Shown: in pieces, positions 1 through 64,000 of the stretch
How positions within the stretch are numbered: position 1 is the stretch's first letter
Layout of the letters: every line of letters starts with the position of its first letter
Assembly (NCBI GenBank): GCA_937863685.1
Contig: CALMGM010000005.1
Coordinates: forward strand, 372,001-436,000
Direction of reading: 5' to 3'
Origin: an uncultured bacterium
Lineage (GTDB): Bacteria; Edwardsbacteria; AC1; EtOH8
DNA: 64,000 nucleotides
The notes under the pieces: generated by a model
Told to the model about the DNA's origin: nothing
Databases searched by the model: none
What the model saw: only the letters and a program-made list of their open reading frames with translations
Position numbers and translations under genes: made by a program

Positions 1-317
1 GCCCATCGGACGGGGGGCGACGACCCGTTTGACAATGCCCTCGGTTGACAGGTTTATGGCTATGATCGTATCCTGGCATTCTACATATATCCGGTTGGCC
101 GCAGAACTGGCGGCTATCTGTCCCTGCCCGGTCTTGCCGGTCTCGATATAGTTTTGCCATACTGCATCGGAGTCGCTTATCTGGTATGCCGATAGCCCGG
201 TCAGCCAGTTCGAATGCGTGACATAGGCCTTCCCTATCCCGGGCAGATAGGCCATATCGGATGCCGCACTTATGGGCAAGGTTACCTTTTTTATCACCCG
301 ATAGTTCATGGGAGGCA
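1..317. repeat. Near-identical duplicate, copy 1
   Basis: About 317 bases match 1244-1560 with only a few substitutions (for example TATGGG against TACCGG near 271-276). It codes for the start of the propeller in two adjacent lipoprotein genes. Identity breaks sharply at about 318, beyond which the PEGA parts of the two genes are clearly diverged. The left end is cut by the window. Confidence 0.9.
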
Positions 318-603
318 AAGAGGCCGACAGATGTTTGGTAATCCCTGGTTCGATGTCCACATGCTGGGTCCATACCTTATACCCATAGTGCATCACATCG
401 ATCTGATGTCTCCCCACCGGTATGCCGTCTATTTTAACCGGAGTAACACGCTTGGTATTTATTCCGTCGATCACCACTTCGCATGGCGTCGGTGAAGAAA
501 CGATATATACGGCCCCGAAATCGGGATATACCGGCTGGTGCTGACAGCTAAGCATGCCAAACAGCGCCATAACGCATATTAATATAAGTCTATTTTTTAT
601 CAT
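1..603 (-). CDS. PEGA-domain beta-propeller lipoprotein, 3' end missing
   Basis: The reading frame is open from an ATG at 603 to the left edge (201 codons), so the C-terminus lies outside the window. The start is one base after the stop of the upstream paralogue (605-1849), implying translational coupling. The N-terminus is a lipoprotein signal peptide with hydrophobic core and Cys (FGMLSC), so export and lipid anchoring are expected. Residues about 25-95 form a PEGA-like surface domain (SSPTPCEVVIDG, then VKIDGIPVGRH), followed by the start of a YncE/YVTN-like propeller (AYLPGIGKAYVTHSN). From about residue 96 on, the DNA is almost identical to the neighbouring gene. Role unknown; probably a surface or periplasmic binding or scaffold lipoprotein. 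Confidence 0.85.
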   Translation of the reverse strand, partial: MIKNRLILICVMALFGMLSCQHQPVYPDFGAVYIVSSPTPCEVVIDGINTKRVTPVKIDGIPVGRHQIDVMHYGYKVWTQHVDIEPGITKHLSASLPPMNYRVIKKVTLPISAASDMAYLPGIGKAYVTHSNWLTGLSAYQISDSDAVWQNYIETGKTGQGQIAASSAANRIYVECQDTIIAINLSTEGIVKRVVAPRPMG

Positions 604-604
604 A

Positions 605-1849
605 TTATTCGGTGTCGGTTCGGAAGATCAGGATGTCGTAATACTCCAGCAAATAAAGGTATTTCCTGTCTGCCGATTGATATACCGCCAGAGGATATTG
701 GCCCGATGGCAGGTAGGTCACCGGCTGCCAGGAGGACAGATACAATAAAACTATATTGCCAATCGGCAAAGGGCCGGGATTGCCGGGTACCGGCACATCG
801 GTTGTCACCACCCAGACATAAGCCCCGTCGCCGGAAAAACAGGCCCCCCTTACCACTTGGCCATACAATAAAGTCGGACCGCTGACCGCAGCCCAGCTGC
901 TGATATTCACCGGGACAACCGTCAACTCTTCCATCCCCATATTGCAGAACCCCAAAATATCCCAGCTGTTATTGTAGAATATGGCTCCGGGATATGATCG
1001 CGTCGGCAATTCGTTCGTGACGGCGCCGCTCTGGAAATCAATCCTCAGGAACTTTTGTATGTCCTTGCAGGTCACATACAGATATCTCCCGGCGGGGTCT
1101 AGGGCCACGTCCGTCGGCTTTCCGGCCAGATTTATAAACCTCACAAAACTGTCGGCTTTGGCATCTATTATACCCAGGCTCCGGTCGGTGCTGTCGGCCG
1201 TTATCGCCCAATTGCCATCCTGCGAAAAAATGATTTGGGTGTAGCCCATCGGACGGGGGGCGACGACCCGTTTGACAATGCCCTCGGTTGACAGGTTTAT
1301 GGCTATGATCGTATCCTGGCATTCTACATATATCCGGTTGGCCGCAGAACTGGCGGCTATCTGTCCCTGCCCGGTCTTGCCGGTCTCGATATAGTTTTGC
1401 CATACTGCATCGGAGTCGCTTATCTGGTATGCCGATAGCCCGGTCAGCCAGTTCGAATGCGTGACATAGGCCTTCCCTATCCCGGGCAGATAGGCCATAT
1501 CGGATGCCGCACTTACCGGCAAGGTTACCTTTTTTATCACCCGATAGTTCATGGGAGGCAAGGAGGCATATAAGTGCTTGGTGGTGCTTCCCTCAATAAT
1601 GACGATTTCCGACCATACTTTATATCCGAAATGGCTTGCCGAGATCCTATGTGCTCCGAGCGTTATGCCGTCTATTTTTGTTGGGGTGAATCGGTTGGTG
1701 GTCTTTCCATCGATCAGCACTTCGCAAGGCGTCGGCGACGACGTTATGTATATCGAGCCGTAATTCGGATATACCGGTTGGTGCTGACAGCCGGCCACCA
1801 AGCCCAATTCCGCCAGGGCAATCATCGCCATAAATAAACGGCTTGCCAT
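605..1849 (-). CDS. PEGA-domain beta-propeller lipoprotein
   Basis: A 414-aa protein with a signal peptide ending in the lipobox LVAGC, so probably lipid-anchored in the envelope. A PEGA-like domain (about residues 25-100; EVLIDGKTTNRFTPTKIDG) is followed by a seven-bladed-propeller-like region with YncE-type repeats (RIYVECQDTIIAIN, RYLYVTCKDIQKFLRID, KYLYLLEYYDILIF). It follows the TonB-dependent receptor gene by 14 bases and is followed by a paralogue after one base, so all three are probably one operon. Family knowledge: PEGA domains occur in surface proteins; propellers often bind ligands or partners. No catalytic residues are evident. A role with the receptor is inferred from linkage only. 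Confidence 0.85.
   Translation of the reverse strand: MASRLFMAMIALAELGLVAGCQHQPVYPNYGSIYITSSPTPCEVLIDGKTTNRFTPTKIDGITLGAHRISASHFGYKVWSEIVIIEGSTTKHLYASLPPMNYRVIKKVTLPVSAASDMAYLPGIGKAYVTHSNWLTGLSAYQISDSDAVWQNYIETGKTGQGQIAASSAANRIYVECQDTIIAINLSTEGIVKRVVAPRPMGYTQIIFSQDGNWAITADSTDRSLGIIDAKADSFVRFINLAGKPTDVALDPAGRYLYVTCKDIQKFLRIDFQSGAVTNELPTRSYPGAIFYNNSWDILGFCNMGMEELTVVPVNISSWAAVSGPTLLYGQVVRGACFSGDGAYVWVVTTDVPVPGNPGPLPIGNIVLLYLSSWQPVTYLPSGQYPLAVYQSADRKYLYLLEYYDILIFRTDTE
1244..1560. repeat. Near-identical duplicate, copy 2
   Basis: Second copy of the block at 1-317, inside the propeller of the upstream lipoprotein gene. The identity covers the N-terminal propeller blades only, which suggests recent duplication or gene conversion. 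Confidence 0.9.
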
Positions 1850-1863
1850 AAAGCATTCTTTTT

Positions 1864-4572
1864 TCAGAATTTTATAATAAACCCGGCGCGGTACAGGCGG
1901 GGCATTCCGCTTAAGGCCGGATTGGAGGAGTATAGCTGCTGGTAATAATACATGCGGTTCAATTGCTCTTCCACCGTAAACACCCCGTTCCCGTCGGTAT
2001 CCCCCTCGGCCTCGTAATAAGGACTGGTGCTAAAGTAATCATTCTGGGGCTCTTCGGGCTGCCAATCTATAAGATACATCTCATACGGGCTTATCTCCCT
2101 TTCATAGGAATAATTATAGTTGTCCCAATTGAATATGTTCAATATCTCAAAGCTAAGGGTTGCGTTCAGCAGACCGTATTTGAAGCTCTTGGTGAATTTG
2201 ATGTCGATCTGCGAATTGCTGGGGGTGCGCTGCAAAACGGGATCCGGGGTCTCCTGTTTATCGGTGTTAAAGACCATGGGAGTATACGGCAAGCCGCTGC
2301 CGAACTGGAATATGCCGTTTAGATTGGCATCGCGGATAAGCCATCCCCAGCTCCCCGCAACCGGGTCTTTGTTGAATAATGAACCCTCGATGACCAGCTT
2401 ATTCCTTTGGTCGAAATCCAGGGGGCGGATATCCCGGGCCAAGGTTCCCAGCGATTCCCCGCTGACGGTGGAAAGGTAATTTTCCATCACGTCGTTGGCA
2501 TCAGCCCCGGTTCCCTCCGAGCTCGAAAATGCATACCTGACTGATCCGGTAAAATGGCGGCCGTAGTGTTTTTTTATGCAGAATTCGACACCCTTGGACG
2601 AGGCATAATCGATGTTTTCGTATTGATAATAAGGTTCCGGCAGGGCAGGTACAAGGTTGATACTGACCAGGTCCTTGATGTCCCTGTAGTATATGGTGAT
2701 GTCGGCGCTCCAGTTATTGTTCAGTTGGGTTATGGTCCCGAATTCTAGCGAGGTCGATTTCGAAGGCTTTAAAGCGGGGTTGCCCAGAATATTTCCTTCT
2801 ATCTCCAATGGGTCATAGGCTTTCAGATATTGGTAATAGTACTGCAGCTGGGGCTGTTGAAAATAACGACCGTAGCCCAGATGGAAAGTGGTGCTGGGGG
2901 ATATCACATAAGACAGGCCCATCCGGGGGCTGAAATATTGCCTGGACTTTACCTGGCCATCCTTTAGGGTCCTGGCCCACAGGGCATTGGTGTCAACCTC
3001 CTTGATGTCCAGGTTGAGCCGTTCATAACGTACCCCCAGATTTATTACCAGGCCTTCATATTCTATTTTATCCTGAAAATAGGCCCCTATGTTTGAAGGT
3101 TTTTTTGAGTAGTCGTCAAAAACTGGATTTCCGATGGCGCTGGGATAAAGGTAAAAATTATCGACGATATATCTTTTTAGCTCCGCACCATATTTAAGCT
3201 GGTGGTATTTTGTGGCCTGGCTGGTCAGATCAAATTTAACGAACCTCTCGTCGGTTTTCCTTTCCCGGTATTTCCAATAATTCCCGAAACGGTAGAACAG
3301 TGTGCAGTCATAACCATAGTGATTGTAATCTGTGGTGAACACCAGCTTGTCATATTCATTGTAATATACCTGATTATCCCAGAAATCCAAAAACCTGATG
3401 TCCTCCCACCAGTACCGCCCGATATCCCAGAAGGTGTCCCTGACCCCGAACTGGTTCTTATTCCAAAACCATCCCAGAGAAAGCGTATAAAAAGTGGAAT
3501 TGGAGATGGTTTGATTTAGGCTGAAAACCCCCAGCCGTCCCTTTTTTAGGTCCGAGCGGTAATTGGCAGGCATATAATACCAGTCGTGGCTGTATCTGCC
3601 GTATTGGCTGCGGGATTGGACCCCCAACAATGATGTCCTGATGTTATAGGGAAGGCTGAAAGTGGCCTTGCCCAAAAACGAATAATCCTCTCGGTCCTGG
3701 TGAGGCACCTTGGCTCTGTGGGGGTCCCAATCGTCGGTCAGGGCCAGGTCCCCTGCGGTAAAGAGCTTTATTTTTTCGCCCATAAAACTCCTGCCGGCGT
3801 CGTACTGGTAGTTCTGGTAGCCCCTGCCGGGAAGGTACCCAAAGATCGCCCCGTTGTTGTGATAAAAGTTCATCTGCCCGTTTCCGCCGTCCTTTACCGT
3901 GGCGTTGATGACTCCGGACATAACCTCCCCGTATTCGGCATCAAAAATACCGGTCAGCAGGGTCAGGTCCGAAAGGGCATTGCTGTTCAACAGCAGCCCG
4001 GTGGTCCCGTCGGTGGCATCCCTGACCGAAATCCCGTCTATCAGATAATTGACCTCGTCGGAACGCCCTCCCCGGACATGAAAAGATTCTCCCTTCATCA
4101 CCACTCCGGCCTGGGTGGCCAGTGCTTTCTCCGGCGTGTCCCAGGGCATATTGGAAAAATCATCCAGCCGGATGGTCCTTCTGGTGGCGGTCAGGTCCTT
4201 GTCAACCACCGGCCGCTCGGCCACCACTACTATTCCCTCGGTTTTTATGGGCGCCGGCTTGATCCTGAAGTCCACTTTTGTGGTCAGGTCCTGGTTGCAT
4301 TTGACATCGGTTATGGTCATCGGGGCGTATCCGATGGTATATGCTTTTACGCTGTATTTCCCCGCCGGAATATTAATGATGTAATAAAATCCCTGGCTGT
4401 CGGCCAATGCGCCCCGGCTGGTCCCCAACAATTGTACCGATGCGCCGATCAATGGTTCTCCGGTGCCGGCGTCCATAACCCGCCCGGCAATCTTGCCGGC
4501 GCCCCCCGCTTCAAGTAAACCAGCGGCCCAAACCAACAGGGCCGCCGACAGACAAATCGCTTTTACCTTCAT
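1864..4572 (-). CDS. TonB-dependent outer-membrane receptor
   Basis: A 902-aa protein: signal peptide (1-22), a carboxypeptidase-regulatory-like beta-sandwich (about 27-115; GRVMDAGTGEPLIGASVQLLG), a plug domain (about 130-235; FHVRGGRSDEVNYLIDGISV and EYGEVMSGVINATVKDGG), then a long aromatic-rich 22-strand-type barrel ending in Phe (FIIKF), the usual outer-membrane barrel signal. Family knowledge: such receptors import ligands using TonB and the proton-motive force; the substrate cannot be read here. It resembles the receptor at 9055-12090 in plan. It lies 85 bases downstream of the PorV-like gene, with a strong hairpin between (4615-4644), so its expression may be partly separated from the upstream genes. 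No TonB or ExbBD genes are in the window. Confidence 0.93.
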   Translation of the reverse strand: MKVKAICLSAALLVWAAGLLEAGGAGKIAGRVMDAGTGEPLIGASVQLLGTSRGALADSQGFYYIINIPAGKYSVKAYTIGYAPMTITDVKCNQDLTTKVDFRIKPAPIKTEGIVVVAERPVVDKDLTATRRTIRLDDFSNMPWDTPEKALATQAGVVMKGESFHVRGGRSDEVNYLIDGISVRDATDGTTGLLLNSNALSDLTLLTGIFDAEYGEVMSGVINATVKDGGNGQMNFYHNNGAIFGYLPGRGYQNYQYDAGRSFMGEKIKLFTAGDLALTDDWDPHRAKVPHQDREDYSFLGKATFSLPYNIRTSLLGVQSRSQYGRYSHDWYYMPANYRSDLKKGRLGVFSLNQTISNSTFYTLSLGWFWNKNQFGVRDTFWDIGRYWWEDIRFLDFWDNQVYYNEYDKLVFTTDYNHYGYDCTLFYRFGNYWKYRERKTDERFVKFDLTSQATKYHQLKYGAELKRYIVDNFYLYPSAIGNPVFDDYSKKPSNIGAYFQDKIEYEGLVINLGVRYERLNLDIKEVDTNALWARTLKDGQVKSRQYFSPRMGLSYVISPSTTFHLGYGRYFQQPQLQYYYQYLKAYDPLEIEGNILGNPALKPSKSTSLEFGTITQLNNNWSADITIYYRDIKDLVSINLVPALPEPYYQYENIDYASSKGVEFCIKKHYGRHFTGSVRYAFSSSEGTGADANDVMENYLSTVSGESLGTLARDIRPLDFDQRNKLVIEGSLFNKDPVAGSWGWLIRDANLNGIFQFGSGLPYTPMVFNTDKQETPDPVLQRTPSNSQIDIKFTKSFKYGLLNATLSFEILNIFNWDNYNYSYEREISPYEMYLIDWQPEEPQNDYFSTSPYYEAEGDTDGNGVFTVEEQLNRMYYYQQLYSSNPALSGMPRLYRAGFIIKF

Positions 4573-4614
4573 ATGAATATCTTATTGGGTTATCATCTCG
4601 GACGGTGAAAAAAC

Positions 4615-4644
4615 ACAGGGGAGATGCATCCACATCTCCCCTGT
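4615..4644 (-). terminator. Intrinsic terminator after the PorV-like gene
   Basis: A perfect 12-bp stem (ACAGGGGAGATG / CATCTCCCCTGT) with a 6-base loop, followed on the minus strand by GTTTTTT. It sits between the PorV-like gene and the TonB-dependent receptor, so it may attenuate rather than end the operon. Confidence 0.85.
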
Positions 4645-4657
4645 CGGTTGAACTTGC

Positions 4658-5728
4658 TTAGAAGCCTAATCCCACGCTGAAGCGGTGAACATTCTCCAGG
4701 TACCCCATGTTGGTATAAGCATAGTCTACGTTGAATTTGCTGGTGCCGATGTTTTTGCCAATCCCCATTCCGGCGCTGACATTGTCCATGCCTCCTTTGG
4801 TTTCATACCAATCGGGATCGTACCTGTACCCGCCCCGCAACGAAAAGTCAAGGATCGGGTTCTTCCAGGTATATTCGGTGCCCAGCAGCACTTTTTCGTT
4901 GCCGTCATTGGGATGGACCAGCTCGGTGGAAGCGGTCAACACTTGGGATTTCCCGAACAGGAAATCGTAGGCCACGCCCATCTTGAACTGCAGGGGCATC
5001 TGGAACGGGGTGGTGACGATCTCCCATGAATTCCCGGTGTAGTTTTCCGGCCAGTCGCTTTCCTCTTTTTCGGCCTGGAGGTCCTTCCCGGAGAAGCTGG
5101 CGTCCGCCCCGTAATTTAAAATGGCCATCGCCAAGCGCAGGGTCTTGTAGCCGGTTTTATAATAGGTCCCCACGTCAAAAGCCAGGCCTCCGGTGCTCAT
5201 GTCGGAGATCTTCTCCCGGACATACTTTGAAGTTACTCCCACCGTGAATTTGTCGGTCAGGTTCCGGGCATAGGTCACGCCCAGCGCCAGGTCGTTGGCG
5301 GAGAAAGCCGTCAGGCCCTCGCCTTGGTCTTCTCTGGCAATCGTCTCGATGTCGTCGATGGTTGTTCTTTCAATATCACCGTATGAAAGAAACGTGGCGC
5401 TGAAGCCGATGTTGCCGATCAGTCCCATGGGGAACACCACCCCCACATACTCATGGTTGATGTCTATGAACCAGTTGGTGTGGGAAAACACCACTTCGGT
5501 CTTCTTAAGCTTGCCGATCCCGGCTGGATTCCAGTAAAGCGCGGAAGCGTCGCTGGCGACAGCCGTGAACGCCCCGCCCATGGCCACTCCCCGCGATCCG
5601 GCGCCGATCTTTAAGAACTGCAGTCCGGCCCTGCCCACATTGGAGTAGTCCGGGGCGGTCCCCGCCTGGGCCAGGGAAGCCAGGCCGATCAGAGCCAAAA
5701 TGGTAAAAATTGTGATTGATCTGTTCAT
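4658..5728 (-). CDS. PorV/PorQ-family outer-membrane protein
   Basis: A 356-aa protein with a signal peptide (1-22) and the hallmark N-terminal block of the PorV/PorQ (UPF0164) family: GRAGLQFLKIGAGSRGVAMGGAFTAVASDASALYWNPAGI. The rest alternates short beta strands and ends in LGF, as expected for a FadL-like outer-membrane barrel. In type IX secretion, PorV shuttles substrates from the translocon to the attachment complex. Here it is followed by a TonB-dependent receptor and preceded, 22 bases upstream, by a large secreted protein with a C-terminal sorting-like domain, which fits a secretion-partner role. Many candidate phyla encode several PorV-like paralogues, so it may be specific to the neighbouring protein. 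Confidence 0.88.
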   Translation of the reverse strand: MNRSITIFTILALIGLASLAQAGTAPDYSNVGRAGLQFLKIGAGSRGVAMGGAFTAVASDASALYWNPAGIGKLKKTEVVFSHTNWFIDINHEYVGVVFPMGLIGNIGFSATFLSYGDIERTTIDDIETIAREDQGEGLTAFSANDLALGVTYARNLTDKFTVGVTSKYVREKISDMSTGGLAFDVGTYYKTGYKTLRLAMAILNYGADASFSGKDLQAEKEESDWPENYTGNSWEIVTTPFQMPLQFKMGVAYDFLFGKSQVLTASTELVHPNDGNEKVLLGTEYTWKNPILDFSLRGGYRYDPDWYETKGGMDNVSAGMGIGKNIGTSKFNVDYAYTNMGYLENVHRFSVGLGF

Positions 5729-5750
5729 TTCTTATGCTCTCCTCGTATTT

Positions 5751-8700
5751 TTACTTGATTATGGCAAATTTACCTAGCTTGGTGCCGATGCCGGGAGCGT
5801 CTATCTGATAAATATACATGCCGCTGGCCGTACGTTTATCAAAGGTTGTCAGCAGATCCCACTTTTCGGAGCCCTCGTTGCTGCCCAACGAAACCTCGTG
5901 GTTCAAGACCCTTATCAGATCTCCCGCTATATTGTAGATCCGAATGGTGCACTTGGATGGCAGATTGGTGAAAAAGAGATTGGGGTAATTCTTGCTGACA
6001 TCCCAATTGGCTCTCACCAGGTAGGGGTTGGGCACCACTTTCACCTTGTCCAGCAGACTGGCAGACAGGGAGGACAGCTGTTTGGCTTTGGTGGTTACAA
6101 AGGTTGCCACGTTGCCTTCGACCGGGGCATATTTCCCGCTGCAGTAGATTCTCCAGATATCGCCGGTCTCCGGGCGGCTGGCCCAGATCATCTTGTTCAA
6201 AGAATAAACCTGAATGGTATCGACAGTTCCCAAACTGTCTGTAACAACGGAATCCCGGTATGATTTGTTGAAATAGACCGTTATGCCGCAGATCTGCATG
6301 CCGTATGCGTTGGAGCCGGCGGTTGAGGCGATCCAGGACGAGGAGGTGTTTACGGTCGGGTTGAAGCACCAGGAGGATAGGGTCATGGCGTCTTTCTTAA
6401 TGCCGCTCTCCAGCGGAACCAGGAGGTTATTGCTGATGTCCCATACTTCCGCCGTCACCCCGGTCAAGGTATCCTTCCACCGGACCTCGTAATCCGAGCC
6501 CCTCCATTGCCAGGCGTTCGAGTTCTCGGAGAATATCCCCGGATTGAACTCGACCTTGACGCTGTCATAAGGATAGGTCCGGATGCCCGACGGGAGCTCG
6601 GCTATCCTGAAGCTGTCCAGGGTGCACCGGTCGGGAACCGGCTCGTTGACATAGGCCGTGGCGGCATATAGCTGCTTGTGGCTCCATCGGATGCTGGGCT
6701 TGAATATGGCATATCCCAGCGGCAATTCGTCCACTCCGGCGGATATGAACAGGTCCGGTTCGTAATGGTCCTGATCGAACCTGGCAACCACCCTCATGGA
6801 GTCGATCATGGTATCCACACTGACGCCGCCGGACATTATGGCATCGTACAGGTAAGCCCGGTAGATGGGATTGCGGTTATAGCCCAGAATCTCCTTGGTG
6901 GTGGGTTGCCATCTCAGCCAAAAAGTATCGTTTTTGACCGAATCCGGCGCGGCCACCCGGATATCGCTGTAATTCACTATCCCGCCGTGCAGCATGTCGG
7001 AATTGCCCGTCACCGAGGTCTTGACCAGGGTGGGCAGGACGGCATCAGCCACAATTGAGGCGGCCTTGCAAAAACCGCTGTTCTCGGCCGGGTTGCTCGC
7101 CAGGGTGGTGGGGCATTTGTGGGTGAAAAAGACGTTCCTCTGGTAATCGTAGGCCGACACGCCGTACCAGTAGCCGAAACCGTTGACCACATTGCTGTCC
7201 ACCAGGGAATAGATCAGGCCGCGGTCGGTGCCGATGGTGTCGAACTTGGGAATGGTGGCGCTGCCGCCGCCGGGATAGGTGTAGGTGATGGTCTCCAGGT
7301 CCCGGACGATCTTGATGTTGTCGATCCGGTCGTAGAAGTATCCCGCCCCGCCGCCGTAGCTTAAGGTGACGGTGTTGGGCATGGTGTCCAGGTCCGTAAA
7401 CAGGGTTCCCAAATATTGCCGCTTGGCGGGGTCGGCCAAGTCGGCCTGGGAGGAAGCCCTGAAGGCGACATATCCCTGAAAATCGTATTTATCGTACAGG
7501 GCCCTCTGCGAATAGAAAGCGTTGACGGTGTCGCCCCCGTTGGCCGGCTGGGCGGCCCCTCGGGCGATCCTGATGTACGGTCCGGTCGGGTTCAATATGT
7601 CTTTAAGCTCGAAACTGTCGACCAGAAGCTGGGTGGCCGGAAGGGTGTACTGCCATGATCCCGGGAAATAGGTGTACCACTTTTTGGCGTCGGGAAGCTT
7701 TTCCCAGTAGGGATCGGGGGTTATCTCCGCCCTTTTATTCCAGCTCAGGCGGATGCACTTGTCGCCGGGCAGGATGGTCAGGGTGGGGGCGGCCGGCGGG
7801 GTGGCCAGTTCGAAATCGTTGTCGTAAATGGTCTGGGCCACGTCCGATGCCAGTATCAGGGCGGTGGTGTCCATAGCCCCGATTATTCCGATGCAGGTGG
7901 TGACGGTATCGCCGTTGCCCAGGCTAAAGGGGCCGCTGGACATGGCAAACCGTTTGTCGGCGGGGGTAAAGGCTCCCCATTCGTCATAAGCGTCAACCTT
8001 CATGTCCCAGTAGTTGACGCCGGTCAATTCGGTATATCTTTCCTCATCGGTGTTGGGGTCCTGCTGCAGGGTGAATATCTTGAAGGCGGTCATACCCAGG
8101 GCGCTGTCCGGCAGGATGTCGTGGCTGAACTCATTGTCTGTCACATGCACTGTGGCGCCGGTGTTGTTGATGGGGCTTTCGAAATACCTGAAACCGACCA
8201 CGCCGGTGGAAGGCCAGCCGCTCTCGTTTTCGGTCTGGAACTGTATGGCCAGGCTGCGCCGGTAATCGAATATGGTCCGGTCGTTGGCGGAAGATCCCGC
8301 TTCGTTCCCGATGTCGCAGTCGGCTACCGGGGCCATGTACACCTGGCTCAAATCTCCGCCCGAGATATTGGTCACCCGGAAATAAAAGAAGATGATGTCG
8401 TTGTTGTCGGCATAGTTCCAGGCATAGCTTATCTGTTCCACTCTCACCCCCAGCTGCTTGTCGCCGGAAAAGGTGAATTGGGGGTTCTGGTCGCTGTAGC
8501 GGGCATAGCTGTCCTGGCGGGATTTTATCACCGGCTCCGGCCAGTTGGCGGCATCCACCGGGTCGGTGGACATATATACCCGGGCCTTGGATTCGCTTAA
8601 ATAGCTGGTGTATTTATCGTTGAAATCCACCGGGCCCATTTCGTAGCCGCCGCTGTTGGGGTTGTATCCGCAGGCCACGATCTTGTTGCCGGAGCCGTCC

Positions 8701-8975
8701 TGGGCTCCCACCCATAGGCCCGCGCCATATATATAGCCCCGGCCCGAACCCTGGGGCCAAAAGCCGCCGGAGCCGGTCTGGGGTTTGACGAACGGCCCGT
8801 AATTGGTGGTGTATATTTCCCAGGCGTTCGCCCTTAGGATCTTTTGGGACATTAACTTATTGTTATCGGGCAAGGTCCCTGGAGCAGTGGTAGCAAAAGC
8901 TGCTGATGACAGCCCTATCATGACCAACAGCGCCAAAGGCAGGAACCAAAAACCCTTTTGTTTGTTATTAGCCAT
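5751..8975 (-). CDS. Large secreted protein with C-terminal sorting-like domain
   Basis: A 1074-aa protein with an N-terminal signal sequence (hydrophobic segment to about residue 28), a long beta-rich region with an fn3-like stretch near residue 400 (APTLTILPGDKCIRLSWN), and a C-terminal FlgD/Por-type Ig-like domain (VVPNPYLVRANWD; IRIYNIAGDLIRVL; GMYIYQIDAPG), ending in KLGKFAIIK. The last module is of the type used as a type IX secretion signal. It lies between a TonB-dependent receptor (79 bases upstream) and the PorV-like gene (22 bases downstream). I see no catalytic motif; probably a surface-exposed structural or binding protein working with the adjacent receptor. The start is backed by an AGGAG ribosome site. 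Confidence 0.85.
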   Translation of the reverse strand: MANNKQKGFWFLPLALLVMIGLSSAAFATTAPGTLPDNNKLMSQKILRANAWEIYTTNYGPFVKPQTGSGGFWPQGSGRGYIYGAGLWVGAQDGSGNKIVACGYNPNSGGYEMGPVDFNDKYTSYLSESKARVYMSTDPVDAANWPEPVIKSRQDSYARYSDQNPQFTFSGDKQLGVRVEQISYAWNYADNNDIIFFYFRVTNISGGDLSQVYMAPVADCDIGNEAGSSANDRTIFDYRRSLAIQFQTENESGWPSTGVVGFRYFESPINNTGATVHVTDNEFSHDILPDSALGMTAFKIFTLQQDPNTDEERYTELTGVNYWDMKVDAYDEWGAFTPADKRFAMSSGPFSLGNGDTVTTCIGIIGAMDTTALILASDVAQTIYDNDFELATPPAAPTLTILPGDKCIRLSWNKRAEITPDPYWEKLPDAKKWYTYFPGSWQYTLPATQLLVDSFELKDILNPTGPYIRIARGAAQPANGGDTVNAFYSQRALYDKYDFQGYVAFRASSQADLADPAKRQYLGTLFTDLDTMPNTVTLSYGGGAGYFYDRIDNIKIVRDLETITYTYPGGGSATIPKFDTIGTDRGLIYSLVDSNVVNGFGYWYGVSAYDYQRNVFFTHKCPTTLASNPAENSGFCKAASIVADAVLPTLVKTSVTGNSDMLHGGIVNYSDIRVAAPDSVKNDTFWLRWQPTTKEILGYNRNPIYRAYLYDAIMSGGVSVDTMIDSMRVVARFDQDHYEPDLFISAGVDELPLGYAIFKPSIRWSHKQLYAATAYVNEPVPDRCTLDSFRIAELPSGIRTYPYDSVKVEFNPGIFSENSNAWQWRGSDYEVRWKDTLTGVTAEVWDISNNLLVPLESGIKKDAMTLSSWCFNPTVNTSSSWIASTAGSNAYGMQICGITVYFNKSYRDSVVTDSLGTVDTIQVYSLNKMIWASRPETGDIWRIYCSGKYAPVEGNVATFVTTKAKQLSSLSASLLDKVKVVPNPYLVRANWDVSKNYPNLFFTNLPSKCTIRIYNIAGDLIRVLNHEVSLGSNEGSEKWDLLTTFDKRTASGMYIYQIDAPGIGTKLGKFAIIK

Positions 8976-9054
8976 TGACTATTCTCCTAAGTATTGGGTT
9001 TAAATTGAAAATCTGTCTGTTCCCGGTGCGGTATACAGCAATCAGCGTTGCTGG

Positions 9055-12000
9055 TTAAAAATTGAAGCTTAAGCCCATTGTTGCCCGGCGCGGACCGGAG
9101 TAGGCGGCGGTATTTGGCACCCGGGCTCCGCAATAGGGATCGCTGATGTAGTCGTTCCAGGCGGCAATATAGGTGGTATATTTTTCATAGGGATCGATCG
9201 TGCCGTCGGAGTTGAGGTCTCTCCACTTGCTGTAATAGGAGTTTGGCACCATGACATCATTGCCGAATTCATCAACCGTATAGGAGATGCTGTCGGGGAT
9301 GGAACCGGTGGCTATGAACTCGTCCAGGTTTATTATCTTGCCGTCGTCATTTATTGTCCCGGTATTCGAAAAGACATTCTGGATATTCTTGCGGTTGAAC
9401 AGGTTCAGGATCTGAAGATCCAGCGACATTTTAACCCCAGCCAATATGAATGACTTGCTGGCCAGCAGGTCGCAGCTCCAGGTCCAGGGCATTCTTCCTT
9501 CATTGGTCTCTCCCACCGGTTTTCCCTTGGCGTCGGTGACGGTATAGGGGAAGCCGCTGCCGATGTTATTTAGCAGGCTGACGGAGACGTTGGCCATCGG
9601 CTTGAAACCCACCACCTTCGGCCCGAAATTTGCGTCGAAGTCAAAATTGGTGGAGACCGAGAAGGTATGCCGCTGGTCGAACTCCAGATAGGAATCGACC
9701 TTGGGGCTGGGATAGGGAAGCCCGGTGGCGGGATCCGTCCCCTGATTGTAGTTGTTGCTGTAGCCCTCCAGGGCGCTGGAAGCAGTGCCCTTGGCCAGCA
9801 TCAGGGTATAGGAGACCTTGCCGGAGAATACGCCGTTGCCGGGACGCTTTTGCATGGTCACCTCGAATCCCCTGGTGTTGCCGTATTCGGCGTTCTGGTA
9901 GGCGGTATAATCCAGGCCCGAGACGGAGTCCCTTAAAAGCCTGCTGCCCAGCAGATCGAAGATATCCTTGTAGTAAATTGTGACGTCGCCGGCCACATCA
10001 TTGGTGAATTGCTGGGAGAAGCCTATCTCATAGGCGATGGTGCGCTGGGCGCCCAGGTCCGGATCGCCCATGATGCTGTTGCCTCTGGAGATATTGGCCT
10101 GCAGCGATTCGTACAGATACTGCAGCTGGGGCTGCTGGAAAAAGTGGCCGTAGCTTACGTGCAGGACGGTCCGGTCCGTCACCGGGTGGGACATTCCCAG
10201 ACGCGGGCTGATCTTGTATTTGGTCTCGGCGTCGACCATCGAGGCGGTATCGGAAAGGTTGAAATTGTTGACCTTCTTCTGGGATTCGGGCATCAGCATG
10301 TCCAGCCTTAAGCCGGCGTTGACGATGAATCCTTCGAATTCCAGCTTGTCCTGCAGGTAGGCCGCTCCGGTGATGGGGTTGAAGTCATAGAAGTCCTTGA
10401 ACGGGACCGGGTCCCAGGGCAGGGAATTGTTCTTGTTATATACGTTGTGTTTCTTGAATTCGGCTCCGCCCTGAAGCTGGTTGAACCGGTTGACCTGGGA
10501 GGTCACGTCCATTTTGACGCCCCAGTACTGGGCCACCGTTTTTTGCCACAGGCGGGCCAGTCCGTAAGTATAGAAAACGCCGTCCACCCCGTACGGGTTG
10601 TTGACGTCGTTGTCGCTGTAAGCCTTCCCCTCGTAGGCATCGTACATGCTGTCCTCGTCGGCATCGGCATCCGACAGGAAGGTGTAGTCCTCCCACCAGC
10701 TTCTGGTGGATTCGGCCGCCGAATCCCTGACGCCGGTCATGGTCTTGGTGTAGAATTTGTTGAATATCAGGGTGTAGAATGTATTGTTCCCGATTTGTTG
10801 CCGCCAGGTGGTGTTCACCTGGTAGGCTTTCTGGAGGAAGGAATAATAATTATCCAGGTTGTATTTGAAAGAGGAGGTATACGATCCCCTCTGGTCGCGG
10901 TTGGCAAAACCGCCCAGCGAGATCTTGGCGTTGATCGGCTGGATCTTGTAGCTGACCTTTCCCTGAAGCCGGTAGCTGTTGAAATCGCCGTGGGGCAGGT
11001 AATTTTTGTCGTATTCCTTCCAGCCTCTCATGGTCCCTTCGGCAATCCGTCTCTCCTTTTCGGCCGCCCAGGCGGCATCCGAAGAATCCGACCAGTCTCC
11101 GGTCCAGCCCAGGGTATAGGAACTGTCCGGCGCCCAGATGGTGTCCCAGACAGCCCGGCTGTAGCGAAGGGTGTCGGCCCAGAAATAATCCTTGCTGGGA
11201 TCGTGTTCGTAATATTTATCGGGCATGAAGCAGGGGCGGATATCGTCGGTGTTGTTGAGCTCGGCCGACAGGAAATAGCCCAGGTTGTTGATGTATGGCA
11301 CCGGGCCGCCCAGGCTGACCTCGCCCTTGTTGTAGTTGCGGCTCTTGCCCATCATGAACAGGTCGGTGGTATAACGGCCGTACATGTTGAATTTATCGCT
11401 GCCCTCCTTGGTGACCACGTTGACCACTCCGGACATGGCCTCGCCGTATTCGGCGTTGAACCCGCCGGTGATGACCATCACTTCCTCGATGGCAGCGGTG
11501 TTGATCTGGGCGCCCATGGCCCCGCTCAGGGCATCGGTCACCGAAACGCCGTCCACAAAGAACGCCATTTCGTCGGAACGTCCGCCCCGGACGTTCATCT
11601 GTCCGCCCGAATTGACCACGCCGGCGGTGTTGCCGATGACGTTGGTGGCGCTGGCGTTGGGCATGGCCATGATCTCCTTGGTGGAGACCACCCGGGAGGT
11701 GGAGGTGGCGTCGGGGATGACCATCTGCCGCTTGGCGGTCACGGTAATGCCCTCGCTTATCAGGACGGTCGGTTTGATCTTGAAATTGATGGTGGTGGTC
11801 AGATCCATGATGGATTTGACGTTGGTGATGGTCACCGATTCATAGCCCATCATTCTGGCCTTTAGGGAGTATGTCCCCACCGGAATGTTGACTATGACAT
11901 ATCTGCCGTCCATGTCGGTATTGGCGCCTATGGTGGTCCCCAGCAGCTCCACTACCGCACCGGGAATCGGTTCCTTGGTCTCGGAATCGGTCACGGTCCC

Positions 12001-12090
12001 GACTATCTTTCCGGTGGTGCCGGCAAACAACAAACCTCCTGCCATCACCATGCAGACCACGGCTGCAATAAAGAACTTTAGAGTTTTCAT
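9055..12090 (-). CDS. TonB-dependent outer-membrane receptor
   Basis: A 1011-aa receptor built like the one at 1864-4572: signal peptide (1-24), regulatory-like beta-sandwich (about 25-115; GTVTDSETKEPIPGAVVELLG), plug (about 130-240; MNVRGGRSDEMAFFVDGVSVTDAL, EYGEAMSGVVNVVTKEG), then a barrel ending in LSFNF. Long acidic extracellular loops, some with Asp-rich stretches (SDADADEDSMYDAYEG; LNSDGTIDPYEK, an EF-hand/dockerin-like DxNxDGxID loop), suggest calcium may stabilise surface loops; that is inference. It is first in the envelope operon, with a TGGAGGT ribosome site 11 bases before the ATG and a long AT-rich leader. The ligand is unknown. Confidence 0.93.
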   Translation of the reverse strand: MKTLKFFIAAVVCMVMAGGLLFAGTTGKIVGTVTDSETKEPIPGAVVELLGTTIGANTDMDGRYVIVNIPVGTYSLKARMMGYESVTITNVKSIMDLTTTINFKIKPTVLISEGITVTAKRQMVIPDATSTSRVVSTKEIMAMPNASATNVIGNTAGVVNSGGQMNVRGGRSDEMAFFVDGVSVTDALSGAMGAQINTAAIEEVMVITGGFNAEYGEAMSGVVNVVTKEGSDKFNMYGRYTTDLFMMGKSRNYNKGEVSLGGPVPYINNLGYFLSAELNNTDDIRPCFMPDKYYEHDPSKDYFWADTLRYSRAVWDTIWAPDSSYTLGWTGDWSDSSDAAWAAEKERRIAEGTMRGWKEYDKNYLPHGDFNSYRLQGKVSYKIQPINAKISLGGFANRDQRGSYTSSFKYNLDNYYSFLQKAYQVNTTWRQQIGNNTFYTLIFNKFYTKTMTGVRDSAAESTRSWWEDYTFLSDADADEDSMYDAYEGKAYSDNDVNNPYGVDGVFYTYGLARLWQKTVAQYWGVKMDVTSQVNRFNQLQGGAEFKKHNVYNKNNSLPWDPVPFKDFYDFNPITGAAYLQDKLEFEGFIVNAGLRLDMLMPESQKKVNNFNLSDTASMVDAETKYKISPRLGMSHPVTDRTVLHVSYGHFFQQPQLQYLYESLQANISRGNSIMGDPDLGAQRTIAYEIGFSQQFTNDVAGDVTIYYKDIFDLLGSRLLRDSVSGLDYTAYQNAEYGNTRGFEVTMQKRPGNGVFSGKVSYTLMLAKGTASSALEGYSNNYNQGTDPATGLPYPSPKVDSYLEFDQRHTFSVSTNFDFDANFGPKVVGFKPMANVSVSLLNNIGSGFPYTVTDAKGKPVGETNEGRMPWTWSCDLLASKSFILAGVKMSLDLQILNLFNRKNIQNVFSNTGTINDDGKIINLDEFIATGSIPDSISYTVDEFGNDVMVPNSYYSKWRDLNSDGTIDPYEKYTTYIAAWNDYISDPYCGARVPNTAAYSGPRRATMGLSFNF

Positions 12091-12457
12091 AACTTCTAAT
12101 TTACCTCCAGAAAATATGGTTGTTGCTTTTTTCTTGCTTAAACCTTGGGTTATGCAGGAATTTAACCAGTTCTGGGCATCTGGGATATTGCTTGAACGTT
12201 CACCTCCTTAAATATTTTTATTTTTTATTTTTTATTTATGCTCTTTTTTATATGGAATGCCGGCTGGGCTCTATATACAACTTATCGTTTTAAAGCTCCT
12301 GATCAGCCTTAAAACGTTGATTGGCGTTGTCGGGTCCGGTCCTGGCGGACCGGAGAATTGTTTGCGAAGATTTCCGGGCGGTCTTGATCTTTCTTGGAAA
12401 AGCGAACCCGCTTACAAAGTTGGCGGGGCACAGCGCCCCGCCAACTTGACCTTGAAA
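12091..12457 (-). other. Long leader and spacer before the receptor operon
   Basis: 367 bases without a gene. From the receptor start outward it holds the true ribosome site (near 12101-12107), then a second strong Shine-Dalgarno-like AAGGAGGTGA (about 12204-12213) with no credible start codon at the right distance, then an almost pure A/T tract (12214-12250), then an imperfect inverted repeat with CGTTTTAA/TTAAAACG arms (about 12287-12316), and the terminator of the upstream gene (12417-12447). I found no convincing -35/-10 pair. Confidence 0.6.
12417..12447 (-). terminator. Hairpin after the secreted propeller gene
   Basis: A perfect 13-bp stem (AAGTTGGCGGGGC / GCCCCGCCAACTT) with a 5-base loop, 11 bases after the stop of the 12458-14182 gene. 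The U-tract on the minus strand is weak (TTTG), so termination is likely but less certain. Confidence 0.7.
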
Positions 12458-14182
12458 CTACTTGACTACGATCATCTTTCTGGTGGCGGTGTTGCCGGCG
12501 GCATTCAACTGATAGAAGTAGACGCCGTTGGAGACGCCCCTGCTGTTCCAGTTGACTGAGTTGCTGCCCGCATTGCCGCGGCCAGTGATGGTGCTGACAA
12601 CCTGTCCGGCCACGTTGTAGACCTTGAGGCTGTAATTGCCGGCCTTGGGCAGACTGAAGGAAATGGCAGTCTTGTCGCTGACCGGGTTGGGGAAGTTGCG
12701 GTTGAGGGCAAACCCGTAGACCGGTGTATTTCTTCCACCAGTTACGCCATCAGCCCCCCACGGAATATCATCAAAGTTAACCCAATGGATATAGCCGTCG
12801 TTGGCCACCTGATAGTAGACCGGTACCCTGGTGCCGCTTCCGCCGGTGACGTAGGGAAGATGCGGGAACTGGCAGGCCTGGGTCCCGTCGGTGATCTTCA
12901 GGGGCGTGCCGTAGGTGGCGCCGTTGTCCTTGGAACCGGTGATGTAGATGTCGTTAAGTTCGGTGGAGATATCACCTTCCGACTTGGCGCCGAAGGTCAG
13001 GATCAATTCGTTGCCGGGGCCCTTGGCAAAGTTGCAGAATCCGGGATAGGCCGAAAGTCCGCCGACGCTGTCGATGGCGCCGGAGATGAAGGTGAGCACC
13101 CAGCCGCCGGAGGTCAGGTGATAGTCGTAAATGCCCGACAGCGGTCCGTAATCCAGTCCGTCATCCGTGGTGTCCAACGGCAGGTAGGTGGCAAAGTGCG
13201 GATAGCCGTCGGCATCGATGGCGATGCCCATGTCGTAGCATTGGCTCTCCCAGCTGATGGTTCCCGGATCCGGGGCCCAGGTCAGCGGGCTCCAGTTGAG
13301 GCCGGCGTCGTTCGACATGCGGTACCACAATAGAACGTTGCCCAAAGTGTCGGGGGTCAGACCGCAGGAGCCCACCATTACGTTGTCGCCGGTCTGGTCG
13401 GCTGTGATCTGGACCTGGTTGACATAGCCTTCGACGATGGGATCATGGACCACCGGGCCCTTGAATATGTTCAGGCTGTCCTCGGTGCCCAACAGATCGT
13501 AATACATAACATTGCCGGCCCGGGGATCTTTCCGGGACCAGGTGGCGCCGTTGTTGGTGGAGCGGAAATACAGGGTGGCATCGGGGGTATAGTCGCCCCA
13601 GTAGTTGGCCGCCACATGGTAAACGCCGTTGGAGCCCATGGTGCCGCTAACGCAGTAATAGGCCGAACCGCTTACGTCCCGGCCCAGGGTGTCGAGCTCG
13701 GTCTCCGAGCCCCACAGGCCGTCGTTGTAGTTGCCGTCATCCCACATGTCATAGGCGCCTTCGCCGGCCGAGCTCCAGCCCCAGTTGTAGAAGGCCACCG
13801 GCCTCTGGTTGTTCCTGTCGGCCATGGCGGCGGGATACCTGATGCTTCCGGTCAGCGGCCCCATGATGCTCCAGGAAGCTCCGTCGTCGATGGTGCCGGC
13901 ATAATACAGCTGGCCGGATACGGCCCGCAGAAACATGAAAGCTGCGCCGCTGACGTCGAAACCCGGGTCCATGTCCAGACAGCGGGCCGAGGTCATGTAG
14001 CAGGAATAGTTATGTACGTTGTTGATGACCAGGTCGCCGGTGTCCTTGATTTTCTGGATTGAGATCTGGCCGTTCTTGAGGTCCTCGATCCCGTTCTTTT
14101 CAATCTTTTGGTTTGGAACCAACGCCAGAGCCATTGATGCAGTCACAATTAAAGCCAAAACTAATAAACTGACTTTTTTCAT
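12458..14182 (-). CDS. Secreted BNR/sialidase-like propeller with sorting domain
   Basis: A 574-aa protein: signal peptide (1-20), a propeller-like body rich in BNR/Asp-box-type turns (STNNGATWSRKD, SNDAGLNWSPLTW, SKDNGATYGTPL), and a C-terminal Por/type IX sorting domain (about 490-574; NRNFPNPVSDKTAISFSLP, LKVYNVAGQVV, GVYFYQLNAAG, KMIVVK). Family knowledge: Asp-box repeats occur in sialidases and in many non-enzymatic propellers; no sialidase Arg triad is evident, so no enzyme activity is claimed. A close paralogue lies at 15334-17013, with stretches of near-identical DNA. It has its own promoter (14376-14404), a leader of about 187 bases, and an AAGGAG ribosome site before the ATG. Confidence 0.88.
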   Translation of the reverse strand: MKKVSLLVLALIVTASMALALVPNQKIEKNGIEDLKNGQISIQKIKDTGDLVINNVHNYSCYMTSARCLDMDPGFDVSGAAFMFLRAVSGQLYYAGTIDDGASWSIMGPLTGSIRYPAAMADRNNQRPVAFYNWGWSSAGEGAYDMWDDGNYNDGLWGSETELDTLGRDVSGSAYYCVSGTMGSNGVYHVAANYWGDYTPDATLYFRSTNNGATWSRKDPRAGNVMYYDLLGTEDSLNIFKGPVVHDPIVEGYVNQVQITADQTGDNVMVGSCGLTPDTLGNVLLWYRMSNDAGLNWSPLTWAPDPGTISWESQCYDMGIAIDADGYPHFATYLPLDTTDDGLDYGPLSGIYDYHLTSGGWVLTFISGAIDSVGGLSAYPGFCNFAKGPGNELILTFGAKSEGDISTELNDIYITGSKDNGATYGTPLKITDGTQACQFPHLPYVTGGSGTRVPVYYQVANDGYIHWVNFDDIPWGADGVTGGRNTPVYGFALNRNFPNPVSDKTAISFSLPKAGNYSLKVYNVAGQVVSTITGRGNAGSNSVNWNSRGVSNGVYFYQLNAAGNTATRKMIVVK

Positions 14183-14375
14183 GTCTTTCTCCTTGAGTTT
14201 TGTTGAATTTGGTTACTTTTGATTAGGGTTGAGCAACCCAGGTTGCTGGTTTGGTAGATAAAACTCTTCGGGAATACCTTCACCTCCTTTCAAAAATTCA
14301 ATACTTGAATCAAATTAACTTAAATGATAGAGCGATCCCTATGAAAAATCATTTTCGGGATTCACCCCAGCTTAA
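14183..14375 (-). other. Long 5' leader with an unexplained Shine-Dalgarno-like site
   Basis: The transcript predicted from the promoter at 14376-14404 has a leader of about 187 bases. It contains AAAGGAGGTGA (about 14289-14299) followed at good spacing by ATT, which would open a 20-codon frame ending in TAA just before the gene's own ribosome site. It also has a perfect 16-base palindrome AGCAACCCAGGTTGCT at 14232-14247. No known riboswitch consensus was recognised. A leader peptide or RNA regulator is possible but unproven. Confidence 0.4.
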
Positions 14376-14404
14376 AAATTATCACTTTTCGCCCAAAAAG
14401 TCAA
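14376..14404 (-). promoter_or_regulatory. Sigma-70-type promoter of the propeller gene
   Basis: Minus-strand TTGACT (14399-14404), a 17-base spacer and TAATTT (14376-14381). The predicted start is near 14369. Confidence 0.7.
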
Positions 14405-14476
14405 GCTTTTTTACATAAAAATTTTATCCGTTTCCCGCCGGCCGCAGGCCGGCATGGTAAAACTGTCAAAATCCCG

Positions 14477-14815
14477 CTAACGGCTGGTCCAGCGGGTGTA
14501 TATCCAGCCGGCCAGGATCGATATTATGCCGGCCATGAATATGCCTGCCGCCTCGGCCGAGCGGTTCTGGCAGATCTGCATCAGCTGGTCGGTGCGGGAG
14601 GGGTCCAGCTGGGGATAGATGGCCAGGGGAATGAAGTGGAACAAGGCCCCCAAAGCCAAAAATCCGGCACCCACCATGGGCAATACCCAGATGCCGGACT
14701 CCCTTCTGATGACCGCCAGCAGCCTCTTGAGGATCCTGGCATATAAAAACAGCGACATGCAGAACAGCGCCACCCCGATGGCGAACAGCAGTTCGGCCGG
14801 TATGGATATTTCCAT
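14477..14815 (-). CDS. Small membrane protein
   Basis: A 112-aa protein with three or four hydrophobic segments (LLFAIGVALFCMSLFLYA; LPMVGAGFLALGALF; AAGIFMAGIISILAGWIY) and short polar loops, so an integral inner-membrane protein. An AGGAGA ribosome site stands 8 bases before the ATG. It follows a second small membrane protein gene (14875-15249) by about 60 bases and both lie between two paralogous secreted propeller genes. I do not recognise the family. They might form a membrane pair serving the flanking exported proteins, but only position suggests it. A GC-rich 7-bp hairpin (14443-14459) follows. Confidence 0.75.
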   Translation of the reverse strand: MEISIPAELLFAIGVALFCMSLFLYARILKRLLAVIRRESGIWVLPMVGAGFLALGALFHFIPLAIYPQLDPSRTDQLMQICQNRSAEAAGIFMAGIISILAGWIYTRWTSR

Positions 14816-14874
14816 ATTTTTTATCTCCTAAAAGCAATTTGATACAAAACTTTTTTCCAGGGTTCCCAAAAAGA

Positions 14875-15249
14875 TCAGGCCGCCGGTTTCACGGCCGGGG
14901 CGGGCTTTTTGACCGGGGTCACCACCTTCTTGAACTTCATGGCCCCCAGCAGGGACAGCAGGCCGGACAGCAGGAAGAAAGCGTAGGCTATCCAGGACTG
15001 CATCACGTTCAGCTTGACCTGGTCGGCAAAGGCGATGATCTGGATGACGGCGTAGACCAGGATCCCGGAGGGGGCGAAGATCATATACTGCCAGTCGGTC
15101 TTCTTGCGCAGCACCAGCTCGTATTTCCGGGCTATCAGGCCGAACAGCACGCAGGTGACCCACAGCAGGATGCTTCCGGCTATGGTCACCAGGTTGGTGA
15201 CGGTGACGTACCACAGGAACTCGTTGTCATAGAGGAGCAGTTTGAACAT
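14875..15249 (-). CDS. Small membrane protein with Pro/Lys tail
   Basis: A 124-aa protein with about four membrane segments (YVTVTNLVTIAGSILLWVTCVLFGL; MIFAPSGILVYAVIQIIAF; IAYAFFLLSGLLSLLGAM) and a flexible C-terminal tail rich in Lys, Pro and Ala (KKPAPAVKPAA). The start has a strong AGGAGG ribosome site. It is the first of two membrane-protein genes between the secreted propeller paralogues. The family is not recognised; the size and topology vaguely recall small electron-transport membrane subunits, but no haem or metal ligands are obvious. Confidence 0.75.
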   Translation of the reverse strand: MFKLLLYDNEFLWYVTVTNLVTIAGSILLWVTCVLFGLIARKYELVLRKKTDWQYMIFAPSGILVYAVIQIIAFADQVKLNVMQSWIAYAFFLLSGLLSLLGAMKFKKVVTPVKKPAPAVKPAA

Positions 15250-15333
15250 GTTCGCCTCCTGTAAAGATTATTCAGGAATTTTTTATTTACGGAATACTGA
15301 ATACCGTTTTACCGGATACCCCTGCAGCGGACC

Positions 15334-17013
15334 TTACTTCAGCACCGCCATCTTGCCGGTGGCGGTTCTTCCGTTGGCCGTAAGTTTATAAAGATATACC
15401 CCGTTGGCAAACCCGCCAATGTTGCATTTTATGTTATTGGGGCCTTTCTGCCCGTGGCCGTCAATGCTTTTTACCAACTGCCCGGCAATGTTGTAAACTT
15501 TTAAACTGTATGAGCAATCCCTGGGCAGGGTGAAGGAAATACTGGTGTGACCTTTTACCGGATTGGGATAATTTTTATTGAGGGCGAATTCGTAAACCGG
15601 AAAGGAATTGGGTTTGCCGGTTACGCCATCGTAATATCCATCTAGCCAATGAATATACCCGCCATTTTCCACCTGGTAATAGACAGGAAAGGGAACGTCA
15701 CGATATGCTTTTACAGGAATCCCCCAATCAGGAGTTGAAACTACATGGGGCAAATGCGGGTACCAGCAGGCCTGGGTCCCGTCGGTGATCTTCAGGGGCA
15801 CGCCGTAGGAGGCGCCGTTGTCATCGGACATGGTGATATAGATATCGTTAAGATCGGTGGAGATATCACCTTCCGATTTGGCGCCGAAGGTCAGGATCAA
15901 TTCGTTGCCGGGGCCCTTGGCAAAATTGCAGAATCCGGGATAGGCCGAAACTCCGCCGACGCTATCAATAGCGCCGCTGATCTGGGTCAGCACCCAGCCG
16001 CTGGCAGTTAAATGATAGTCATAGATGCCGGATAATGGTCCATAGTCCAGACCGCTGGCCAGGGTGTCCATGGCCAGATAGGTGGCAAAATGCGGATAGC
16101 CGTCCTCATCAACCGCTATGCCCAGGTCATAGCTTTCGTTTTCCCAGCTGATGCAGTTCTGGTCCGGGGCCCAGGTAAGCGGGCTCCAGGTTACGCCGGC
16201 ATCTGTGGACATGCGATACCAGAATAGAACTTTACCTAATGTATCCGGGGTCAATCCGCAGGAGCCCACCATTACGGTGTTACCGTCTAAGGAGGTGGCA
16301 ATCTGTACCTGGACAGTATAGCCCGCAACAATGGAATCAACAAAACAATCGAAAATCACGGGAGCCCTTGTCCAGTTATATCCGTAATCGGTAGAACGAT
16401 AAGAGTACGCAGCATCCGGTGTGTAGTCACCCCAGTAGTTGGCTACGCAATGATACACCCCGTTGCTGCCCATGGTTCCGCTGACGCAGTACAGAGCGCC
16501 CTCGCTTGAGCCGTAACCCAAGGTATCAATGGGAACCGGTGTGTGCCACACCCCGCCGTTATATCCATCCTCTGACCACATTACATACGCGCCTTCGTCA
16601 ACCGATCCCCACCCGCCGTTGAAGAAAGCCACCGGACGTTGATTGGTCCTGTCGCACATGGTCGAGGGATAACGAATGCTTCCTGTCAGCGGACCCTGAA
16701 CGCTAAAATTAGGGCTGCTGTCAGCATTACAAACATAATATAACTGTCCGTCTACCGCCCGCAGGAACAGAACCACTGCGCCATCGGTGCCGAACCCGGG
16801 ATCCATGTCCAGACAGCGGGCCGAGGTCATGTAGCAGGAATAGTTATGTACGTTGTTGATGACCAGGTCGCCGGTGTCTTTTATTTTTTTGATGGTTATG
16901 ACGCCATTTGGTCCTTCGGCCCCTTCCTTTTCTAACTTAGTATTCGGGGTTACGGCAGATGTAAAAGAGCAGAACAGGGCGAGACATAAAACAAACATAC
17001 CGGCATTTTTCAT
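15334..17013 (-). CDS. Secreted BNR/sialidase-like propeller with sorting domain, paralogue
   Basis: A 559-aa paralogue of 12458-14182 with the same plan: signal peptide (1-20), the conserved block KIKDTGDLVINNVHNYSCYM, Asp-box-like turns (STDYGYNWTRAP, STDAGVTWSPLTW, SDDNGASYGVPL) and a C-terminal sorting domain (NKNYPNPVKGHTSISFTLP; LKVYNIAGQLVKSI; GVYLYKLTANG; KMAVLK). Islands of nearly identical DNA are shared with the paralogue while intervening parts are diverged, which suggests gene conversion or strong local constraint. The start is supported by AAGGAG. It is likely exported and surface-attached; substrate or partner unknown. It lies just downstream of the Roadblock operon terminator. 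Confidence 0.88.
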   Translation of the reverse strand: MKNAGMFVLCLALFCSFTSAVTPNTKLEKEGAEGPNGVITIKKIKDTGDLVINNVHNYSCYMTSARCLDMDPGFGTDGAVVLFLRAVDGQLYYVCNADSSPNFSVQGPLTGSIRYPSTMCDRTNQRPVAFFNGGWGSVDEGAYVMWSEDGYNGGVWHTPVPIDTLGYGSSEGALYCVSGTMGSNGVYHCVANYWGDYTPDAAYSYRSTDYGYNWTRAPVIFDCFVDSIVAGYTVQVQIATSLDGNTVMVGSCGLTPDTLGKVLFWYRMSTDAGVTWSPLTWAPDQNCISWENESYDLGIAVDEDGYPHFATYLAMDTLASGLDYGPLSGIYDYHLTASGWVLTQISGAIDSVGGVSAYPGFCNFAKGPGNELILTFGAKSEGDISTDLNDIYITMSDDNGASYGVPLKITDGTQACWYPHLPHVVSTPDWGIPVKAYRDVPFPVYYQVENGGYIHWLDGYYDGVTGKPNSFPVYEFALNKNYPNPVKGHTSISFTLPRDCSYSLKVYNIAGQLVKSIDGHGQKGPNNIKCNIGGFANGVYLYKLTANGRTATGKMAVLK

Positions 17014-17059
17014 ATCGTGCTCCTTAAAAATTAAGAGACGTTATTGAAGCCGGAAAAGA

Positions 17060-17100
17060 AAAGTGACGTTCCGGTTATGAAACTACCGGAACATCACTTT
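17060..17100 (-). terminator. Terminator overlapping the stop codon of the Roadblock operon
   Basis: Arms AAAGTGACGTTCCGGT (about 17060-17075) and ACCGGAACATCACTTT (17085-17100) pair over about 15 bp with one G-U, followed on the minus strand by TTTTCTTTT. The stop codon at 17094-17096 lies in the first arm. Confidence 0.8.
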
Positions 17101-17840
17101 AGCAACATCATCATTTTGTCGGCCATCTGCTTGGCGGCCGAAGGCCCGATGATCATCGAGGCGTCCTTCTGCAGGGCGTAGCAGAACTTCATCACCGAGT
17201 CCCTGGTCAGCTTGGAGGTGTTCAGCTTGTGGTCGGAAAGCTGGTTCTCGTAAATGGTGGTGCCCAGCTCGCCCAGGGCCTCCTCGGCCTGGGCCAGGAT
17301 CTTCTCCAGGATCGAGGCGTCCACCGTGGTGGGCGGTTTTGGGGCCGGGGCCGGAGCCGGGGCCGGCGGGGCGGCTGCCGGGGCAGGAGCCGTTACTGAG
17401 GGCGGGGCCGCCTGCGGCGGCGGAGACGTCTTGGCCGGTGTGGCCGCCACCACGGTCTGGGGCACGGCCGGCGGGGGCGGGGCCGCGGCCCTGGCCGGCT
17501 GCTGGGCCAGTTCTATCATCTCCTTGAGGGCCCCGTCCAGGGCCGAATCAATCACGCTGACATCGGCGGTGATATCGGTCAGCAGGTTCAAAAAGCCCTT
17601 GTCGCTGCGCCGGATGAACAGACGGCTGCCCCCGGTGTTGACCATCATCCGGTTGATCTTGAACTGGGCCACCTGGGACAGGGCTTCAAAGGTCTGGGCC
17701 AGCACCATCACCGCCCGCTTGGCGTTCTCCTGGACGAAGGACGAGGACAGCGTCTGGGAGATGAAACTGCTGTCGTCCCCCACGTAAAAACTCCCGGTCA
17801 CGCCGGGCAGGCCGGATAATCTTATCAGCAATTCTTCCAT
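17094..17840 (-). CDS. Roadblock/LC7-like domain protein with Pro/Ala linker
   Basis: A 248-aa cytoplasmic protein. Residues about 1-115 look like a Roadblock/LC7 domain, the fold of MglB-type regulators of small GTPases (LIRLSGLPGVTGSFYVGDD; MVNTGGSRLFIRRSDKGFLNLLTD). A Pro/Ala-rich linker (about 118-170) joins it to a helical C-terminal part (ILEKILAQAEEALGELG ... LTRDSVMKFCYALQKDA). It is last of three genes transcribed together (19449 to 17094) and its stop lies inside the terminator. Family knowledge: Roadblock proteins dimerise and bind Ras-like GTPases such as MglA; no GTPase is in the window. It probably forms a signalling complex with the two upstream products; the C-terminal part may be a distant form of the domain they share. 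Confidence 0.75.
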   Translation of the reverse strand: MEELLIRLSGLPGVTGSFYVGDDSSFISQTLSSSFVQENAKRAVMVLAQTFEALSQVAQFKINRMMVNTGGSRLFIRRSDKGFLNLLTDITADVSVIDSALDGALKEMIELAQQPARAAAPPPPAVPQTVVAATPAKTSPPPQAAPPSVTAPAPAAAPPAPAPAPAPKPPTTVDASILEKILAQAEEALGELGTTIYENQLSDHKLNTSKLTRDSVMKFCYALQKDASMIIGPSAAKQMADKMMMLLK

Positions 17841-17849
17841 AAGTCCGCC

Positions 17850-18545
17850 CTACCTCTTTTCCGCCGCCAGCCGGGAGATCACGGCCTGGAATTTCTGTTT
17901 GACCTCCACGAAGCCGATGGAGGCGATGGCCTTCTTGCAGGTCAGGTTGACCAGTTTCTCGAAGGCGTCCCCCACCTCTTTCTTGGAGATATCGGTCTTG
18001 ACGCCTCCGCGGGCGTTCACCAGCCCCGGTCCGGCCTCCAGCATCCTATCCAGCCGGCCCTGGGGATCGACGTTCTTGATCTCCTTGTCCAGCATCTCCT
18101 GCCATTCCTTGGATTTTTCGCCCTTGGCCCCGAACTCCTCCAGCAGCAGGTTGAGCAGGATGACCTTCTGCTTCAGCAGTTCCTCGGCCTCGGAGATCTC
18201 GGCCATCTTGTCCTCGGACAGCAGGTCGATGGGGTTGATCTGGGTGGCCCACCAGGGCACCTGGGCCCCGTCCAGCTGCACCCCCAGATAGGCCTGCCCC
18301 ACCGGCATGATCAGCATCTTATGGCCCTCGCCCTCGGCCACCACCGAATTGAGGTTGCCCAGGTCCAGGTTGGAGGTGATCACCTCCGCCGCCGAACCGA
18401 TAAAAGCCACCACCTCGCCCAGGTTGCCCGGGGCGCCGGCGGAGGCTTTTATTATGGACCCGTCCTCCTTGGAGACGGCGGCGCTGCACTTCACCCCCTC
18501 CATCTTGAGGACGCTGTCCATCAGTTCGGCTGGTTCCTTGGCCAT
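17850..18545 (-). CDS. Roadblock/LC7 domain protein with shared C-terminal domain
   Basis: A 231-aa protein. Residues 1-105 are a Roadblock/LC7-like domain (LMDSVLKMEGVKCSAAVSKEDGSII; GEGHKMLIMPVGQAYLGVQLD). Residues about 125-231 form an unnamed domain also present at the end of the DUF4388 protein encoded upstream: LNLLLEEFGAKG aligns with VNLMLEEFGVKG, TDISKKEV with SDISKDEV, and a KFQAV/KYQSV strand near the end. It has a GGAGAGATT ribosome site and lies 9 bases before the next Roadblock gene. The shared domain is what suggests that the operon products assemble or respond to a common input. No enzyme motif is seen. Confidence 0.78.
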   Translation of the reverse strand: MAKEPAELMDSVLKMEGVKCSAAVSKEDGSIIKASAGAPGNLGEVVAFIGSAAEVITSNLDLGNLNSVVAEGEGHKMLIMPVGQAYLGVQLDGAQVPWWATQINPIDLLSEDKMAEISEAEELLKQKVILLNLLLEEFGAKGEKSKEWQEMLDKEIKNVDPQGRLDRMLEAGPGLVNARGGVKTDISKKEVGDAFEKLVNLTCKKAIASIGFVEVKQKFQAVISRLAAEKR

Positions 18546-18579
18546 AATCTCTCCATCAACGCTTTAAATATTGCGGCCG

Positions 18580-19449
18580 TCAGCCGCCCTTGGACAGTTT
18601 CTGGACGGACTGGTATTTATGCTTGGCCAGCATCGGGCCGTATTCCTTGATGCCCTTCTGATGCAGGGCCTCGGCGATCTGGTCCCACACCTGGACCACC
18701 TCGTCCTTGCTGATGTCCGACTTGGTGCCGTCCTTCACCTTGACCGTGAAATCGGTGAACTCGATGTGGCGGCCCAGGTGGCCGTTCTTGTCGGCCCCGG
18801 CCAGGGTGCCTTTGGTCAGCTCCATCCAGGGGCCGATCCCGGTCCCCTTGACCCCGAATTCCTCCAGCATCAGGTTGACGAAATCCACCTTGGCGTTAAG
18901 GGTGCGCTCCACCTCGTGGGGGTCAACCACCAGGTTCTTGGAGAGGAACCAGGATATGGTCTTGACCACCTCCAGCACCCCCAGCTTGCTCTCCTCGATG
19001 ATGGACCGGATGTCCCGCTTGCCGTTGACCAGGGCCAGGATGGTCCAGTCGCTGCGCCGGATGGTGACGGCCGATTCCTCGGGGGCCTGGGCGGTCCGCA
19101 CCAGTACGGTCTCGAAGGGAGGAAGGGTCTTCAGGATCTCGGCCATCTCCAGGCGCCGGCGGTCGCCCTCCTGCAACAGGGCATCGGCTCCCTCCTTGAT
19201 GGTCTCCTCGGGCGATTTCGCCCCGGGGTTGTACTTGACCTCGCCGGAGGACTCAAGACACAGGCCGTAGACCGCTTCGCTGCCCTTGATGTCACCATAG
19301 GCGGCATGCACCGCCCGGCCCTTGTCGAAGTAGATCTCGCCGTAGTTCTTCCCGGCCTTGACGGTGATCACCCCGGTCTTCTGGAAATGGACCAGCAGAT
19401 ATATTATCTCGGAAAGATTGAAATCTGACAGGCTGGCTTGTAGGCTCAT
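18580..19449 (-). CDS. DUF4388 (PATAN-like) protein with shared C-terminal domain
   Basis: A 289-aa protein. The N-terminal ~100 residues match the DUF4388/PATAN pattern (MSLQASLSDFNLSEIIYLL; KTGVITVKAGKNYGEIYFDKGRAVHA), a module common in bacterial response regulators and gliding or polarity signalling proteins. A winged-helix-like middle (about 130-180; NGKRDIRSIIEESKLGVLEVVKTISWFLSKNLV) precedes the C-terminal domain shared with the gene downstream (VNLMLEEFGVKG; SDISKDEV; KYQSV). It is first in the operon behind a promoter at 19509-19537. The ATG has no clear Shine-Dalgarno. It probably acts as cytoplasmic signalling scaffold together with the Roadblock proteins. Confidence 0.8.
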   Translation of the reverse strand: MSLQASLSDFNLSEIIYLLVHFQKTGVITVKAGKNYGEIYFDKGRAVHAAYGDIKGSEAVYGLCLESSGEVKYNPGAKSPEETIKEGADALLQEGDRRRLEMAEILKTLPPFETVLVRTAQAPEESAVTIRRSDWTILALVNGKRDIRSIIEESKLGVLEVVKTISWFLSKNLVVDPHEVERTLNAKVDFVNLMLEEFGVKGTGIGPWMELTKGTLAGADKNGHLGRHIEFTDFTVKVKDGTKSDISKDEVVQVWDQIAEALHQKGIKEYGPMLAKHKYQSVQKLSKGG

Positions 19450-19508
19450 AAAATGGAAGATAATGGGTATTAGAAAATTTTGTAACTTCTTTTATACCTA
19501 GGATATTA

Positions 19509-19537
19509 AGTCTAATTGAAAATTACCAATCTGTCAA
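19509..19537 (-). promoter_or_regulatory. Promoter of the Roadblock/DUF4388 operon
   Basis: Minus-strand TTGACA (19532-19537), a 17-base spacer and TAGACT (19509-19514). The predicted start is near 19502, giving a leader of about 50 bases. Confidence 0.7.
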
Positions 19538-19546
19538 CAAAAATTT

Positions 19547-20323
19547 TCATCCTTCGGGCAATTTAACCCCTCCCGCCAATTTCAGGGCATTGTTTTTTTC
19601 GTCCCCGGTCACCGGGCCCGGCGCCAGATCTATGTTCCAGGCCTCGACGAATCCCTGCACCATGCCGGAGGCCACCTGGCCGAAATCCGGCTCCCTTCCC
19701 AGTATTTCCCGGATGGTGCCCGCCGGGACCTCTCCGCGGCCCCGGCGGAAAAAATCCTGTTTTTGCCCGCAGGACAGCAGCAGGGAGCCCTGCTGCAGGA
19801 TCACGCCGTTTATGCGCCGCTGGGCGCTGCCCACCAGTTTTTTCCCTTCGCAGATTATCTCATAGCGCCCGGAGGCGGCAAAGCACAAGGCCGAAGCCGT
19901 GGCCGGGATGCCCGGAGCCGATGCTCTCACTATCTCGGCATTAACCCCCAGTATTCTCAGGCCCGCCAAAAGGCCCTGGGCGATCCTGCGGTAGGTCTCC
20001 AGGACCGGACCGCCGATCACCGGGTCGTCCTCCCGGGCGATAACGCTGTAGGTGAATTCGTCCTGATGGATCACCGCCCGCCCGCCGGTGGGGCGCCGGA
20101 CGATGTCAAAGCCGGCCCGGCGGCAGGCCGCCACGTCCAGGTCGGCGACCTTTTGGTTGTAGCCCAGCGATACCGCCGGCGGGGCCCATCCGAAGAAGCG
20201 GATCACGGGAAGCGACAAGCCGGAACCCACCGACTGCACCAGGGCCTGGTCCAGGGCCATATTATAGGCCCCGTCGCTCAGGCCGGTATTGAGCAGGCGC
20301 CAGTGCTGTCTTTCTGTATTCAT
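19547..20323 (-). CDS. lplA: Lipoate-protein ligase A family protein
   Basis: A 258-aa BPL/LPL-fold cytoplasmic enzyme. The core motifs are present: N-terminal GAYNMALDQAL, FFGWAPPAVSLGYNQ, then RRPTGGRAVIHQDEFTYS (the lipoyl/octanoyl-AMP-binding loop, about 75-95), and SAQRRINGVILQQGSLLL with the likely catalytic Lys just before it (EGKKLVGSAQ). Family knowledge: these proteins attach lipoate or octanoate to GcvH and the E2 subunits of 2-oxo-acid dehydrogenases; the exact role (LplA, LipM or LipL) cannot be settled from sequence alone. It starts one base after the stop of the upstream membrane-TPR gene. A glycine-cleavage gene (gcvPB) lies 15 kb away and may be a client pathway. Confidence 0.88.
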   Translation of the reverse strand: MNTERQHWRLLNTGLSDGAYNMALDQALVQSVGSGLSLPVIRFFGWAPPAVSLGYNQKVADLDVAACRRAGFDIVRRPTGGRAVIHQDEFTYSVIAREDDPVIGGPVLETYRRIAQGLLAGLRILGVNAEIVRASAPGIPATASALCFAASGRYEIICEGKKLVGSAQRRINGVILQQGSLLLSCGQKQDFFRRGRGEVPAGTIREILGREPDFGQVASGMVQGFVEAWNIDLAPGPVTGDEKNNALKLAGGVKLPEG

Positions 20324-20324
20324 T

Positions 20325-22247
20325 CTATTTTCCCATCCTTTCGACAGCGGCGGCCGCCCGGTTGTACCCGTCGATGGTGATGCTGTCTTTGACCCCGAAC
20401 CTTATCGCCGTTTCCAAGTTGGCGGCTGCATTGCGATACTGCCCCAAATGAAGCTGAACTTCTCCCCAGTAGGCGGCCAGCCAGACATTATTTCTCCTGC
20501 CTTCGGATGCCCGGGAAAAAGCCGTGTCAGCTTTGGCCCAATCCTGCAAAATTGAGCAGATTATACCAAGGTTATACCAAGCATCGCTGTTTGATTCATC
20601 GATAAAAACAGAGCGCTCCGCTGCTTCCCTGGCTTTCTGATATTGGCCGAGCTTTAAAAGCTCGCTTCCGTAATTATTCCAGCCCTCCGCCATAGAAGGG
20701 TCCATCTCCAGTGCCCGGCCGTAAAATTCTGCCGCCTGGGCGGTCTTGCCATTCCGGGCCAAGATGCTGCCGTAATTGTAAAGCATCCGGGGGCTGTTCG
20801 GTTCCGATTCCACCGCTTTTTTATAGACCCACTCAACCTTATCGTCCTGTTTTATGCTGCGGTAATGAATGGCCAGGCTCTCGTAGCCGTAGGCCGCCGA
20901 TCTTCTGTCCCGGTTTAGCAATTCCAAATATCTGTTCACCGACAACGTCGGGCTGGCATTCAGCAACACCCAGGGCAGGAAAAGCCATAAAGACAGGAAC
21001 CCGCCAATCATTAAAATCTTCTTATTGATTTGATTTTGTTTCAGCAGAAGCAGTCCCAACATCGCCGCCGGGATGCCGGCCCAGGCGAACAGGTCCCAGT
21101 CCCGGGCCGCCCCCAGCTTGGGATCGGTGACCAGGATGAAGGCCAGCCCGCTTACGGCCAGTATCGACAGAAATATCACGGCCCTGTCGGGTCTTCCCCT
21201 TATCCGGCCAGCCAGCAATGCCAGAAATATAAATATGATGCCGGGGATCGTCAGAAGATACTGATTCAGCACATCCAGCCAATGCCCGGGGGACAAAATT
21301 CCGTATCCCCACATTCCCCGCCACAGAGGCAGCAGGGGATTTTGGGGGATCTCCTTCAGCGAAATCGCCCAATGTGACGGCGGAGAGAAGACCCAGGCAA
21401 TGATCAGGGCCAGGGCCGGAACGGTTATCAAAGAAAATATCAGCGCCGGATATTTACCTTTGATATCGGGCCGATTTATAATCAGCAGATATGACAGCGC
21501 CGGCAGCAGAAAAACACCTTTGGCATGCAGGGAGGCAGCGACCGAAAACAACAGCACCGCCGGTATGATATATTTTTTTTCATCGAACGACAGAACCGCC
21601 AGCCAGGAGAAGGCCAGTACCGCCAGCATAAAAGGAGCGTAGCTCTCCACATAGCCGAAGAAGATCTGGTTCAATCCCAACCCCAGCATCAGGGCCATGG
21701 CCGGCCGGTGATTTTGGCCCGCCCAGCAAGTAACGATCTTATGGTAGAGCCACACCACCGTCAGCCCCGAGGCGATGCTGACCGAGGCATATATCCAGCG
21801 GGCGGCCGGAAGATCGACCGAACTTCCGGACACCGTTTTATAGACGGCCCCGTGGATCATGGTGGTCAAAGGCTCGGTCAGGGAGAATATCCGGCCTCCG
21901 GTGATCTCCCGGACCCGCAGGAAGCCGTCCCCCAGCAGCGGAATGGCCTGGCGCAGCATCAGGAACAGCCCTCCCATGACGGCTATCAGCAGGACCAGGC
22001 CCCAGGGCTTTCGGACAGCGAACCGGTCATTTATTTTGAGGATCCCCGGGATCCATAAGCCAAACGATAAAAGAGCCGCAGCCCCGGCCATAAACCAGGC
22101 CAACCGGAACCACAGCGGGTGATACTGCAGAGAATCAAATCCCCAGGTGAAGCGCCCGTTGAAGAAAGAGGCCGCGAACCATACGAGTAAAAACAAAAAC
22201 CCAATGATTATCGGATTTCCTTTGGCGATGTTCGTCTTGTTATCCAA
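20325..22247 (-). CDS. Multi-pass membrane protein with C-terminal TPRs (GT-C-like)
   Basis: A 640-aa protein with about 11-12 membrane segments in the first 440 residues followed by four or five TPRs (PRMLYNYGSILARNGKTAQAAEFYGRALEMDPS; SDAWYNLGIICSILQDWAKADTAF). This plan matches polytopic GT-C-type glycosyltransferases with TPR tails, and an early luminal Asp (GDGFLRVRE) could be the usual acidic residue, though no family was firmly identified. The start is TTG with no good alternative before the first membrane segment. It is coupled to lplA (one-base gap) and follows a similar gene (22315-23973), suggesting a pair that glycosylates or organises envelope proteins; that is inference. Confidence 0.72.
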   Translation of the reverse strand: MDNKTNIAKGNPIIIGFLFLLVWFAASFFNGRFTWGFDSLQYHPLWFRLAWFMAGAAALLSFGLWIPGILKINDRFAVRKPWGLVLLIAVMGGLFLMLRQAIPLLGDGFLRVREITGGRIFSLTEPLTTMIHGAVYKTVSGSSVDLPAARWIYASVSIASGLTVVWLYHKIVTCWAGQNHRPAMALMLGLGLNQIFFGYVESYAPFMLAVLAFSWLAVLSFDEKKYIIPAVLLFSVAASLHAKGVFLLPALSYLLIINRPDIKGKYPALIFSLITVPALALIIAWVFSPPSHWAISLKEIPQNPLLPLWRGMWGYGILSPGHWLDVLNQYLLTIPGIIFIFLALLAGRIRGRPDRAVIFLSILAVSGLAFILVTDPKLGAARDWDLFAWAGIPAAMLGLLLLKQNQINKKILMIGGFLSLWLFLPWVLLNASPTLSVNRYLELLNRDRRSAAYGYESLAIHYRSIKQDDKVEWVYKKAVESEPNSPRMLYNYGSILARNGKTAQAAEFYGRALEMDPSMAEGWNNYGSELLKLGQYQKAREAAERSVFIDESNSDAWYNLGIICSILQDWAKADTAFSRASEGRRNNVWLAAYWGEVQLHLGQYRNAAANLETAIRFGVKDSITIDGYNRAAAAVERMGK

Positions 22248-22314
22248 TTTAAAACCCGGCTGGATTAATAGATCTGTTTCAAAATGATCGGCGAAGGCTT
22301 GCCTTCATGTGATC

Positions 22315-23973
22315 TCATTTTTTCCCTTTGGTGTCATCATTTTCAATTAGTTCTAGGGCGCTGCCGGCAGGCCTGAAAAACGGGTCTTTCTCCAGGGCCA
22401 GCCGATACCAATGGGAGGCATCCTGTGCCAGCCCCCTTTGCTGATAGCAAAGCCCGATATTATAATAAACCACCGGGGACCTCGGATTCAGAACGACCGC
22501 TTTTCTATATTCCCCCTCAGCCAAAGCATATTTCCCCATCATGAAAAACAACACCCCCAGATTGTTGATGGCGTCGATGTTGGTCGGTTTTATCTCTATC
22601 GCTTTTTGATAATGTACAACTGCCGAATCGGCCTGCCGTCTTTTGGCGTACTCATTGGCCAGGTTGTACTGCGCCAGATAACTTTGGGGCGAGGTCCGGG
22701 CCATCTCCTTGAAAAGGGTCTGGTCGTTTACCCACACCCTGTTCTGACGGACGGTTTTATATCCCAAAAAAGAACCGTATATTGCCAGCAAAGCTATAGC
22801 CCCGTATTTCCAGGCCCCTTGGCGGGTTCCTTCCGTTAATCTTACAAAAGCCCAAGCCATTAGCAACGCTATTCCCAATGAGGAAAAGAACACGAACCTT
22901 TCTCCAAACTCCACCCCGCTGCTGTTGCGGACCAGACCCATGGCCGGCAAGCTGCCCCACAAGAACAAAACGCCGGAAAAAGCAATGATCATCCCCTCCC
23001 TTTTTCTGGAGAGGTATATCAATATTGCCGGCACCGTCAATAACAGAAGGCTGCTTATCCATCCGGACAAGCCGGCTTTAAACACGTCGGTATAATATGT
23101 GCTCAATCGAGAAGGCCATAATATTAGTTTCAGGTATCTCCAGTTCTTTTGGAATACCGTGCCCACAGATGAAACATCAATAACATCCTCCCGCCAATAA
23201 CTGTTGTGCCTCAACACCAAGTAACGGGCAATCAAAAATATTGCCAATACCGCCAGGTAATAAAGATATTCCCGCCGCCTGATCCTGGCTTCTCCGTTTT
23301 TCCCGGTTATCAGTTCCATTCCCAGCAATATGACCGGAAACACCAGGGCGCTTTCCTTTGACCCCAGCGCTGCCAGCCAGGCCGCAAGCGACAACATCAG
23401 CACCGTCTGTTTCCCGGTTTCTCTCCATCTGACATAAAACAGCAAAGCAGCGACCATCATTAAAGTCGCCAGCAGGTCGGTACGTCCCGATATAAATGAC
23501 ACCGATTCGGTATGGATTGGATTGACAAGGTACAGCAGGACGGCCAGCAGGGAGATCTTTTCCTCGGCAAACAGATCCAAAAGAAGCGCATTTATAGAAA
23601 CCGCCAGCAATGCCATCAGAAGGATATTGGTCAAATGAAAACCAAACGGCCTCAAGCCCCAAACCATTTTGTCAATTCCCAGCGACAGCATCACAATAGG
23701 CCGGTAATAATTCGTAGAGACATCGATGTTTTGGCCGGGCTGGTAGTTGCTGATAAAGACCTTGCCCAGGTCCGACCAGTTTCCCAGGGCGCTGTTGTTC
23801 ACGATCAAAAAATGGTCGTCAAAAACAAATTGATTCTGCAGCGAATTGCCATAGACCACAAAGGTCAAAACCACCAAGGCCAGCGCCATCCAATATCTAT
23901 TGAACAAAGAACCCGGCAGACTCTTGCCTGGCCCTTTGCCGGCGTTGGGCTTTATTTTTTTCGATCCGGACAT
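22315..23973 (-). CDS. TMTC-like membrane protein with C-terminal TPRs
   Basis: A 552-aa polytopic protein with the pattern of bacterial TMTC/GT-C proteins: first membrane helix, then a luminal loop with the FVFDDHFLIVNN acidic motif (about 48-59; DD corresponds to the catalytic acidic pair) and STNYYRPIVMLSLGID, about ten further helices, and three or four TPRs (QYNLANEYAKRRQADSAVVHYQKAIEIKP; DAINNLGVLFFMMGKYALAEGEYRKAVVLNP). Family knowledge: eukaryotic TMTCs are O-mannosyltransferases using polyprenyl-phosphate sugars; bacterial members are mostly uncharacterised. It is 12 bases downstream of the MutL-associated membrane module and could be read through from it. It may act on exported proteins of the type encoded nearby. 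Confidence 0.8.
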   Translation of the reverse strand: MSGSKKIKPNAGKGPGKSLPGSLFNRYWMALALVVLTFVVYGNSLQNQFVFDDHFLIVNNSALGNWSDLGKVFISNYQPGQNIDVSTNYYRPIVMLSLGIDKMVWGLRPFGFHLTNILLMALLAVSINALLLDLFAEEKISLLAVLLYLVNPIHTESVSFISGRTDLLATLMMVAALLFYVRWRETGKQTVLMLSLAAWLAALGSKESALVFPVILLGMELITGKNGEARIRRREYLYYLAVLAIFLIARYLVLRHNSYWREDVIDVSSVGTVFQKNWRYLKLILWPSRLSTYYTDVFKAGLSGWISSLLLLTVPAILIYLSRKREGMIIAFSGVLFLWGSLPAMGLVRNSSGVEFGERFVFFSSLGIALLMAWAFVRLTEGTRQGAWKYGAIALLAIYGSFLGYKTVRQNRVWVNDQTLFKEMARTSPQSYLAQYNLANEYAKRRQADSAVVHYQKAIEIKPTNIDAINNLGVLFFMMGKYALAEGEYRKAVVLNPRSPVVYYNIGLCYQQRGLAQDASHWYRLALEKDPFFRPAGSALELIENDDTKGKK

Positions 23974-23985
23974 AATGCTAACCTA

Positions 23986-24591
23986 TCATTTCAATATGTG
24001 CAGCCAGTTCCCCAGCAGGAACTGCATCTGGCCTATCAGCAGGGATATCCGGGCCATCACCGTGTAGCCGAAGGCCGCCCCGAAGGCGATCATCAGGTAC
24101 CACACCCCCACCTGGGCGGTGCCGCCCACGAACCCTTTGTGCTCGGCCGAGAAGAAGAAGTAGACCAGGGTGGTCAGCACCCCGCCCACGAACAGGACAT
24201 TGTTCAGCGAATTCAGCGGGATGGCGGTGGCCTGCACCTGGGCCAGCACGTCGGCCGACAGGAAGGCCATCACGGTCAGTCCGGCCCCGATGCCCACCAC
24301 AAAGGACAGGGGGAAACGGATCAGCCAGTTGAGTTTGCGGGAGAAGGCGAAGAAGATCAGCAGCCCCAGTATCCCGGGGATCAGCAGATAGAAGCGGTGG
24401 GAGAAGTCGCGGTACAGGGGCGTCAGCAGGTTGGGCAGCACCACGTTGTGATATTCGGCCGCCACAAAATATCCGGCCGAGATCCCCACGTAGACATGCT
24501 CGGCAAATTTGTAGAGCGGGTTGTCCTTGTACAGAAAGCTGTAGATGCACAGCACCAGCAAGGCCGCCAGCCAAGTTCCGAAAACTGCCAT
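23986..24591 (-). CDS. Conserved membrane protein of the MutL-linked module
   Basis: A 201-aa integral membrane protein with about six hydrophobic segments (FGTWLAALLVLCIYSFLY; YLLIPGILGLLIFFAF; FPLSFVVGIGAGLTVMAFL; NNVLFVGGVLTTLVYFFF; VGVWYLMIAFGAAFGYTVM). The start is placed at 24591 because a strong AAGGAGGAG ribosome site stands just before it, in a TAA-C-ATG junction with the upstream gene. I do not recognise the family. It is the last of seven genes from 30971 to 23986 on the same strand with tight spacing, so it is probably a subunit of the same membrane assembly. Polar or charged residues inside helices (KFAEHVYVGISAGYF; EYHN) are unusual and might mark a functional site. Confidence 0.8.
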   Translation of the reverse strand: MAVFGTWLAALLVLCIYSFLYKDNPLYKFAEHVYVGISAGYFVAAEYHNVVLPNLLTPLYRDFSHRFYLLIPGILGLLIFFAFSRKLNWLIRFPLSFVVGIGAGLTVMAFLSADVLAQVQATAIPLNSLNNVLFVGGVLTTLVYFFFSAEHKGFVGGTAQVGVWYLMIAFGAAFGYTVMARISLLIGQMQFLLGNWLHILK

Positions 24592-24592
24592 G

Positions 24593-25438
24593 TTACTTCT
24601 CCTCCTTCCTCTTGCGGGTGGCAAAATAGGCGATGTTGCCGATGATGATGAAGGCTATGATCAGGAAATGGCCCAGACTCTGGGCCGACATCCCGGTGGT
24701 GGCCATGGCCGGCCGGTTTATCAGCATCTCGTATTCGGCCGCCCCCCGCATGCCGCCCATCAGGCCCTGCAGCTGGTTGGACTGCAGGTAGGCCGAGAAC
24801 TCCGGGGCCGACACCGCGGTGCAGCCGCCGGTGACCGGGATCCGGAAGCGCTGCCAGGCGAACTGGATCCACATCAGCAGGCCGGGGTCTCCGGCCGAGA
24901 AGGACACGATGGCGGCCACATCCTTGAGGGATCTGACTTTTTTCATCAACGGCAGGGTGTCGGTCCGGTTATGGTAATAGTCCTGGGGAAAGGCGTCGTA
25001 GATATTCTGGGCCATGGACACCACCACCACATACTGGCCCGACTTGTAACCCAGATTGACGTAATCGGTGCCGTAGACCTTGCCGGGAAAATCCTTCCGG
25101 ATCACCCCGGCGATCTGACGCTCGATCAGCGGGATGCCGGTGACCCAATGTCCCATCATCACCACTTTCAGGTCCTTGCGCATGGCATGCCGCAGCATGG
25201 CGTCGGCCAGGGGATGCAGTTCGGGCATCGAGCCCGGATCGTAGTCCCAGGAAAACAACACCGGGGTTCCGGCCGGCAGGCTGTCGATCAGATCGTAGGC
25301 CCGCCGCACGTCCTGGGAGATGGTCACCGGCATTTTCAGATCGACCAGCAGGGCCGCGGCCACCACCAGGCCCATGGCCAAAAATATCCAGCGGCGGTCC
25401 AATTGGATGAGTTTGGCCATCGTTTCCTTGAATCTCAT
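24593..25438 (-). CDS. Membrane-anchored protein with external domain, MutL-linked module
   Basis: A 281-aa protein with one membrane helix near the N-terminus (IFLAMGLVVAAALLVDL), an alpha/beta domain of about 200 residues (AYDLIDSLPAGTPVLFSWDYDPGS; KDLKVVMMGHWV; YVVVVSMAQNIYDAF; GGCTAVSAPEFSAYLQS), and a second helix (GHFLIIAFIIIGNIAYFA) before a basic tail (RKRKEEK). The basic ends are likely cytoplasmic, placing the domain outside. The fold is not recognised; alternating strands and helices recall a Rossmann-like or periplasmic-binding-like domain. The next upstream gene ends one base before its start zone and the downstream start follows after one base, so coupled expression is very likely. 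Confidence 0.78.
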   Translation of the reverse strand: MRFKETMAKLIQLDRRWIFLAMGLVVAAALLVDLKMPVTISQDVRRAYDLIDSLPAGTPVLFSWDYDPGSMPELHPLADAMLRHAMRKDLKVVMMGHWVTGIPLIERQIAGVIRKDFPGKVYGTDYVNLGYKSGQYVVVVSMAQNIYDAFPQDYYHNRTDTLPLMKKVRSLKDVAAIVSFSAGDPGLLMWIQFAWQRFRIPVTGGCTAVSAPEFSAYLQSNQLQGLMGGMRGAAEYEMLINRPAMATTGMSAQSLGHFLIIAFIIIGNIAYFATRKRKEEK

Positions 25439-25439
25439 C

Positions 25440-26102
25440 TTAATTCCCTCCCCCGGTGGTCAGGTATGACCGTTCGATGCCCAGCAGCATCCGCAGGGCC
25501 ATGGACACCGCGCCCAGGGCCGCGCCGATCTTGATGCCGCGCTGGCCGGCGGCGTTGGGGATGTCCATGATCCACTGGGTCAGCCCTTCCAGGGCATTGG
25601 GAAATTTGGCCCCCAGCCAGGGAACGTGATGCCAGATGACGTTTCCCAGCGGGATCCGGCCGATCATGATGATGGTGGCGGCCACCAGCAGCAGGGTGGC
25701 CTCCTTGTTGCGGGCCCGAAAGGCCCGGTAGGCGGCCGAGGCGATGAAAAAGGCCAGCAGCGAGAACATGGCGGCCGACAGCGGGGCCATCACGTTATCG
25801 TACAGCCAGTAGTATACCGTGCCCTCGTTGATGCCCCAGAACAATCCGATCGTCATCATGACGGTCAGGCATACCAGCAGCACCAGGCTGTAGAACCAGC
25901 CGCTCTTTTGGCGGTGGATCTTGTCGGCGTGCACCTGGATCAGATTGCCGATGCCCAGCACCAGGGTGAAGGCCACGATGATGATCTCCCAGGACTGCAT
26001 CTCCTGGGCCGAGACAGCCACCACCCGGTGCGGCACGAAGAAGGCCAGTATCATGTAGAACCCGGCCAGGAAGGTGATTATCAATGGCAGCGTTTTTTTC
26101 AT
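25440..26102 (-). CDS. Conserved membrane protein of the MutL-linked module
   Basis: A 220-aa protein with about six membrane segments (PLIITFLAGFYMILAFF; WEIIIVAFTLVLGIGNLI; SLVLLVCLTVMMTIGLFW; LSAAMFSLLAFFIASAAY; EATLLLVAATIIMIGRI) and a C-terminal amphipathic region containing RGIKIGAALGAVSMALRMLLGIER. The start has an AAGGAGATC ribosome site. It lies between the fn3 membrane protein (12 bases upstream) and the external-domain protein (one base downstream). No family recognised. Together with its neighbours it looks like part of an integral membrane complex; what moves or is sensed cannot be told from sequence. Confidence 0.78.
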   Translation of the reverse strand: MKKTLPLIITFLAGFYMILAFFVPHRVVAVSAQEMQSWEIIIVAFTLVLGIGNLIQVHADKIHRQKSGWFYSLVLLVCLTVMMTIGLFWGINEGTVYYWLYDNVMAPLSAAMFSLLAFFIASAAYRAFRARNKEATLLLVAATIIMIGRIPLGNVIWHHVPWLGAKFPNALEGLTQWIMDIPNAAGQRGIKIGAALGAVSMALRMLLGIERSYLTTGGGN

Positions 26103-26114
26103 TCGGTGATCTCC

Positions 26115-27299
26115 TTACTGCGACGACAGCCAGCGGCTGGCGAAAAAGTGAAGTTGGGGATATTTCAGGGCCAGGGTCTCCAGGATCAGCCCGATGATGA
26201 TCAGGGCGATGGCGATGGCCTTGCCCCAGTCCTGGGCCTTGATGGTGCCCATCAGCACCGGCTCCTTGGACAGGTAGGCCGAGGCGGCATATATCTCCTC
26301 GCCGATCAGGGTGTAGTCGCAGGCCGCCACGAAGAACGGCAGCTGGGTGATCATGGCGGTGCCGGCGATCTGGATGGCTCCGGTGGCGTAGCCGGTCTCG
26401 GCCAGGATCAGGGACTCGGCGTAAAAGGTCCCGATCATGAAATTGGCTGCCGGCTTCTCCCGCAGCATGATGCCGTCCACCCCGGCGGTGTAGGCGAACT
26501 GCTCGTTGGTCAGATAGCGAATGTTCTCGGCCCGGTAGGCGTCGGGCCGCCCCACGTTCAGATAACTGGCCTTGACTATCTCCTGGGCCAGGGTCATCAC
26601 CAGGGGATCGGAGCAGGGCACCAGCAGTGGGGTCTCGTATTCGGCGGCCTTTTCGGCCACCCGGCCCAGGATCACCAGGCTGGCCAGGGTCTGGATGTCG
26701 GACACCGCCGACAGTCCGCCCGACGGCAGGTACAGAATGGGGCGGCCCATCTCGGTGGCCCGCCCGATGGCCTCGTCCACCGCCGACAGTCCGGTTATCC
26801 TCCGAACGAACAGCGCGGCCCCCTTCCTGGCCCGCCAGATGAAGAACAGCACCAGCCCGGCAAAGACGGCCAAAGCCATCAGCAGGCTGACCCGCTGGCT
26901 GTTAAACCATGAAGACTGGGGGTTGGCCGGGGCGCTGACCGGCGAAGCAAACATTCCGTCATCGGTAACGGCATCGATCCGATAGAAATATTTTCTTCCA
27001 TCGGCCAGCCCCTGATCCGTATACTCGCTGATCCCCGGAGCCATTTCCACGACCTTGGAGAACGGGCCTTCCGGGTTCTCGGCCCTCAATAACCGCAGCA
27101 CTGATAACTTCGAAGCCGGACCGGCCGGCAGATCCCAGGTCACCAGCAGTTCGCCTCCGGCATCATTGGGAACATCCTCCGCCTTCAGATTTGTCACATA
27201 AATATTTTGGGGAGGCGGATCATGGGCGGGAACAGCTTCCGAGAAGGACAGCCCGGCGGACAGCGCCAATAATGTCAATATCGTGATATTTGATCGCAT
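26115..27299 (-). CDS. fn3 membrane protein with large cytoplasmic domain (DUF6754-like)
   Basis: A 394-aa protein. The start at 27299 is chosen over an upstream frame start because a signal peptide (MRSNITILTLLALSAGLSFS) begins there behind GAGGGG. Residues about 30-125 are a fibronectin type III-like domain outside the cell (ELLVTWDLPAGPASKLSVLRLLRA; YFYRIDAVTDDG), then a membrane helix (LLMALAVFAGLVLFFIW), a cytoplasmic alpha/beta domain of about 200 residues (ITGLSAVDEAIGRATEMGRPILYLPSG; PLLVPCSDPLVMTLAQEIV; FMIGTFYAESLILAETGY) and a last helix. I believe this matches the uncharacterised DUF6754 family, from memory only. Probably the central membrane component of the MutL-linked module, coupling an outside fn3 domain to a cytosolic part. 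Confidence 0.8.
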   Translation of the reverse strand: MRSNITILTLLALSAGLSFSEAVPAHDPPPQNIYVTNLKAEDVPNDAGGELLVTWDLPAGPASKLSVLRLLRAENPEGPFSKVVEMAPGISEYTDQGLADGRKYFYRIDAVTDDGMFASPVSAPANPQSSWFNSQRVSLLMALAVFAGLVLFFIWRARKGAALFVRRITGLSAVDEAIGRATEMGRPILYLPSGGLSAVSDIQTLASLVILGRVAEKAAEYETPLLVPCSDPLVMTLAQEIVKASYLNVGRPDAYRAENIRYLTNEQFAYTAGVDGIMLREKPAANFMIGTFYAESLILAETGYATGAIQIAGTAMITQLPFFVAACDYTLIGEEIYAASAYLSKEPVLMGTIKAQDWGKAIAIALIIIGLILETLALKYPQLHFFASRWLSSQ

Positions 27300-27402
27300 A
27301 TTGACCCCTCTTTTTATTATGGTTGAAAAATTATGCCCGGTTAGATATATAATCTCTCCGGACATAATTTTATTGTTCTTTCTCTGTCTGTATAAAACGG
27401 CG

Positions 27403-28524
27403 TCAGTCTTCTATCAGTTCCACATTGGCCCGGGGCACCACGGCCTTGGCGCCGTCCTCGAATGCCACTTCCAGAACCCGGGCGTGGCTCTCCGACTCCA
27501 GCTGCTGCAGCTCGTGGGGCAGCGCCGAAACCTTGCCGATCTTGCCGAAATAGGGCTGGCGGATCACCCGGATGGCGCTGCCGATCTCCATGCCGCCCGC
27601 TTCCTTGACGGCCTCGCTGCCGGACTCCTGGCTTCCCAGGGGAATGATCACCTCGGGACGCATCACCCCGGCCCGGATCTGGGTGGCCCCGTTGACCGAA
27701 GCCTTTAAGCCCTCTTTGGACTTGAACAGTTTAAAGGTCTTGCCGGCCATGTTCATCCGGCCGAAGCCCTCGGTGACCACCAGGGTCAGCCCCACCTCCT
27801 CATGCCCGGTGATGGCCACCCCGATGTCATATCCCATCAATTTCTTCAGATCGGCGTCGTCGATGCCGCCCACCACCACCGCTTTGATCCCCAACTCGGC
27901 CGCCTTCTTCAGGGCGCCGTATTTGACCAGCGACCCGCCGATCACCACTTTTCCCTGGCAGTCGGGGGTCAGCATCTCAACGGTCAGTTCCTGCGAGGGG
28001 TCGGACGCCACCACCATGATCTCGCCGTTGGTCTCCCCGCCCACTCCGAAGATGCCCTGGATGAAGGTGCCGAAGGCCTCCACCGTGGCTCCCTCCGCTT
28101 CGCTGACCTCGGTCACCTGCCCGTCGATGTAGGCCTTGATCTGGACCGGCATGGGGGGCTCCCGCAGGATCACCTGGCCGGTGATGCTGGAGACGGACTC
28201 CAGGGTCCCGGCCACCGGTGCCTTGCAGCTGCTCTTGAACAGCCCGAAGAACCCCTTGCTCTCGGCGATGGCCTCGTCCTTGGCCACCGGGTCACCGATC
28301 TTTTTCAGCATGTGGGAGGGCACGTCCTCGGCCAGCAGGCCCAGCAGTCCGGAGACGTTCACCGGCTGGACGTTGCCTGGCAGTTCGGTCCTGGCCACTA
28401 TCTGGTCGGAGCCTACCTTATCGCCTTTTTTGACGATCACCTGGCCTTTCAGGGGAAGCCGGCGGTCTTTTTTGATCAGGGTCTTCTCGGTTACCTTCAG
28501 TCCAGGGGTATATGCATGTGCCAT
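27403..28524 (-). CDS. Barrel-sandwich-like protein of the MutL-linked module
   Basis: A 373-aa soluble protein. The N-terminal ~150 residues have repeated short strands typical of lipoyl/barrel-sandwich hybrids (LPLKGQVIVKKGDKVGSDQIVARTELPG; CKAPVAGTLESVSSITGQVILREPP), which also resembles the N-terminus of RnfC-type proteins. The middle is alpha/beta with Gly-rich turns (KVVIGGSLVKYGALKKAAELGIKAVVVGGI; DIGVAITGHEEVGLTLVVTEGFG). The C-terminus has a KOW/SH3-like barrel (GSAIRVIRQPYFGKIGKVSAL; ARVLEVAFEDGAKAVVPRANVELIE). No Lys in a DKA-type lipoylation motif is seen, so cofactor attachment is not claimed. It follows the MutL-like gene by 111 bases and precedes the fn3 protein. Probably a cytosolic partner of the ATPase. 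Confidence 0.78.
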   Translation of the reverse strand: MAHAYTPGLKVTEKTLIKKDRRLPLKGQVIVKKGDKVGSDQIVARTELPGNVQPVNVSGLLGLLAEDVPSHMLKKIGDPVAKDEAIAESKGFFGLFKSSCKAPVAGTLESVSSITGQVILREPPMPVQIKAYIDGQVTEVSEAEGATVEAFGTFIQGIFGVGGETNGEIMVVASDPSQELTVEMLTPDCQGKVVIGGSLVKYGALKKAAELGIKAVVVGGIDDADLKKLMGYDIGVAITGHEEVGLTLVVTEGFGRMNMAGKTFKLFKSKEGLKASVNGATQIRAGVMRPEVIIPLGSQESGSEAVKEAGGMEIGSAIRVIRQPYFGKIGKVSALPHELQQLESESHARVLEVAFEDGAKAVVPRANVELIED

Positions 28525-28556
28525 TTTTTATTCCTTATTTGATTTTATCCCTGTTG

Positions 28557-28576
28557 GGACACGGCATGCCGTGTCC
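28557..28576. repeat. Perfect 20-bp palindrome
   Basis: GGACACGGCATGCCGTGTCC is its own reverse complement over all 20 bases. It lies in the 111-base spacer between the MutL-like gene and the next gene, next to a copy of the C-rich/G-rich palindromic repeat. A repetitive extragenic palindrome or a regulator-binding site are the options. Confidence 0.8.
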
Positions 28577-28600
28577 TTACAATTATCTTTTTTACGATAG

Positions 28601-28634
28601 CCCTCTCCGCAACGGGGAGGGCAGGGTGGGGTCA
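28601..28634. repeat. C-rich/G-rich palindromic repeat, copy 1
   Basis: CCCTCTCCGCAACGGGGAGG followed by GCAGGGTGGGGTCAC, ending right at the stop codon of the MutL-like gene (28636). Other copies are at 31036, 38455, 44556, 49155, 54539 and 56146. Confidence 0.8.
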
Positions 28635-28635
28635 C

Positions 28636-30453
28636 TTATTTCGGATAGACTTCCAGGGCCTGGTTCCATTCGTTCAGCTTGCGGACCCGTTCCTTCTTGT
28701 CATCGGGGATCACCAGCGGACGGCCCCGGCCGTCGATGATCAGTCCCACGGTCCCGCCCTCCAGGGCCACCTCCATCTCCTTGCCTTTGCCGGCGCCGAT
28801 GTCGAATCCCTTGGCCGGGACCACCACCGCCTTCAGCTTCTCGGCCAGCGGGATCAGCTTCATCTGGCCGGCCTTGATGTTCTCCTCGACCACTGAACCG
28901 TCCTCCTTGGTGTATTTGACGGTAACGCAGGGCTGTCCCTCCTTGCCCTGGCCGGTGGGACAGATACAGGAGCCCAGCCGCACCAGGCAGTCCTTCAGAA
29001 AGACCTCGTTGGCCGCCTTGGCATGGACTGTGGACAGAACTCCCAGGTGCGGGGCCATAAAGATGGAATCCACCGCCATGGTGGTGATGCCCTCGGGCTG
29101 GAAGGCGTCGATCATCATCAGGGCCGACTGCACCCGGCGCGGGGCATGGGACAGCACCCCGCCGGAACCGATCAGGATCTTCAGGTCCATCATGTTTATC
29201 AGGGTCTCGCCGGAGCCGGTCTGTTCGAAGGCGTCGGAGATGGTCCGCTCCTGCTGGACCCCTTTCAGGCCGACGGCCATGCTCTTGTGCTGGACGAAGG
29301 CCAGCCGCAGGGCCTCGCGGGAGATGGCTTGCTCTATCTGCAGCTCCTCCTGGGTCTGGGGGATGGTGGTGGGCCGGATCATCTTGTTGCGGATCCGGTT
29401 CCGGACCTCGGCCTCGTCCATCTCGAACGGCACCCAGCGCATGATATTGGCTATGCCGGCCTCGGCCAGCACGTTTGAGATGGAATAGCTCATGCCCAGG
29501 TTCGCCGAAACGGTGCGGTTGAAGACGTCGTTGCCGGTTCCCTTGTCGAAGAACACCGAAAAGACGTCGGTGGTGGCCCCGCCGATGTCCACCCCCACGG
29601 CGGCGATATGCTCGGCCTTGGCCAGGGATTGGATCATCAGCCCCACCGCGCCGGGGGTGGGCATGATCGGCACCTCGTGGGCCATGGCCATCAGTTTTTT
29701 ATATCCCGGGGCATGGGCCATCACATGCTCCATGAAGACGTCGTGAATGGCGTCGCGGGCCGGGGTCAGGTTCTCGCGCTCCAGCACCGGGCGCAGGTTG
29801 TCCTTGATCAGCAGGGCGGTCTTGTCCTCCAGGGTCTTGGTGATGATCTCGCGGGCGTCTTTGTTCCCGGCGTAGATCACCGGCAGGCGGTAGCTGGTCC
29901 CGAAGCGGGGCTTGGGGTCGGCCGCGGCGATCAGCTCGGCCATCTCGGCCACGTGGGTGACGGTCCCGCCGTCGATGCCGCCGGACAGCAGGATCATGTC
30001 CGGCCTCAGGTGGCGGATGCGCTCTATCCGCTGGTGCGGCAGACGGCCGTCATTGGAGGCCAGCACGTCCATCACGATGGCCCCGGCGCCCAGGGCGGCC
30101 CGGGCGGCCGATTCGCCGGTCATGCTCTTGACCACTCCGGCCACCATCATCTGCAGGCCTCCGCCGGCCGAGCTGGTGGACATGTAGATGTCCACGCCGT
30201 TCATGCCCTCGGCCGGGGTGATGATGTCGTCGCCGTTCAGTATTTTGCGGCCCGACAGTTCCTCCACCTCGCGCACCGAGTTCAGCACCCCCTTGGTGAC
30301 ATCCTCGAATGGCTTCTCCACCGTGGTGGGGGCCTCGCCCCGGGTGGTCTGTCGGTATTCGCCGTTCTGGTATTCGATCAGGATCGCCTTGGTGGTGGTG
30401 CTGCCGCAATCGGTGACCAGGATCACTTTCAATTTGTTGGGATCAACTGCCAT
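28636..30453 (-). CDS. MutL-type (glutamate mutase activator-like) ASKHA ATPase
   Basis: A 605-aa cytosolic protein of the MutL/GlmL family. Two ASKHA phosphate loops are clear: VTDCGSTTTKAILIEY (about 14-29) and VGVDIGGATTDVFSVFF (about 285-300), plus MSTSSAGGGLQMMVAG (about 90-105), LLSGGIDGGTVTHVAEM and GSGGVLSHA near 450. Family knowledge: MutL is the ATP-dependent chaperone that protects or reactivates the B12-dependent glutamate mutase MutES. Neither mutase subunit nor any B12 enzyme is in the window; instead six uncharacterised genes, four of them membrane proteins, share the strand with tight spacing. This suggests the ATPase is used on another client, perhaps the adjacent membrane complex. 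An AGGAG ribosome site precedes the ATG. Confidence 0.88.
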   Translation of the reverse strand: MAVDPNKLKVILVTDCGSTTTKAILIEYQNGEYRQTTRGEAPTTVEKPFEDVTKGVLNSVREVEELSGRKILNGDDIITPAEGMNGVDIYMSTSSAGGGLQMMVAGVVKSMTGESAARAALGAGAIVMDVLASNDGRLPHQRIERIRHLRPDMILLSGGIDGGTVTHVAEMAELIAAADPKPRFGTSYRLPVIYAGNKDAREIITKTLEDKTALLIKDNLRPVLERENLTPARDAIHDVFMEHVMAHAPGYKKLMAMAHEVPIMPTPGAVGLMIQSLAKAEHIAAVGVDIGGATTDVFSVFFDKGTGNDVFNRTVSANLGMSYSISNVLAEAGIANIMRWVPFEMDEAEVRNRIRNKMIRPTTIPQTQEELQIEQAISREALRLAFVQHKSMAVGLKGVQQERTISDAFEQTGSGETLINMMDLKILIGSGGVLSHAPRRVQSALMMIDAFQPEGITTMAVDSIFMAPHLGVLSTVHAKAANEVFLKDCLVRLGSCICPTGQGKEGQPCVTVKYTKEDGSVVEENIKAGQMKLIPLAEKLKAVVVPAKGFDIGAGKGKEMEVALEGGTVGLIIDGRGRPLVIPDDKKERVRKLNEWNQALEVYPK

Positions 30454-30496
30454 CGTCGTCTCCTAATGGGTTATATGAATTAAATTTTATTTTTCT

Positions 30497-30536
30497 TTGC
30501 CATAAAGACACTAAGACACCAAGAAAATCTTTTTTA
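30497..30536. repeat. CACAAAGACAC-type dispersed repeat, copy 1
   Basis: A purine/CA-rich low-complexity tract (CATAAAGACACTAAGACACC) in the spacer upstream of the MutL-like gene. Related tracts are at 54708-54746 (inverted) and 56088-56122. A spacer repeat of unknown origin. Confidence 0.55.
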
Positions 30537-30572
30537 ATACTATCATCTGTACCCTAGTACCCTAAACCTTGT

Positions 30573-30971
30573 TTATTTAAATCCGAACCATCCTTTTACC
30601 GTCTCCCACCAGGTCTTCTTGCCTTCCAAACTTCTTATCCTCTTAGCTTCAACTCTCTCCGCCTTCTCCCGGGCCTGCCACTCGGCCTCCTGACGCTCGA
30701 TCTCCTGCAGCAGCAGTTCCACGTTCTCCCGGTCCTCCATCAGCACCGCGAATTCGTCGTATTCCTTGCGGTTTAAAAAAGCCTGAACGATGGGCTGGAA
30801 GAATATCAGGGCCTGGCTGCCGATGAAGGTAAGCGGCTTGACCGATTCCAGGAACATGATGGCCGGGACGGTCAGCTTGCGCTTGACCACCTGGTTGGCT
30901 ATCTTGGCCAGCAATTCCTTGCCACGTTCCGGACTGACCTCGCCCAAGTCGGAGATGTTAGATATTGGCAT
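30573..30971 (-). CDS. Small conserved protein heading the MutL-linked module
   Basis: A 132-aa protein: N-terminal helical region (DLGEVSPERGKELLAKIANQVVKRKL), a hydrophobic central segment (TVPAIMFLESVKPLTFIGSQALIFFQPIVQAFL) that may touch or enter the membrane, and a highly charged coiled-coil-like tail (LLLQEIERQEAEWQAREKAERVEAKRIRSL) ending in an aromatic cluster (WWETVKGWFGF). It lies 119 bases upstream of the MutL-like gene on the same strand and looks like the first gene of the module. The family is not recognised. The amphipathic build suggests a peripheral membrane adaptor; that is inference. Confidence 0.75.
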   Translation of the reverse strand: MPISNISDLGEVSPERGKELLAKIANQVVKRKLTVPAIMFLESVKPLTFIGSQALIFFQPIVQAFLNRKEYDEFAVLMEDRENVELLLQEIERQEAEWQAREKAERVEAKRIRSLEGKKTWWETVKGWFGFK

Positions 30972-31035
30972 GATAAAAGATTTTAAATGATGTAAAATTT
31001 ATAGATGTTCTAAAGGTTGGAGATGCGTTATTTTT

Positions 31036-31063
31036 CCCTCTAACAAGAGGGGTCGGGGGTACA
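31036..31063. repeat. C-rich/G-rich palindromic repeat, copy 2
   Basis: CCCTCTAACAAGAGGGGTCG then GGGGTACA, running up to the stop codon (31064-31066) of the FG-GAP protein gene. A shortened member of the family that starts at 28601. Confidence 0.7.
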
Positions 31064-32515
31064 TCACCTTACTATTATTATCTTCCCGTTGGTCGCCTGC
31101 CCCTGGGATTCAAGTCTGACCAGATACACTCCGCTGGCCACTTTGCGATTGCCGGCATCCCGCCCGTCCCAATGTAAACTGTAAACTCCTGAACCTTTGA
31201 ACTCGTTTGCCAGCATCCGCACTTCCTGCCCCAGCAGATTATATATTTTTATGGTTGCATGGCCGCCTTGCGGCAGCTGGTAGCTTATCTTATTGCCCGC
31301 CACTCTCAACGTTAAACTGGCAACTTTAAATCCTGTCGGTTCCAAATGTGAGTCAGAAACCCCGGTGGTGCTGGTGTTGTAGAGAATCACAAGACCATTG
31401 GAACCATCAGCCAAAGCAATGTCCGGCTTATCATCGCCGTTGATGTCGCCTACCGCTAAACCCTGAGGTTTGTAGTATGAGGGATCCGGAGTGGTGGTTG
31501 TATCATATGGCATCAACAATCCCAAATCATCCTGTTGATAAAGGCTTAACGCTTCCCAGCCATTATTTCCGACAGCAATGTCATTACGGCCATCCTGGTC
31601 AAAATCTGCCATCTCTACCGGTATCGGGCATTGATAGCAGCTATATAAACAGGGTGGCGTCTGTAATAAACCAAGCGTATCTTGCAGCCAAACCGCTATT
31701 TGGGCATCGGGCATATTCCCGTAAATAGTGGCCACCACATCCTTTTTTCCGTCGTTATTTACATCACCTACCGCCAAACCACTGGTACTGGTATCGCCCA
31801 GATCATAAAAAACTGGCAATTGGAGGCTCCCTGAGGTGTCCTGAAGAAAAATCGAAATATTTTCATTGTATCCTTGTCCTCGCATGAAAACAATATCATC
31901 CAGCCCGTCACCATTTACATCCCCGGCACTTATTTCGTCGTAGCCCCCGGCATTGATTGCATAGCTCTGGCTTTGGCTGAAATCACCGTACGGTTGTTGA
32001 CAGAAGACGCGAATATAATCTGAATTCCAGTGGCAGACTACGATATCAGTCAGCCCATCGTGGTTAAAGTCGCCTGTTTTCACTCCATCAACATCGCTGC
32101 CTGAATAGTAGTTGCCAACATTCTGTAAAAGACCCGTTGAATCCTGCATAAAAATGGCGATCGAATCGGCGGTGCCGACGACGACATCGCACATAGCATC
32201 GCCGTTTAAATCCGCAATGTCGATTGAGGAGATGTTGCAGCCATCATATCTCACCGGAGCATTCAATCCGCCGCCAGCCGTTTGTGTGAACACGAATAAA
32301 TTATAGACGTTCATGGTATCGAAATGGGACGAGGCTCCGATTACCACATCATTACGTCCGTCATTGTTGACATCTCCGATTGCTACAACTTCGGGCGGTC
32401 CATCTATAGGTATGGCCACATACGGGGCAAAGGAGATCACGCCGGCGTTGGTAGGCAACGACAAAAAAGCGCAAAATAGTATCGTGCTCAAGATATAGAT
32501 TTTTTTCATGGCCAC
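31064..32515 (-). CDS. Secreted FG-GAP/VCBS repeat protein with sorting domain
   Basis: A 483-aa protein: signal peptide (1-24), about seven FG-GAP/VCBS-like repeats each with a calcium-type loop (VAIGDVNNDGRNDVVIG, IADLNGDAMCDVVVG, SAGDVNGDGLDDIVF, VGDVNNDGKKDVVA, MADFDQDGRNDIAVG, VGDINGDDKPDIALA), then a C-terminal type IX sorting domain (about 400-483; [39 protein letters not shown]). The repeats fold into a calcium-binding propeller in known families. It shares its sorting domain and its leader dyads with the next two genes downstream. Likely exported and surface-bound; partner unknown. GGAGGTG precedes the ATG. Confidence 0.88.
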   Translation of the reverse strand: MAMKKIYILSTILFCAFLSLPTNAGVISFAPYVAIPIDGPPEVVAIGDVNNDGRNDVVIGASSHFDTMNVYNLFVFTQTAGGGLNAPVRYDGCNISSIDIADLNGDAMCDVVVGTADSIAIFMQDSTGLLQNVGNYYSGSDVDGVKTGDFNHDGLTDIVVCHWNSDYIRVFCQQPYGDFSQSQSYAINAGGYDEISAGDVNGDGLDDIVFMRGQGYNENISIFLQDTSGSLQLPVFYDLGDTSTSGLAVGDVNNDGKKDVVATIYGNMPDAQIAVWLQDTLGLLQTPPCLYSCYQCPIPVEMADFDQDGRNDIAVGNNGWEALSLYQQDDLGLLMPYDTTTTPDPSYYKPQGLAVGDINGDDKPDIALADGSNGLVILYNTSTTGVSDSHLEPTGFKVASLTLRVAGNKISYQLPQGGHATIKIYNLLGQEVRMLANEFKGSGVYSLHWDGRDAGNRKVASGVYLVRLESQGQATNGKIIIVR

Positions 32516-32530
32516 ACCTCCGTTATTTGC

Positions 32531-32550
32531 CGTTCGAACTGTTTCAAACC
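32531..32550. promoter_or_regulatory. Tandem dyads in the leader of the FG-GAP gene
   Basis: Two adjacent 10-base dyads, CGTTCGAACT and GTTTCAAACC, about 9 bases upstream of the ribosome site. Similar dyads precede the next two sorted-protein genes (33833-33852 and 35139-35158). They may be an operator, an RNA hairpin, or a remnant of duplication. Confidence 0.4.
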
Positions 32551-32561
32551 GCTAAAATATC

Positions 32562-33809
32562 TTACTGTACCACCAACATTTTAGCCGTGGTCGATTGTGT
32601 GCCGACCTCCAACCGTACCAGATACACTCCGCTGGCCACTCTGCGAGAGCCTGCATCCCGGCCATTCCACTGTAAATTATAAACTCCGGAACTTTTAAAC
32701 TCATTTGTCAGTGTCCGCACTTCCTGCCCCAGCAGATTAAATACCTTTATGGATGCCTGACCGCTCTGCGGGAGAGAATACTCAACAGTATTTCCGTATA
32801 CCCGTAATTTTAAATTCTGAATTTTTAAATTTGCATTTTGCAGTGGGTCGCCAGCTATCCCCGCCGGGCCATAGCCTTCATAGATCCTCAAACCATAATC
32901 ATTATCCGCCATATAAACATAACTGCCGGAAACGGCCAGGCCATAGGAATAACCCGGGGTATCATAGTAGCCTATTTCGGTAGGGCTGGACGGATCGCTG
33001 ATATTTAATATCCGCAGGCCTTCGCTGGCATCGGCTACAAAAGCTTTGGTGCCGGCCACCGCCACGGCCCGAGCGCCTCCCGGTGTGTCATAAAAGCCTG
33101 TTTCGGTGGGGTTGGCCGGATCGCTGACATCTACTATCCGCAGGCCGGAGTTCCAATCTGCCACATAGGCGTAGTTGCCGGATACAACCACATTTTGAGC
33201 AGAACCCGGCGTATCATAGAAGCCCGTTTCGGAAGGCGAGGCTGGCGCGCTGATGTTGACTATCCGCAGACCGGAGTCGCCATCCGCCACATAGGCATAG
33301 CTGCCGGATACTGCCACGCCTTGAGCAGATCCCGGCGTATCATAGTAGCCGGCTTCGAAAGGTACACCCGGATTGTTGATGTTTATTATCCGAAGGCCGG
33401 AATCACCATCTGCCACACAGGCATAATTTCCGGTTAAAACCACGCTCCAAGCTTCTCCCGGAGTGTCGTAAAAGCCCGTTTCCGTGGGGCTGGACGGGGT
33501 GCTGATGTTTATTATCCGTAACCCGGAAGATAGATCTGCCACATAGGCATAGACTCCCGATACCGCAACGCCCCAAGCTTGTCCCGGTGTGATGCAAAAG
33601 CCTGCTTCGGCGGGGTTGGCCGGATTACTGGTGTTGATGATCCTTAGGCCAAAAATAGTATTGGCCACATACGCATAACTATCGGAAACCGCCACACTAA
33701 CGGCACTTCCCATCACATAGCAACCGATCGTCCGCACATTTGAACTGTCTTGGCCAAAGGACTGCGCTGCAAAACATAGTGCAACCGCAAGAAGAATTTT
33801 TACCTTCAT
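32562..33809 (-). CDS. Secreted LVIVD-repeat propeller with sorting domain
   Basis: A 415-aa protein: signal peptide (1-19), six LVIVD-type repeats of about 43 residues (pattern [16 protein letters not shown] then P-E-GFYDTPG), then a linker and a C-terminal type IX sorting domain ([37 protein letters not shown]). Family knowledge: LVIVD repeats form beta-propellers in bacterial and archaeal surface proteins, and no enzyme is known. The linker [16 protein letters not shown] is encoded by an AT-rich segment that is nearly identical in the next paralogue. GGAGGTG precedes the ATG. Exported surface protein; ligand unknown. Confidence 0.88.
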
Positions 33810-33832
33810 GGTAGCACCTCCGTTTATTAATT

Positions 33833-33852
33833 GTTTGAAAACTATTTCAAAC
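33833..33852. promoter_or_regulatory. Inverted repeat in the leader of the LVIVD gene
   Basis: Perfect 8-bp arms GTTTGAAA / TTTCAAAC with a 4-base loop, followed by GTTCAAAT, upstream of the ribosome site of 32562-33809. It resembles the dyads at 32531 and 35139. Confidence 0.4.
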
Positions 33853-33863
33853 GTTCAAATATT

Positions 33864-35117
33864 TTACCTGACTATTACCATACTCCCGGTGGCCGTCTGT
33901 CCCTGAGATTCAAGCCTGACCAGATACACCCCGCTGACCACCTTGCGGTTGCCGGCATCCCGGCCGTTCCACGGCAAACTGTAAACCCCTGCACTTTTGA
34001 ACTCGTTTGCCAGCGTCCTTACCTCCTGCCCCAGCAGATTATAAACTTTTATAGAAGCAATCCCGCTCTGCGGAAGAGAATACTCAACAGTATTTCCGTA
34101 AACCCGTAATTTTAAATTCTGAATTTTTAAATTTGCATTTTGCATTGGGTCGCCAGTCACTCCCGCCGGTCCGTAGCCCTGTAGGATCCTGAGCCCATAG
34201 CTGGCATCGGCCACATATATCAGGCTTTCGCGCACCGCCACGCCATTTGACCAGCCGGGCGTATTGTAGTATCCCACCGTGTCGGGAGCGGCCGGATTGC
34301 TGATGTTGATGACCCGCAAACCCGCGGTCCGCGCAGCCACAAAGGCGAACTTGCCATCCACCGCCACATCCTCCGCCTCCGCCGAAGTGGCCGAGAATCC
34401 GGCCTCTGCCGGGCCGGCCAGATTGCTGATGTCGATTATCTGCAGGCCCATCAGGTCCGACAGGTAGGCATGACTGCCGTCTATTTTTATGCCGGTGGCA
34501 TAGACCGGAGTGGCGCATTCGCCAACCTGGGTTATGTTGGCCGTATCGCTGATATCCATGATGCGCAGGCGCGAAGACGTTCCGGCATTGGCCAGATATG
34601 CATAATCGCCGGATACCGCCAGGTCCTCGAGATAGCCGGGCGTGACAAAGGATCCGGCCTGGGTCGGTCCGGCCGGATCGCTGATATTGATTATCGCCAG
34701 CCCGGAATCATAATCCGCAATATACGCATAATCCCCCGATACCACCACTGCCCGGGCGTCGCCCGGCGTGTTAAAGGAACCTGCCGAATCGGGATTGGTC
34801 GGGTCGCTGATGTTGATTATCATCAGGCCGGCAGCCCCGTCCGCCACATAAGCATAGCTATCCGAAACCGCCACGCCCCGAGCGGTCCCCGGCGTATCAA
34901 AAAAGCCCACTTCGGCAGGGTTGTTTGGATCGCTAATATTTATCACCCGCAGTCCGGAATCGCCGTCTGCCACATAGGCATAATTATCCGCTACGACTAC
35001 GTAATAGGCATTGCCAGGAGTGTTATAAACGCCCACCGTCCGCATGTTGGAACTGTCCTGGGCCAAAGCCAGACCGCCCAAAAACATCGCAGCAGTAAGA
35101 AGAATTTTTACCTTCAT
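33864..35117 (-). CDS. Secreted LVIVD-repeat propeller with sorting domain, paralogue
   Basis: A 417-aa paralogue of 32562-33809: signal peptide (1-19), LVIVD repeats ([50 protein letters not shown]), the same AT-encoded linker, and a C-terminal sorting domain ([38 protein letters not shown]). GGAGGTA stands before the ATG and two dyads stand upstream. The three genes 31064-35117 share one sorting-domain type and probably arose by duplication followed by swapping of the propeller body. Surface protein; ligand unknown. Confidence 0.88.
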   Translation of the reverse strand: MKVKILLTAAMFLGGLALAQDSSNMRTVGVYNTPGNAYYVVVADNYAYVADGDSGLRVINISDPNNPAEVGFFDTPGTARGVAVSDSYAYVADGAAGLMIINISDPTNPDSAGSFNTPGDARAVVVSGDYAYIADYDSGLAIINISDPAGPTQAGSFVTPGYLEDLAVSGDYAYLANAGTSSRLRIMDISDTANITQVGECATPVYATGIKIDGSHAYLSDLMGLQIIDISNLAGPAEAGFSATSAEAEDVAVDGKFAFVAARTAGLRVINISNPAAPDTVGYYNTPGWSNGVAVRESLIYVADASYGLRILQGYGPAGVTGDPMQNANLKIQNLKLRVYGNTVEYSLPQSGIASIKVYNLLGQEVRTLANEFKSAGVYSLPWNGRDAGNRKVVSGVYLVRLESQGQTATGSMVIVR

Positions 35118-35138
35118 GGCAGTACCTCCACTATTTAC

Positions 35139-35158
35139 GGTTGGAACCGGTTCGAACC
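35139..35158. promoter_or_regulatory. Tandem dyads in the leader of the LVIVD paralogue
   Basis: GGTTGGAACC and GGTTCGAACC side by side, about 8 bases upstream of the ribosome site. The second is a perfect palindrome. Related to the elements at 32531 and 33833. It looks like a tRNA T-arm by chance, but no tRNA surrounds it. Confidence 0.4.
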
Positions 35159-35189
35159 TTTATAACCTTTCGATCCTTAAGAACCTTAA

Positions 35190-36677
35190 TTATAAACACC
35201 CGCCTGAATATCTGAGCTTCGGCTCCTTGACCGCCTTGACGTCGTCCAGCCGCCCGATGGGCGTATTGTTGGGCGCAGATCTAACAATCTCGGGATTGGT
35301 CTCTATCTCCTGGGCTATCTTCTTCATGGCGTCGATGAAGGCATCCAGCGTCTCTTTGCTTTCGGTCTCGGTGGGTTCGATCATGATAGCCTCGGGCACG
35401 ATCAGCGGGAAATATATGGTCGGGGCGTGATAGCCGTAATCCAGAAGCCGCTTGGCGATGTCCAGGGTCTTGACGCCCTTGTCGCGGAACTTGACGCCCG
35501 AGAACACGCATTCGTGCTTGCAGTGGGCCGGGTAGGGCAGATCGTAAATCCCTTCCAGCGAGCGCATGATGTAGTTGGCATTGATGATGGCGTTCTCCGA
35601 GACCGCCCGGATGCCTTCCGGTCCCAGCATCCGCAGATAGGTGTAGGCCTTGACCATCACCAAAAAATTGCCGAAGAAGGAATGGACCTTGCCGATGGAA
35701 TCGGGCCGGTTATAATCCAGATAATATTCTACATCCTTCAGCCCCTTCTCGCTCTCCTGGGGATCCTGCCGGCCTTTTATGACCGGAGTGGGCAGGAACG
35801 GCTCCAGCATCTTTTTGACCGCCACCCCGCCGCCGCCCGGGCCGCCGCCGCCGTGGGGCGTGGCGAAGGTCTTGTGCAGGTTGAAGTGCATGGCATCGAT
35901 CCCCATGTCGCCGGGCCGGACGATGCCCATCAGGGCATTGAGGTTGGCGCCATCCATGAACACCAGACCGCCAATATCGTGGACCATTTTGGTGACGGTG
36001 CCGATGTTCTTCTCGAACAGCCCCAGAGTGTTGGGATTGGTCAGCATCAGGGCCGCCACTTCGCCGTCCAGGTGGGCTTTCAGGTCCTCGGGATCCAGCA
36101 GCCCCTGGGCGTTGGATTTTATCTGGACCGACCGGTAGCCGCAGATGGTGGCCGAGGCCGGGTTGGTGCCGTGGGCCGAGTCGGGGATCAGTATCTTGGA
36201 GCGGGGATTGCCGTTCTTGACGTGATAGGCCCGGATCATCATCAGGGCGGTCAGCTCGCCGTGAGCCCCGGCCACCGGCTGAAGGGAGATGGAATCCAGC
36301 CCGGCGATCCGGCACAGCTGGTCACCCAGCTGGCACATCAGGCGCAGGGCGCCCTGGGTGTCCGCCTCATCCTGCATTGGATGCAGCCCGGTGAAGCCCG
36401 GCAGGCGGGACATGTCCTCGTTTATCTTGGGATTGTATTTCATGGTGCAGGAGCCCAGGGGATAGAAGCCCTTGTCCACATGGTGGTTCAGGGCGGAAAG
36501 CCTGACGAAATGGCGCATCACGTCTATCTCCGAGACCTGGGGCAGGCCGGAGAGGTCGCTTCTGATATATTTCTCGGGGATCAGCTGGTTTATGGCCTTG
36601 GCCGGCACATCACAGGCCGGCAGGGGATGCCCCTTGCGGCCAGCCGACGACAACTCAAAAATGCTCTTCTCAATCAT
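35190..36677 (-). CDS. gcvPB: Glycine dehydrogenase (decarboxylating), subunit 2
   Basis: A 495-aa PLP-dependent P-protein beta subunit of the glycine cleavage system, of the split GcvPA/GcvPB type. Clear motifs: FYPLGSCTMKYNPK (about 70-84), SAHGTNPAS, MLTNPNTLGLFE, FMDGANLNALMGI, and FNLHKTFATPHGGGGPG, where the Lys (near residue 270) forms the PLP Schiff base. With GcvPA it decarboxylates glycine and passes the aminomethyl group to lipoyl-GcvH. No gcvPA, gcvH or gcvT is in the window, so the system is scattered or incomplete here. It has its own promoter (36716-36745) and an AAGGA ribosome site. The lipoate ligase at 19547 could lipoylate its partner GcvH. Confidence 0.95.
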   Translation of the reverse strand: MIEKSIFELSSAGRKGHPLPACDVPAKAINQLIPEKYIRSDLSGLPQVSEIDVMRHFVRLSALNHHVDKGFYPLGSCTMKYNPKINEDMSRLPGFTGLHPMQDEADTQGALRLMCQLGDQLCRIAGLDSISLQPVAGAHGELTALMMIRAYHVKNGNPRSKILIPDSAHGTNPASATICGYRSVQIKSNAQGLLDPEDLKAHLDGEVAALMLTNPNTLGLFEKNIGTVTKMVHDIGGLVFMDGANLNALMGIVRPGDMGIDAMHFNLHKTFATPHGGGGPGGGGVAVKKMLEPFLPTPVIKGRQDPQESEKGLKDVEYYLDYNRPDSIGKVHSFFGNFLVMVKAYTYLRMLGPEGIRAVSENAIINANYIMRSLEGIYDLPYPAHCKHECVFSGVKFRDKGVKTLDIAKRLLDYGYHAPTIYFPLIVPEAIMIEPTETESKETLDAFIDAMKKIAQEIETNPEIVRSAPNNTPIGRLDDVKAVKEPKLRYSGGCL

Positions 36678-36715
36678 AAAAATCCTTTAAACAATGTGTT
36701 GTAGCATAACAGCAT

Positions 36716-36745
36716 AGGATATCATTAAAGGGAGGATGATGTCAA
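36716..36745 (-). promoter_or_regulatory. Promoter of gcvPB
   Basis: Minus-strand TTGACA (36740-36745), an 18-base spacer and TATCCT (36716-36721). The predicted start is near 36709, about 30 bases before the ATG. Confidence 0.7.
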
Positions 36746-36803
36746 GATAAAATTGAGATTTGCTGAAAGGATGGATATTTCCCTTAAAAACCCATTTATA
36801 TAA

Positions 36804-36839
36804 CTAAAAGGGCGCCCTGATAAACAGGGCGCCCTTTAG
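36804..36839 (-). terminator. Strong terminator after the double-glycine peptide gene
   Basis: Arms AAAGGGCGCCCTG / CAGGGCGCCCTTT pair perfectly over 13 bp around a 5-base loop, with TTTTAG following on the minus strand. It isolates the peptide gene from gcvPB. Confidence 0.85.
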
Positions 36840-36847
36840 TAATTTAT

Positions 36848-37009
36848 TTATGCTGGCGGGTTAACCGGTGGTTTGTAGACATCATTGGGCTGAACCGGAG
36901 GCTTGTATACCTGATCCTGCTCCATGTTCATGTATTGGTATTCATTACCATAGCCCATATCATCGCCGCCCATAACACTGGTCAGTTCATTCTTGCTCAG
37001 TATTTTCAT
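36848..37009 (-). CDS. 53-aa peptide precursor with double-glycine leader
   Basis: A short gene of 54 codons including the stop. The start is certain: AAAGGAGGTGA lies 9 bases before the ATG. Residues 1-15 (MKILSKNELTSVMGG) fit the classical double-glycine leader consensus LSxxELxxIxGG of exported bacteriocins and other peptides cleaved by C39 peptidase transporters. The predicted 38-residue mature part begins DDMGYGNEYQYMN and holds two copies of VYKPPV in a Pro-rich tail. It has no Cys, so disulphide or lanthionine rings are excluded. The promoter upstream is a perfect consensus and a strong terminator follows, so it is probably abundantly made as a single-gene unit. No C39 transporter or modifying enzyme is in the window. 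Bacteriocin, signal peptide or exported adhesive peptide are all possible. Confidence 0.8.
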   Translation of the reverse strand: MKILSKNELTSVMGGDDMGYGNEYQYMNMEQDQVYKPPVQPNDVYKPPVNPPA

Positions 37010-37113
37010 TTACTATTTCACCTCCTTTCATTACTTTCAATCTTTAACGCCATATGTTTTTATGACAGTTTGCCCATAATTGCAATTGTTTCATGTCATT
37101 TTATTTATAGCTA

Positions 37114-37142
37114 ATTATATATGTTATAACTATTATTGTCAA
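37114..37142 (-). promoter_or_regulatory. Perfect-consensus sigma-70 promoter of the peptide gene
   Basis: Minus-strand TTGACA (37137-37142), exactly 17 bases, TATAAT (37114-37119). The predicted start is near 37107, giving a leader of about 97 bases. Confidence 0.85.
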
Positions 37143-37169
37143 TAATATTTTTATTTATTACGTAAATAA

Positions 37170-37196
37170 AGAGCGCCCTATTGACCAGGGCGCTCT
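37170..37196 (-). terminator. Terminator after the 85-aa protein gene
   Basis: Perfect 10-bp stem AGAGCGCCCT / AGGGCGCTCT with a 7-base loop, followed on the minus strand by TTTATTT. It separates the TPR/85-aa genes from the peptide gene's promoter. Confidence 0.85.
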
Positions 37197-37214
37197 ACAG
37201 CAAATCAAGGCTTT

Positions 37215-37472
37215 TTAATCTGGCAATACCGGTGCATCGGGATCATATACTTTTACGATTCCCGGGTCAACCGCTTTTATAGCGCTTTCGGCTTCCGCAA
37301 AACTGTCATATGTACCGAAAGTCCCAGCAATAGCAAATTCGTCTATAGCTTTACCCGAAGTATAGTACCAAATACTTGCTTCGTGTTGATTTTTTGAGTT
37401 CAAGTATGCTTGTTCAGTTGTCGGGTGAACAATATACTTTTTGCCGGCTAGTCTAATACCAATATAGATCAT
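37215..37472 (-). CDS. Small protein of unknown function (85 aa)
   Basis: An 85-aa protein beginning MIYIGIRLAGKKYIVHPTTEQ with a mixed alpha/beta composition and an acidic, Pro-containing end (VYDPDAPVLPD). GGGAGGTGA lies ahead of the ATG. It starts 6 bases after the stop of the TPR gene, so the two form an operon that ends at the terminator 37170-37196. No signal peptide or double-glycine leader is visible. The family is not recognised. Low GC compared with the surroundings, as for its neighbours. Confidence 0.75.
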   Translation of the reverse strand: MIYIGIRLAGKKYIVHPTTEQAYLNSKNQHEASIWYYTSGKAIDEFAIAGTFGTYDSFAEAESAIKAVDPGIVKVYDPDAPVLPD

Positions 37473-37478
37473 GTGGTC

Positions 37479-38420
37479 TCACCTCCCTTCATTTGAATTG
37501 ATCTCATTTAGGACTCTTTGGGCTTCTTGCTTTATTCCTTCAATTTTTATATCCATTGATAAAACTCTCTCAATACAAATTTTAGCCATGCTTTTTTCAT
37601 TAAGTTTATTATATGCATCACTTAAATTCAACAAGGACACAGCCATTATATAAATCATACCGCATTTTTCAGCAAGCTTAACACTTTGTTTAAAATATTC
37701 TTTTGCACTAATAAATTTATTTTCTTCAAAATCTATTAAGCCCATGTTACAGAGCAAATGTGCCATTGCGTCTTGAGCACCAGTCTCTTTAATAAGAAAA
37801 TATGCTCTATTATAATATTCGGTTGCTTTGTCTTTATTCCCAATTTTACGGTAAATATTTCCATATTCCTGGTAAGCATGGGATAATCTTACTTTATTAC
37901 TTCCTTTTTGATAAAATTCTAGTAATTGCCCAAAGACACTCAACGCTTCAGTGTATTTTTTTTCCAAGCGATAATTACTTGCCATATATTCTAAAACCAG
38001 GTGTTTGCCATGTTCATTGTTTAAATTATCATAAATTTTCAAGGCTTTGTTGTATAAATCCAATGCCTCGTTATATTTTTCCTTGAGTTGTAAAATCTTT
38101 CCCATGTGTCTGTAACAAGTTGCGACTTTTTCCAAATTATTTATTTTAGTGATCTTTAATGCGGCTGTAAAATTTCTCTCAGCTTCATCATATTTTCCTT
38201 TAGTTGTTTGTACAATACCAATGGCAATTAATGCGTCTACCTCTTTTTTTTCATTCGTCACTTTTTGATTAATACTTCTCATAAATTTAAAATCAAACAG
38301 TGCCTTGTCGTACTTGCCTATCAACCTATGCACCTCGCCGCGCTTCTCGTAAACATCGGAAACATGGCCGTGCGGGTTCTGGTAGAATTTTTCCCAAAAT
38401 GCTTTTCTGGCAGTGGTCAT
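37479..38420 (-). CDS. TPR-repeat protein
   Basis: A 313-aa protein made almost wholly of about seven TPRs of the 40-residue type (KVATCYRHMGKILQLKEKYNEALDLYNKALKIYD; HAYQEYGNIYRKIGNKDKATEYYNRAYFLIKETG; AVSLLNLSDAYNKLNEKSMAKICIERVL). Such domains bind peptides or proteins. It has no DNA-binding domain, membrane segment or signal. Its DNA is markedly AT-rich compared with the flanking genes. It is coupled to an 85-aa gene and lies next to the double-glycine peptide unit, so a sensing or binding role for a peptide is thinkable but unsupported. The ribosome site is weak, and a copy of the C-rich/G-rich repeat lies just upstream, so the 5' end may have been altered. Confidence 0.8.
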   Translation of the reverse strand: MTTARKAFWEKFYQNPHGHVSDVYEKRGEVHRLIGKYDKALFDFKFMRSINQKVTNEKKEVDALIAIGIVQTTKGKYDEAERNFTAALKITKINNLEKVATCYRHMGKILQLKEKYNEALDLYNKALKIYDNLNNEHGKHLVLEYMASNYRLEKKYTEALSVFGQLLEFYQKGSNKVRLSHAYQEYGNIYRKIGNKDKATEYYNRAYFLIKETGAQDAMAHLLCNMGLIDFEENKFISAKEYFKQSVKLAEKCGMIYIMAVSLLNLSDAYNKLNEKSMAKICIERVLSMDIKIEGIKQEAQRVLNEINSNEGR

Positions 38421-38454
38421 CGTTGCTTTCTTTATTTTGCAATCATAATATATT

Positions 38455-38493
38455 CCCTCTCCCTCTGGGGGAGGGCCAGGGAGGGGTCATCCC
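38455..38493. repeat. C-rich/G-rich palindromic repeat, copy 3
   Basis: CCCTCTCCCTCTGGGGGAGG followed by GCCAGGGAGGGGTCATCCC, ending directly at the livF stop (38494). Confidence 0.8.
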
Positions 38494-39198
38494 TTACGCC
38501 CCCAGATAGCTGGCCTTAACGCTTTCATTGTTCAACAGCGCCCGGCCGGTATCCTCCAATACGAAAGTCCCCGTCTCAAGGATGTATCCCCGGTCGGCGA
38601 TCTCCAGCGATCGCCGGGCATTCTGTTCCACCAAAAGAATCGTGGTGCCGCCCTTCCGGATGTCTTGGATCACCTGGAATATCCTGTCCACTATTATCGG
38701 CGCCAGCCCCAGTGAAGGCTCGTCCAGCAGCAGCATTCTGGGAGCGGCCATCAGCCCCCGGGCTATGGCCAGCATCTGCTGTTCCCCTCCCGACAGCGTC
38801 CCGCCCTTCTGTCCTTTTCGTTCCCGGAGCTTGGGAAAGATATCCAGGACCTTGTTCAGCGATTGCTGCTTTTGTTTTTTATCGGATATCAGATAGGCCC
38901 CCAGATCCAGATTCTCCAGCACCGTCAGCCCGGGGAATATCCTCCTGCCCTCCGGCACCTGCACCAGGCCCATGCCGACGATATCGTCGGCCGGCCGGCC
39001 GGCAATATCCTGCCCGGAGAATTCTATTTTCCCGCCGCGGACCGGCAGTATCCCGGAGATGGCCGATATGGCGGTGGTCTTGCCGGCTCCGTTGGAGCCC
39101 AGCACCGCCACTATCTCCCCGGGATCCGCATGAAAAGTGATCCCGTGCAGCACCTCTAGGCTGCCGTATGAAACCTTCAGGTCTGTTACTTTCAACAT
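38494..39198 (-). CDS. livF: Branched-chain amino-acid ABC transporter ATPase LivF
   Basis: A 234-aa ABC ATPase. Walker A GSNGAGKTT (about 34-42), Q-loop/VPEGRRIFPGLTVLENL typical of LivF, signature LSGGEQQMLAIARGL (about 135-149), Walker B MLLLDEPSLGLAP. With LivG it powers import of leucine, isoleucine and valine, or of related substrates such as urea or amides, through LivHM. It is the most downstream of four liv genes spread over 10.6 kb. The upstream spacer (39199-39308) holds an AT-rich tract with TACTGAATAC-type repeats and no clear promoter. The substrate cannot be assigned without the binding protein, which is not in the window. Confidence 0.95.
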   Translation of the reverse strand: MLKVTDLKVSYGSLEVLHGITFHADPGEIVAVLGSNGAGKTTAISAISGILPVRGGKIEFSGQDIAGRPADDIVGMGLVQVPEGRRIFPGLTVLENLDLGAYLISDKKQKQQSLNKVLDIFPKLRERKGQKGGTLSGGEQQMLAIARGLMAAPRMLLLDEPSLGLAPIIVDRIFQVIQDIRKGGTTILLVEQNARRSLEIADRGYILETGTFVLEDTGRALLNNESVKASYLGA

Positions 39199-39308
39199 GA
39201 TCTTATTTTAATCACAAAGCGCGCTGAGGTCACACCGGTTTTTATTAAATTTTCGCTCTTATACAAAATACCGTCTCCTGTATACTGAATACTTTATTTT
39301 CAGCTTAT

Positions 39309-40460
39309 TTATCCACCGATGCTCTTTTTCCATTTCCGGTCAAATTCGTCCACCGTCAGGTTGAATGATTCCCAGAAAACCTCTTTAAACTCGCCCCCCT
39401 TATCCATCCTGCCGATGAACAGCCGGACCGGGTCCCAGCCGTTATCCTCGATCAGGAAACTGACCGCCGACAGGCTGGCCCGGTAGGCATATTGGGCATC
39501 TTCCTTTTCCAGCTTGATGAACGAGCCCGATAGATCCGTCAACGGAACATAGCTGGAATTGTCGGCCGGCTGTCCTTCCTGATACTGGGCCAAACCCTCG
39601 TTGAACCATCCCGGAAATCTCCTGCCCCCGATCTCGAACAGCAGGGCATGGACGAACTCATGCGTCAGCACCCTCTCCAGCAACCCGGGATCGTCCCGGT
39701 AATTGCCGACGGGGATCCTTATCTTCCCGTCGAATGCCGCCCCGGCCCAGGAGGCCAGGTGGGTGATGTCGGAGAACTGCTGGTTGTTGTAAAGGATCAC
39801 GCTGATGTTCCTTTGGGCCTGCCAGCCGAACAGCGCCCCCTGCTTATCGCGGATATCCTCCAGCATGACAAGTATCCGGTCGGCCATCTCCCGGCTGTCC
39901 CCGCCCTCGAACCTGATGTCGAAGTACCCGGTGCGGCTGGTCTCCAGGCCGTCCTCCTGGCGGCAGCGGTTGTTCAGGTCGCCCAAAAGAGCGCTGATCG
40001 CCGGATCCTTGGGTTTTACGGCATAGGCTTCATCGATATAAGCAATGGAAGAATCGTTCATGTTAAGGTTGTAAAAAGACTCCGCCTTTACATACAACAG
40101 GGCCGTCTCTTTCGGCAGACGGATCAGGCCATGGGAAGCCAGATCCAGAGCTTCCTGATAATTACCATGGCGTATCAGGCTGACGCAGGAATTGAAACAG
40201 ACCGCCTTGAGGTTCTCCGCGATCAGGGAATCTTCCGGAGCCAGATCTATTGCCTCTTCCAGCAATGCCAATGCTTTGGAAAATTCACCCCGCCGGGAAA
40301 GCGCCACCCCTTGATTGGATAGCTCTATGGCTTCTCTCAGTTTGGCCCGGTGGCTTCTCAGCATTTTAAGATGGCCATTCCCTTTTATGATGAAGACCAG
40401 CTCTGCGGCAAGAAGGGCCACGATAATGGGCAATATTACATTTTTATATTTTATCTTCAT
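39309..40460 (-). CDS. TPR protein with peptidase MA-like metallopeptidase domain
   Basis: A 383-aa protein with one N-terminal membrane anchor (NVILPIIVALLAAELVFII), TPR-like helices (about 40-165; GVALSRRGEFSKALALLEEAIDLAPE), and a gluzincin domain of the peptidase MA type (about 170-375). The zinc motif HEFVHALLF lies near residue 267 with the third ligand probably Glu in WFNEGLAQYQEG, about 20 residues on, the usual spacing in this clan. So an active zinc peptidase is likely, facing the periplasm. Its substrates are unknown. It lies between livG and livF with only 7 bases to livG, so it is co-transcribed with the transporter though not obviously related. Confidence 0.85.
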   Translation of the reverse strand: MKIKYKNVILPIIVALLAAELVFIIKGNGHLKMLRSHRAKLREAIELSNQGVALSRRGEFSKALALLEEAIDLAPEDSLIAENLKAVCFNSCVSLIRHGNYQEALDLASHGLIRLPKETALLYVKAESFYNLNMNDSSIAYIDEAYAVKPKDPAISALLGDLNNRCRQEDGLETSRTGYFDIRFEGGDSREMADRILVMLEDIRDKQGALFGWQAQRNISVILYNNQQFSDITHLASWAGAAFDGKIRIPVGNYRDDPGLLERVLTHEFVHALLFEIGGRRFPGWFNEGLAQYQEGQPADNSSYVPLTDLSGSFIKLEKEDAQYAYRASLSAVSFLIEDNGWDPVRLFIGRMDKGGEFKEVFWESFNLTVDEFDRKWKKSIGG

Positions 40461-40467
40461 AACATTT

Positions 40468-41226
40468 TTAATGCTGGGTTCCCAGATAAGCCGCTATGAC
40501 TTGGGGATCATTTCTTATCCGTTCCGGCGGCCCGCAAGCGATCTTCTCCCCGCCGTCCAGCACGGCCAGCCAGTCGCAGATGCCCATCACCACCTTCATG
40601 TGATGCTCGATCAGCAGCACGGTGACGCCGGAATCGCGGATCTTTCTTATCAGCAGCATCAGATCGGACACCTCGCTGGGGTTCATGCCGGCGGCCGGCT
40701 CGTCCAGGCAGATCAGCCGGGGATCGGTGGCCAGGGCCCGGGCGATCTCCAGCCTTCTTTGGTGCCCGTAGGGCAGATTCTTGGCCAGAAGATCCTCCGA
40801 ACCTTTCAGCTCCACGAACCCCAGAAGCTGCTGCGACCGGAGATGGATATCCCTCTCCTCGCCGCTGGTTCTTTTATCCCGGACCAGCGCCCCCCACAAA
40901 CCGGCATTGGTACGACTGTGCCTGCCCACCATGACGTTCTCCAGGGCGGTCATCTCCTTAAACAGCCGGATATTTTGAAAGGTCCGGGCAATGCCTCTTT
41001 GGGCCGCCTTCACTTCGGATAACCCGGTGATGTCCTTCCCGGCAAAAGTGAATTTTCCGAATGTTGGCCTATAGGTCCCGGTCAGGCAGTTGAACAGGGT
41101 GGTCTTGCCGGCTCCGTTGGGTCCGATCAATCCGAATATCTGTCCCTGCTCGATATCAAAAGAGACATCCTGCAGGGCCCGTAATCCGCCAAACTGTTTG
41201 GTTATATTTTGAGCCTTTAGCAGCAT
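40468..41226 (-). CDS. livG: Branched-chain amino-acid ABC transporter ATPase LivG
   Basis: A 252-aa ABC ATPase. The ATG at 41226 is preferred over an upstream TTG because LivG proteins begin close to [14 protein letters not shown]. Walker [10 protein letters not shown] (about 33-41), LIREM-like [18 protein letters not shown], signature [15 protein letters not shown] (about 144-158) with the Y-G-H-Q form usual in LivG, and Walker [14 protein letters not shown]. It pairs with LivF on the membrane subunits LivH and LivM. It follows an outer-membrane protein gene by 7 bases. Confidence 0.95.
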
Positions 41227-41233
41227 GTGATAG

Positions 41234-42124
41234 CTAAAAATTATAGACAAAATCTATGAAGGGAATTCCCGGAGTGATCATATCCTCGCCCAGCACGTTG
41301 GCCAAGGCCAGGTCCACCGCCAGACCCTCGCCGAAGAAACGAAATCCGGCCGAGACCAGCGGCTGATCCAAGCCGGGAAATAACCAGTTCTCGGTGACGA
41401 ATGAGACCCGCCGGGACATCCGATACTCCCCGCCCACCATCACCATCGGCCGGTCGGCCATCTCATCTCCGGCAAAACCGTAGCCCAATCCGGCAGTGAA
41501 GCTGTGGTCGCGGTCCCCGTAGGTGCCGGCCCCGTAGAATACCCCCACCGTCGAAACTTCCTGATCGAAATCCGGCACCTTTATGATCAGCGCTCCGCCG
41601 GCCAGGTGGAATTTTTCGTTGACCGGCGCCCCGACTTTTGGCATGAAGTAAACAATCTGGTTTCCTCCGCCGCCGGGAAACAAAGACACCCCGCCTCCCA
41701 GGGTTATATTATCGGTGAGGCCGAACACCACTTGGGGAAAGAAGATGTAGGTGTCGGATAAATAGCCCTCGCCTTTCTTGAGCATATGGGCGGTGGGCCC
41801 GAAGAACAGCCGGGTGGCGTTGGGATTGGCGAACCAGTACTCGCCGTTTCTTATCGACCCCGCCTGGATCTCCTTGATCTCGCTGATCTTGGCGATGGGA
41901 ATGGTCATGGCCGTCACCGAGGTTTGCAATACGATATTGACAGAATCTATTTGAACGATGCTTCCCACGTTGCTGGAGCCGTCCATGGTCCTGACAATCT
42001 GGACGAAGGTGGAGTCGGCCAGACGCAATTTTCCTTTGATATTCTGCTGAGCCATAGCCGGTTCGGCCCAGGTGTATAGCCCGGCCGCCAGCATAACCGC
42101 AAAGGTGATTCTTTTGGCGATCAT
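41234..42124 (-). CDS. Exported beta-rich protein, probable outer-membrane barrel
   Basis: A 296-aa protein with a signal peptide (1-25, cleavage near AMAQQ), a small strand-rich N-terminal part (KGKLRLADSTFVQIVRTMDGSSN; VGSIVQIDSVNIVLQT), and a C-terminal region of alternating Gly/aromatic strands (GYLSDTYIFFPQVVFGLTDNITLGGGVSLFPGG; HSFTAGLGYGFAG) that ends in FIDFVYNF, an outer-membrane barrel-like end. No family recognised. Its start overlaps the stop of the pseudouridine synthase gene (ATGA) and livG follows after 7 bases, so it is translated from the same message. Its role in transport is unknown. Confidence 0.78.
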   Translation of the reverse strand: MIAKRITFAVMLAAGLYTWAEPAMAQQNIKGKLRLADSTFVQIVRTMDGSSNVGSIVQIDSVNIVLQTSVTAMTIPIAKISEIKEIQAGSIRNGEYWFANPNATRLFFGPTAHMLKKGEGYLSDTYIFFPQVVFGLTDNITLGGGVSLFPGGGGNQIVYFMPKVGAPVNEKFHLAGGALIIKVPDFDQEVSTVGVFYGAGTYGDRDHSFTAGLGYGFAGDEMADRPMVMVGGEYRMSRRVSFVTENWLFPGLDQPLVSAGFRFFGEGLAVDLALANVLGEDMITPGIPFIDFVYNF

Positions 42125-42702
42125 ATCTTCCCCTTCCTATTATCGAATATTTTTAATCTATCTTGTTCCGATAGCTGCTTCCACTGCCCCGGCTCCAGGC
42201 CATTCAATCGATAGCCGCCGATCATCACCCTCACCAGCCGCAGGGCGGGAAACCCTATGACCGCCGTCATCCGGCGCACCTGGCGGTTCTTGCCCTCGGT
42301 CAAGGTCATCTCCAGCCAGCAGGTGGGAATATGTTTGCGGAACCTGATGGGCGGGTTGCGGTCCTCCATCACGGGCTGGGGGTTCAGGATCATGGCCTGG
42401 CAGGGAAGCGTCCCCTGTCCCTTTATGCTTACCCCTTTTCGCAGTTTTAAAAGATCCTTATCCTGGGGAATGTTCTCCACCTGGACCCAGTAGGTGCGGG
42501 GATGGCCCCGTCGGGGATTCAATAGTTTGGCATTCAGCTCGGCCTCGTCGGACAGCAGCAGCAGACCCTCGGAGTCGGCGTCCAGCCGGCCCAGGGGATA
42601 GACGTTCTTGGGAAAGCCGAATTTTGCCAGGGTCACATGACGGAGATCGTCCGAGGTGAACTGCGACAGCACCCCGTATGGTTTGTTGAAGGCGATCAGC
42701 AT
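42121..42702 (-). CDS. rluE: 23S rRNA pseudouridine synthase, RluE-like
   Basis: A 193-aa RsuA/RluE-family enzyme without an N-terminal S4 domain, as in RluE. Motifs: MLIAFNKPYGVLSQF, the catalytic loop GRLDADSEGLLLL with Asp41, and EGKNRQVRRMTAVIGFPALRLVRV near residue 135-160. The reaction is uridine to pseudouridine in 23S rRNA (position 2457 for RluE of E. coli); the exact site here is inferred from length and lack of S4. Its stop overlaps the next start. A housekeeping gene lodged inside the split liv locus. Confidence 0.9.
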   Translation of the reverse strand: MLIAFNKPYGVLSQFTSDDLRHVTLAKFGFPKNVYPLGRLDADSEGLLLLSDEAELNAKLLNPRRGHPRTYWVQVENIPQDKDLLKLRKGVSIKGQGTLPCQAMILNPQPVMEDRNPPIRFRKHIPTCWLEMTLTEGKNRQVRRMTAVIGFPALRLVRVMIGGYRLNGLEPGQWKQLSEQDRLKIFDNRKGKI

Positions 42703-42763
42703 AACTTAACGCCGACCCTTCCCCGGGCATTCATGAAAGCAGATTGGCCGGCATTCCTGGTCA

Positions 42764-44506
42764 TCACTTGAATCTTACCACTCCGAAATTATTGGGCTGG
42801 TATGACCAGTCATACACCCACAGGGCCGACTGGTTGTTGCGCTGCTGCTTGCGGCGGATGTTCATCCTCAATTCGGGGTTCTTGTCCAGGGCCGGCAGGC
42901 CGATATCCTTCAAAGGCACCTTCATCTCCAGCACCCATTCCTTTTCCCCGGCCTGAGCCTTGGCCTGGAACCCGCCGTTCCATTTCTGGTCCAGATCGTC
43001 GCGGGTGTTGTCTATCAGCTGGTCCCATACCGTGGATACCGGATTGACGTACATCTGGTAGACGGTATCCTTATTGGCGGAGAACAGGAACCCGATGCAG
43101 TCGTCATTGTACACCTGGTCGTCCCGGACGGTCTTGGCGGTCTTCAGTTTGGCCATGGCCGTGTCCTGGCAGACCGCGGCGATATAAAGATTCTCGGCAT
43201 CGTGCATAAAGTAGACCTGGGTGGGGTCGGTGGCGGCGGGGTTGCCGTCCCAGCCGCAGAGATCGGCCACCTTGCCGGCTCCCAGCCATTCATTCTTATC
43301 GAACTTGCCGTCGATGACCGGTGCCTTTTTGGCTATGGGACACTCCAGTGCCCGGGCCACGCTGGGGGTCATCTCCAGGCTGTAAACCTTGTCGCGCCCG
43401 AAGGGGTAGGACATTTTCATCACCGGCAGGGGATACAAACTTCCGGCGCCTTTGAACCTGAAGATAAACTTGAAGCTGTCGCCGGGGGCTATTTCCATCG
43501 GGAGGCTGTCCCTGTCGGCCTTCCAGTTCTTGGCGGTCTCCCATAAGATCTTGGTTTTTAATGCTTTTTCGGTGGGATTCTTGATCCTTACCACGGCGTC
43601 CAAGGATGATAATTTCCGGCCCTCGATCAGTTCCGGCCCGTCAACAAACACCGCCTTGCCTGGTATCTGATGGGCAAAGGTCTCCTCTTTCAGGCTGACG
43701 TAATCCAGATCAAAGGTATTGCCGGCCCGCACCAAGGCCGGGCTGAACTTCCCATCCTTTACGGTGACCCACAAATACTGATAGAAGCCGGCCAGGCTGA
43801 CATTCTCGGTGGGCCCGATATCCGCCCCTGAGCTGCCCATCACCACGTACCGGACGCCGTCGCAGACCTCCGAAGCGTAATTGTGCCAGTGCCCGGAGAA
43901 CACCGCCGTCACTTTATGTTTCTTGAACAGCTCGTGCAGCTTGTCCGGCTTGCCGGCCCCCACCCCCGCCGCCCAGAACGGCTTGTGCATGAAAACATAG
44001 ATGCCGGACCTGTTCCTGAGTGATCTCAGGTCCTTCTCCAGCCATTTGATCTGGGCGGGATCCATCTTGTCAAGCGTCTCAACCAGGGAGTTGTCCAGGA
44101 CGATGAAGTGGCTGTTCTGATGATCGAAGGAATAATAGGGATTGCGCCCGGTCTTCTTGATGAAGATGCTGCGCACCTCCGGCGTGGTGATGTCGTGATT
44201 GCCGGGGGTCAGGTATACCGGGCAGGAAAGCAGTTTAAGCATCGGCAGGGTGGCATCCCAGTCCTTGACCGTTCCGGCCGAGTCAGCATAACCCTGGATG
44301 AAATCTCCCACCGTCACCACCAGGTCCGGCTTCATCCGCTCGATGTCCTTGAGTACCATCTCGAAGGCCTTTTGATTGGCTCCACCGGTGCGGTCGGCCA
44401 GCACCACAAACCGGAAGTTGTCCTTGGTTGCCGCCGGCTTGGCCGCCCAGCCGCTTTGGATCAGAGCCGCCGCCAGAAGCACCAGGGTCATTACGATTCT
44501 TTTCAT
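42764..44506 (-). CDS. Secreted metallophosphoesterase with CBM9-like domain
   Basis: A 580-aa protein. The ATG at 44506 is preferred since a GGAG site and a signal peptide (MKRIVMTLVLLAAALIQSGWA) begin there. Residues about 30-270 are a calcineurin-type phosphoesterase: VVTVGDFIQG, TPGNHDIT, MHKPFW and FSGHWHNY carry the metal ligands, though the first motif reads LADRTGG rather than GDxH. A middle beta domain follows, then a C-terminal CBM9/DOMON-like domain (about 395-580; APVIDGKFDKNEW; YNDDCIGFLFSANKD; WVLEMKVPLKDIGLP). Likely an exported phosphodiesterase or phosphatase targeted to a polysaccharide or heme/sugar ligand. The substrate is unknown. Confidence 0.85.
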   Translation of the reverse strand: MKRIVMTLVLLAAALIQSGWAAKPAATKDNFRFVVLADRTGGANQKAFEMVLKDIERMKPDLVVTVGDFIQGYADSAGTVKDWDATLPMLKLLSCPVYLTPGNHDITTPEVRSIFIKKTGRNPYYSFDHQNSHFIVLDNSLVETLDKMDPAQIKWLEKDLRSLRNRSGIYVFMHKPFWAAGVGAGKPDKLHELFKKHKVTAVFSGHWHNYASEVCDGVRYVVMGSSGADIGPTENVSLAGFYQYLWVTVKDGKFSPALVRAGNTFDLDYVSLKEETFAHQIPGKAVFVDGPELIEGRKLSSLDAVVRIKNPTEKALKTKILWETAKNWKADRDSLPMEIAPGDSFKFIFRFKGAGSLYPLPVMKMSYPFGRDKVYSLEMTPSVARALECPIAKKAPVIDGKFDKNEWLGAGKVADLCGWDGNPAATDPTQVYFMHDAENLYIAAVCQDTAMAKLKTAKTVRDDQVYNDDCIGFLFSANKDTVYQMYVNPVSTVWDQLIDNTRDDLDQKWNGGFQAKAQAGEKEWVLEMKVPLKDIGLPALDKNPELRMNIRRKQQRNNQSALWVYDWSYQPNNFGVVRFK

Positions 44507-44552
44507 ACTAACTCCGATTTTTGGTTGGTTATTTATTTTGGGAAAGGTGATG

Positions 44553-45713
44553 TCAACCCTCTCCTGATTCATCAGGGGAGGGAAGGGTGGGGTCCTCCAA
44601 CTCCAGCCTCCTTCTTTTGCTGGGCAGCAGGCCCTGGGGCCGGAAGATCATCATGGCCACCATGGCCGCGCCGAATACCAGCATCCGGTAATTCTGAAAC
44701 TGACGGAAGACCTCGGGCAGCACCACCAGGGCCGCCGCCCCCAGGATCACTCCGGGAATGCTGGCCATTCCGCCCAGCACCACCATGCACAGCACCATGA
44801 TGGATTCCCAGAAGGTGAAACTCTCCGGGCTGACGAAGCTCATCTTGGCGGCGAACACCACCCCCATCATCCCGGCCGTCATGGCGCTCAGCGAGAAGGC
44901 CAGCAATTTCAACTTGACGGTATTGACCCCGCAGGCCCGGGCCGCGGTCTCGTCCTCCCGCATGGCCACCAGGGCCCGTCCCAGCCGCGAATTGTTCAGC
45001 CGGTCGATGACAAAGGACACTAAAAGGATCATGGCCAGGACGATGAAATACAGGTGGACCGGGGATCCCAGCTTGAGGCCGAAAAGCAAAGGTTTGGGTA
45101 TATGCATGATCCCGTTGGGGCCGCCGGTAAAAGAATCCCAGTTGTTGAGCACGATCCGGGCGATCTCGCCGAAACCCAGGGTGACGATGGCCAGGTAGTC
45201 GCCCCGAAGTCTTAGTGTGGGAACGCCCAGGGCCAGCCCGAACAGCAAGGCCAGCACGGCCGCCGCCGGCAGGGCGGCGAAGAATGAAACGTGATACTGG
45301 GTGGACAATATGGCGTAGGCATAGGCCCCGGCGGCGTAGAAGGCGATGTAGCCCAGCACCAACAGTCCGGCCAGGCCCACGATGATGTTCAGGCCCAGGG
45401 CCAGCACGATGTAGATCCCGGCGGTGATGGTGATGTCCAAGTAATATTTATTGAGGGCCAGTGGCAGCAGCATGACTGCCAGCAGAACCGCCCCCAGCCA
45501 AAGATTGCGGGGAATTCGCCCTGCCAATTCCCTGCCCGGTATTTTTTGAAAGATATTTTTTACTGCCCCGATCTTCCTGTCAAAAAAACGGAATGACAGG
45601 AATAATAGTAACAGACCAACTGCTACTATCCCGGCCGAATGCAATCCCATGAACGGCCAGCACAACAGGCCGATCCACAAGGGCCAGATTAATATTTTAA
45701 GTTTGTTTTTCAA
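44553..45713 (-). CDS. livM: Branched-chain amino-acid ABC permease LivM
   Basis: A 386-aa inner-membrane permease with about 10 helices. Family blocks are clear: [57 protein letters not shown], and the ATPase-coupling loop ARACGVNTVKLKLLAFSLSAMTAGMMGVVFA, plus VVLGGMASIPGVILGAAALVVLPE. The start is TTG. The last 13 residues (DPTLPSPDESGEG) come from a copy of the C-rich/G-rich repeat at 44556-44597, so the normal C-terminus probably ended near KRRRLELE. It partners with LivH to form the channel. Confidence 0.95.
   Translation of the reverse strand: MKNKLKILIWPLWIGLLCWPFMGLHSAGIVAVGLLLLFLSFRFFDRKIGAVKNIFQKIPGRELAGRIPRNLWLGAVLLAVMLLPLALNKYYLDITITAGIYIVLALGLNIIVGLAGLLVLGYIAFYAAGAYAYAILSTQYHVSFFAALPAAAVLALLFGLALGVPTLRLRGDYLAIVTLGFGEIARIVLNNWDSFTGGPNGIMHIPKPLLFGLKLGSPVHLYFIVLAMILLVSFVIDRLNNSRLGRALVAMREDETAARACGVNTVKLKLLAFSLSAMTAGMMGVVFAAKMSFVSPESFTFWESIMVLCMVVLGGMASIPGVILGAAALVVLPEVFRQFQNYRMLVFGAAMVAMMIFRPQGLLPSKRRRLELEDPTLPSPDESGEG
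44556..44597. repeat. C-rich/G-rich palindromic repeat, copy 4, inside the livM 3' end
   Basis: ACCCTCTCCTGATTCATCAG then GGGAGGGAAGGGTGGGGTCCTC. Unlike the other copies it is translated and supplies the LivM C-terminal tail and stop context. Confidence 0.8.
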
Positions 45714-45818
45714 TATTTGCTACAGCACATTTTAATACGTCAACTGTGAGTCAACCATGGTTCAAAATGAATAATCTATGAACTAACAAGTATTAAATGA
45801 TAACTCATTATGCTGCTC

Positions 45819-46235
45819 TCACTCTACCACCACCGAATCCTTCAGCACGCTGCTGTCCGGCTGATGAACGGAAATATCATACTGTCCGGGATACAACAAA
45901 GACACTTTATACTCTACCCCGTCAAGGAAAGAAACCACATCATAAGCACCATCGTTGGCCACATACTTCCCCCATACTTTAAGATCAACACTGCTGGGAG
46001 TTTTCTGAGCTTCAACGTGATCAAACGAGTAATTACTATTGCTACCAATGGTACCGTAGAACTTGATCCTGAGGGTGTCGCTGTGCGATAGGGTGTCCGG
46101 AACGGAAATACTGTCCACCTTGACAACGAAATAACTAATTGCTGGCTCGTCAACCTCGGTGGTTTTTGTGCAGGACACCAAGAGAGCAAAAACTGATAAA
46201 ATGGCTAGCCAAATGACTGCATATTTTTTCAACAT
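45819..46235 (-). CDS. Small lipoprotein
   Basis: A 138-aa protein. The ATG at 46235 is chosen because AGGAGGAGG lies just ahead and a lipoprotein signal follows (MLKKYAVIWLAILSVFALLVSC). After the Cys (about residue 22) comes a Thr-rich linker and a beta-rich domain with an Ig-like look (SISVPDTLSHSDTLRIKFYGTIG; YKVSLLYPGQYDISVHQPDSS). Probably anchored to the outer membrane. No family recognised. It lies between the endonuclease/phosphatase gene and livM; a short palindromic repeat (46257-46286) precedes it. Confidence 0.8.
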   Translation of the reverse strand: MLKKYAVIWLAILSVFALLVSCTKTTEVDEPAISYFVVKVDSISVPDTLSHSDTLRIKFYGTIGSNSNYSFDHVEAQKTPSSVDLKVWGKYVANDGAYDVVSFLDGVEYKVSLLYPGQYDISVHQPDSSVLKDSVVVE

Positions 46236-46256
46236 ATTAAACCTCCTCCTATTTTT

Positions 46257-46286
46257 TCTGGATGCCCATTTCCATGGGCATGACAA
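46257..46286. repeat. TGGATGCCC...GGGCATGACA palindromic repeat
   Basis: TGGATGCCCATTTCCATGGG followed by CATGACAAGG, an inverted repeat with TGCCCAT / ATGGGCA arms. A related, larger element (GGATTCCTGC ... GCAGGAATAACA) lies at 54617-54690. This resembles a widespread class of bacterial extragenic palindromes. Confidence 0.6.
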
Positions 46287-46293
46287 GGTGGTT

Positions 46294-47391
46294 TCATTCC
46301 AGCGTCACCTCGGCCGCCACCGGAAAATGATCCGATATGCTCCGGGTGTCGTTCTGCCGCACGTAATGTTCGCCGATCTTGATCCCGCGGGAAAAGAACA
46401 GGTAATCTATGGTCCGGTCCGGCTCATAGACCTCGGGATCGTTGGGAAACTGGGTATAGAATTCCCCGGCGCTGTCGCTGTCGGCCTCTCCGGCCGAAGG
46501 CACCGCCTGGAATTCTTCGAAGAACGGGGCCAGTTCGGTCTGAGGCTTATAATATCTCTGCTGATTTCGGCTCAACCTGTCGTAAGCCCCGCCAGGCGGC
46601 AGAAGATTGAAATCCCCGCCGATCACCCAATCGCACCCTTGGTTAGACAATCCCTGCAACAGTCGTCTGACCTTGGCCACCTGTCGTTCCATGGTATTGT
46701 TGCCCTGGGCGAAAGCATCCAGGTGGGTGCTCAGGGCAATAAGGTCAGACCGGCCAGAAACCGGCAGGCGGGCTTCCAGCACCGCCCTTTTGAAATTGAA
46801 TTGTTTGACGAAAATATTATCGGGCATTACCGGCAGCTGGTGCCTGATGGCCCCCGATATCCGATACTTTGAGATGATCGCCAGCTTCATCCCCACCGAG
46901 CCCATGATCCGGGGATGCGGCACGAAAAGAGCCTTCCAGTACCAGGCCGAAACGTAACAGCAATATTCCTGCGGAAGCTTGGCTAAAAGATCTGCCAGTT
47001 GGTCGCGATAATCGGTCCTCTTGGCCCGGCAGTCTACTTCCTGCAGAAGTATTATATCCGGGCTTTCTACGCTGATGACCCTGGCCACCTCGTTCAATGT
47101 GAAAGCGATCTCTTTGGACGAAGGCCGTTCGTCCGGACCGGAGCCGTCGAACAGGTCATAGAAGAAAACGTAATTCTTACCGGCCAGGTACTGAATATTC
47201 CAGGTCATTATCCTAAGGGATTGCCCAGGCTGCAGCACCGGAGCCTCCCCCCGGGAATATACATTGACGAACTCCCTATCGTTCGGATGATAGGTGGTGA
47301 ACCATACCAGTACCGAAAAGCCTATAAAAAGAAGAATTAGTAATATTAGAACAAAAAGGAGCGATCTAAATATATTTTTCAGATGCCTCAT
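46294..47391 (-). CDS. Membrane-anchored endonuclease/exonuclease/phosphatase family protein
   Basis: A 365-aa protein with one N-terminal membrane helix (SLLFVLILLILLFIGFSVLVW) and an EEP-superfamily catalytic domain (about 60-365). Visible motifs: MTWNIQYLAG, IILLQEVD (metal-binding Glu), STHLDA, WVIGGDFNLLPPGG (Asp-x-Asn), RTIDYLFFS and SDHFPVAAEV (catalytic Asp-His). These are all the residues expected of an active magnesium-dependent hydrolase. Members cleave DNA, phosphoinositides or sphingomyelin; the substrate here cannot be read. The domain probably faces the periplasm. The start overlaps the stop of the preceding gene (ATGA). Confidence 0.88.
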   Translation of the reverse strand: MRHLKNIFRSLLFVLILLILLFIGFSVLVWFTTYHPNDREFVNVYSRGEAPVLQPGQSLRIMTWNIQYLAGKNYVFFYDLFDGSGPDERPSSKEIAFTLNEVARVISVESPDIILLQEVDCRAKRTDYRDQLADLLAKLPQEYCCYVSAWYWKALFVPHPRIMGSVGMKLAIISKYRISGAIRHQLPVMPDNIFVKQFNFKRAVLEARLPVSGRSDLIALSTHLDAFAQGNNTMERQVAKVRRLLQGLSNQGCDWVIGGDFNLLPPGGAYDRLSRNQQRYYKPQTELAPFFEEFQAVPSAGEADSDSAGEFYTQFPNDPEVYEPDRTIDYLFFSRGIKIGEHYVRQNDTRSISDHFPVAAEVTLE

Positions 47392-48023
47392 GGATTATCT
47401 TTGTAATAGCCAATTGAAAGTTCTGTTTTCATATCTCTTATAAGCACATCCAATTTATCTGGCAATTCTGCCCTAATGGTTTGTATTTTCTTTATAATAC
47501 TAGATTCTCTAAATCCGTCAGCAATATTAGGCTGCAAATACATTTCTTCATGAACCTGTATTTTCCAAAGGTTATCAATTATTGTCTTTGATTTATTAAT
47601 TACACCATCAGAAAAATACAACTGAGATTTCCAATACATATTATGCGCTTCCTGAAGTGCATTTCTTGCCGAATTTATATTATATAAATGATCATATTTA
47701 AATATCTCTTTTTTGGCTAATTCTTTATCCTTGTCCCACATCAATAAAATATCATTTATTTTACCCTCAGGTATTTTTCTTTTCTGCAAGTATGTTGATA
47801 AATCATTTTTATTATACTCTTCGAATGTTGGTATATTTATTAGACCTGTCAACGACGTAACGTATCCATTTGCTTTAAGCAATTGTTCATAAAATTCAAT
47901 ATAGCTTTTATGTTTATTGGTTGTATATAAATTAAAATCTTGGATTTTCCGTTGGTAATCAAACTTAGCTTGTTCGCTTTTTAAATTAAGATCCTGTTCA
48001 TAGTCTTTTATTTTTTTTATCAA
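47388..48023 (-). CDS. AT-rich helical protein, main part of a frameshifted gene
   Basis: 211 codons from a TTG that has no ribosome site. The protein is helical and charged (KDYEQDLNLKSEQAKFDYQRKIQDFNLYTTNKHKSYIEFYEQLLKANGY), a layout seen in unnamed proteins with one N-terminal membrane helix followed by a coiled coil. The missing N-terminus is present in another frame at 47998-48126 behind a good ribosome site. Removing one A from the A8 run (48011-48018, minus strand) would join the two as ...YFDKKIKDYEQ.... So this is one gene broken by a frameshift, a sequencing error, or a slippage site. Much lower GC than its neighbours, suggesting transfer. Function unknown. Confidence 0.7.
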   Translation of the reverse strand: MIKKIKDYEQDLNLKSEQAKFDYQRKIQDFNLYTTNKHKSYIEFYEQLLKANGYVTSLTGLINIPTFEEYNKNDLSTYLQKRKIPEGKINDILLMWDKDKELAKKEIFKYDHLYNINSARNALQEAHNMYWKSQLYFSDGVINKSKTIIDNLWKIQVHEEMYLQPNIADGFRESSIIKKIQTIRAELPDKLDVLIRDMKTELSIGYYKDNP

Positions 48024-48126
48024 AATAGTGATTAATTCCCCTTTTTGAAATTTGTTGAATTAAAAAGATCAGTAATGACGTAACAACACCAGAAGCAAGA
48101 GCAGAAGTAACAATTGTACTTATCAT
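47998..48126 (-). CDS. 42-codon frame: N-terminal membrane helix of the frameshifted gene
   Basis: MISTIVTSALASGVVTSLLI then FLIQQISKRGINHYFDKKNKRL and a stop. It has a strong ribosome site (AAGGAG, 8 bases before the ATG) and encodes one membrane helix and a basic linker. It overlaps the 211-codon frame downstream at an A8 tract. Best read as the true start of that gene; a stand-alone small membrane protein is the alternative. Confidence 0.65.
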   Translation of the reverse strand: MISTIVTSALASGVVTSLLIFLIQQISKRGINHYFDKKNKRL

Positions 48127-48161
48127 TTACCTACTCCTTTTCTTCTAATAGAGTAATTCAT

Positions 48162-49073
48162 TCAGCTCCTATCCGTCTTATTCCCCAGTATCCCCTGCGG
48201 CCTTAAAAGTAATACCAAAATTAAAATAATGAAGGCATAAACATCCTTGTACTGGGCCGAAAGATAGCCGGCCCCGAAGCTCTCGGCCATCCCCAGCAGC
48301 AATCCTCCCAGCATGGCCCCGGGCACCGAGCCGATGCCTCCCACCACCGCTGCAATAAAAGCCTTAAGTCCCGCCACGTAGCCGATATAAAAGTTGACCA
48401 GTCCGTAATACATGGCCACCAGCACCCCGGCCGCCGCCCCCAGGGCCGAGCCGATCACGAAGGTCAGGCGGATCACCCCGTTCACGTTGATCCCGCACAA
48501 CCGGGCCATCCTGGGGTCCTGGGACACCGCCCGCATGGCCCGCCCGGTCTTGGTATGGTTTATGAACAGGGCCAGCCCCGCCATCAGCACCACGGCGGTG
48601 CCCATTATCAGGAATTGGATGTGGGAGACATGGCAGTTCAAGAACGACAGGCCGCCGGAGGTGAAGGCCGGAGAAAAGAGAAGCTCCTTGTGGAAGACCT
48701 TGTCCCGGGCCCCCTGGGTGAGCATCACGAAATTCTGCAGGAAGATGGAGACCCCCAGGGCGCTGATCAGGGGGGAAAGGCGGGAGGCGCTGCGCAGCGG
48801 CTGGTAGGCGATCTTCTCGATGGTGGCCCCGTAGGCCGCGGCCACGATCATGGCGAACAAAAGGACCAGCACCGGGGCGGCCGCCCAGGAATTAAGGCCC
48901 CACTGGCTCAGGAACCCCAGGGCGATGATGGCCAGATAGGCCCCCAGCATGTAGATCTCGCCGTGGGCGAAATTGATGAACTCCAGGATGCCGTAGACCA
49001 TGGTGTAGCCCAGGGCGATCAGGGCGTAGATGGAGCCCACCGTCAGGCCGTTTATCAGCTGCTGCAGGAACAT
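48162..49073 (-). CDS. livH: Branched-chain amino-acid ABC permease LivH
   Basis: A 303-aa inner-membrane permease with about eight helices. Family blocks: FLQQLINGLTVGSIYALIALGYTMVYGILEFINFAHGEIYMLGAY at the N-terminus, the coupling loop MARLCGINVNGVIRLTFVIGSALGAAAGVLVA, and AFIAAVVGGIGSVPGAMLGGLLLGMAESFGAGY near the end. It pairs with LivM. It is the first liv gene in the direction of transcription; the next, livM, is 2.4 kb further on. There is no binding protein upstream; pepF with its terminator lies there instead. Confidence 0.96.
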   Translation of the reverse strand: MFLQQLINGLTVGSIYALIALGYTMVYGILEFINFAHGEIYMLGAYLAIIALGFLSQWGLNSWAAAPVLVLLFAMIVAAAYGATIEKIAYQPLRSASRLSPLISALGVSIFLQNFVMLTQGARDKVFHKELLFSPAFTSGGLSFLNCHVSHIQFLIMGTAVVLMAGLALFINHTKTGRAMRAVSQDPRMARLCGINVNGVIRLTFVIGSALGAAAGVLVAMYYGLVNFYIGYVAGLKAFIAAVVGGIGSVPGAMLGGLLLGMAESFGAGYLSAQYKDVYAFIILILVLLLRPQGILGNKTDRS

Positions 49074-49154
49074 CGGCGGAGGATAGAATAGTAAATTATC
49101 ATTTTTTTATATTACTACAGATTGCGTATTTCTGCAACACAAAAATATAATATT

Positions 49155-49194
49155 GGACCTCTCTCCCTTCGGGGGAGAGGCAGGAGAGGGGTCC
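49155..49194. repeat. C-rich/G-rich palindromic repeat, copy 5
   Basis: GGACCTCTCTCCCTTCGGGG then GAGAGGCAGGAGAGGGGTCC. The ends GGACC/GGTCC also pair. It lies 26 bases beyond the pepF terminator. Confidence 0.8.
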
Positions 49195-49220
49195 GTCTTT
49201 CTCGAACTGATATCACCAAA

Positions 49221-49248
49221 AAAGGCTGCCGGACAACCGGCAGCCTTT
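49221..49248 (-). terminator. Terminator of pepF
   Basis: Perfect 12-bp stem AAAGGCTGCCGG / CCGGCAGCCTTT with a 4-base loop and TTTTTT on the minus strand, 10 bases after the stop. Confidence 0.9.
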
Positions 49249-49257
49249 ATGGAATGA

Positions 49258-51042
49258 TTATTTGGAAAGTCTCTTAAGTTCGGCCAGCCAGGTCTTGACC
49301 ACCTCGAAGCTTCCCTGCCAGAATTCCGGTGAGGCCATATCCATACCCACTTCCTTGATGATCACATCCGGGCTTTGCGAACCGCCGTAAGCCAGGATCT
49401 TCTCGATCTTGGGAACGAAGGGCTTTCCCTGGTCCTTGTAACGGGCGAATAGGGCCAGGGCCAGCAGCTCCCCAAAGTTATAGGCGTAACAGTAGAAGGG
49501 CGTCTGAAAGATGTGCGGGATGTAGGCCCACTCGCTGCGGAATTCCTCGGCCACCTCCACCGCCGACCCCAGCTGTGATCGCAGCTGCTTGATATACAGG
49601 TCGCTCAGCTGGTCGGACTTGATGCCTTCCGAAATGCGCTTATGCGCCTGGTTCTCGAACATCACGAAATAGGCCTGGCGGATGACCGTGGCATAGGAGT
49701 CGCCCAGTTTCTCCAGCAGCATGGCCCGGCGCTCCTTGTCGGATCTGGCCTGGCCTAAAAGCCTTTCGAAGACCATCAGCTCGGAGATGGTGGATGCGGT
49801 CTCGGCCAGCGGCAGGGTGGTGTGCGACGAGGTGTAATAATGATTCTGGGCGTAGAGGTCGTGGACGCCGTGTCCCAGCTCGTGGGCCAGGGTGGCCACC
49901 GAGGAATTGTTGCCGGTATAGTTCAGCAGGATGTAGGGGGTGACCCCCGGAGCGATATCGGAGCAGAAGGCCCCGGTGTCCTTGCCCGGACGGGGATGGC
50001 TGTCGATATGATCGGCCCTGAAGATGGATTCGGCCTTGTCGGCGAAGCCCGGGGAAAAATCGCGGAAGATATCCAGCACCAGCTTTTTGGCCTCCGGCAG
50101 GGGCATCTTGGTCTTGGGGGCTTCCAGCGGGGCGAACAAGTCGTAGCGCCGCAGCTTCTTCATCTTCAGCAGTTTGGCCTTGTAGCGGAAGAAATCCTGG
50201 TATATCCCCACATTTTTCTGGCAGACCTCCAGCAGGGTATTGATGGCCTTGTCCGGAACCCGGTTGTAGAAGTTGCGAACCGAGATGGGGCTATTGAAGC
50301 TCTTCACCTGGGCATCGTTGTCCCAGTCCTTGACCAGCGCCCGGTAAATGACGAACAGCTTGTCCTCGTTGTCATGATAGGGCTTGAGTACAGCCTTGTA
50401 GGCCGCTTCCCGCTCCGCCGCCTTGGCGCTGTAATAGTAGTTGCGCACCTGTCCCTGGACCTTGAATACTTTTGCCTTCTGGCCCTTGGGCTGGAACTTA
50501 TATTCAAAGGAGTCGGTGATCAGGTTGTACATGTCCACCAGGGCCTGCGCTCCGGTGATGCTCTTGCGGGTGATGATACGTTCCTCGCCCTGGCTCAAGG
50601 TATGCTTGGCGGCCGCCCGATTGTAATTGAACACATACTCCAGGTCCGGCAGCGCGGCGAACAGCCGGTTGGCGTTGAAGTCATCCAGCTTCTCCATTCC
50701 CTCCACCGCCAGGCCTTTTAGCCAGTGCTCCAGCGGCAGCAGGGCATCGGACAGTTTGATGCCCAGATCCTGGGTGCGCGATTTGTACAGCTTGGCGTCC
50801 TGCGACTTCAGGTCGGCATTCTCCCACAACTCCCCGTAGGAGGATATCTTTGACAGTCGTGTTTTGAGATCCTCGCGGAATTCTATGACCTGCTTGAATT
50901 CTGCCAGCGACATCTGCGGCTTGAGCAGCTTTATCTGCTCCGTCATCCCGGCGATATCCTTTTCGATCCCGGCATAGGTTTCATCGAATTTTCCCCTGGC
51001 CACGATGTCATTCAGATTCCACTTTAATTCCTGCCCTGCCAT
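49258..51042 (-). CDS. pepF: Oligoendopeptidase F
   Basis: A 594-aa M3-family zinc peptidase. The ATG at 51042 is chosen because AAGGA stands 6 bases ahead and the protein then begins MAGQELKWNLNDIVARG, as in the family. The zinc site is intact: VATLAHELGHGVHDLYAQN (HELGH near residue 386) with the third ligand Glu in LAETASTISE. C-terminal IFQTPFYCYAYNFGELLALALFARY is also typical. It cleaves short peptides in the cytoplasm. It is a single gene closed by a strong terminator. Confidence 0.95.
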   Translation of the reverse strand: MAGQELKWNLNDIVARGKFDETYAGIEKDIAGMTEQIKLLKPQMSLAEFKQVIEFREDLKTRLSKISSYGELWENADLKSQDAKLYKSRTQDLGIKLSDALLPLEHWLKGLAVEGMEKLDDFNANRLFAALPDLEYVFNYNRAAAKHTLSQGEERIITRKSITGAQALVDMYNLITDSFEYKFQPKGQKAKVFKVQGQVRNYYYSAKAAEREAAYKAVLKPYHDNEDKLFVIYRALVKDWDNDAQVKSFNSPISVRNFYNRVPDKAINTLLEVCQKNVGIYQDFFRYKAKLLKMKKLRRYDLFAPLEAPKTKMPLPEAKKLVLDIFRDFSPGFADKAESIFRADHIDSHPRPGKDTGAFCSDIAPGVTPYILLNYTGNNSSVATLAHELGHGVHDLYAQNHYYTSSHTTLPLAETASTISELMVFERLLGQARSDKERRAMLLEKLGDSYATVIRQAYFVMFENQAHKRISEGIKSDQLSDLYIKQLRSQLGSAVEVAEEFRSEWAYIPHIFQTPFYCYAYNFGELLALALFARYKDQGKPFVPKIEKILAYGGSQSPDVIIKEVGMDMASPEFWQGSFEVVKTWLAELKRLSK

Positions 51043-51135
51043 ATAAAGTCCTTCCATTTATTTAGTGATGATGTTTGCGGCGATGATATCAAATCATCTT
51101 ATAATTACTGATAGCTATGCTTGATCAAGTTAAAT

Positions 51136-51951
51136 TTATTTTTTGCTGTAAACATTCATGTTCCACAATTCACCGGGATATTTACGTGGTTTCCATAATC
51201 CGAAACCATCTATGCAGATCGCTTTGAACCCGCATTGCCTTAGGAATAAAAGAATAGTGTGGGCATTAAAATGAAAAACATGGGCTATTAACGAAACCGT
51301 AAGGCCTTGGGCTTCAGTGTCCGGCAACCGTAAAACCAATAAACCGTTTTTTCTAAGCAATGAAGAAGCTTTCCGAAGAAACACTTCGGGATCAAGAATG
51401 TGCTCAATTACGCTATACATGGCTATGACATCATATTTTTCTGTCTCGTTTTGGTCTAAAAAATCGCCTTTTATTGCATTGATCCCCGAACCTTGTATTT
51501 CCCGAATGCACCGTTCTTCGGTTTCAATCCCATATGTTTCCCAACCACGGCGGTGTGCCTCTTTAAGCGTATAGCCGGCCCCGAAACCCACTTCAAGAAA
51601 CCTTCCTTTGGCAGCAAAACGTTCGATGTCGTTCATGCGCATATCGGCCACATTCTGCAATGCCGCCGGGTCATCAAAGACATCAAGTGTCGCTTGCTCA
51701 TACAGGGGATCATCGACCCCTGTATTGTGATACCGTTTCGAATAAATATAATCGTAAAAAGATTGGGACGGTTGGGGGTCTAACCACATCATGCCGTCAT
51801 GCAGGCAACGCACCGTATTGAATTTTTGTCCGTTAATTAAAAAGCCGTTGACGGGAATAATATCCCTACGTTGACATAAGAGACATTTAATTTCATGAGT
51901 GTCTATATGTGAAATATCCGTTATATTTATATCAAAAATATTAGGTATCAT
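51136..51951 (-). CDS. Class I SAM methyltransferase with N-terminal zinc-ribbon-like part
   Basis: A 271-aa protein from the ATG at 51951; an in-frame TTG at 51984 is an alternative. The N-terminus has CLLCQRR and a later Cys (RCLHDGMMWLDPQP), the layout of methyltransferases with a Zn-ribbon-like head, which often act in sugar or natural-product modification. Motif I is FLEVGFGAGYTLKEA (about 120), with MYSVIEHILDPEVFLRKASSLLRKNGLLVLRLPD as motifs II-III. The acceptor is unknown. It lies 32-65 bases after glgP in the same direction. Lower GC than its neighbours, so it may have been acquired. Confidence 0.82.
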   Translation of the reverse strand: MIPNIFDINITDISHIDTHEIKCLLCQRRDIIPVNGFLINGQKFNTVRCLHDGMMWLDPQPSQSFYDYIYSKRYHNTGVDDPLYEQATLDVFDDPAALQNVADMRMNDIERFAAKGRFLEVGFGAGYTLKEAHRRGWETYGIETEERCIREIQGSGINAIKGDFLDQNETEKYDVIAMYSVIEHILDPEVFLRKASSLLRKNGLLVLRLPDTEAQGLTVSLIAHVFHFNAHTILLFLRQCGFKAICIDGFGLWKPRKYPGELWNMNVYSKK

Positions 51952-52015
51952 GCTTTTCGGATTGATTATTATGAAATTAACCAAAAACTGATAACCAGTA
52001 ACTATTAACTATCGC

Positions 52016-54496
52016 CTACTCGATCGGCACCGATTGGGCCTTCCATATCTGCTCGGCGTACTCCTTGATGGAACGGTCGCTGGAGAATTTGCCCATGTTG
52101 GCCACGTTGATGATGGCCTTCTCGGTCCACTGGTCGGGATCCTGATAGGTCCGGCTGACCCGGTCCTGGCATTCCATGTAGGAGGCGAAGTCGGCCAGCA
52201 GCAGATAATAGTCGCCCTTGTTGAGCAGGCTGTCCACGATGGGCTTGAACAGATTGGAATCCTCCCGGCAGAAGAAACCGCTCTCCAGCTGGTCCAGCAC
52301 CTCTTTAAGCTGGCCGTTGGAATGGTACAGGTTTTTGGGATCGTACCCCTTGGCCCTCAATTCGGCCACCTCCTCGGTCTTCAGCCCGAAGATGAAGATG
52401 TTCTCCTGGCCCACCTCCTCCATGATCTCGATGTTGGCCCCGTCCAGGGTGCCGATGGTCAGGGCGCCGTTCAGGGCGAACTTCATGTTGCCGGTGCCGG
52501 AGGCCTCCATCCCGGCGGTGGAGATCTGCTGGGAGAGCTCGGCGGCCGGCATGATCAGCTCGGCCAGCGACACCCCGTAGTTGGCCAAAAACACCACTTT
52601 CAGCTTGTTGCCGATATCGGGATCGTTGTTGACCCTGTCGGCCACGCAGTTGATCAATTTGATAATCAGCTTGGCCATGAAATATCCGGGGGCCGCCTTG
52701 CCCCCGAAGATGACGGTGCGCGGCACCACCGGGGCCTGGGGGTCCTTCTTGATCCGGTTGTACTGGGCGATCACCCCCAGCACGTTCAGCAGCTGGCGCT
52801 TGTATTCGTGAAATCTTTTCACCTGCACGTCGAACATTGAGTTGACGTTGATCTCCTGTCCGTTGTGGGTCCGGATGTATTCCGCCAGGCGGATCTTGTT
52901 CTCCCGCTTGATCACCCGCCACCTTTCGCGGAACAGCGAGTCCCCGGCCAGCGGGGCCAGTTCCTTGAGCAGCGACAGATCCTTGATCCACTCCGGCCCG
53001 ATATGCTTGGTGATCAGCTCGGACAGGCCGGGGTTGCATTTTTTAAGCCAGCGGCGGGGAGTGATGCCGTTGGTCTTGTTGTTGAACTTTCCTGGGAAGA
53101 ATTCGTTGAACTCCGGAAACACTATCTCCTTCAGGATCCGGGTGTGCAACTCGGCCACCCCGTTCACCGAAAAACACCCGGCGATGGCCAGGTGGGCCAT
53201 CCGCACCTGGGGCTCCGGCCCGGCGGAGATTATGGACATAACCTCCTTCTTGCGCTGGTCGCCGGGATGCCTCTTCTCCACCTGGTCCATCAGCCGGCGG
53301 TTGATCTCGCCTATGATCTGCCAGTGGCGGGGCAGCATCCGCTCGATCATGGCCACCGGCCAGTGCTCCAGGGCCTCCGGCAGCACGGTATGATTGGTAT
53401 AGGCGAATACTTTTTCGGTGATATCCCAGGCCTCCTGCCACTCCATGCCCTCCTGGTCCATCAGCAGCCGCATTAGCTCCGGGATGGCGATGGACGGGTG
53501 GGTGTCGTTGAGCTGGAATACGGTCTTCTGGGGAAAGGCCTTCATGTCCGGCTGGGTCTTCTTGTAGCGGCGGATGGCGTCCTGCAGGGTGGCCGAGACG
53601 AAGAAATACTGCTGCTTTAAACGAAGCTCCTTGCCCTGGTAGACATTGTCGCTGGGATAGAGCACCCGGGTGATGTTCTCCTTCTGGTTCTTGTCCTCCA
53701 CCGCCGAAACGTAGTCACCGCTGTTGAAATAGCTGAGGTCGAACTCCCGGGTGGCCTTGGCCGACCACAGCCGCAAGGTGTTGACGGTGTCGTTGCCGTG
53801 GCCCGGCACCGGGGTGTCGTAGGCCATGGCCATCACCTCCTCGCCGTCCTGCCACAGGAAGCGGGGCCGGCCGTCGGGCCATTTGTCCACCTCCACCCGT
53901 CCGTAGAATTTTACCGGATAGAGGTGTTCGGGCCGGGGCAGCTCCCAGGGGTTCTGGTATCTCAGCCAGTTGTCCGGAGTCTCCACCTGGTAGCCGTTCT
54001 GTATCTTCTGGAAGAAGATCCCGTATTCGTAGCGGATGCCGTAGCCGTAGGCCGGCAGGGCGTGAAAGGCCATGGAATCCAGATAGCAGGCCGCCAGCCG
54101 GCCCAGGCCGCCGTTGCCCAGCCCGGCGTCCCACTCCACCTCCATCATCTCCTCCAGGTCGAATCCCAGCTCCTCCAGGGCCTTGCGGCAGGCGAAATCC
54201 ATCTCCAGGTTGATGATGGAATTCCCCAGGCTGCGGCCCATCAGAAATTCCAGCGATAGATAGTAGACCCGCTTGGCGTCCACCTGGTAGTAGCGTTGCT
54301 GGGTCCGCACCCAGCGCTCCACCAGCCGGTCCCGGATGGCCAGGGCCAGGCTCAGGTAGTAGTCCCGCTTGGTGGCCGAGTACTTGTCCTTGGCCAGCGA
54401 GAAAGCAATGTGGTCCAGGAAGGATTTTTTGAGCGATTCCTTATCCACCCCCTGACGGGTGACCTCGTCGCCTATTTTTATTTTCTTTTCCGGCAT
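52016..54496 (-). CDS. glgP: Glycogen/alpha-glucan phosphorylase
   Basis: An 826-aa GT35 enzyme, full length. N-terminal RVYYLSLEFLMGRSLGN and WDAGLGNGGLGRLAACYLDS, FQLNDTHPSIAIPELMR (about 330), RRWL, and the PLP site EASGTGNMKFALNGALTIGTLDGANIEI with the cofactor Lys near residue 670. It releases glucose-1-phosphate from alpha-1,4-glucan ends using phosphate. A consensus TATAAT stands at 54511-54516, about 8 bases ahead of the expected start site, though with a poor -35. The next upstream gene is a GT-B protein. Confidence 0.97.
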   Translation of the reverse strand: MPEKKIKIGDEVTRQGVDKESLKKSFLDHIAFSLAKDKYSATKRDYYLSLALAIRDRLVERWVRTQQRYYQVDAKRVYYLSLEFLMGRSLGNSIINLEMDFACRKALEELGFDLEEMMEVEWDAGLGNGGLGRLAACYLDSMAFHALPAYGYGIRYEYGIFFQKIQNGYQVETPDNWLRYQNPWELPRPEHLYPVKFYGRVEVDKWPDGRPRFLWQDGEEVMAMAYDTPVPGHGNDTVNTLRLWSAKATREFDLSYFNSGDYVSAVEDKNQKENITRVLYPSDNVYQGKELRLKQQYFFVSATLQDAIRRYKKTQPDMKAFPQKTVFQLNDTHPSIAIPELMRLLMDQEGMEWQEAWDITEKVFAYTNHTVLPEALEHWPVAMIERMLPRHWQIIGEINRRLMDQVEKRHPGDQRKKEVMSIISAGPEPQVRMAHLAIAGCFSVNGVAELHTRILKEIVFPEFNEFFPGKFNNKTNGITPRRWLKKCNPGLSELITKHIGPEWIKDLSLLKELAPLAGDSLFRERWRVIKRENKIRLAEYIRTHNGQEINVNSMFDVQVKRFHEYKRQLLNVLGVIAQYNRIKKDPQAPVVPRTVIFGGKAAPGYFMAKLIIKLINCVADRVNNDPDIGNKLKVVFLANYGVSLAELIMPAAELSQQISTAGMEASGTGNMKFALNGALTIGTLDGANIEIMEEVGQENIFIFGLKTEEVAELRAKGYDPKNLYHSNGQLKEVLDQLESGFFCREDSNLFKPIVDSLLNKGDYYLLLADFASYMECQDRVSRTYQDPDQWTEKAIINVANMGKFSSDRSIKEYAEQIWKAQSVPIE

Positions 54497-54538
54497 ATCC
54501 GATAAATTTAATTATAGGTTTTTAAAATGAATGGTTTT

Positions 54539-54570
54539 CCCTCTCCCTTCGGGGGAGGGGCAGGGGTGGA
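54539..54570. repeat. C-rich/G-rich palindromic repeat, copy 6
   Basis: CCCTCTCCCTTCGGGGGAGG then GGCAGGGGTGGA. It lies about 40 bases upstream of glgP. Confidence 0.8.
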
Positions 54571-54616
54571 CAGTCCCCGAAAACCTTTTCGTTATTTTCG
54601 TGTGTTTCGTGGGCAG

Positions 54617-54690
54617 GTTCCCCTGGATTCCTGCTGGAGTCTTCGCTGAATGCAATGAAGTGCAGGAATAACACGACAACCAGGGGAGTG
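54617..54690. repeat. Nested palindromic repeat with CCCCTGG/CCAGGGG arms
   Basis: Outer arms CCCCTGG and CCAGGGG enclose inner arms ATTCCTGC and GCAGGAAT. The inner part followed by AACACGACAA resembles the smaller element at 46257-46286. Probably a dispersed non-coding element; no transposase is near. Confidence 0.55.
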
Positions 54691-54707
54691 GGATTTAACC
54701 CAAATAT

Positions 54708-54746
54708 TCTTTTAAACTCAGTGCCTCAGTGTCTCTGTGGCAAAAA
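54708..54746. repeat. CACAAAGACAC-type dispersed repeat, inverted copy
   Basis: Reads on the minus strand as TTTGCCACAGAGACACTGAG then GCACTGAG. Related to tracts at 30497 and 56088. Confidence 0.5.
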
Positions 54747-54758
54747 ACACACCCCGTC

Positions 54759-56063
54759 CTATTCCGGCTTGCCGAACATGGCGTCCTCGATGTTGTAGGT
54801 CCCCATGGACGGCGCGTTCATGAACCCGTGCCAGGCGGCCTCGGCGTATTTCCCGCTCTCCAGCACGTAGTACAGCCACTGGTCCACGTAGCGGGGATCC
54901 TCCTGAACGAAGCCCGAGCCGATATGCTCCAGCCACTCCTGGTTGAACTTCTCGTGGGCCCCCACCGGCGGGGCGATGATCACCGGCAGGCCCAGCGCGG
55001 TGTAGAAGGACATCTCCGAGGGTTTGGTCCACAGGATGTCGCTGGTCCGCAGTTCCTGGTTGATGATGGAGAAATAGGCCCGCTTGTCCAAGGCGTAGAT
55101 CACCTTGACCCCCGAATGGGCATGGGGATCTATGCCCAGAGCCTTCAATTCTTTATTGAAATAGGAGGCCACGTCCAGCCGGGTGCCGGCCACCAGGTTG
55201 ACCCTGATCTTGCCGGAGCAGATCTTCTTCAACAGGGCCTTGACTATGGTGATGCCGATCTCGGTCTGGGCTCCGGCCCCGCCCACTAAGTAACACAAAG
55301 TCAAAGGGTGGTTGCTTTTGGTCCTGGATTCGCCTAAGAATTTTTTCAGCGTCTCGTCGTAGACATTAATGAATTTTTTGTTGGGATCCAGGTTGGGCAG
55401 TCGCTCGGCTAGGTCTTTTTTAAGTATCTTCTGGTCGCGGCCCCCTATGTTCTCCCGGGGCAGGGGAAACCCGGTCATGATGATCCGGTCCTCGGGCACT
55501 CCGTATTGCCGCAGCCGGATGGTGGCGTGGCGCGAGGGCGTCAGGTATTTGATCCTGGTCTGGGCCGGTTTGTCCGTCACCCACACCCGGTTGATATCGG
55601 TGTCGGTTACTATGCAGTAGATGTCCTCCAGCCCCAGGTAGTCGGCCGCCAGGGCCGGGATAAAATGGGTGGTGACCAGCGGCAGTTGCTCCTTTTTGAC
55701 ATAATCGATCAGGCTGGCGCACAGTCCCCAGCGTTTGATCAGCCCCTTGACCCGGAGCACGGTCAGATTGGGCCGGGCGTTCACCTTGAAGGGATAGAAG
55801 GGCGCGATGGCCTGCAAACTGTCGTAAGCCCCGAAGATGAGTTTGCCGATCCCCGGTATGGCCTTAAGGCGGGAGACCGTTTCGTAACCGATGCGGCTCC
55901 ATTGCCAGATGCCCCGCTCCCGCTCCGAGATGATCTGGTCGTTGTTGGCAGTTATGATGCGTTCGTTGGCGATCTCGTTCAGGGGATAGGCGGCCCGCTG
56001 ATGGCCGTAGCCCATGTCCACCGAGACCACCCAGGCCCGTTTGGCTTGATCTTTTGCCGGCAT
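54759..56063 (-). CDS. GT-B-fold protein, MurG/MGDG-synthase-like
   Basis: A 434-aa cytoplasmic protein. The N-terminal VVSVDMGYGHQRAAYPL parallels the Gly-rich first loop of MurG and galactolipid synthases, and the C-terminal half has GT-B features: TLCYLVGGAGAQTEIGITIVKALL (about 240), RVNLVAGTRLDVA, and the donor-site-like KPSEMSFYTALGLPVIIAPPVGAHEKFNQEWLEHIGSGF (about 340-380). In the family the Glu and the following loop hold the nucleotide sugar. So a glycosyltransferase acting on a lipid or similar acceptor is likely; the substrate is not known. It lies upstream of glgP on the same strand but repeat-rich DNA separates them. Confidence 0.78.
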   Translation of the reverse strand: MPAKDQAKRAWVVSVDMGYGHQRAAYPLNEIANERIITANNDQIISERERGIWQWSRIGYETVSRLKAIPGIGKLIFGAYDSLQAIAPFYPFKVNARPNLTVLRVKGLIKRWGLCASLIDYVKKEQLPLVTTHFIPALAADYLGLEDIYCIVTDTDINRVWVTDKPAQTRIKYLTPSRHATIRLRQYGVPEDRIIMTGFPLPRENIGGRDQKILKKDLAERLPNLDPNKKFINVYDETLKKFLGESRTKSNHPLTLCYLVGGAGAQTEIGITIVKALLKKICSGKIRVNLVAGTRLDVASYFNKELKALGIDPHAHSGVKVIYALDKRAYFSIINQELRTSDILWTKPSEMSFYTALGLPVIIAPPVGAHEKFNQEWLEHIGSGFVQEDPRYVDQWLYYVLESGKYAEAAWHGFMNAPSMGTYNIEDAMFGKPE

Positions 56064-56087
56064 AATTTATCTAACCTATTTATATAT

Positions 56088-56122
56088 TAACCACAAAGCA
56101 CACAGAGTACACAAAGTCTTTC
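56088..56122. repeat. CACAAAGACAC-type dispersed repeat, copy 3
   Basis: TAACCACAAAGCACACAGAG then TACACAAAGTC. Same class as 30497 and 54708. Confidence 0.5.
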
Positions 56123-56145
56123 TGTTAACCTTCCCACCAAGCCCG

Positions 56146-56182
56146 CATCTCCCCTAATAAGGGGAGAGACAGTAGGGTGTCC
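56146..56182. repeat. C-rich/G-rich palindromic repeat, copy 7
   Basis: ATCTCCCCTAATAAGGGGAG then AGACAGTAGGGTGTCCC, a diverged member. The rest of the spacer 56064-56314 holds only AT-rich DNA and the terminator. Confidence 0.65.
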
Positions 56183-56262
56183 CAATCATAATGTTACAAT
56201 AATTAAGCCCATACTTCAATAACAAAGTAAAGTAAAATTTATATGATCCGATTGATAATATG

Positions 56263-56289
56263 AAAAGCCCCGCCATAGGCGGGGCTTTT
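56263..56289 (-). terminator. Terminator of the YVTN propeller gene
   Basis: Perfect 12-bp stem AAAAGCCCCGCC / GGCGGGGCTTTT with loop ATA; the minus strand continues with TTTTCATATT. It lies 26 bases after the stop. Confidence 0.9.
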
Positions 56290-56314
56290 TCGCTTAAACT
56301 GCTTTAATCCAAAC

Positions 56315-59300
56315 CTATCTGACTATCAAAAGCTTTTTGGTGGCCGTATATTCCCCGGCCTTAAGCTGGTAGAAGTAGATCCCGTTGGATAATTTGTTGT
56401 CGTTCCAGCTGATCTGGTGGTATCCTGCCGGTTTCTGCCCTTCGCTTATGGTGCTCACCAACTGCCCGGCCACGTTGTATACCTGGAGTTGGACATTTGA
56501 GGCTTTGGGCAATTGGTACTTGATGGTAGTTTGCCCCCGTGAAGGATTGGGGTAGGCCGCCTGCAGGGCGAAGGCTTTGGGCAGAGCCGGATCACTGGGC
56601 TGTCCTGCAACCCCGGTCAGGTTGCGCAAATATACATCTCGCGTTACTGTGGTGCTAAAGTTAAAGGTGCCATTATGATTGTGGGCATGATCATGGGCTT
56701 CTATAAAATAGTATAAACCTGCTGTATCGCCGAAGGCCACCGTCTGGGCCGGGATTACCCCCACAAATGTGTCGGCCAGAGCCCGGGTCATGCCGGTATA
56801 GGCCTTCGCCGGGTTGTAATGAAGGTAGACCGTGTCCAACCCCGAAAAATCGGTGATCACCGCTTTGACCGTGTAGGGACCGTAGCCGTCCAGCGAGTCG
56901 TTGTCGTCGGCCAGGCTGTCCCACCAAGCAATGGTTGGGCCTGCATAATCGACGCGGTACATCATGCTGGAAAGGATGTTGCCTACGAAAGGCGTACCCG
57001 TTCCCAGATTGTTGGTGCCCCCGGCCTGAGCTTCCATTCCGAAACAGCGCATTATATTCTCCCCGTAATAGGAGGTGTCGGACCCCCAATTGTTGCCGGT
57101 CAGCCATGTCAGGGTAGAATCTGTGGTCCCGGTTACGGCAGCTTGGAACTTCCAATACGAGCCGGACGAAGCCAGCGAAAATACTCCCCGTTTTAATGTC
57201 GTTTTATTTGGTGACCAGTGGTTGATGGTAGTGTAGCTCCTGCTTTGGCTAAGGGTCGCCGTTATATATTCCCATGGGTTCGTCGATTGGTCATTATAGG
57301 TATTCACCTTGGTATCCTGCTCCACGGTCTGGTCTATTACCACCGCCCGGCCGGCAGTATAGCAGGCCAGATAGACCTTGCCGCTGGCCGGATTCACAAC
57401 CACCTGCCGCGGGCCTGCAGGCATGGCCATGGTCTTGACGCTGCGGCTGACACAGTCTATGATGCACAGGCTGCTGCCATTGCTGTTGGAGACGAATACC
57501 TTGCCGGTCACCGGATCGGCCGCTATATATTCAGGGAATGCCCCCACCTTGATGGTGCTGGTGGCATTGGTAAGGCCGTCTAATTCGGTCACCGTGCTGT
57601 CGTTAGCATTGGTAACGTAGATCTTGTTGTTGGCCCGGTTCACCGCCACCCCGGAGGGCCAGTTTCCTATGGTAATCGGAGTGGTGGCATTGGTGGCGCC
57701 ATCGATGACGGTCACCTTGCCGGAAGTGGCCAGGCTGACCACGTATATCTTGTTGGTCACCGGATTGGCTTCGATCTTGTACGGACGGGTGATTGACGAG
57801 ATGGTGGTTAAAACCGTGTTATGCGCTCCGTCTATCACCGTGACACTATTGCTGACATCATTGCCAACATAGATGCGGTTGGTGGCCGGATTGACCGCAA
57901 TGGAGAACGGCTTGAAGCCCACCTGCACCGAGGTTGTGTCCCAGTCCTTGCCGTCTATCACCTTGATCCGGTTGGCGGATGCCAGGAAACTGTTCACGTA
58001 GATGAAATTGGTAAGTGGATTGACCGCCACTATGGTCGGCAGGGTGTCCACCGGTATCGTCCGCTCCACCGCGTAGAATTTGTTGATCATCGATACAGAC
58101 TTGGAGCCAAAATTACAAACGAAGACCTGGTTGGTCAGGGGATTCACCGCCAGGCCGCGCGGGTCGTCTCCCACCGGAATGGTCAGGGTATCGCCGTTGG
58201 CCTTGATCACGGTTACGTTGTCCGCGCTGCTGTTGGAGAAGAAGGCGTCTCCGGTGATCGGATTGACCGCCGCGAACTGGGTGCCGCTTTTTGATACCAC
58301 GATGGTGGTGTCGTAATCGGAGCCGTCGATCACCGCCAGGCTGTCATTGGTGCCGGAATTGTAGTGGGCCGTGTATATTTTATTGGTGACCGGATTCACT
58401 GCCACCATCGCCGGCGGACGGCTGAGGATCACGGAGTCCTTGGCCCCGCCATTGCGCCAGTTGATGATCCGCAGGGTGTTGTAGGTTTGGTTGTTGGCGA
58501 CATAAATTTTCCCGGTGACCGGGTTCATGGCCAGGTAAGATGTGTTGGGACCAACTACAACGTTCGCCACGGCTGTATTAGTGGAGCAGTCGATGGCGGC
58601 TATGTTGCTGTAGGTGGTATTCACGGCATAGACCCGCTTGGCCCCGGGATCAGAGACCAGGTATGTCGGGGTAAGGACCGGAATGCTCTTGAAAAAAGAC
58701 GGCGTGATCCCGGAGCAGTCGTACACATTGATCTCGGCCGTATTGAAGTTGGACACATAGGCCTTGTTGGCCGCCGCGTTTATCACAATGTCCTTGACCC
58801 CGGTCCCGTCGCTGAGGTGCATTAGGCTGTATTGCCCCAGATTAAGGGTGCCAAAGGTGTCCGCGTTGAGATAACGTATGAACAGGGCGTGGTTGACCGG
58901 ATTCAGGGTCAGGGCGACCGGGGCATCCCTCACCGGGTATGACAGCCACAATGTATCGCTGGCAAAGATGCTGACGGTATCGCTTCCGTAGTTGGCCACG
59001 TACAGCCGGTCGTTGTCGGGATCGACCACCATGGAATACGGCTCTTTTTTCACCGGAAGTTTCTTGATGATGGTGCCGGTGGTGTCAAACACCACCACCG
59101 TGTCGTCCGTAGCCGAGCCGTTGATGGATACGTACAGTTTGCCGGTGATAGGATTGAAAGCCAGACAGCGGGGCTGGGCGCCGGCCACCCAGGTCTGGAC
59201 CTCGTCGGTCCTGCCGTCGATGACCGTGACCGTGCCGCTGGTGCCGCTGAGGTTGTTGGCGGTAAAGACCCGGTTCCGCACCGGATCCACGGCCATGCCC

Positions 59301-59410
59301 GTCACCTCGTTCCCGGTGGCCACCGTGGCGGTTTGCCAGTCGGCCAGGACCGGCATCGCAGACAGGATCAATGCCAGCACCAACAGGGTTAATTTACTCC
59401 AAGTTTTCAT
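56315..59410 (-). CDS. Secreted YVTN-repeat propeller with sorting domain
   Basis: A 1031-aa protein: signal peptide (1-23), about sixteen YVTN-type blades of about 42 residues covering residues 25-680 (VTGKIYVANNQTYNTLRIIN; VTNKIYTAHYNSGTNDSLAVIDG; NNKIYVTNANDSTVTELDG), a beta domain (about 690-935), and a C-terminal type IX sorting domain (NPSRGQTTIKYQLP; LQVYNVAGQLVSTI; GIYFYQLKAGEYTATKKLLIVR). Enough blades for two propellers. The same end module closes the truncated gene at 63367. AAGGAGATC precedes the ATG. Likely a large surface protein; ligand unknown. Confidence 0.9.
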   Translation of the reverse strand: MKTWSKLTLLVLALILSAMPVLADWQTATVATGNEVTGMAVDPVRNRVFTANNLSGTSGTVTVIDGRTDEVQTWVAGAQPRCLAFNPITGKLYVSINGSATDDTVVVFDTTGTIIKKLPVKKEPYSMVVDPDNDRLYVANYGSDTVSIFASDTLWLSYPVRDAPVALTLNPVNHALFIRYLNADTFGTLNLGQYSLMHLSDGTGVKDIVINAAANKAYVSNFNTAEINVYDCSGITPSFFKSIPVLTPTYLVSDPGAKRVYAVNTTYSNIAAIDCSTNTAVANVVVGPNTSYLAMNPVTGKIYVANNQTYNTLRIINWRNGGAKDSVILSRPPAMVAVNPVTNKIYTAHYNSGTNDSLAVIDGSDYDTTIVVSKSGTQFAAVNPITGDAFFSNSSADNVTVIKANGDTLTIPVGDDPRGLAVNPLTNQVFVCNFGSKSVSMINKFYAVERTIPVDTLPTIVAVNPLTNFIYVNSFLASANRIKVIDGKDWDTTSVQVGFKPFSIAVNPATNRIYVGNDVSNSVTVIDGAHNTVLTTISSITRPYKIEANPVTNKIYVVSLATSGKVTVIDGATNATTPITIGNWPSGVAVNRANNKIYVTNANDSTVTELDGLTNATSTIKVGAFPEYIAADPVTGKVFVSNSNGSSLCIIDCVSRSVKTMAMPAGPRQVVVNPASGKVYLACYTAGRAVVIDQTVEQDTKVNTYNDQSTNPWEYITATLSQSRSYTTINHWSPNKTTLKRGVFSLASSGSYWKFQAAVTGTTDSTLTWLTGNNWGSDTSYYGENIMRCFGMEAQAGGTNNLGTGTPFVGNILSSMMYRVDYAGPTIAWWDSLADDNDSLDGYGPYTVKAVITDFSGLDTVYLHYNPAKAYTGMTRALADTFVGVIPAQTVAFGDTAGLYYFIEAHDHAHNHNGTFNFSTTVTRDVYLRNLTGVAGQPSDPALPKAFALQAAYPNPSRGQTTIKYQLPKASNVQLQVYNVAGQLVSTISEGQKPAGYHQISWNDNKLSNGIYFYQLKAGEYTATKKLLIVR

Positions 59411-59460
59411 GGGTGATCTCCTTATAGGTTGATTGGTGTTTGTTGGATTATATTATTTTC

Positions 59461-59853
59461 CTAATATCCTATTATGTTCAACTCTCCGCCGGGAAAAGCG
59501 GCTGGATGGACCTTTTTTTCTCCTTCCGGTTCGTCTGGTTTGGGGGTGATCCCCAGCCCCCGCCGCTGCTGATTGGTGGTGGCCGGCCGGGCCTGGATCA
59601 CCCTTACGTATTTGCGGATGGCCTGTTCCACTGCCCCCCGCTTTTGTTCTTTGTCTTCGGTGGCCAGCCGGGCTGCCTCCTGGGCCGATTGATGCCGGGC
59701 AAAGGCATGGCTCCAGGCGTTTCTGGCTTTCTGCAGTTCGGCGGCTTCGTTGTCGGTCAGGCCCAGCTCGTTCCGGTGCTTGGTGCTGTATTCTATGAAA
59801 TCGGCCACCCAGAGGTCAAACACGCTGTCCGGGCGCGGCAGATAATCGGGCAT
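59461..59853 (-). CDS. Small alpha-helical protein of unknown function
   Basis: A 130-aa protein. The ATG at 59853 is chosen because GGAG lies 9 bases ahead; an earlier in-frame start would fall against the terminator of the upstream gene. The body is helical (DSVFDLWVADFIEYSTKHRNELGLTDNEAAELQKARNAWSHAFARHQSAQEAARLATEDKEQKRGAVEQAIRKYVRVIQ), then a flexible Pro/Gly-rich tail (GITPKPDEPEGEKKVHPAAFPG). Similar unnamed proteins, from memory, occur in Bacteroidetes-like genomes. No signal peptide. It lies between a regulator and a secreted protein. Confidence 0.72.
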   Translation of the reverse strand: MPDYLPRPDSVFDLWVADFIEYSTKHRNELGLTDNEAAELQKARNAWSHAFARHQSAQEAARLATEDKEQKRGAVEQAIRKYVRVIQARPATTNQQRRGLGITPKPDEPEGEKKVHPAAFPGGELNIIGY

Positions 59854-59987
59854 TTTCAAGATCTCCAGGCTGAATGTTTGTTTGGGAATGATTGCTTTGT
59901 TCCCGATTCCGTCCTTTTTGTTCCTTCGAACCAAGGCATAGTATATAACACCGATTCTTAGTTTTTTCTTAGTTTTCTTAAACAAAA

Positions 59988-60010
59988 AAAGAGCCCTTGT
60001 CGGGCTCTTT
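59988..60010 (-). terminator. Terminator of the MalT/BTAD regulator gene
   Basis: Perfect 9-bp stem AAAGAGCCC / GGGCTCTTT with a 5-base loop and a T7 run on the minus strand. Confidence 0.9.
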
Positions 60011-60035
60011 GAATACCTTATTTAGGTTTTCCGGC

Positions 60036-63000
60036 TTATTTCCTGGCGGATATTGCTGTCCGGTAAAGTTCCATGGTCTCGGGAGAAGGTTCGGTTTTTA
60101 ATTCCTTTCTCAATGCCTTTTCCAGCTTGGCAAATACGGCCTTGGCTTCGTTGAGATTGCCATTCGCCCCGTGGATCCTTATCACCCCCCGGTAGGCCTC
60201 CTCGCACAACTCGTCGCGCTTGATGGCGAGTTCATAACATTCCCGGCTGTTTTCCGGTTCTCCATCCCGGAGATGCAGGGCTCCCAGCTTTAACAGCGCT
60301 TTTTGGTGCAGGTCCTCCAGACGACGCGATATCCCCTGTACCCAGTCCTCGGTCCAGCCGCTGCAGAATTCTCCCCGTTTCAATGCCAAAGCCTCCGCCA
60401 AGTTCTTTTTGGCAGCCGCCGTGTCTCCGGTTCTTTCCGATTCCCGCGAATCGGCCAATAGTTTTTCGAAGGCCTGGACATCCGTCTTCACCGGCAGGCT
60501 TAGGCCGATCCTGTATCTTCCCCCCTCTTTTACAATCACCCTGCCCGATCCCTTCCCAATGGTTTTTCCCAGACCCTGACGTACCTCAAAAAGCACCAGG
60601 TGAAAATTGTCCACTGCTTTTTTGGATTTGATCTTGGGCCACATGGCCTCCAGGATCTCATCCCTGCTCAGGCCTCTCTCCGCGTGGTAAGCCAAAAGAC
60701 AAAACAACTGCTGGGCCTGCCGCCTCAAACCGTTTATGACCTCCTTTCCACCCAGGAAGATCTTGGGCGGCCCCAGGAGTTCTGCCCGCAGTCCGGATAC
60801 TTTCTTGGACGGGCTTTTATCCTCTGCGGACAGGAAGGGCGGAATGGTCAGCAAATAGGTTTTTTCAAGCTTGTATTTCCCGGCCAATTGGCAAAGCGCA
60901 GGACTGGCCCGGAGTTCGCAGGACAGCAATCCGTCGAAACCGTAATTTTTTGAAAGGCCTACCGCTTTTTGAAACCAGCGGTCGGCGTCTTTAGGCTTTC
61001 TCAATCCGGCCTGTATTCCCGCCTCTGCCAAGTAGCAGATGATCTCCCCCATCTTGCCGAAATACTTGATGGCCTGCTCTTTGCAAGAGTCCAGGGCTTC
61101 CCGTGCCGGGCTGTACTGTTCTTTGTAGATATCGATCAAGGCCTGTTCCATTAAGACCGCGATCCGGTCCAAAGGCCCCAAAGGCTGCTGTTTCATCAGG
61201 TCGAGATAATGCAGGGCCCGGCCGGGATCTCCCCGGTAGCGGGAAAGGCGGCTTAATTGACGGAGGGCTATGCAGACCGAACGGGTCCAGCTCATGTCCT
61301 TGAAAATATCGTGGGCCCTTTCCAGATGTTTTTGGGCCTGGCCCCATTCTCCCTTGAAAAGATACAGATAGCCGAAGCCGAACTCCAGCATGGATTCTGA
61401 GAAAATATCCTCATACCCCCGGCACAGCGCCTGCCCCTTGTTCAGGCATTCCCCGGCCCAATCATACCGGCCATAGTCCAGGGCCACCTTGGCGGCGTTG
61501 TGGAAGTACGAGCCCACCAGGTGGGAGTAGTCGTCCCCGATCCTTTCGATGATCCCCTTGTAGATATTGAAGGCCTTGCGTTTTTCCCCGATGCTTTCCC
61601 ACAGGACTGATTGCTTCTGTTCGATGTAAACCACCTGCATGTTATTGGAAGATCCAACGAGCAGTTTCCGGGCCTGGCTCAGGCAGGTCTTGGCTTTTTG
61701 GGAATCGCCCAGCCCCTCCAGCCATACCTGGGCGGTGAATCCCAGAATGGAGGTTTTCATGTCGATGTTCTCCGGCGCACAGTATTTCAGGGCCTGTTTA
61801 AGGACCTCCAGGGCTTCCTTGGATTCTCCCTTGCGGTGCAGGACGATGCTTTTTTCGTAAAGCACGTAAGCCCGGGAGGAATCCTTTATTCCTTTTTCTT
61901 TCAATTGCGTTTCGGCCTGCCGGTACAGGATTTCGGCTTGTTCCAGCTTCCCCTGCTCCTTGCACAACACCGCCTGCAAAGCATACAGCCAGGGAAATTC
62001 GTCGTAGGCTCCGCGGGGAAGCCTCTCCAGCCAGGGACGGAGCAGGGTGAACTGGGCCCGGTTGATCATTCTCTCCCTTTCCCGGCCGATCAATCGCACC
62101 GCTTCCCGGGGCCGGTCAGCCGAAAGGTAATGCCCTATGGCCTTGGCCGGCTCTCCTTTCCTTTCGTGATGCTCCGCCGCCCTTACATGAAGAGCGCTCT
62201 TCTCGGCCGGGTCGGTCAGCTGGTCGTAAAGGAATTCCCGGAACAGCCTGTGGTATCTGTATTCCCCGGTCCCGGCCGCAGTGACGAACAGATTGCTGTT
62301 GACCAGCTCCTCCAGCTGGACCTCGGGGTTTTTGACCTTTAGTACATACCGGCAGGCCTCGGGCGTCATGATGTCCAGCACCGAACTGCGCCTCAAAAAA
62401 TCCCGCAGCTCCCCTTTTTCCCGGTTAAATATCTCCCCGGCAAAATACCGGAACAGATCATCATGCTCATCCAGGTACGCTTTCAGTGTTTCCCCGATGC
62501 TCTTGCCGCCCCGGCCGGCCGCCTGCAGGATCAGTTGGACCCCGGTGATCCAGCCTTCGGTCTTCTGGGCAATGTCTTTTATCTCTGTTTCCGACAGTGT
62601 GACGCGGTAGAACTGCTCAAGCAGTGAGCCTATCTCTTCCTCGGTGAATTTCATGGCCTCCCGGCCCAGTTCGGCCACATCACGCTTGGCCCGCCATTTA
62701 GGCAGGGATGGCAAAGGCGGCTCTTTCCGGGAGGCTATCACCATGTGAACGGACGCCGGCAGATGATTTATAAAATAATCCAGTGCCTGATGGACCATAC
62801 TGTCGTCGGACAGGAAATGATAGTCGTCCAGGAAGATGAACAGCTCTTCGTTGCGTTTTTCCACCAATTCATTCAGCAATGTCCCCATGGCCAGCTGGTG
62901 ATTTTTCCCGATATCGGTTCCCTTGTCAACCAGGCCTTTGCAGCGGACGGCCAGGCCGGGCTGCAGTTTCCCCAGTCCGTAGATCAAGCTGGAATAAAAT

Positions 63001-63245
63001 GTCACCAGATCGCTGTCCTCCGGCTCCAAGGAAATAAAAACCACCGGCAGGCGGGATTTTTCGTTGACCTGGGCCAGCAGGGTGGTTTTTCCGTAGCCCG
63101 CATCGCCGGTGATGATCAGCAGACGGCGGTCCAGATGATTGGTCAATGCGGTCACCAGCCGCACCCTTTTCAGGGTGTCAGCCCTGGACCGGGGGAATTG
63201 CAGTTTGGAGCGCAAAATCATTGGCTGGTTGATTGTTGTTGCCAT
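60036..63245 (-). CDS. MalT-like STAND ATPase with C-terminal BTAD regulator domain
   Basis: A 1069-aa predicted transcription regulator. N-terminal STAND/NB-ARC-like ATPase as in MalT: Walker A TGDAGYGKTTLL (about 46-57), Walker B LFIFLDDYHFL, then EGWITGVQLILQAA typical of the MalT class. The middle (about 380-780) is a helical TPR array (SRAYVLYEKSIVLHRKGESKEALEVLKQAL). The C-terminus has a winged-helix-like domain (RAELLGPPKIFLGGKEVINGLRRQAQQLFCLLAYHAERGLSRDEILEAMWP) and a BTAD/SARP TPR domain (WTEDWVQGISRRLEDLHQKALLKLGALH). Family knowledge: such proteins bind an inducer and ATP, then oligomerise on DNA. The start is set by the promoter at 63252-63280. Targets unknown; flanking secreted proteins are candidates. 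Confidence 0.9.
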   Translation of the reverse strand: MATTINQPMILRSKLQFPRSRADTLKRVRLVTALTNHLDRRLLIITGDAGYGKTTLLAQVNEKSRLPVVFISLEPEDSDLVTFYSSLIYGLGKLQPGLAVRCKGLVDKGTDIGKNHQLAMGTLLNELVEKRNEELFIFLDDYHFLSDDSMVHQALDYFINHLPASVHMVIASRKEPPLPSLPKWRAKRDVAELGREAMKFTEEEIGSLLEQFYRVTLSETEIKDIAQKTEGWITGVQLILQAAGRGGKSIGETLKAYLDEHDDLFRYFAGEIFNREKGELRDFLRRSSVLDIMTPEACRYVLKVKNPEVQLEELVNSNLFVTAAGTGEYRYHRLFREFLYDQLTDPAEKSALHVRAAEHHERKGEPAKAIGHYLSADRPREAVRLIGRERERMINRAQFTLLRPWLERLPRGAYDEFPWLYALQAVLCKEQGKLEQAEILYRQAETQLKEKGIKDSSRAYVLYEKSIVLHRKGESKEALEVLKQALKYCAPENIDMKTSILGFTAQVWLEGLGDSQKAKTCLSQARKLLVGSSNNMQVVYIEQKQSVLWESIGEKRKAFNIYKGIIERIGDDYSHLVGSYFHNAAKVALDYGRYDWAGECLNKGQALCRGYEDIFSESMLEFGFGYLYLFKGEWGQAQKHLERAHDIFKDMSWTRSVCIALRQLSRLSRYRGDPGRALHYLDLMKQQPLGPLDRIAVLMEQALIDIYKEQYSPAREALDSCKEQAIKYFGKMGEIICYLAEAGIQAGLRKPKDADRWFQKAVGLSKNYGFDGLLSCELRASPALCQLAGKYKLEKTYLLTIPPFLSAEDKSPSKKVSGLRAELLGPPKIFLGGKEVINGLRRQAQQLFCLLAYHAERGLSRDEILEAMWPKIKSKKAVDNFHLVLFEVRQGLGKTIGKGSGRVIVKEGGRYRIGLSLPVKTDVQAFEKLLADSRESERTGDTAAAKKNLAEALALKRGEFCSGWTEDWVQGISRRLEDLHQKALLKLGALHLRDGEPENSRECYELAIKRDELCEEAYRGVIRIHGANGNLNEAKAVFAKLEKALRKELKTEPSPETMELYRTAISARK

Positions 63246-63251
63246 TTTCAT

Positions 63252-63280
63252 ACTATACAAAAATATTTATCGGCTGTCAA
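63252..63280 (-). promoter_or_regulatory. Promoter placing the start site on the regulator's ATG
   Basis: Minus-strand TTGACA (63275-63280), 17 bases, TATAGT (63252-63257). Seven bases on, the predicted +1 is 63245, the A of the ATG, so the message would be leaderless. There is no Shine-Dalgarno. Confidence 0.7.
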
Positions 63281-63321
63281 CAAGTAATTACGTGCACCAG
63301 GACAAGACGGCAGATAACAGG

Positions 63322-63347
63322 AAAGGGGCTGCTGGCACAGCCCCTTT
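63322..63347. terminator. Terminator between the last sorted-protein gene and the regulator
   Basis: Perfect 10-bp stem AAAGGGGCTG / CAGCCCCTTT with a 6-base loop, 20 bases after the stop at 63367. The T-run is longer on the plus strand, but all genes here are on the minus strand, so it serves 63367-64000. Confidence 0.8.
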
Positions 63348-63366
63348 TTATGGTCTTTGCTTTGAT

Positions 63367-64000
63367 TTACCTCAGTACCACCAGCTTCCTGGTGGCCGAA
63401 AAGCCCCCGGCCTGCAGGCGGTAGAAGTAGATGCCGTTGGGCAGGAGGTTGTCGTTCCAGTTGACCTGATGGTAACCGGCCGGCTTGGCGCCTATATCAA
63501 ACCGTTTGACCGCCTGGCCCACCACGTTGTAGACCGTCAGGCTGACCCTGCTCTCCTTCGGCAGCTGGTACTTGAAGGTGGTCTGCCCCCTTGATGGGTT
63601 GGGATAGGCATTCTGCAGGGCGAAGGCCCCGGGAATGGCCGCTGTCGGCTGTCCGGCCACCCCGGTCAGCTCCAGGGCCTTGAACCCATAGACGTTTGAG
63701 GCCGCCTTGTTCCCGCTGGAATCCCGGGCCTCGATCCAGTAATCTATGGACACCGTGTCGTAGGCCCCCAAAACCTGGGCCGGTATCGCGATCTCGAAGG
63801 TATCGGCCGCGGTGAAGGACATCTCCAGGGTATCCGCCGTCCCGCCGTTGATCTGATACAGCAGTTTGACCTGCGACAACAGCTGGTTGTCGCTTACCAC
63901 CGCCTTGATGGTGTAGGGGCCGTAGGGGGCCGCGGCATCGTCGCCCAACGAGTCAACATGGGAGATCACCGGAACTTCCCCCTCGATATGCGCTAGGTCC
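63367..64000 (-). CDS. C-terminal part of a secreted protein with sorting domain
   Basis: The frame is open to the right edge (211 codons), so the N-terminus lies outside. The visible part has an Ig-like beta domain (about the first 115 residues; AAPYGPYTIKAVVSDNQLLSQVKLLYQINGG; FEIAIPAQVLGAYDTVSIDYWIEARDSSGN) and a type IX sorting domain (GQPTAAIPGAFALQNAYPNPSRGQTTFKYQLP; LTVYNVVGQAVKRF; GIYFYRLQAGGFSATRKLVVLR). Both parts match the end of 56315-59410 closely (also GPYTVKAVITDFSGLDTVYLHYN), so the two are paralogues at least in their C-terminal half. Exported surface protein; function unknown. Confidence 0.88.
   Translation of the reverse strand, partial: DLAHIEGEVPVISHVDSLGDDAAAPYGPYTIKAVVSDNQLLSQVKLLYQINGGTADTLEMSFTAADTFEIAIPAQVLGAYDTVSIDYWIEARDSSGNKAASNVYGFKALELTGVAGQPTAAIPGAFALQNAYPNPSRGQTTFKYQLPKESRVSLTVYNVVGQAVKRFDIGAKPAGYHQVNWNDNLLPNGIYFYRLQAGGFSATRKLVVLR

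Follow-up and report, generated by a model that had tools for sequence, protein, structure and literature searches.

The peptide gene and its flanking elements

What is the product of a 53-codon gene that carries an exporter-type leader behind a consensus promoter and lies between two terminators? The gene is found in a 64-kb stretch of DNA, hereafter the window, from a genome of 2.72 Mb in 14 contigs (G000). The genome belongs to Edwardsbacteria, a candidate phylum of which, to our knowledge, no member has been cultured. All features of the window that are given with coordinates in this section are on the minus strand unless stated otherwise.

The gene occupies positions 36848-37009 and encodes the leader MKILSKNELTSVMGG followed by the mature part DDMGYGNEYQYMNMEQDQVYKPPVQPNDVYKPPVNPPA. 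The 15-residue leader (36965-37009; profile match E=3.3e-6) is predicted to be cleaved after its Gly-Gly by a C39 peptidase. It passes the NCBIfam bacteriocin leader model TIGR01847 with 16.6 bits against a cut-off of 15.7; the rSAM-RiPP leader model TIGR04149 gives a weak match, below its cut-off. The mature part (36851-36964) comprises 38 residues with a charge of -4 and a GRAVY of -1.34, is free of Cys, and contains in its C-terminal part two copies of VYKPPV (36893-36910 and 36863-36880), the second of which differs from the first in three codons, all synonymously. A Shine-Dalgarno sequence, AAAGGAGGTGA, is located at 37018-37028, and a sigma-70 promoter, TTGACA-17-TATAAT, which matches the consensus at 12 of 12 positions, is located at 37142-37114. 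Judged from the position of the -10 element, the 5' UTR would span about 97 nt (37010-37107). It has no significant secondary structure (fold z -0.15), and an Rfam search of the window returned no match; a structured 5' UTR or riboswitch is ruled out by these two results.

Downstream, a hairpin with a 13-bp stem (36807-36837; no strand assigned, matched on the plus strand, with the minus-strand tail TTTTAGTTAT read directly) lies between the peptide gene and its neighbor gcvPB and is probably bidirectional. Upstream, an 11-bp stem (37170-37196) forms the terminator of an operon that encodes an 85-residue protein without a Pfam match (37215-37472) and a 313-residue TPR protein (TPR_12; 37479-38420), the latter about 0.5 kb from the peptide gene; this terminator splits the operon from the peptide promoter. 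No candidate immunity gene was found beside the peptide gene, which is bounded by terminators on both sides. The initial annotation had described a double-glycine leader, a near-perfect ribosome site, a TTGACA-17-TATAAT promoter, flanking terminators (here, terminator-like stems) and a mature part with two VYKPPV copies and no Cys, and each of these elements is confirmed.

Exactly one open reading frame of the window matches a leader regular expression. Dinucleotide shuffles of the window (n=60) contained on average 0.017 such frames, and none when a ribosome site was required.

A single C39 exporter in the genome

The initial annotation proposed that a C39-peptidase ABC exporter be sought elsewhere in the genome. 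A complete one, the single full PCAT exporter in G000, is located about 95 kb from the peptide gene (G000:C5:311516-313705). It consists of 729 residues with C39 peptidase, ABC membrane and ATPase domains, and a gene for an HlyD-family adaptor starts at its stop codon, directly downstream. It resembles the ComA/PCAT1-type transporters, which have GG pheromones such as CSP and Blp: it aligns over its full length to PCAT1 (4ry2; residues 9-722) and to ComA (8hf4; residues 10-722), its C39 active-site residues Q, C, H and D align to those of PCAT1, and the leader of the window peptide matches TIGR01847. Unlike those systems, the one described here belongs to a Gram-negative envelope with HlyD, and no histidine kinase or response regulator adjoins the peptide gene in the window. 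Of the named relatives, Candidatus Edwardsbacteria DeMMO3_1, whose exporter is 96% identical, and UBP2 bacterium UBA2255 are the closest. Related PCAT exporters, 46-67% identical and accompanied by an HlyD adaptor, are present in Bacteroidota clusters (loci L018-L025 and L027).

A second C39 protein of G000 (G000:C5:249964; L002:1489-1968; 159 residues, membrane-anchored) was rejected as an exporter because it is devoid of an ABC domain and lies near pilus/secretion-like genes. Another genome, G006, has a further C39 match, in a short frame.

Sister peptides occur where the exporter occurs

Sister peptides and conservation of the leader in relatives were likewise suggested as checks, and both were found, in G000 itself as well as in three relatives, which are precisely the relatives with the exporter. 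G000 encodes at least seven GG peptides: the window peptide, three beside the exporter and three more that are scattered as solo units (C12:69961, C5:562050 and C5:177592). The three exporter-side peptides are encoded divergently from the exporter, start with MKELNRDxLL and are conserved in the sister species G003. The term "stand-alone" used in the initial annotation is apt for the gene, but the gene belongs to a dispersed repertoire.

Two profiles were used. The first was built from five G000 peptides only, which makes it a fair test of the relatives, and it finds sisters in G003, G004 and G007. The second, a leader profile, was built from 25 peptides taken in part from the genomes later scored, i.e., it was trained on positive genomes; it yields 28 matches at E<1e-4 (7 in G000, 4 in G003, 10 in G004 and 7 in G007). 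The leader family is present in exactly four of the ten Edwardsbacteria genomes, the same four that have the exporter. If three of the nine other genomes were drawn at random, they would be the three exporter carriers with a probability of 1/84. Across 117 genomes, the leader profile has a single further match with E<0.001; it falls in a 290-residue frame (E=8e-4) and is weak and implausible. When 40 other genomes were searched with the window peptide itself, no credible relative emerged.

With both an exporter and a conserved leader present, the proposal of a secreted double-glycine peptide is supported. Sequence comparison yields the reading frame, the leader family, the active-site residues of the exporter, the promoter class described below and the co-occurrence, and the window peptide is very probably a C39-exported peptide, which would be cleaved and released without modification.

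Several features of other loci should be mentioned. A large protein with Ser/Thr kinase, TPR, GAF and sigma54 activation regions (L065:1-4188; G000:C5) is encoded 2.9 kb from the C5:562050 peptide. Tandem arrays of GG-peptide genes with conserved leaders are found in G004 (L068:850-4312; C47) and G007 (L069:14531-15310; C178), two genomes of one genus. The C-terminal motifs of the two arrays match pairwise, and the arrays adjoin ABC-transporter genes and genes for small lipoproteins. Kinase and response-regulator genes are present in both array contigs, about 10 kb from the arrays.

Promoter class of the peptide genes

The 12/12 promoter of the peptide gene is the sole one in the window, which has one 11/12 site. 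The statement that promoters of this genome are otherwise imperfect is too strong, however: G000 has 51 perfect promoters, compared with 1 occurrence of a reversed control pattern, and the numbers are similar in its relatives. Edwardsbacteria genomes contain about 36-64 perfect TTGACA-16..18-TATAAT sites each, versus 0-2 for the reversed pattern.

In G000, the peptide gene class is tied to strong promoters, because all five independent peptide units have one (12/12 in four units and 11/12 in the fifth), whereas only 2 of 92 other genes scored have an 11/12 promoter and none has a 12/12 promoter. Peptide units of G003 have 12/12 and 11/12 promoters. By our own reading of the sequences, 12/12 and 11/12 promoters are also present at G004:C86 and G007:C144, respectively; such promoters are lacking from the tandem arrays in G004 and G007 and from three solo units (G004:C87, G007:C194 and G004:C19). 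The peptide promoters would be expected to drive high expression.

Mature parts of the peptides

The mature cores of 30 peptides from the four genomes have a median length of 24 residues, a median charge of -5 and a median GRAVY of -0.95; Cys is present in 4 of the 30. The C-terminal motifs GHFxGVDGL, KK(E/D)NPFEP, MPRRQPVWE and GAHSFHEI recur between genomes or genera, and the Tyr-rich ends of the exporter-side sisters are likewise shared between genomes. Within the shared C-terminal motifs changes are mostly synonymous, although it should be noted that these motifs were picked for their conservation. No such selection of motifs was involved in the comparison of whole exporter-side cores between G000 and G003, which gave pN/pS or dN/dS of about 0.14-0.24; by these ratios the exporter-side sisters are under purifying selection. 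In these genomes, GHFxGVDGL is confined to the cores of GG peptides and occurs twice in one G000 peptide.

VYKPPV was rejected as a genome-wide motif, as DNA patterns for YxPPV are about equally common in the control direction. The pattern is suggestive only in the tail of the 86-residue G003 ortholog of the neighboring 85-residue protein (L067:14237-14497), whose end, NIYQPPVPPSD, resembles the VYKPPV repeats.

Turnover of the solo units

At the syntenic locus of G003, both genes of the upstream operon are retained and the peptide gene is missing. The G003 copies of the two operon genes are, as judged from their sequences, under purifying selection (pN/pS 0.18 for the 85/86-residue protein and dN/dS of about 0.22 for the TPR protein). 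Conversely, the solo peptide C68:70425 of G003 sits in about 1 kb of DNA absent from G000. Solo units thus turn over between sister species. A mobile cassette with terminal repeats was considered and discarded: DNA similarity between loci is restricted mainly to the leader and ribosome-site region, and there are no shared ends.

The place of the peptide in G003 (L067:11985-14009; G003:C68) is taken by a DndB-family gene (PF14072) and a HEAT/DUF1186-like gene; the latter contains AYKPPV. A structural model of the 85-residue neighbor was too poor for use (pLDDT 55). Elsewhere in the window (31064-35117), three adjoining genes encode secreted repeat proteins that by eye are beta-propeller/FG-GAP-like and that resemble one another in the sorting-like domains at their C termini. 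Their arrangement is not that of G003, which suggests recombination.

Functional interpretation

The explanation that we favor combines export with a signaling role. The C39 domain of the PCAT exporter would recognize the 15-residue leader and remove it after Gly-Gly, and the 38-residue acidic core would leave the cell through the ABC transporter and the HlyD adaptor. Together with at least six others, the window peptide would make up a dispersed repertoire. It would be expressed from a consensus sigma-70 promoter, and its exported core would act as an intercellular signal. Taken jointly, export and a secreted signal are preferred tentatively to the other functions, as a real possibility that falls somewhat short of being probable. 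The preference has three reasons. Genera have conserved C-terminal motifs of 8-10 residues in common, which follow an acidic spacer that varies; the C-terminal module is doubled in two precursors, as it is in tandem pheromone precursors, which are documented within a single precursor for Rap/Phr (PMC11343458); and the cores have no toxin-like features. Several observations count against a signal. Neither a histidine kinase nor an importer is adjacent to the peptide gene in the window, a density-tuned signal would not need a strong promoter of constitutive type, and the window peptide is both without a credible relative in the 40 genomes and missing at the syntenic locus of G003.

Alternatively, the peptide may be a matrix or adhesive component. 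In that case a strong promoter would yield it in bulk, and after export by the PCAT it would become part of the cell surface or biofilm. A close precedent is EbfG1-4 of Synechococcus elongatus, several small GG-leader peptides of a Gram-negative bacterium that are processed and exported by the C39-peptidase ABC transporter PteB and strongly expressed in the biofilm state (PMC4997328). The mature start of EbfG1, TTYNPPSYPYPSYPK, is Tyr/Pro-rich (PMC4997328), as is VYKPPVQPNDVYKPPVNPPA here; several sister cores (C12 and the exporter-side peptides) are Tyr-rich, and the promoters belong to a high-expression class. The likeness to EbfG is one of composition and leader class, not of homology, and the Edwardsbacteria repertoire is larger, scattered and mostly acidic, with C-terminal motifs common to genera. 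Moreover, the VYKPPV repeats number just two, and other sisters, of 15-26 residues, are very acidic and not Tyr/Pro-rich, so that a matrix role leaves the family unexplained. We regard this role as conceivable, but rather unlikely.

PCAT together with HlyD is the export layout of class II microcins (colicin V type; CvaB/CvaA), which also have GG leaders. The exporter found here has this layout, the window leader passes TIGR01847, and presence of the solo units varies between sister species, all of which would suit a C39-exported toxin directed against related bacteria. The cores, however, are short, hydrophilic and acidic, unlike pore-forming class II peptides, and that of the window peptide is neither hydrophobic nor amphipathic. 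The neighbors of the window peptide, of the exporter and of the exporter-side sisters include no candidate immunity gene, the exporter lies outside the peptide operon, and the C-terminal motifs are conserved between genera. Core composition and the lack of an immunity gene led us to drop a bacteriocin as the first choice, and we consider it unlikely. Of the functions listed in the initial annotation (bacteriocin, peptide signal or secreted adhesive), the data thus disfavor the first, and a signal or a matrix peptide remains.

It is also unlikely, to a slightly greater degree, that the peptide is a RiPP precursor, the core of which an unlinked enzyme modifies ahead of export by the same transporter. 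Some of the Bacteroidota relatives of the exporter (L018-L025, L027) are clustered with LanB/LanC-like or grasp-type genes, so named by sequence reading, and several of these clusters carry candidate modifying enzymes and other precursors. In addition to the sub-threshold TIGR04149 match of the window leader, the sister at C5:562050 scores 25 bits with the CCRG-2 RiPP leader model, above its cut-off of 24. Against this, no modifying-enzyme gene was seen beside the exporter or the peptides in G000, G003, G004 or G007, and Cys residues are few.

Another proposal, which is one form of the signal model and overlaps with it, is that the peptide is re-imported and bound by the neighboring TPR protein as in RRNPP pairs. 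Rap-Phr and other RRNPP systems, described in Bacillota, likewise combine a small secreted precursor near a TPR protein with repeated C-terminal modules (PMC10075063, PMC11343458). TPR_12-type genes, or remnants of such genes, are found no more than 0.5 kb from six of the ten solo units (binomial P of 8e-6 to 1e-3 at assumed rates of 6-15%, in a post hoc test), the neighbor of the C12 sister passes Pfam RNPP_C (28.3 vs 26.5 bits), and the TPR proteins of the window (313 residues) and of C12 (362 residues) fit the receptor size of RRNPP_detector (PMC10075063). These points have to be set against the abundance of TPR genes, with 98-134 domain matches per genome, and the window TPR protein is not among the RNPP_C matches listed. 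Two of the six TPR-near units, both of G004 (L074:5850-6600, C87; L079:6050-7080, C86), sit inside broken TPR genes, one in the same and one in the opposite orientation; for this reason, insertion of peptide units into TPR genes is as good an explanation as pairing. In the window a terminator separates the TPR operon from the peptide, G003 has the TPR gene without the peptide, and the predicted export is by C39 rather than by Sec/PptAB. Finally, the TPR fold is generic: a model of the window protein (pLDDT 72) resembles the peptide-binding TPRs of LGN and kinesin light chain, its best PDB matches being LGN, with RapI at rank 38. We therefore consider such a pair doubtful, about as much so as a RiPP precursor. 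A broader proposal, that the solo units form a dispersed peptide language in which many single-gene GG units, each behind a consensus promoter, share one C39 exporter and end in type-specific C-terminal modules, some of them read by neighboring TPR proteins, seems improbable; if true, it would place an RRNPP-like or other peptide-signaling network in an uncultured Gram-negative candidate phylum.

That the frame is a chance ORF or a decayed gene without a product, as the lack of an ortholog in relatives might suggest, is very improbable given the combination of leader, ribosome site and perfect promoter (0 of 60 shuffles with a ribosome site), the existence of a sister family and an exporter, and hexapeptide repeat copies that differ at synonymous sites only.

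Significance

GG-peptide/PCAT systems are well known, including those of Gram-negative bacteria. What is new is the dispersed set of such peptides in a candidate phylum, with a leader family and a promoter class of their own and with C-terminal modules in common. A complete C39 export system accompanies about 4 to 11 peptides in each genome. Edwardsbacteria is mentioned in none of the papers listed by a search that was limited to open-access text. If the C-terminal modules, as we tentatively prefer, act as signals, peptide communication would extend beyond the phyla where it has been studied; if the products are matrix peptides, they would parallel EbfG of cyanobacteria.

Because of their small size and scattered locations, most of these peptide genes would probably escape routine annotation and cluster mining. 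With the leader profile and the promoter class, there is a handle for finding the remaining ones. Many of the perfect promoter sites look conserved between species, and the sites as a whole can be used directly as a catalogue of the phylum's strongest promoters.
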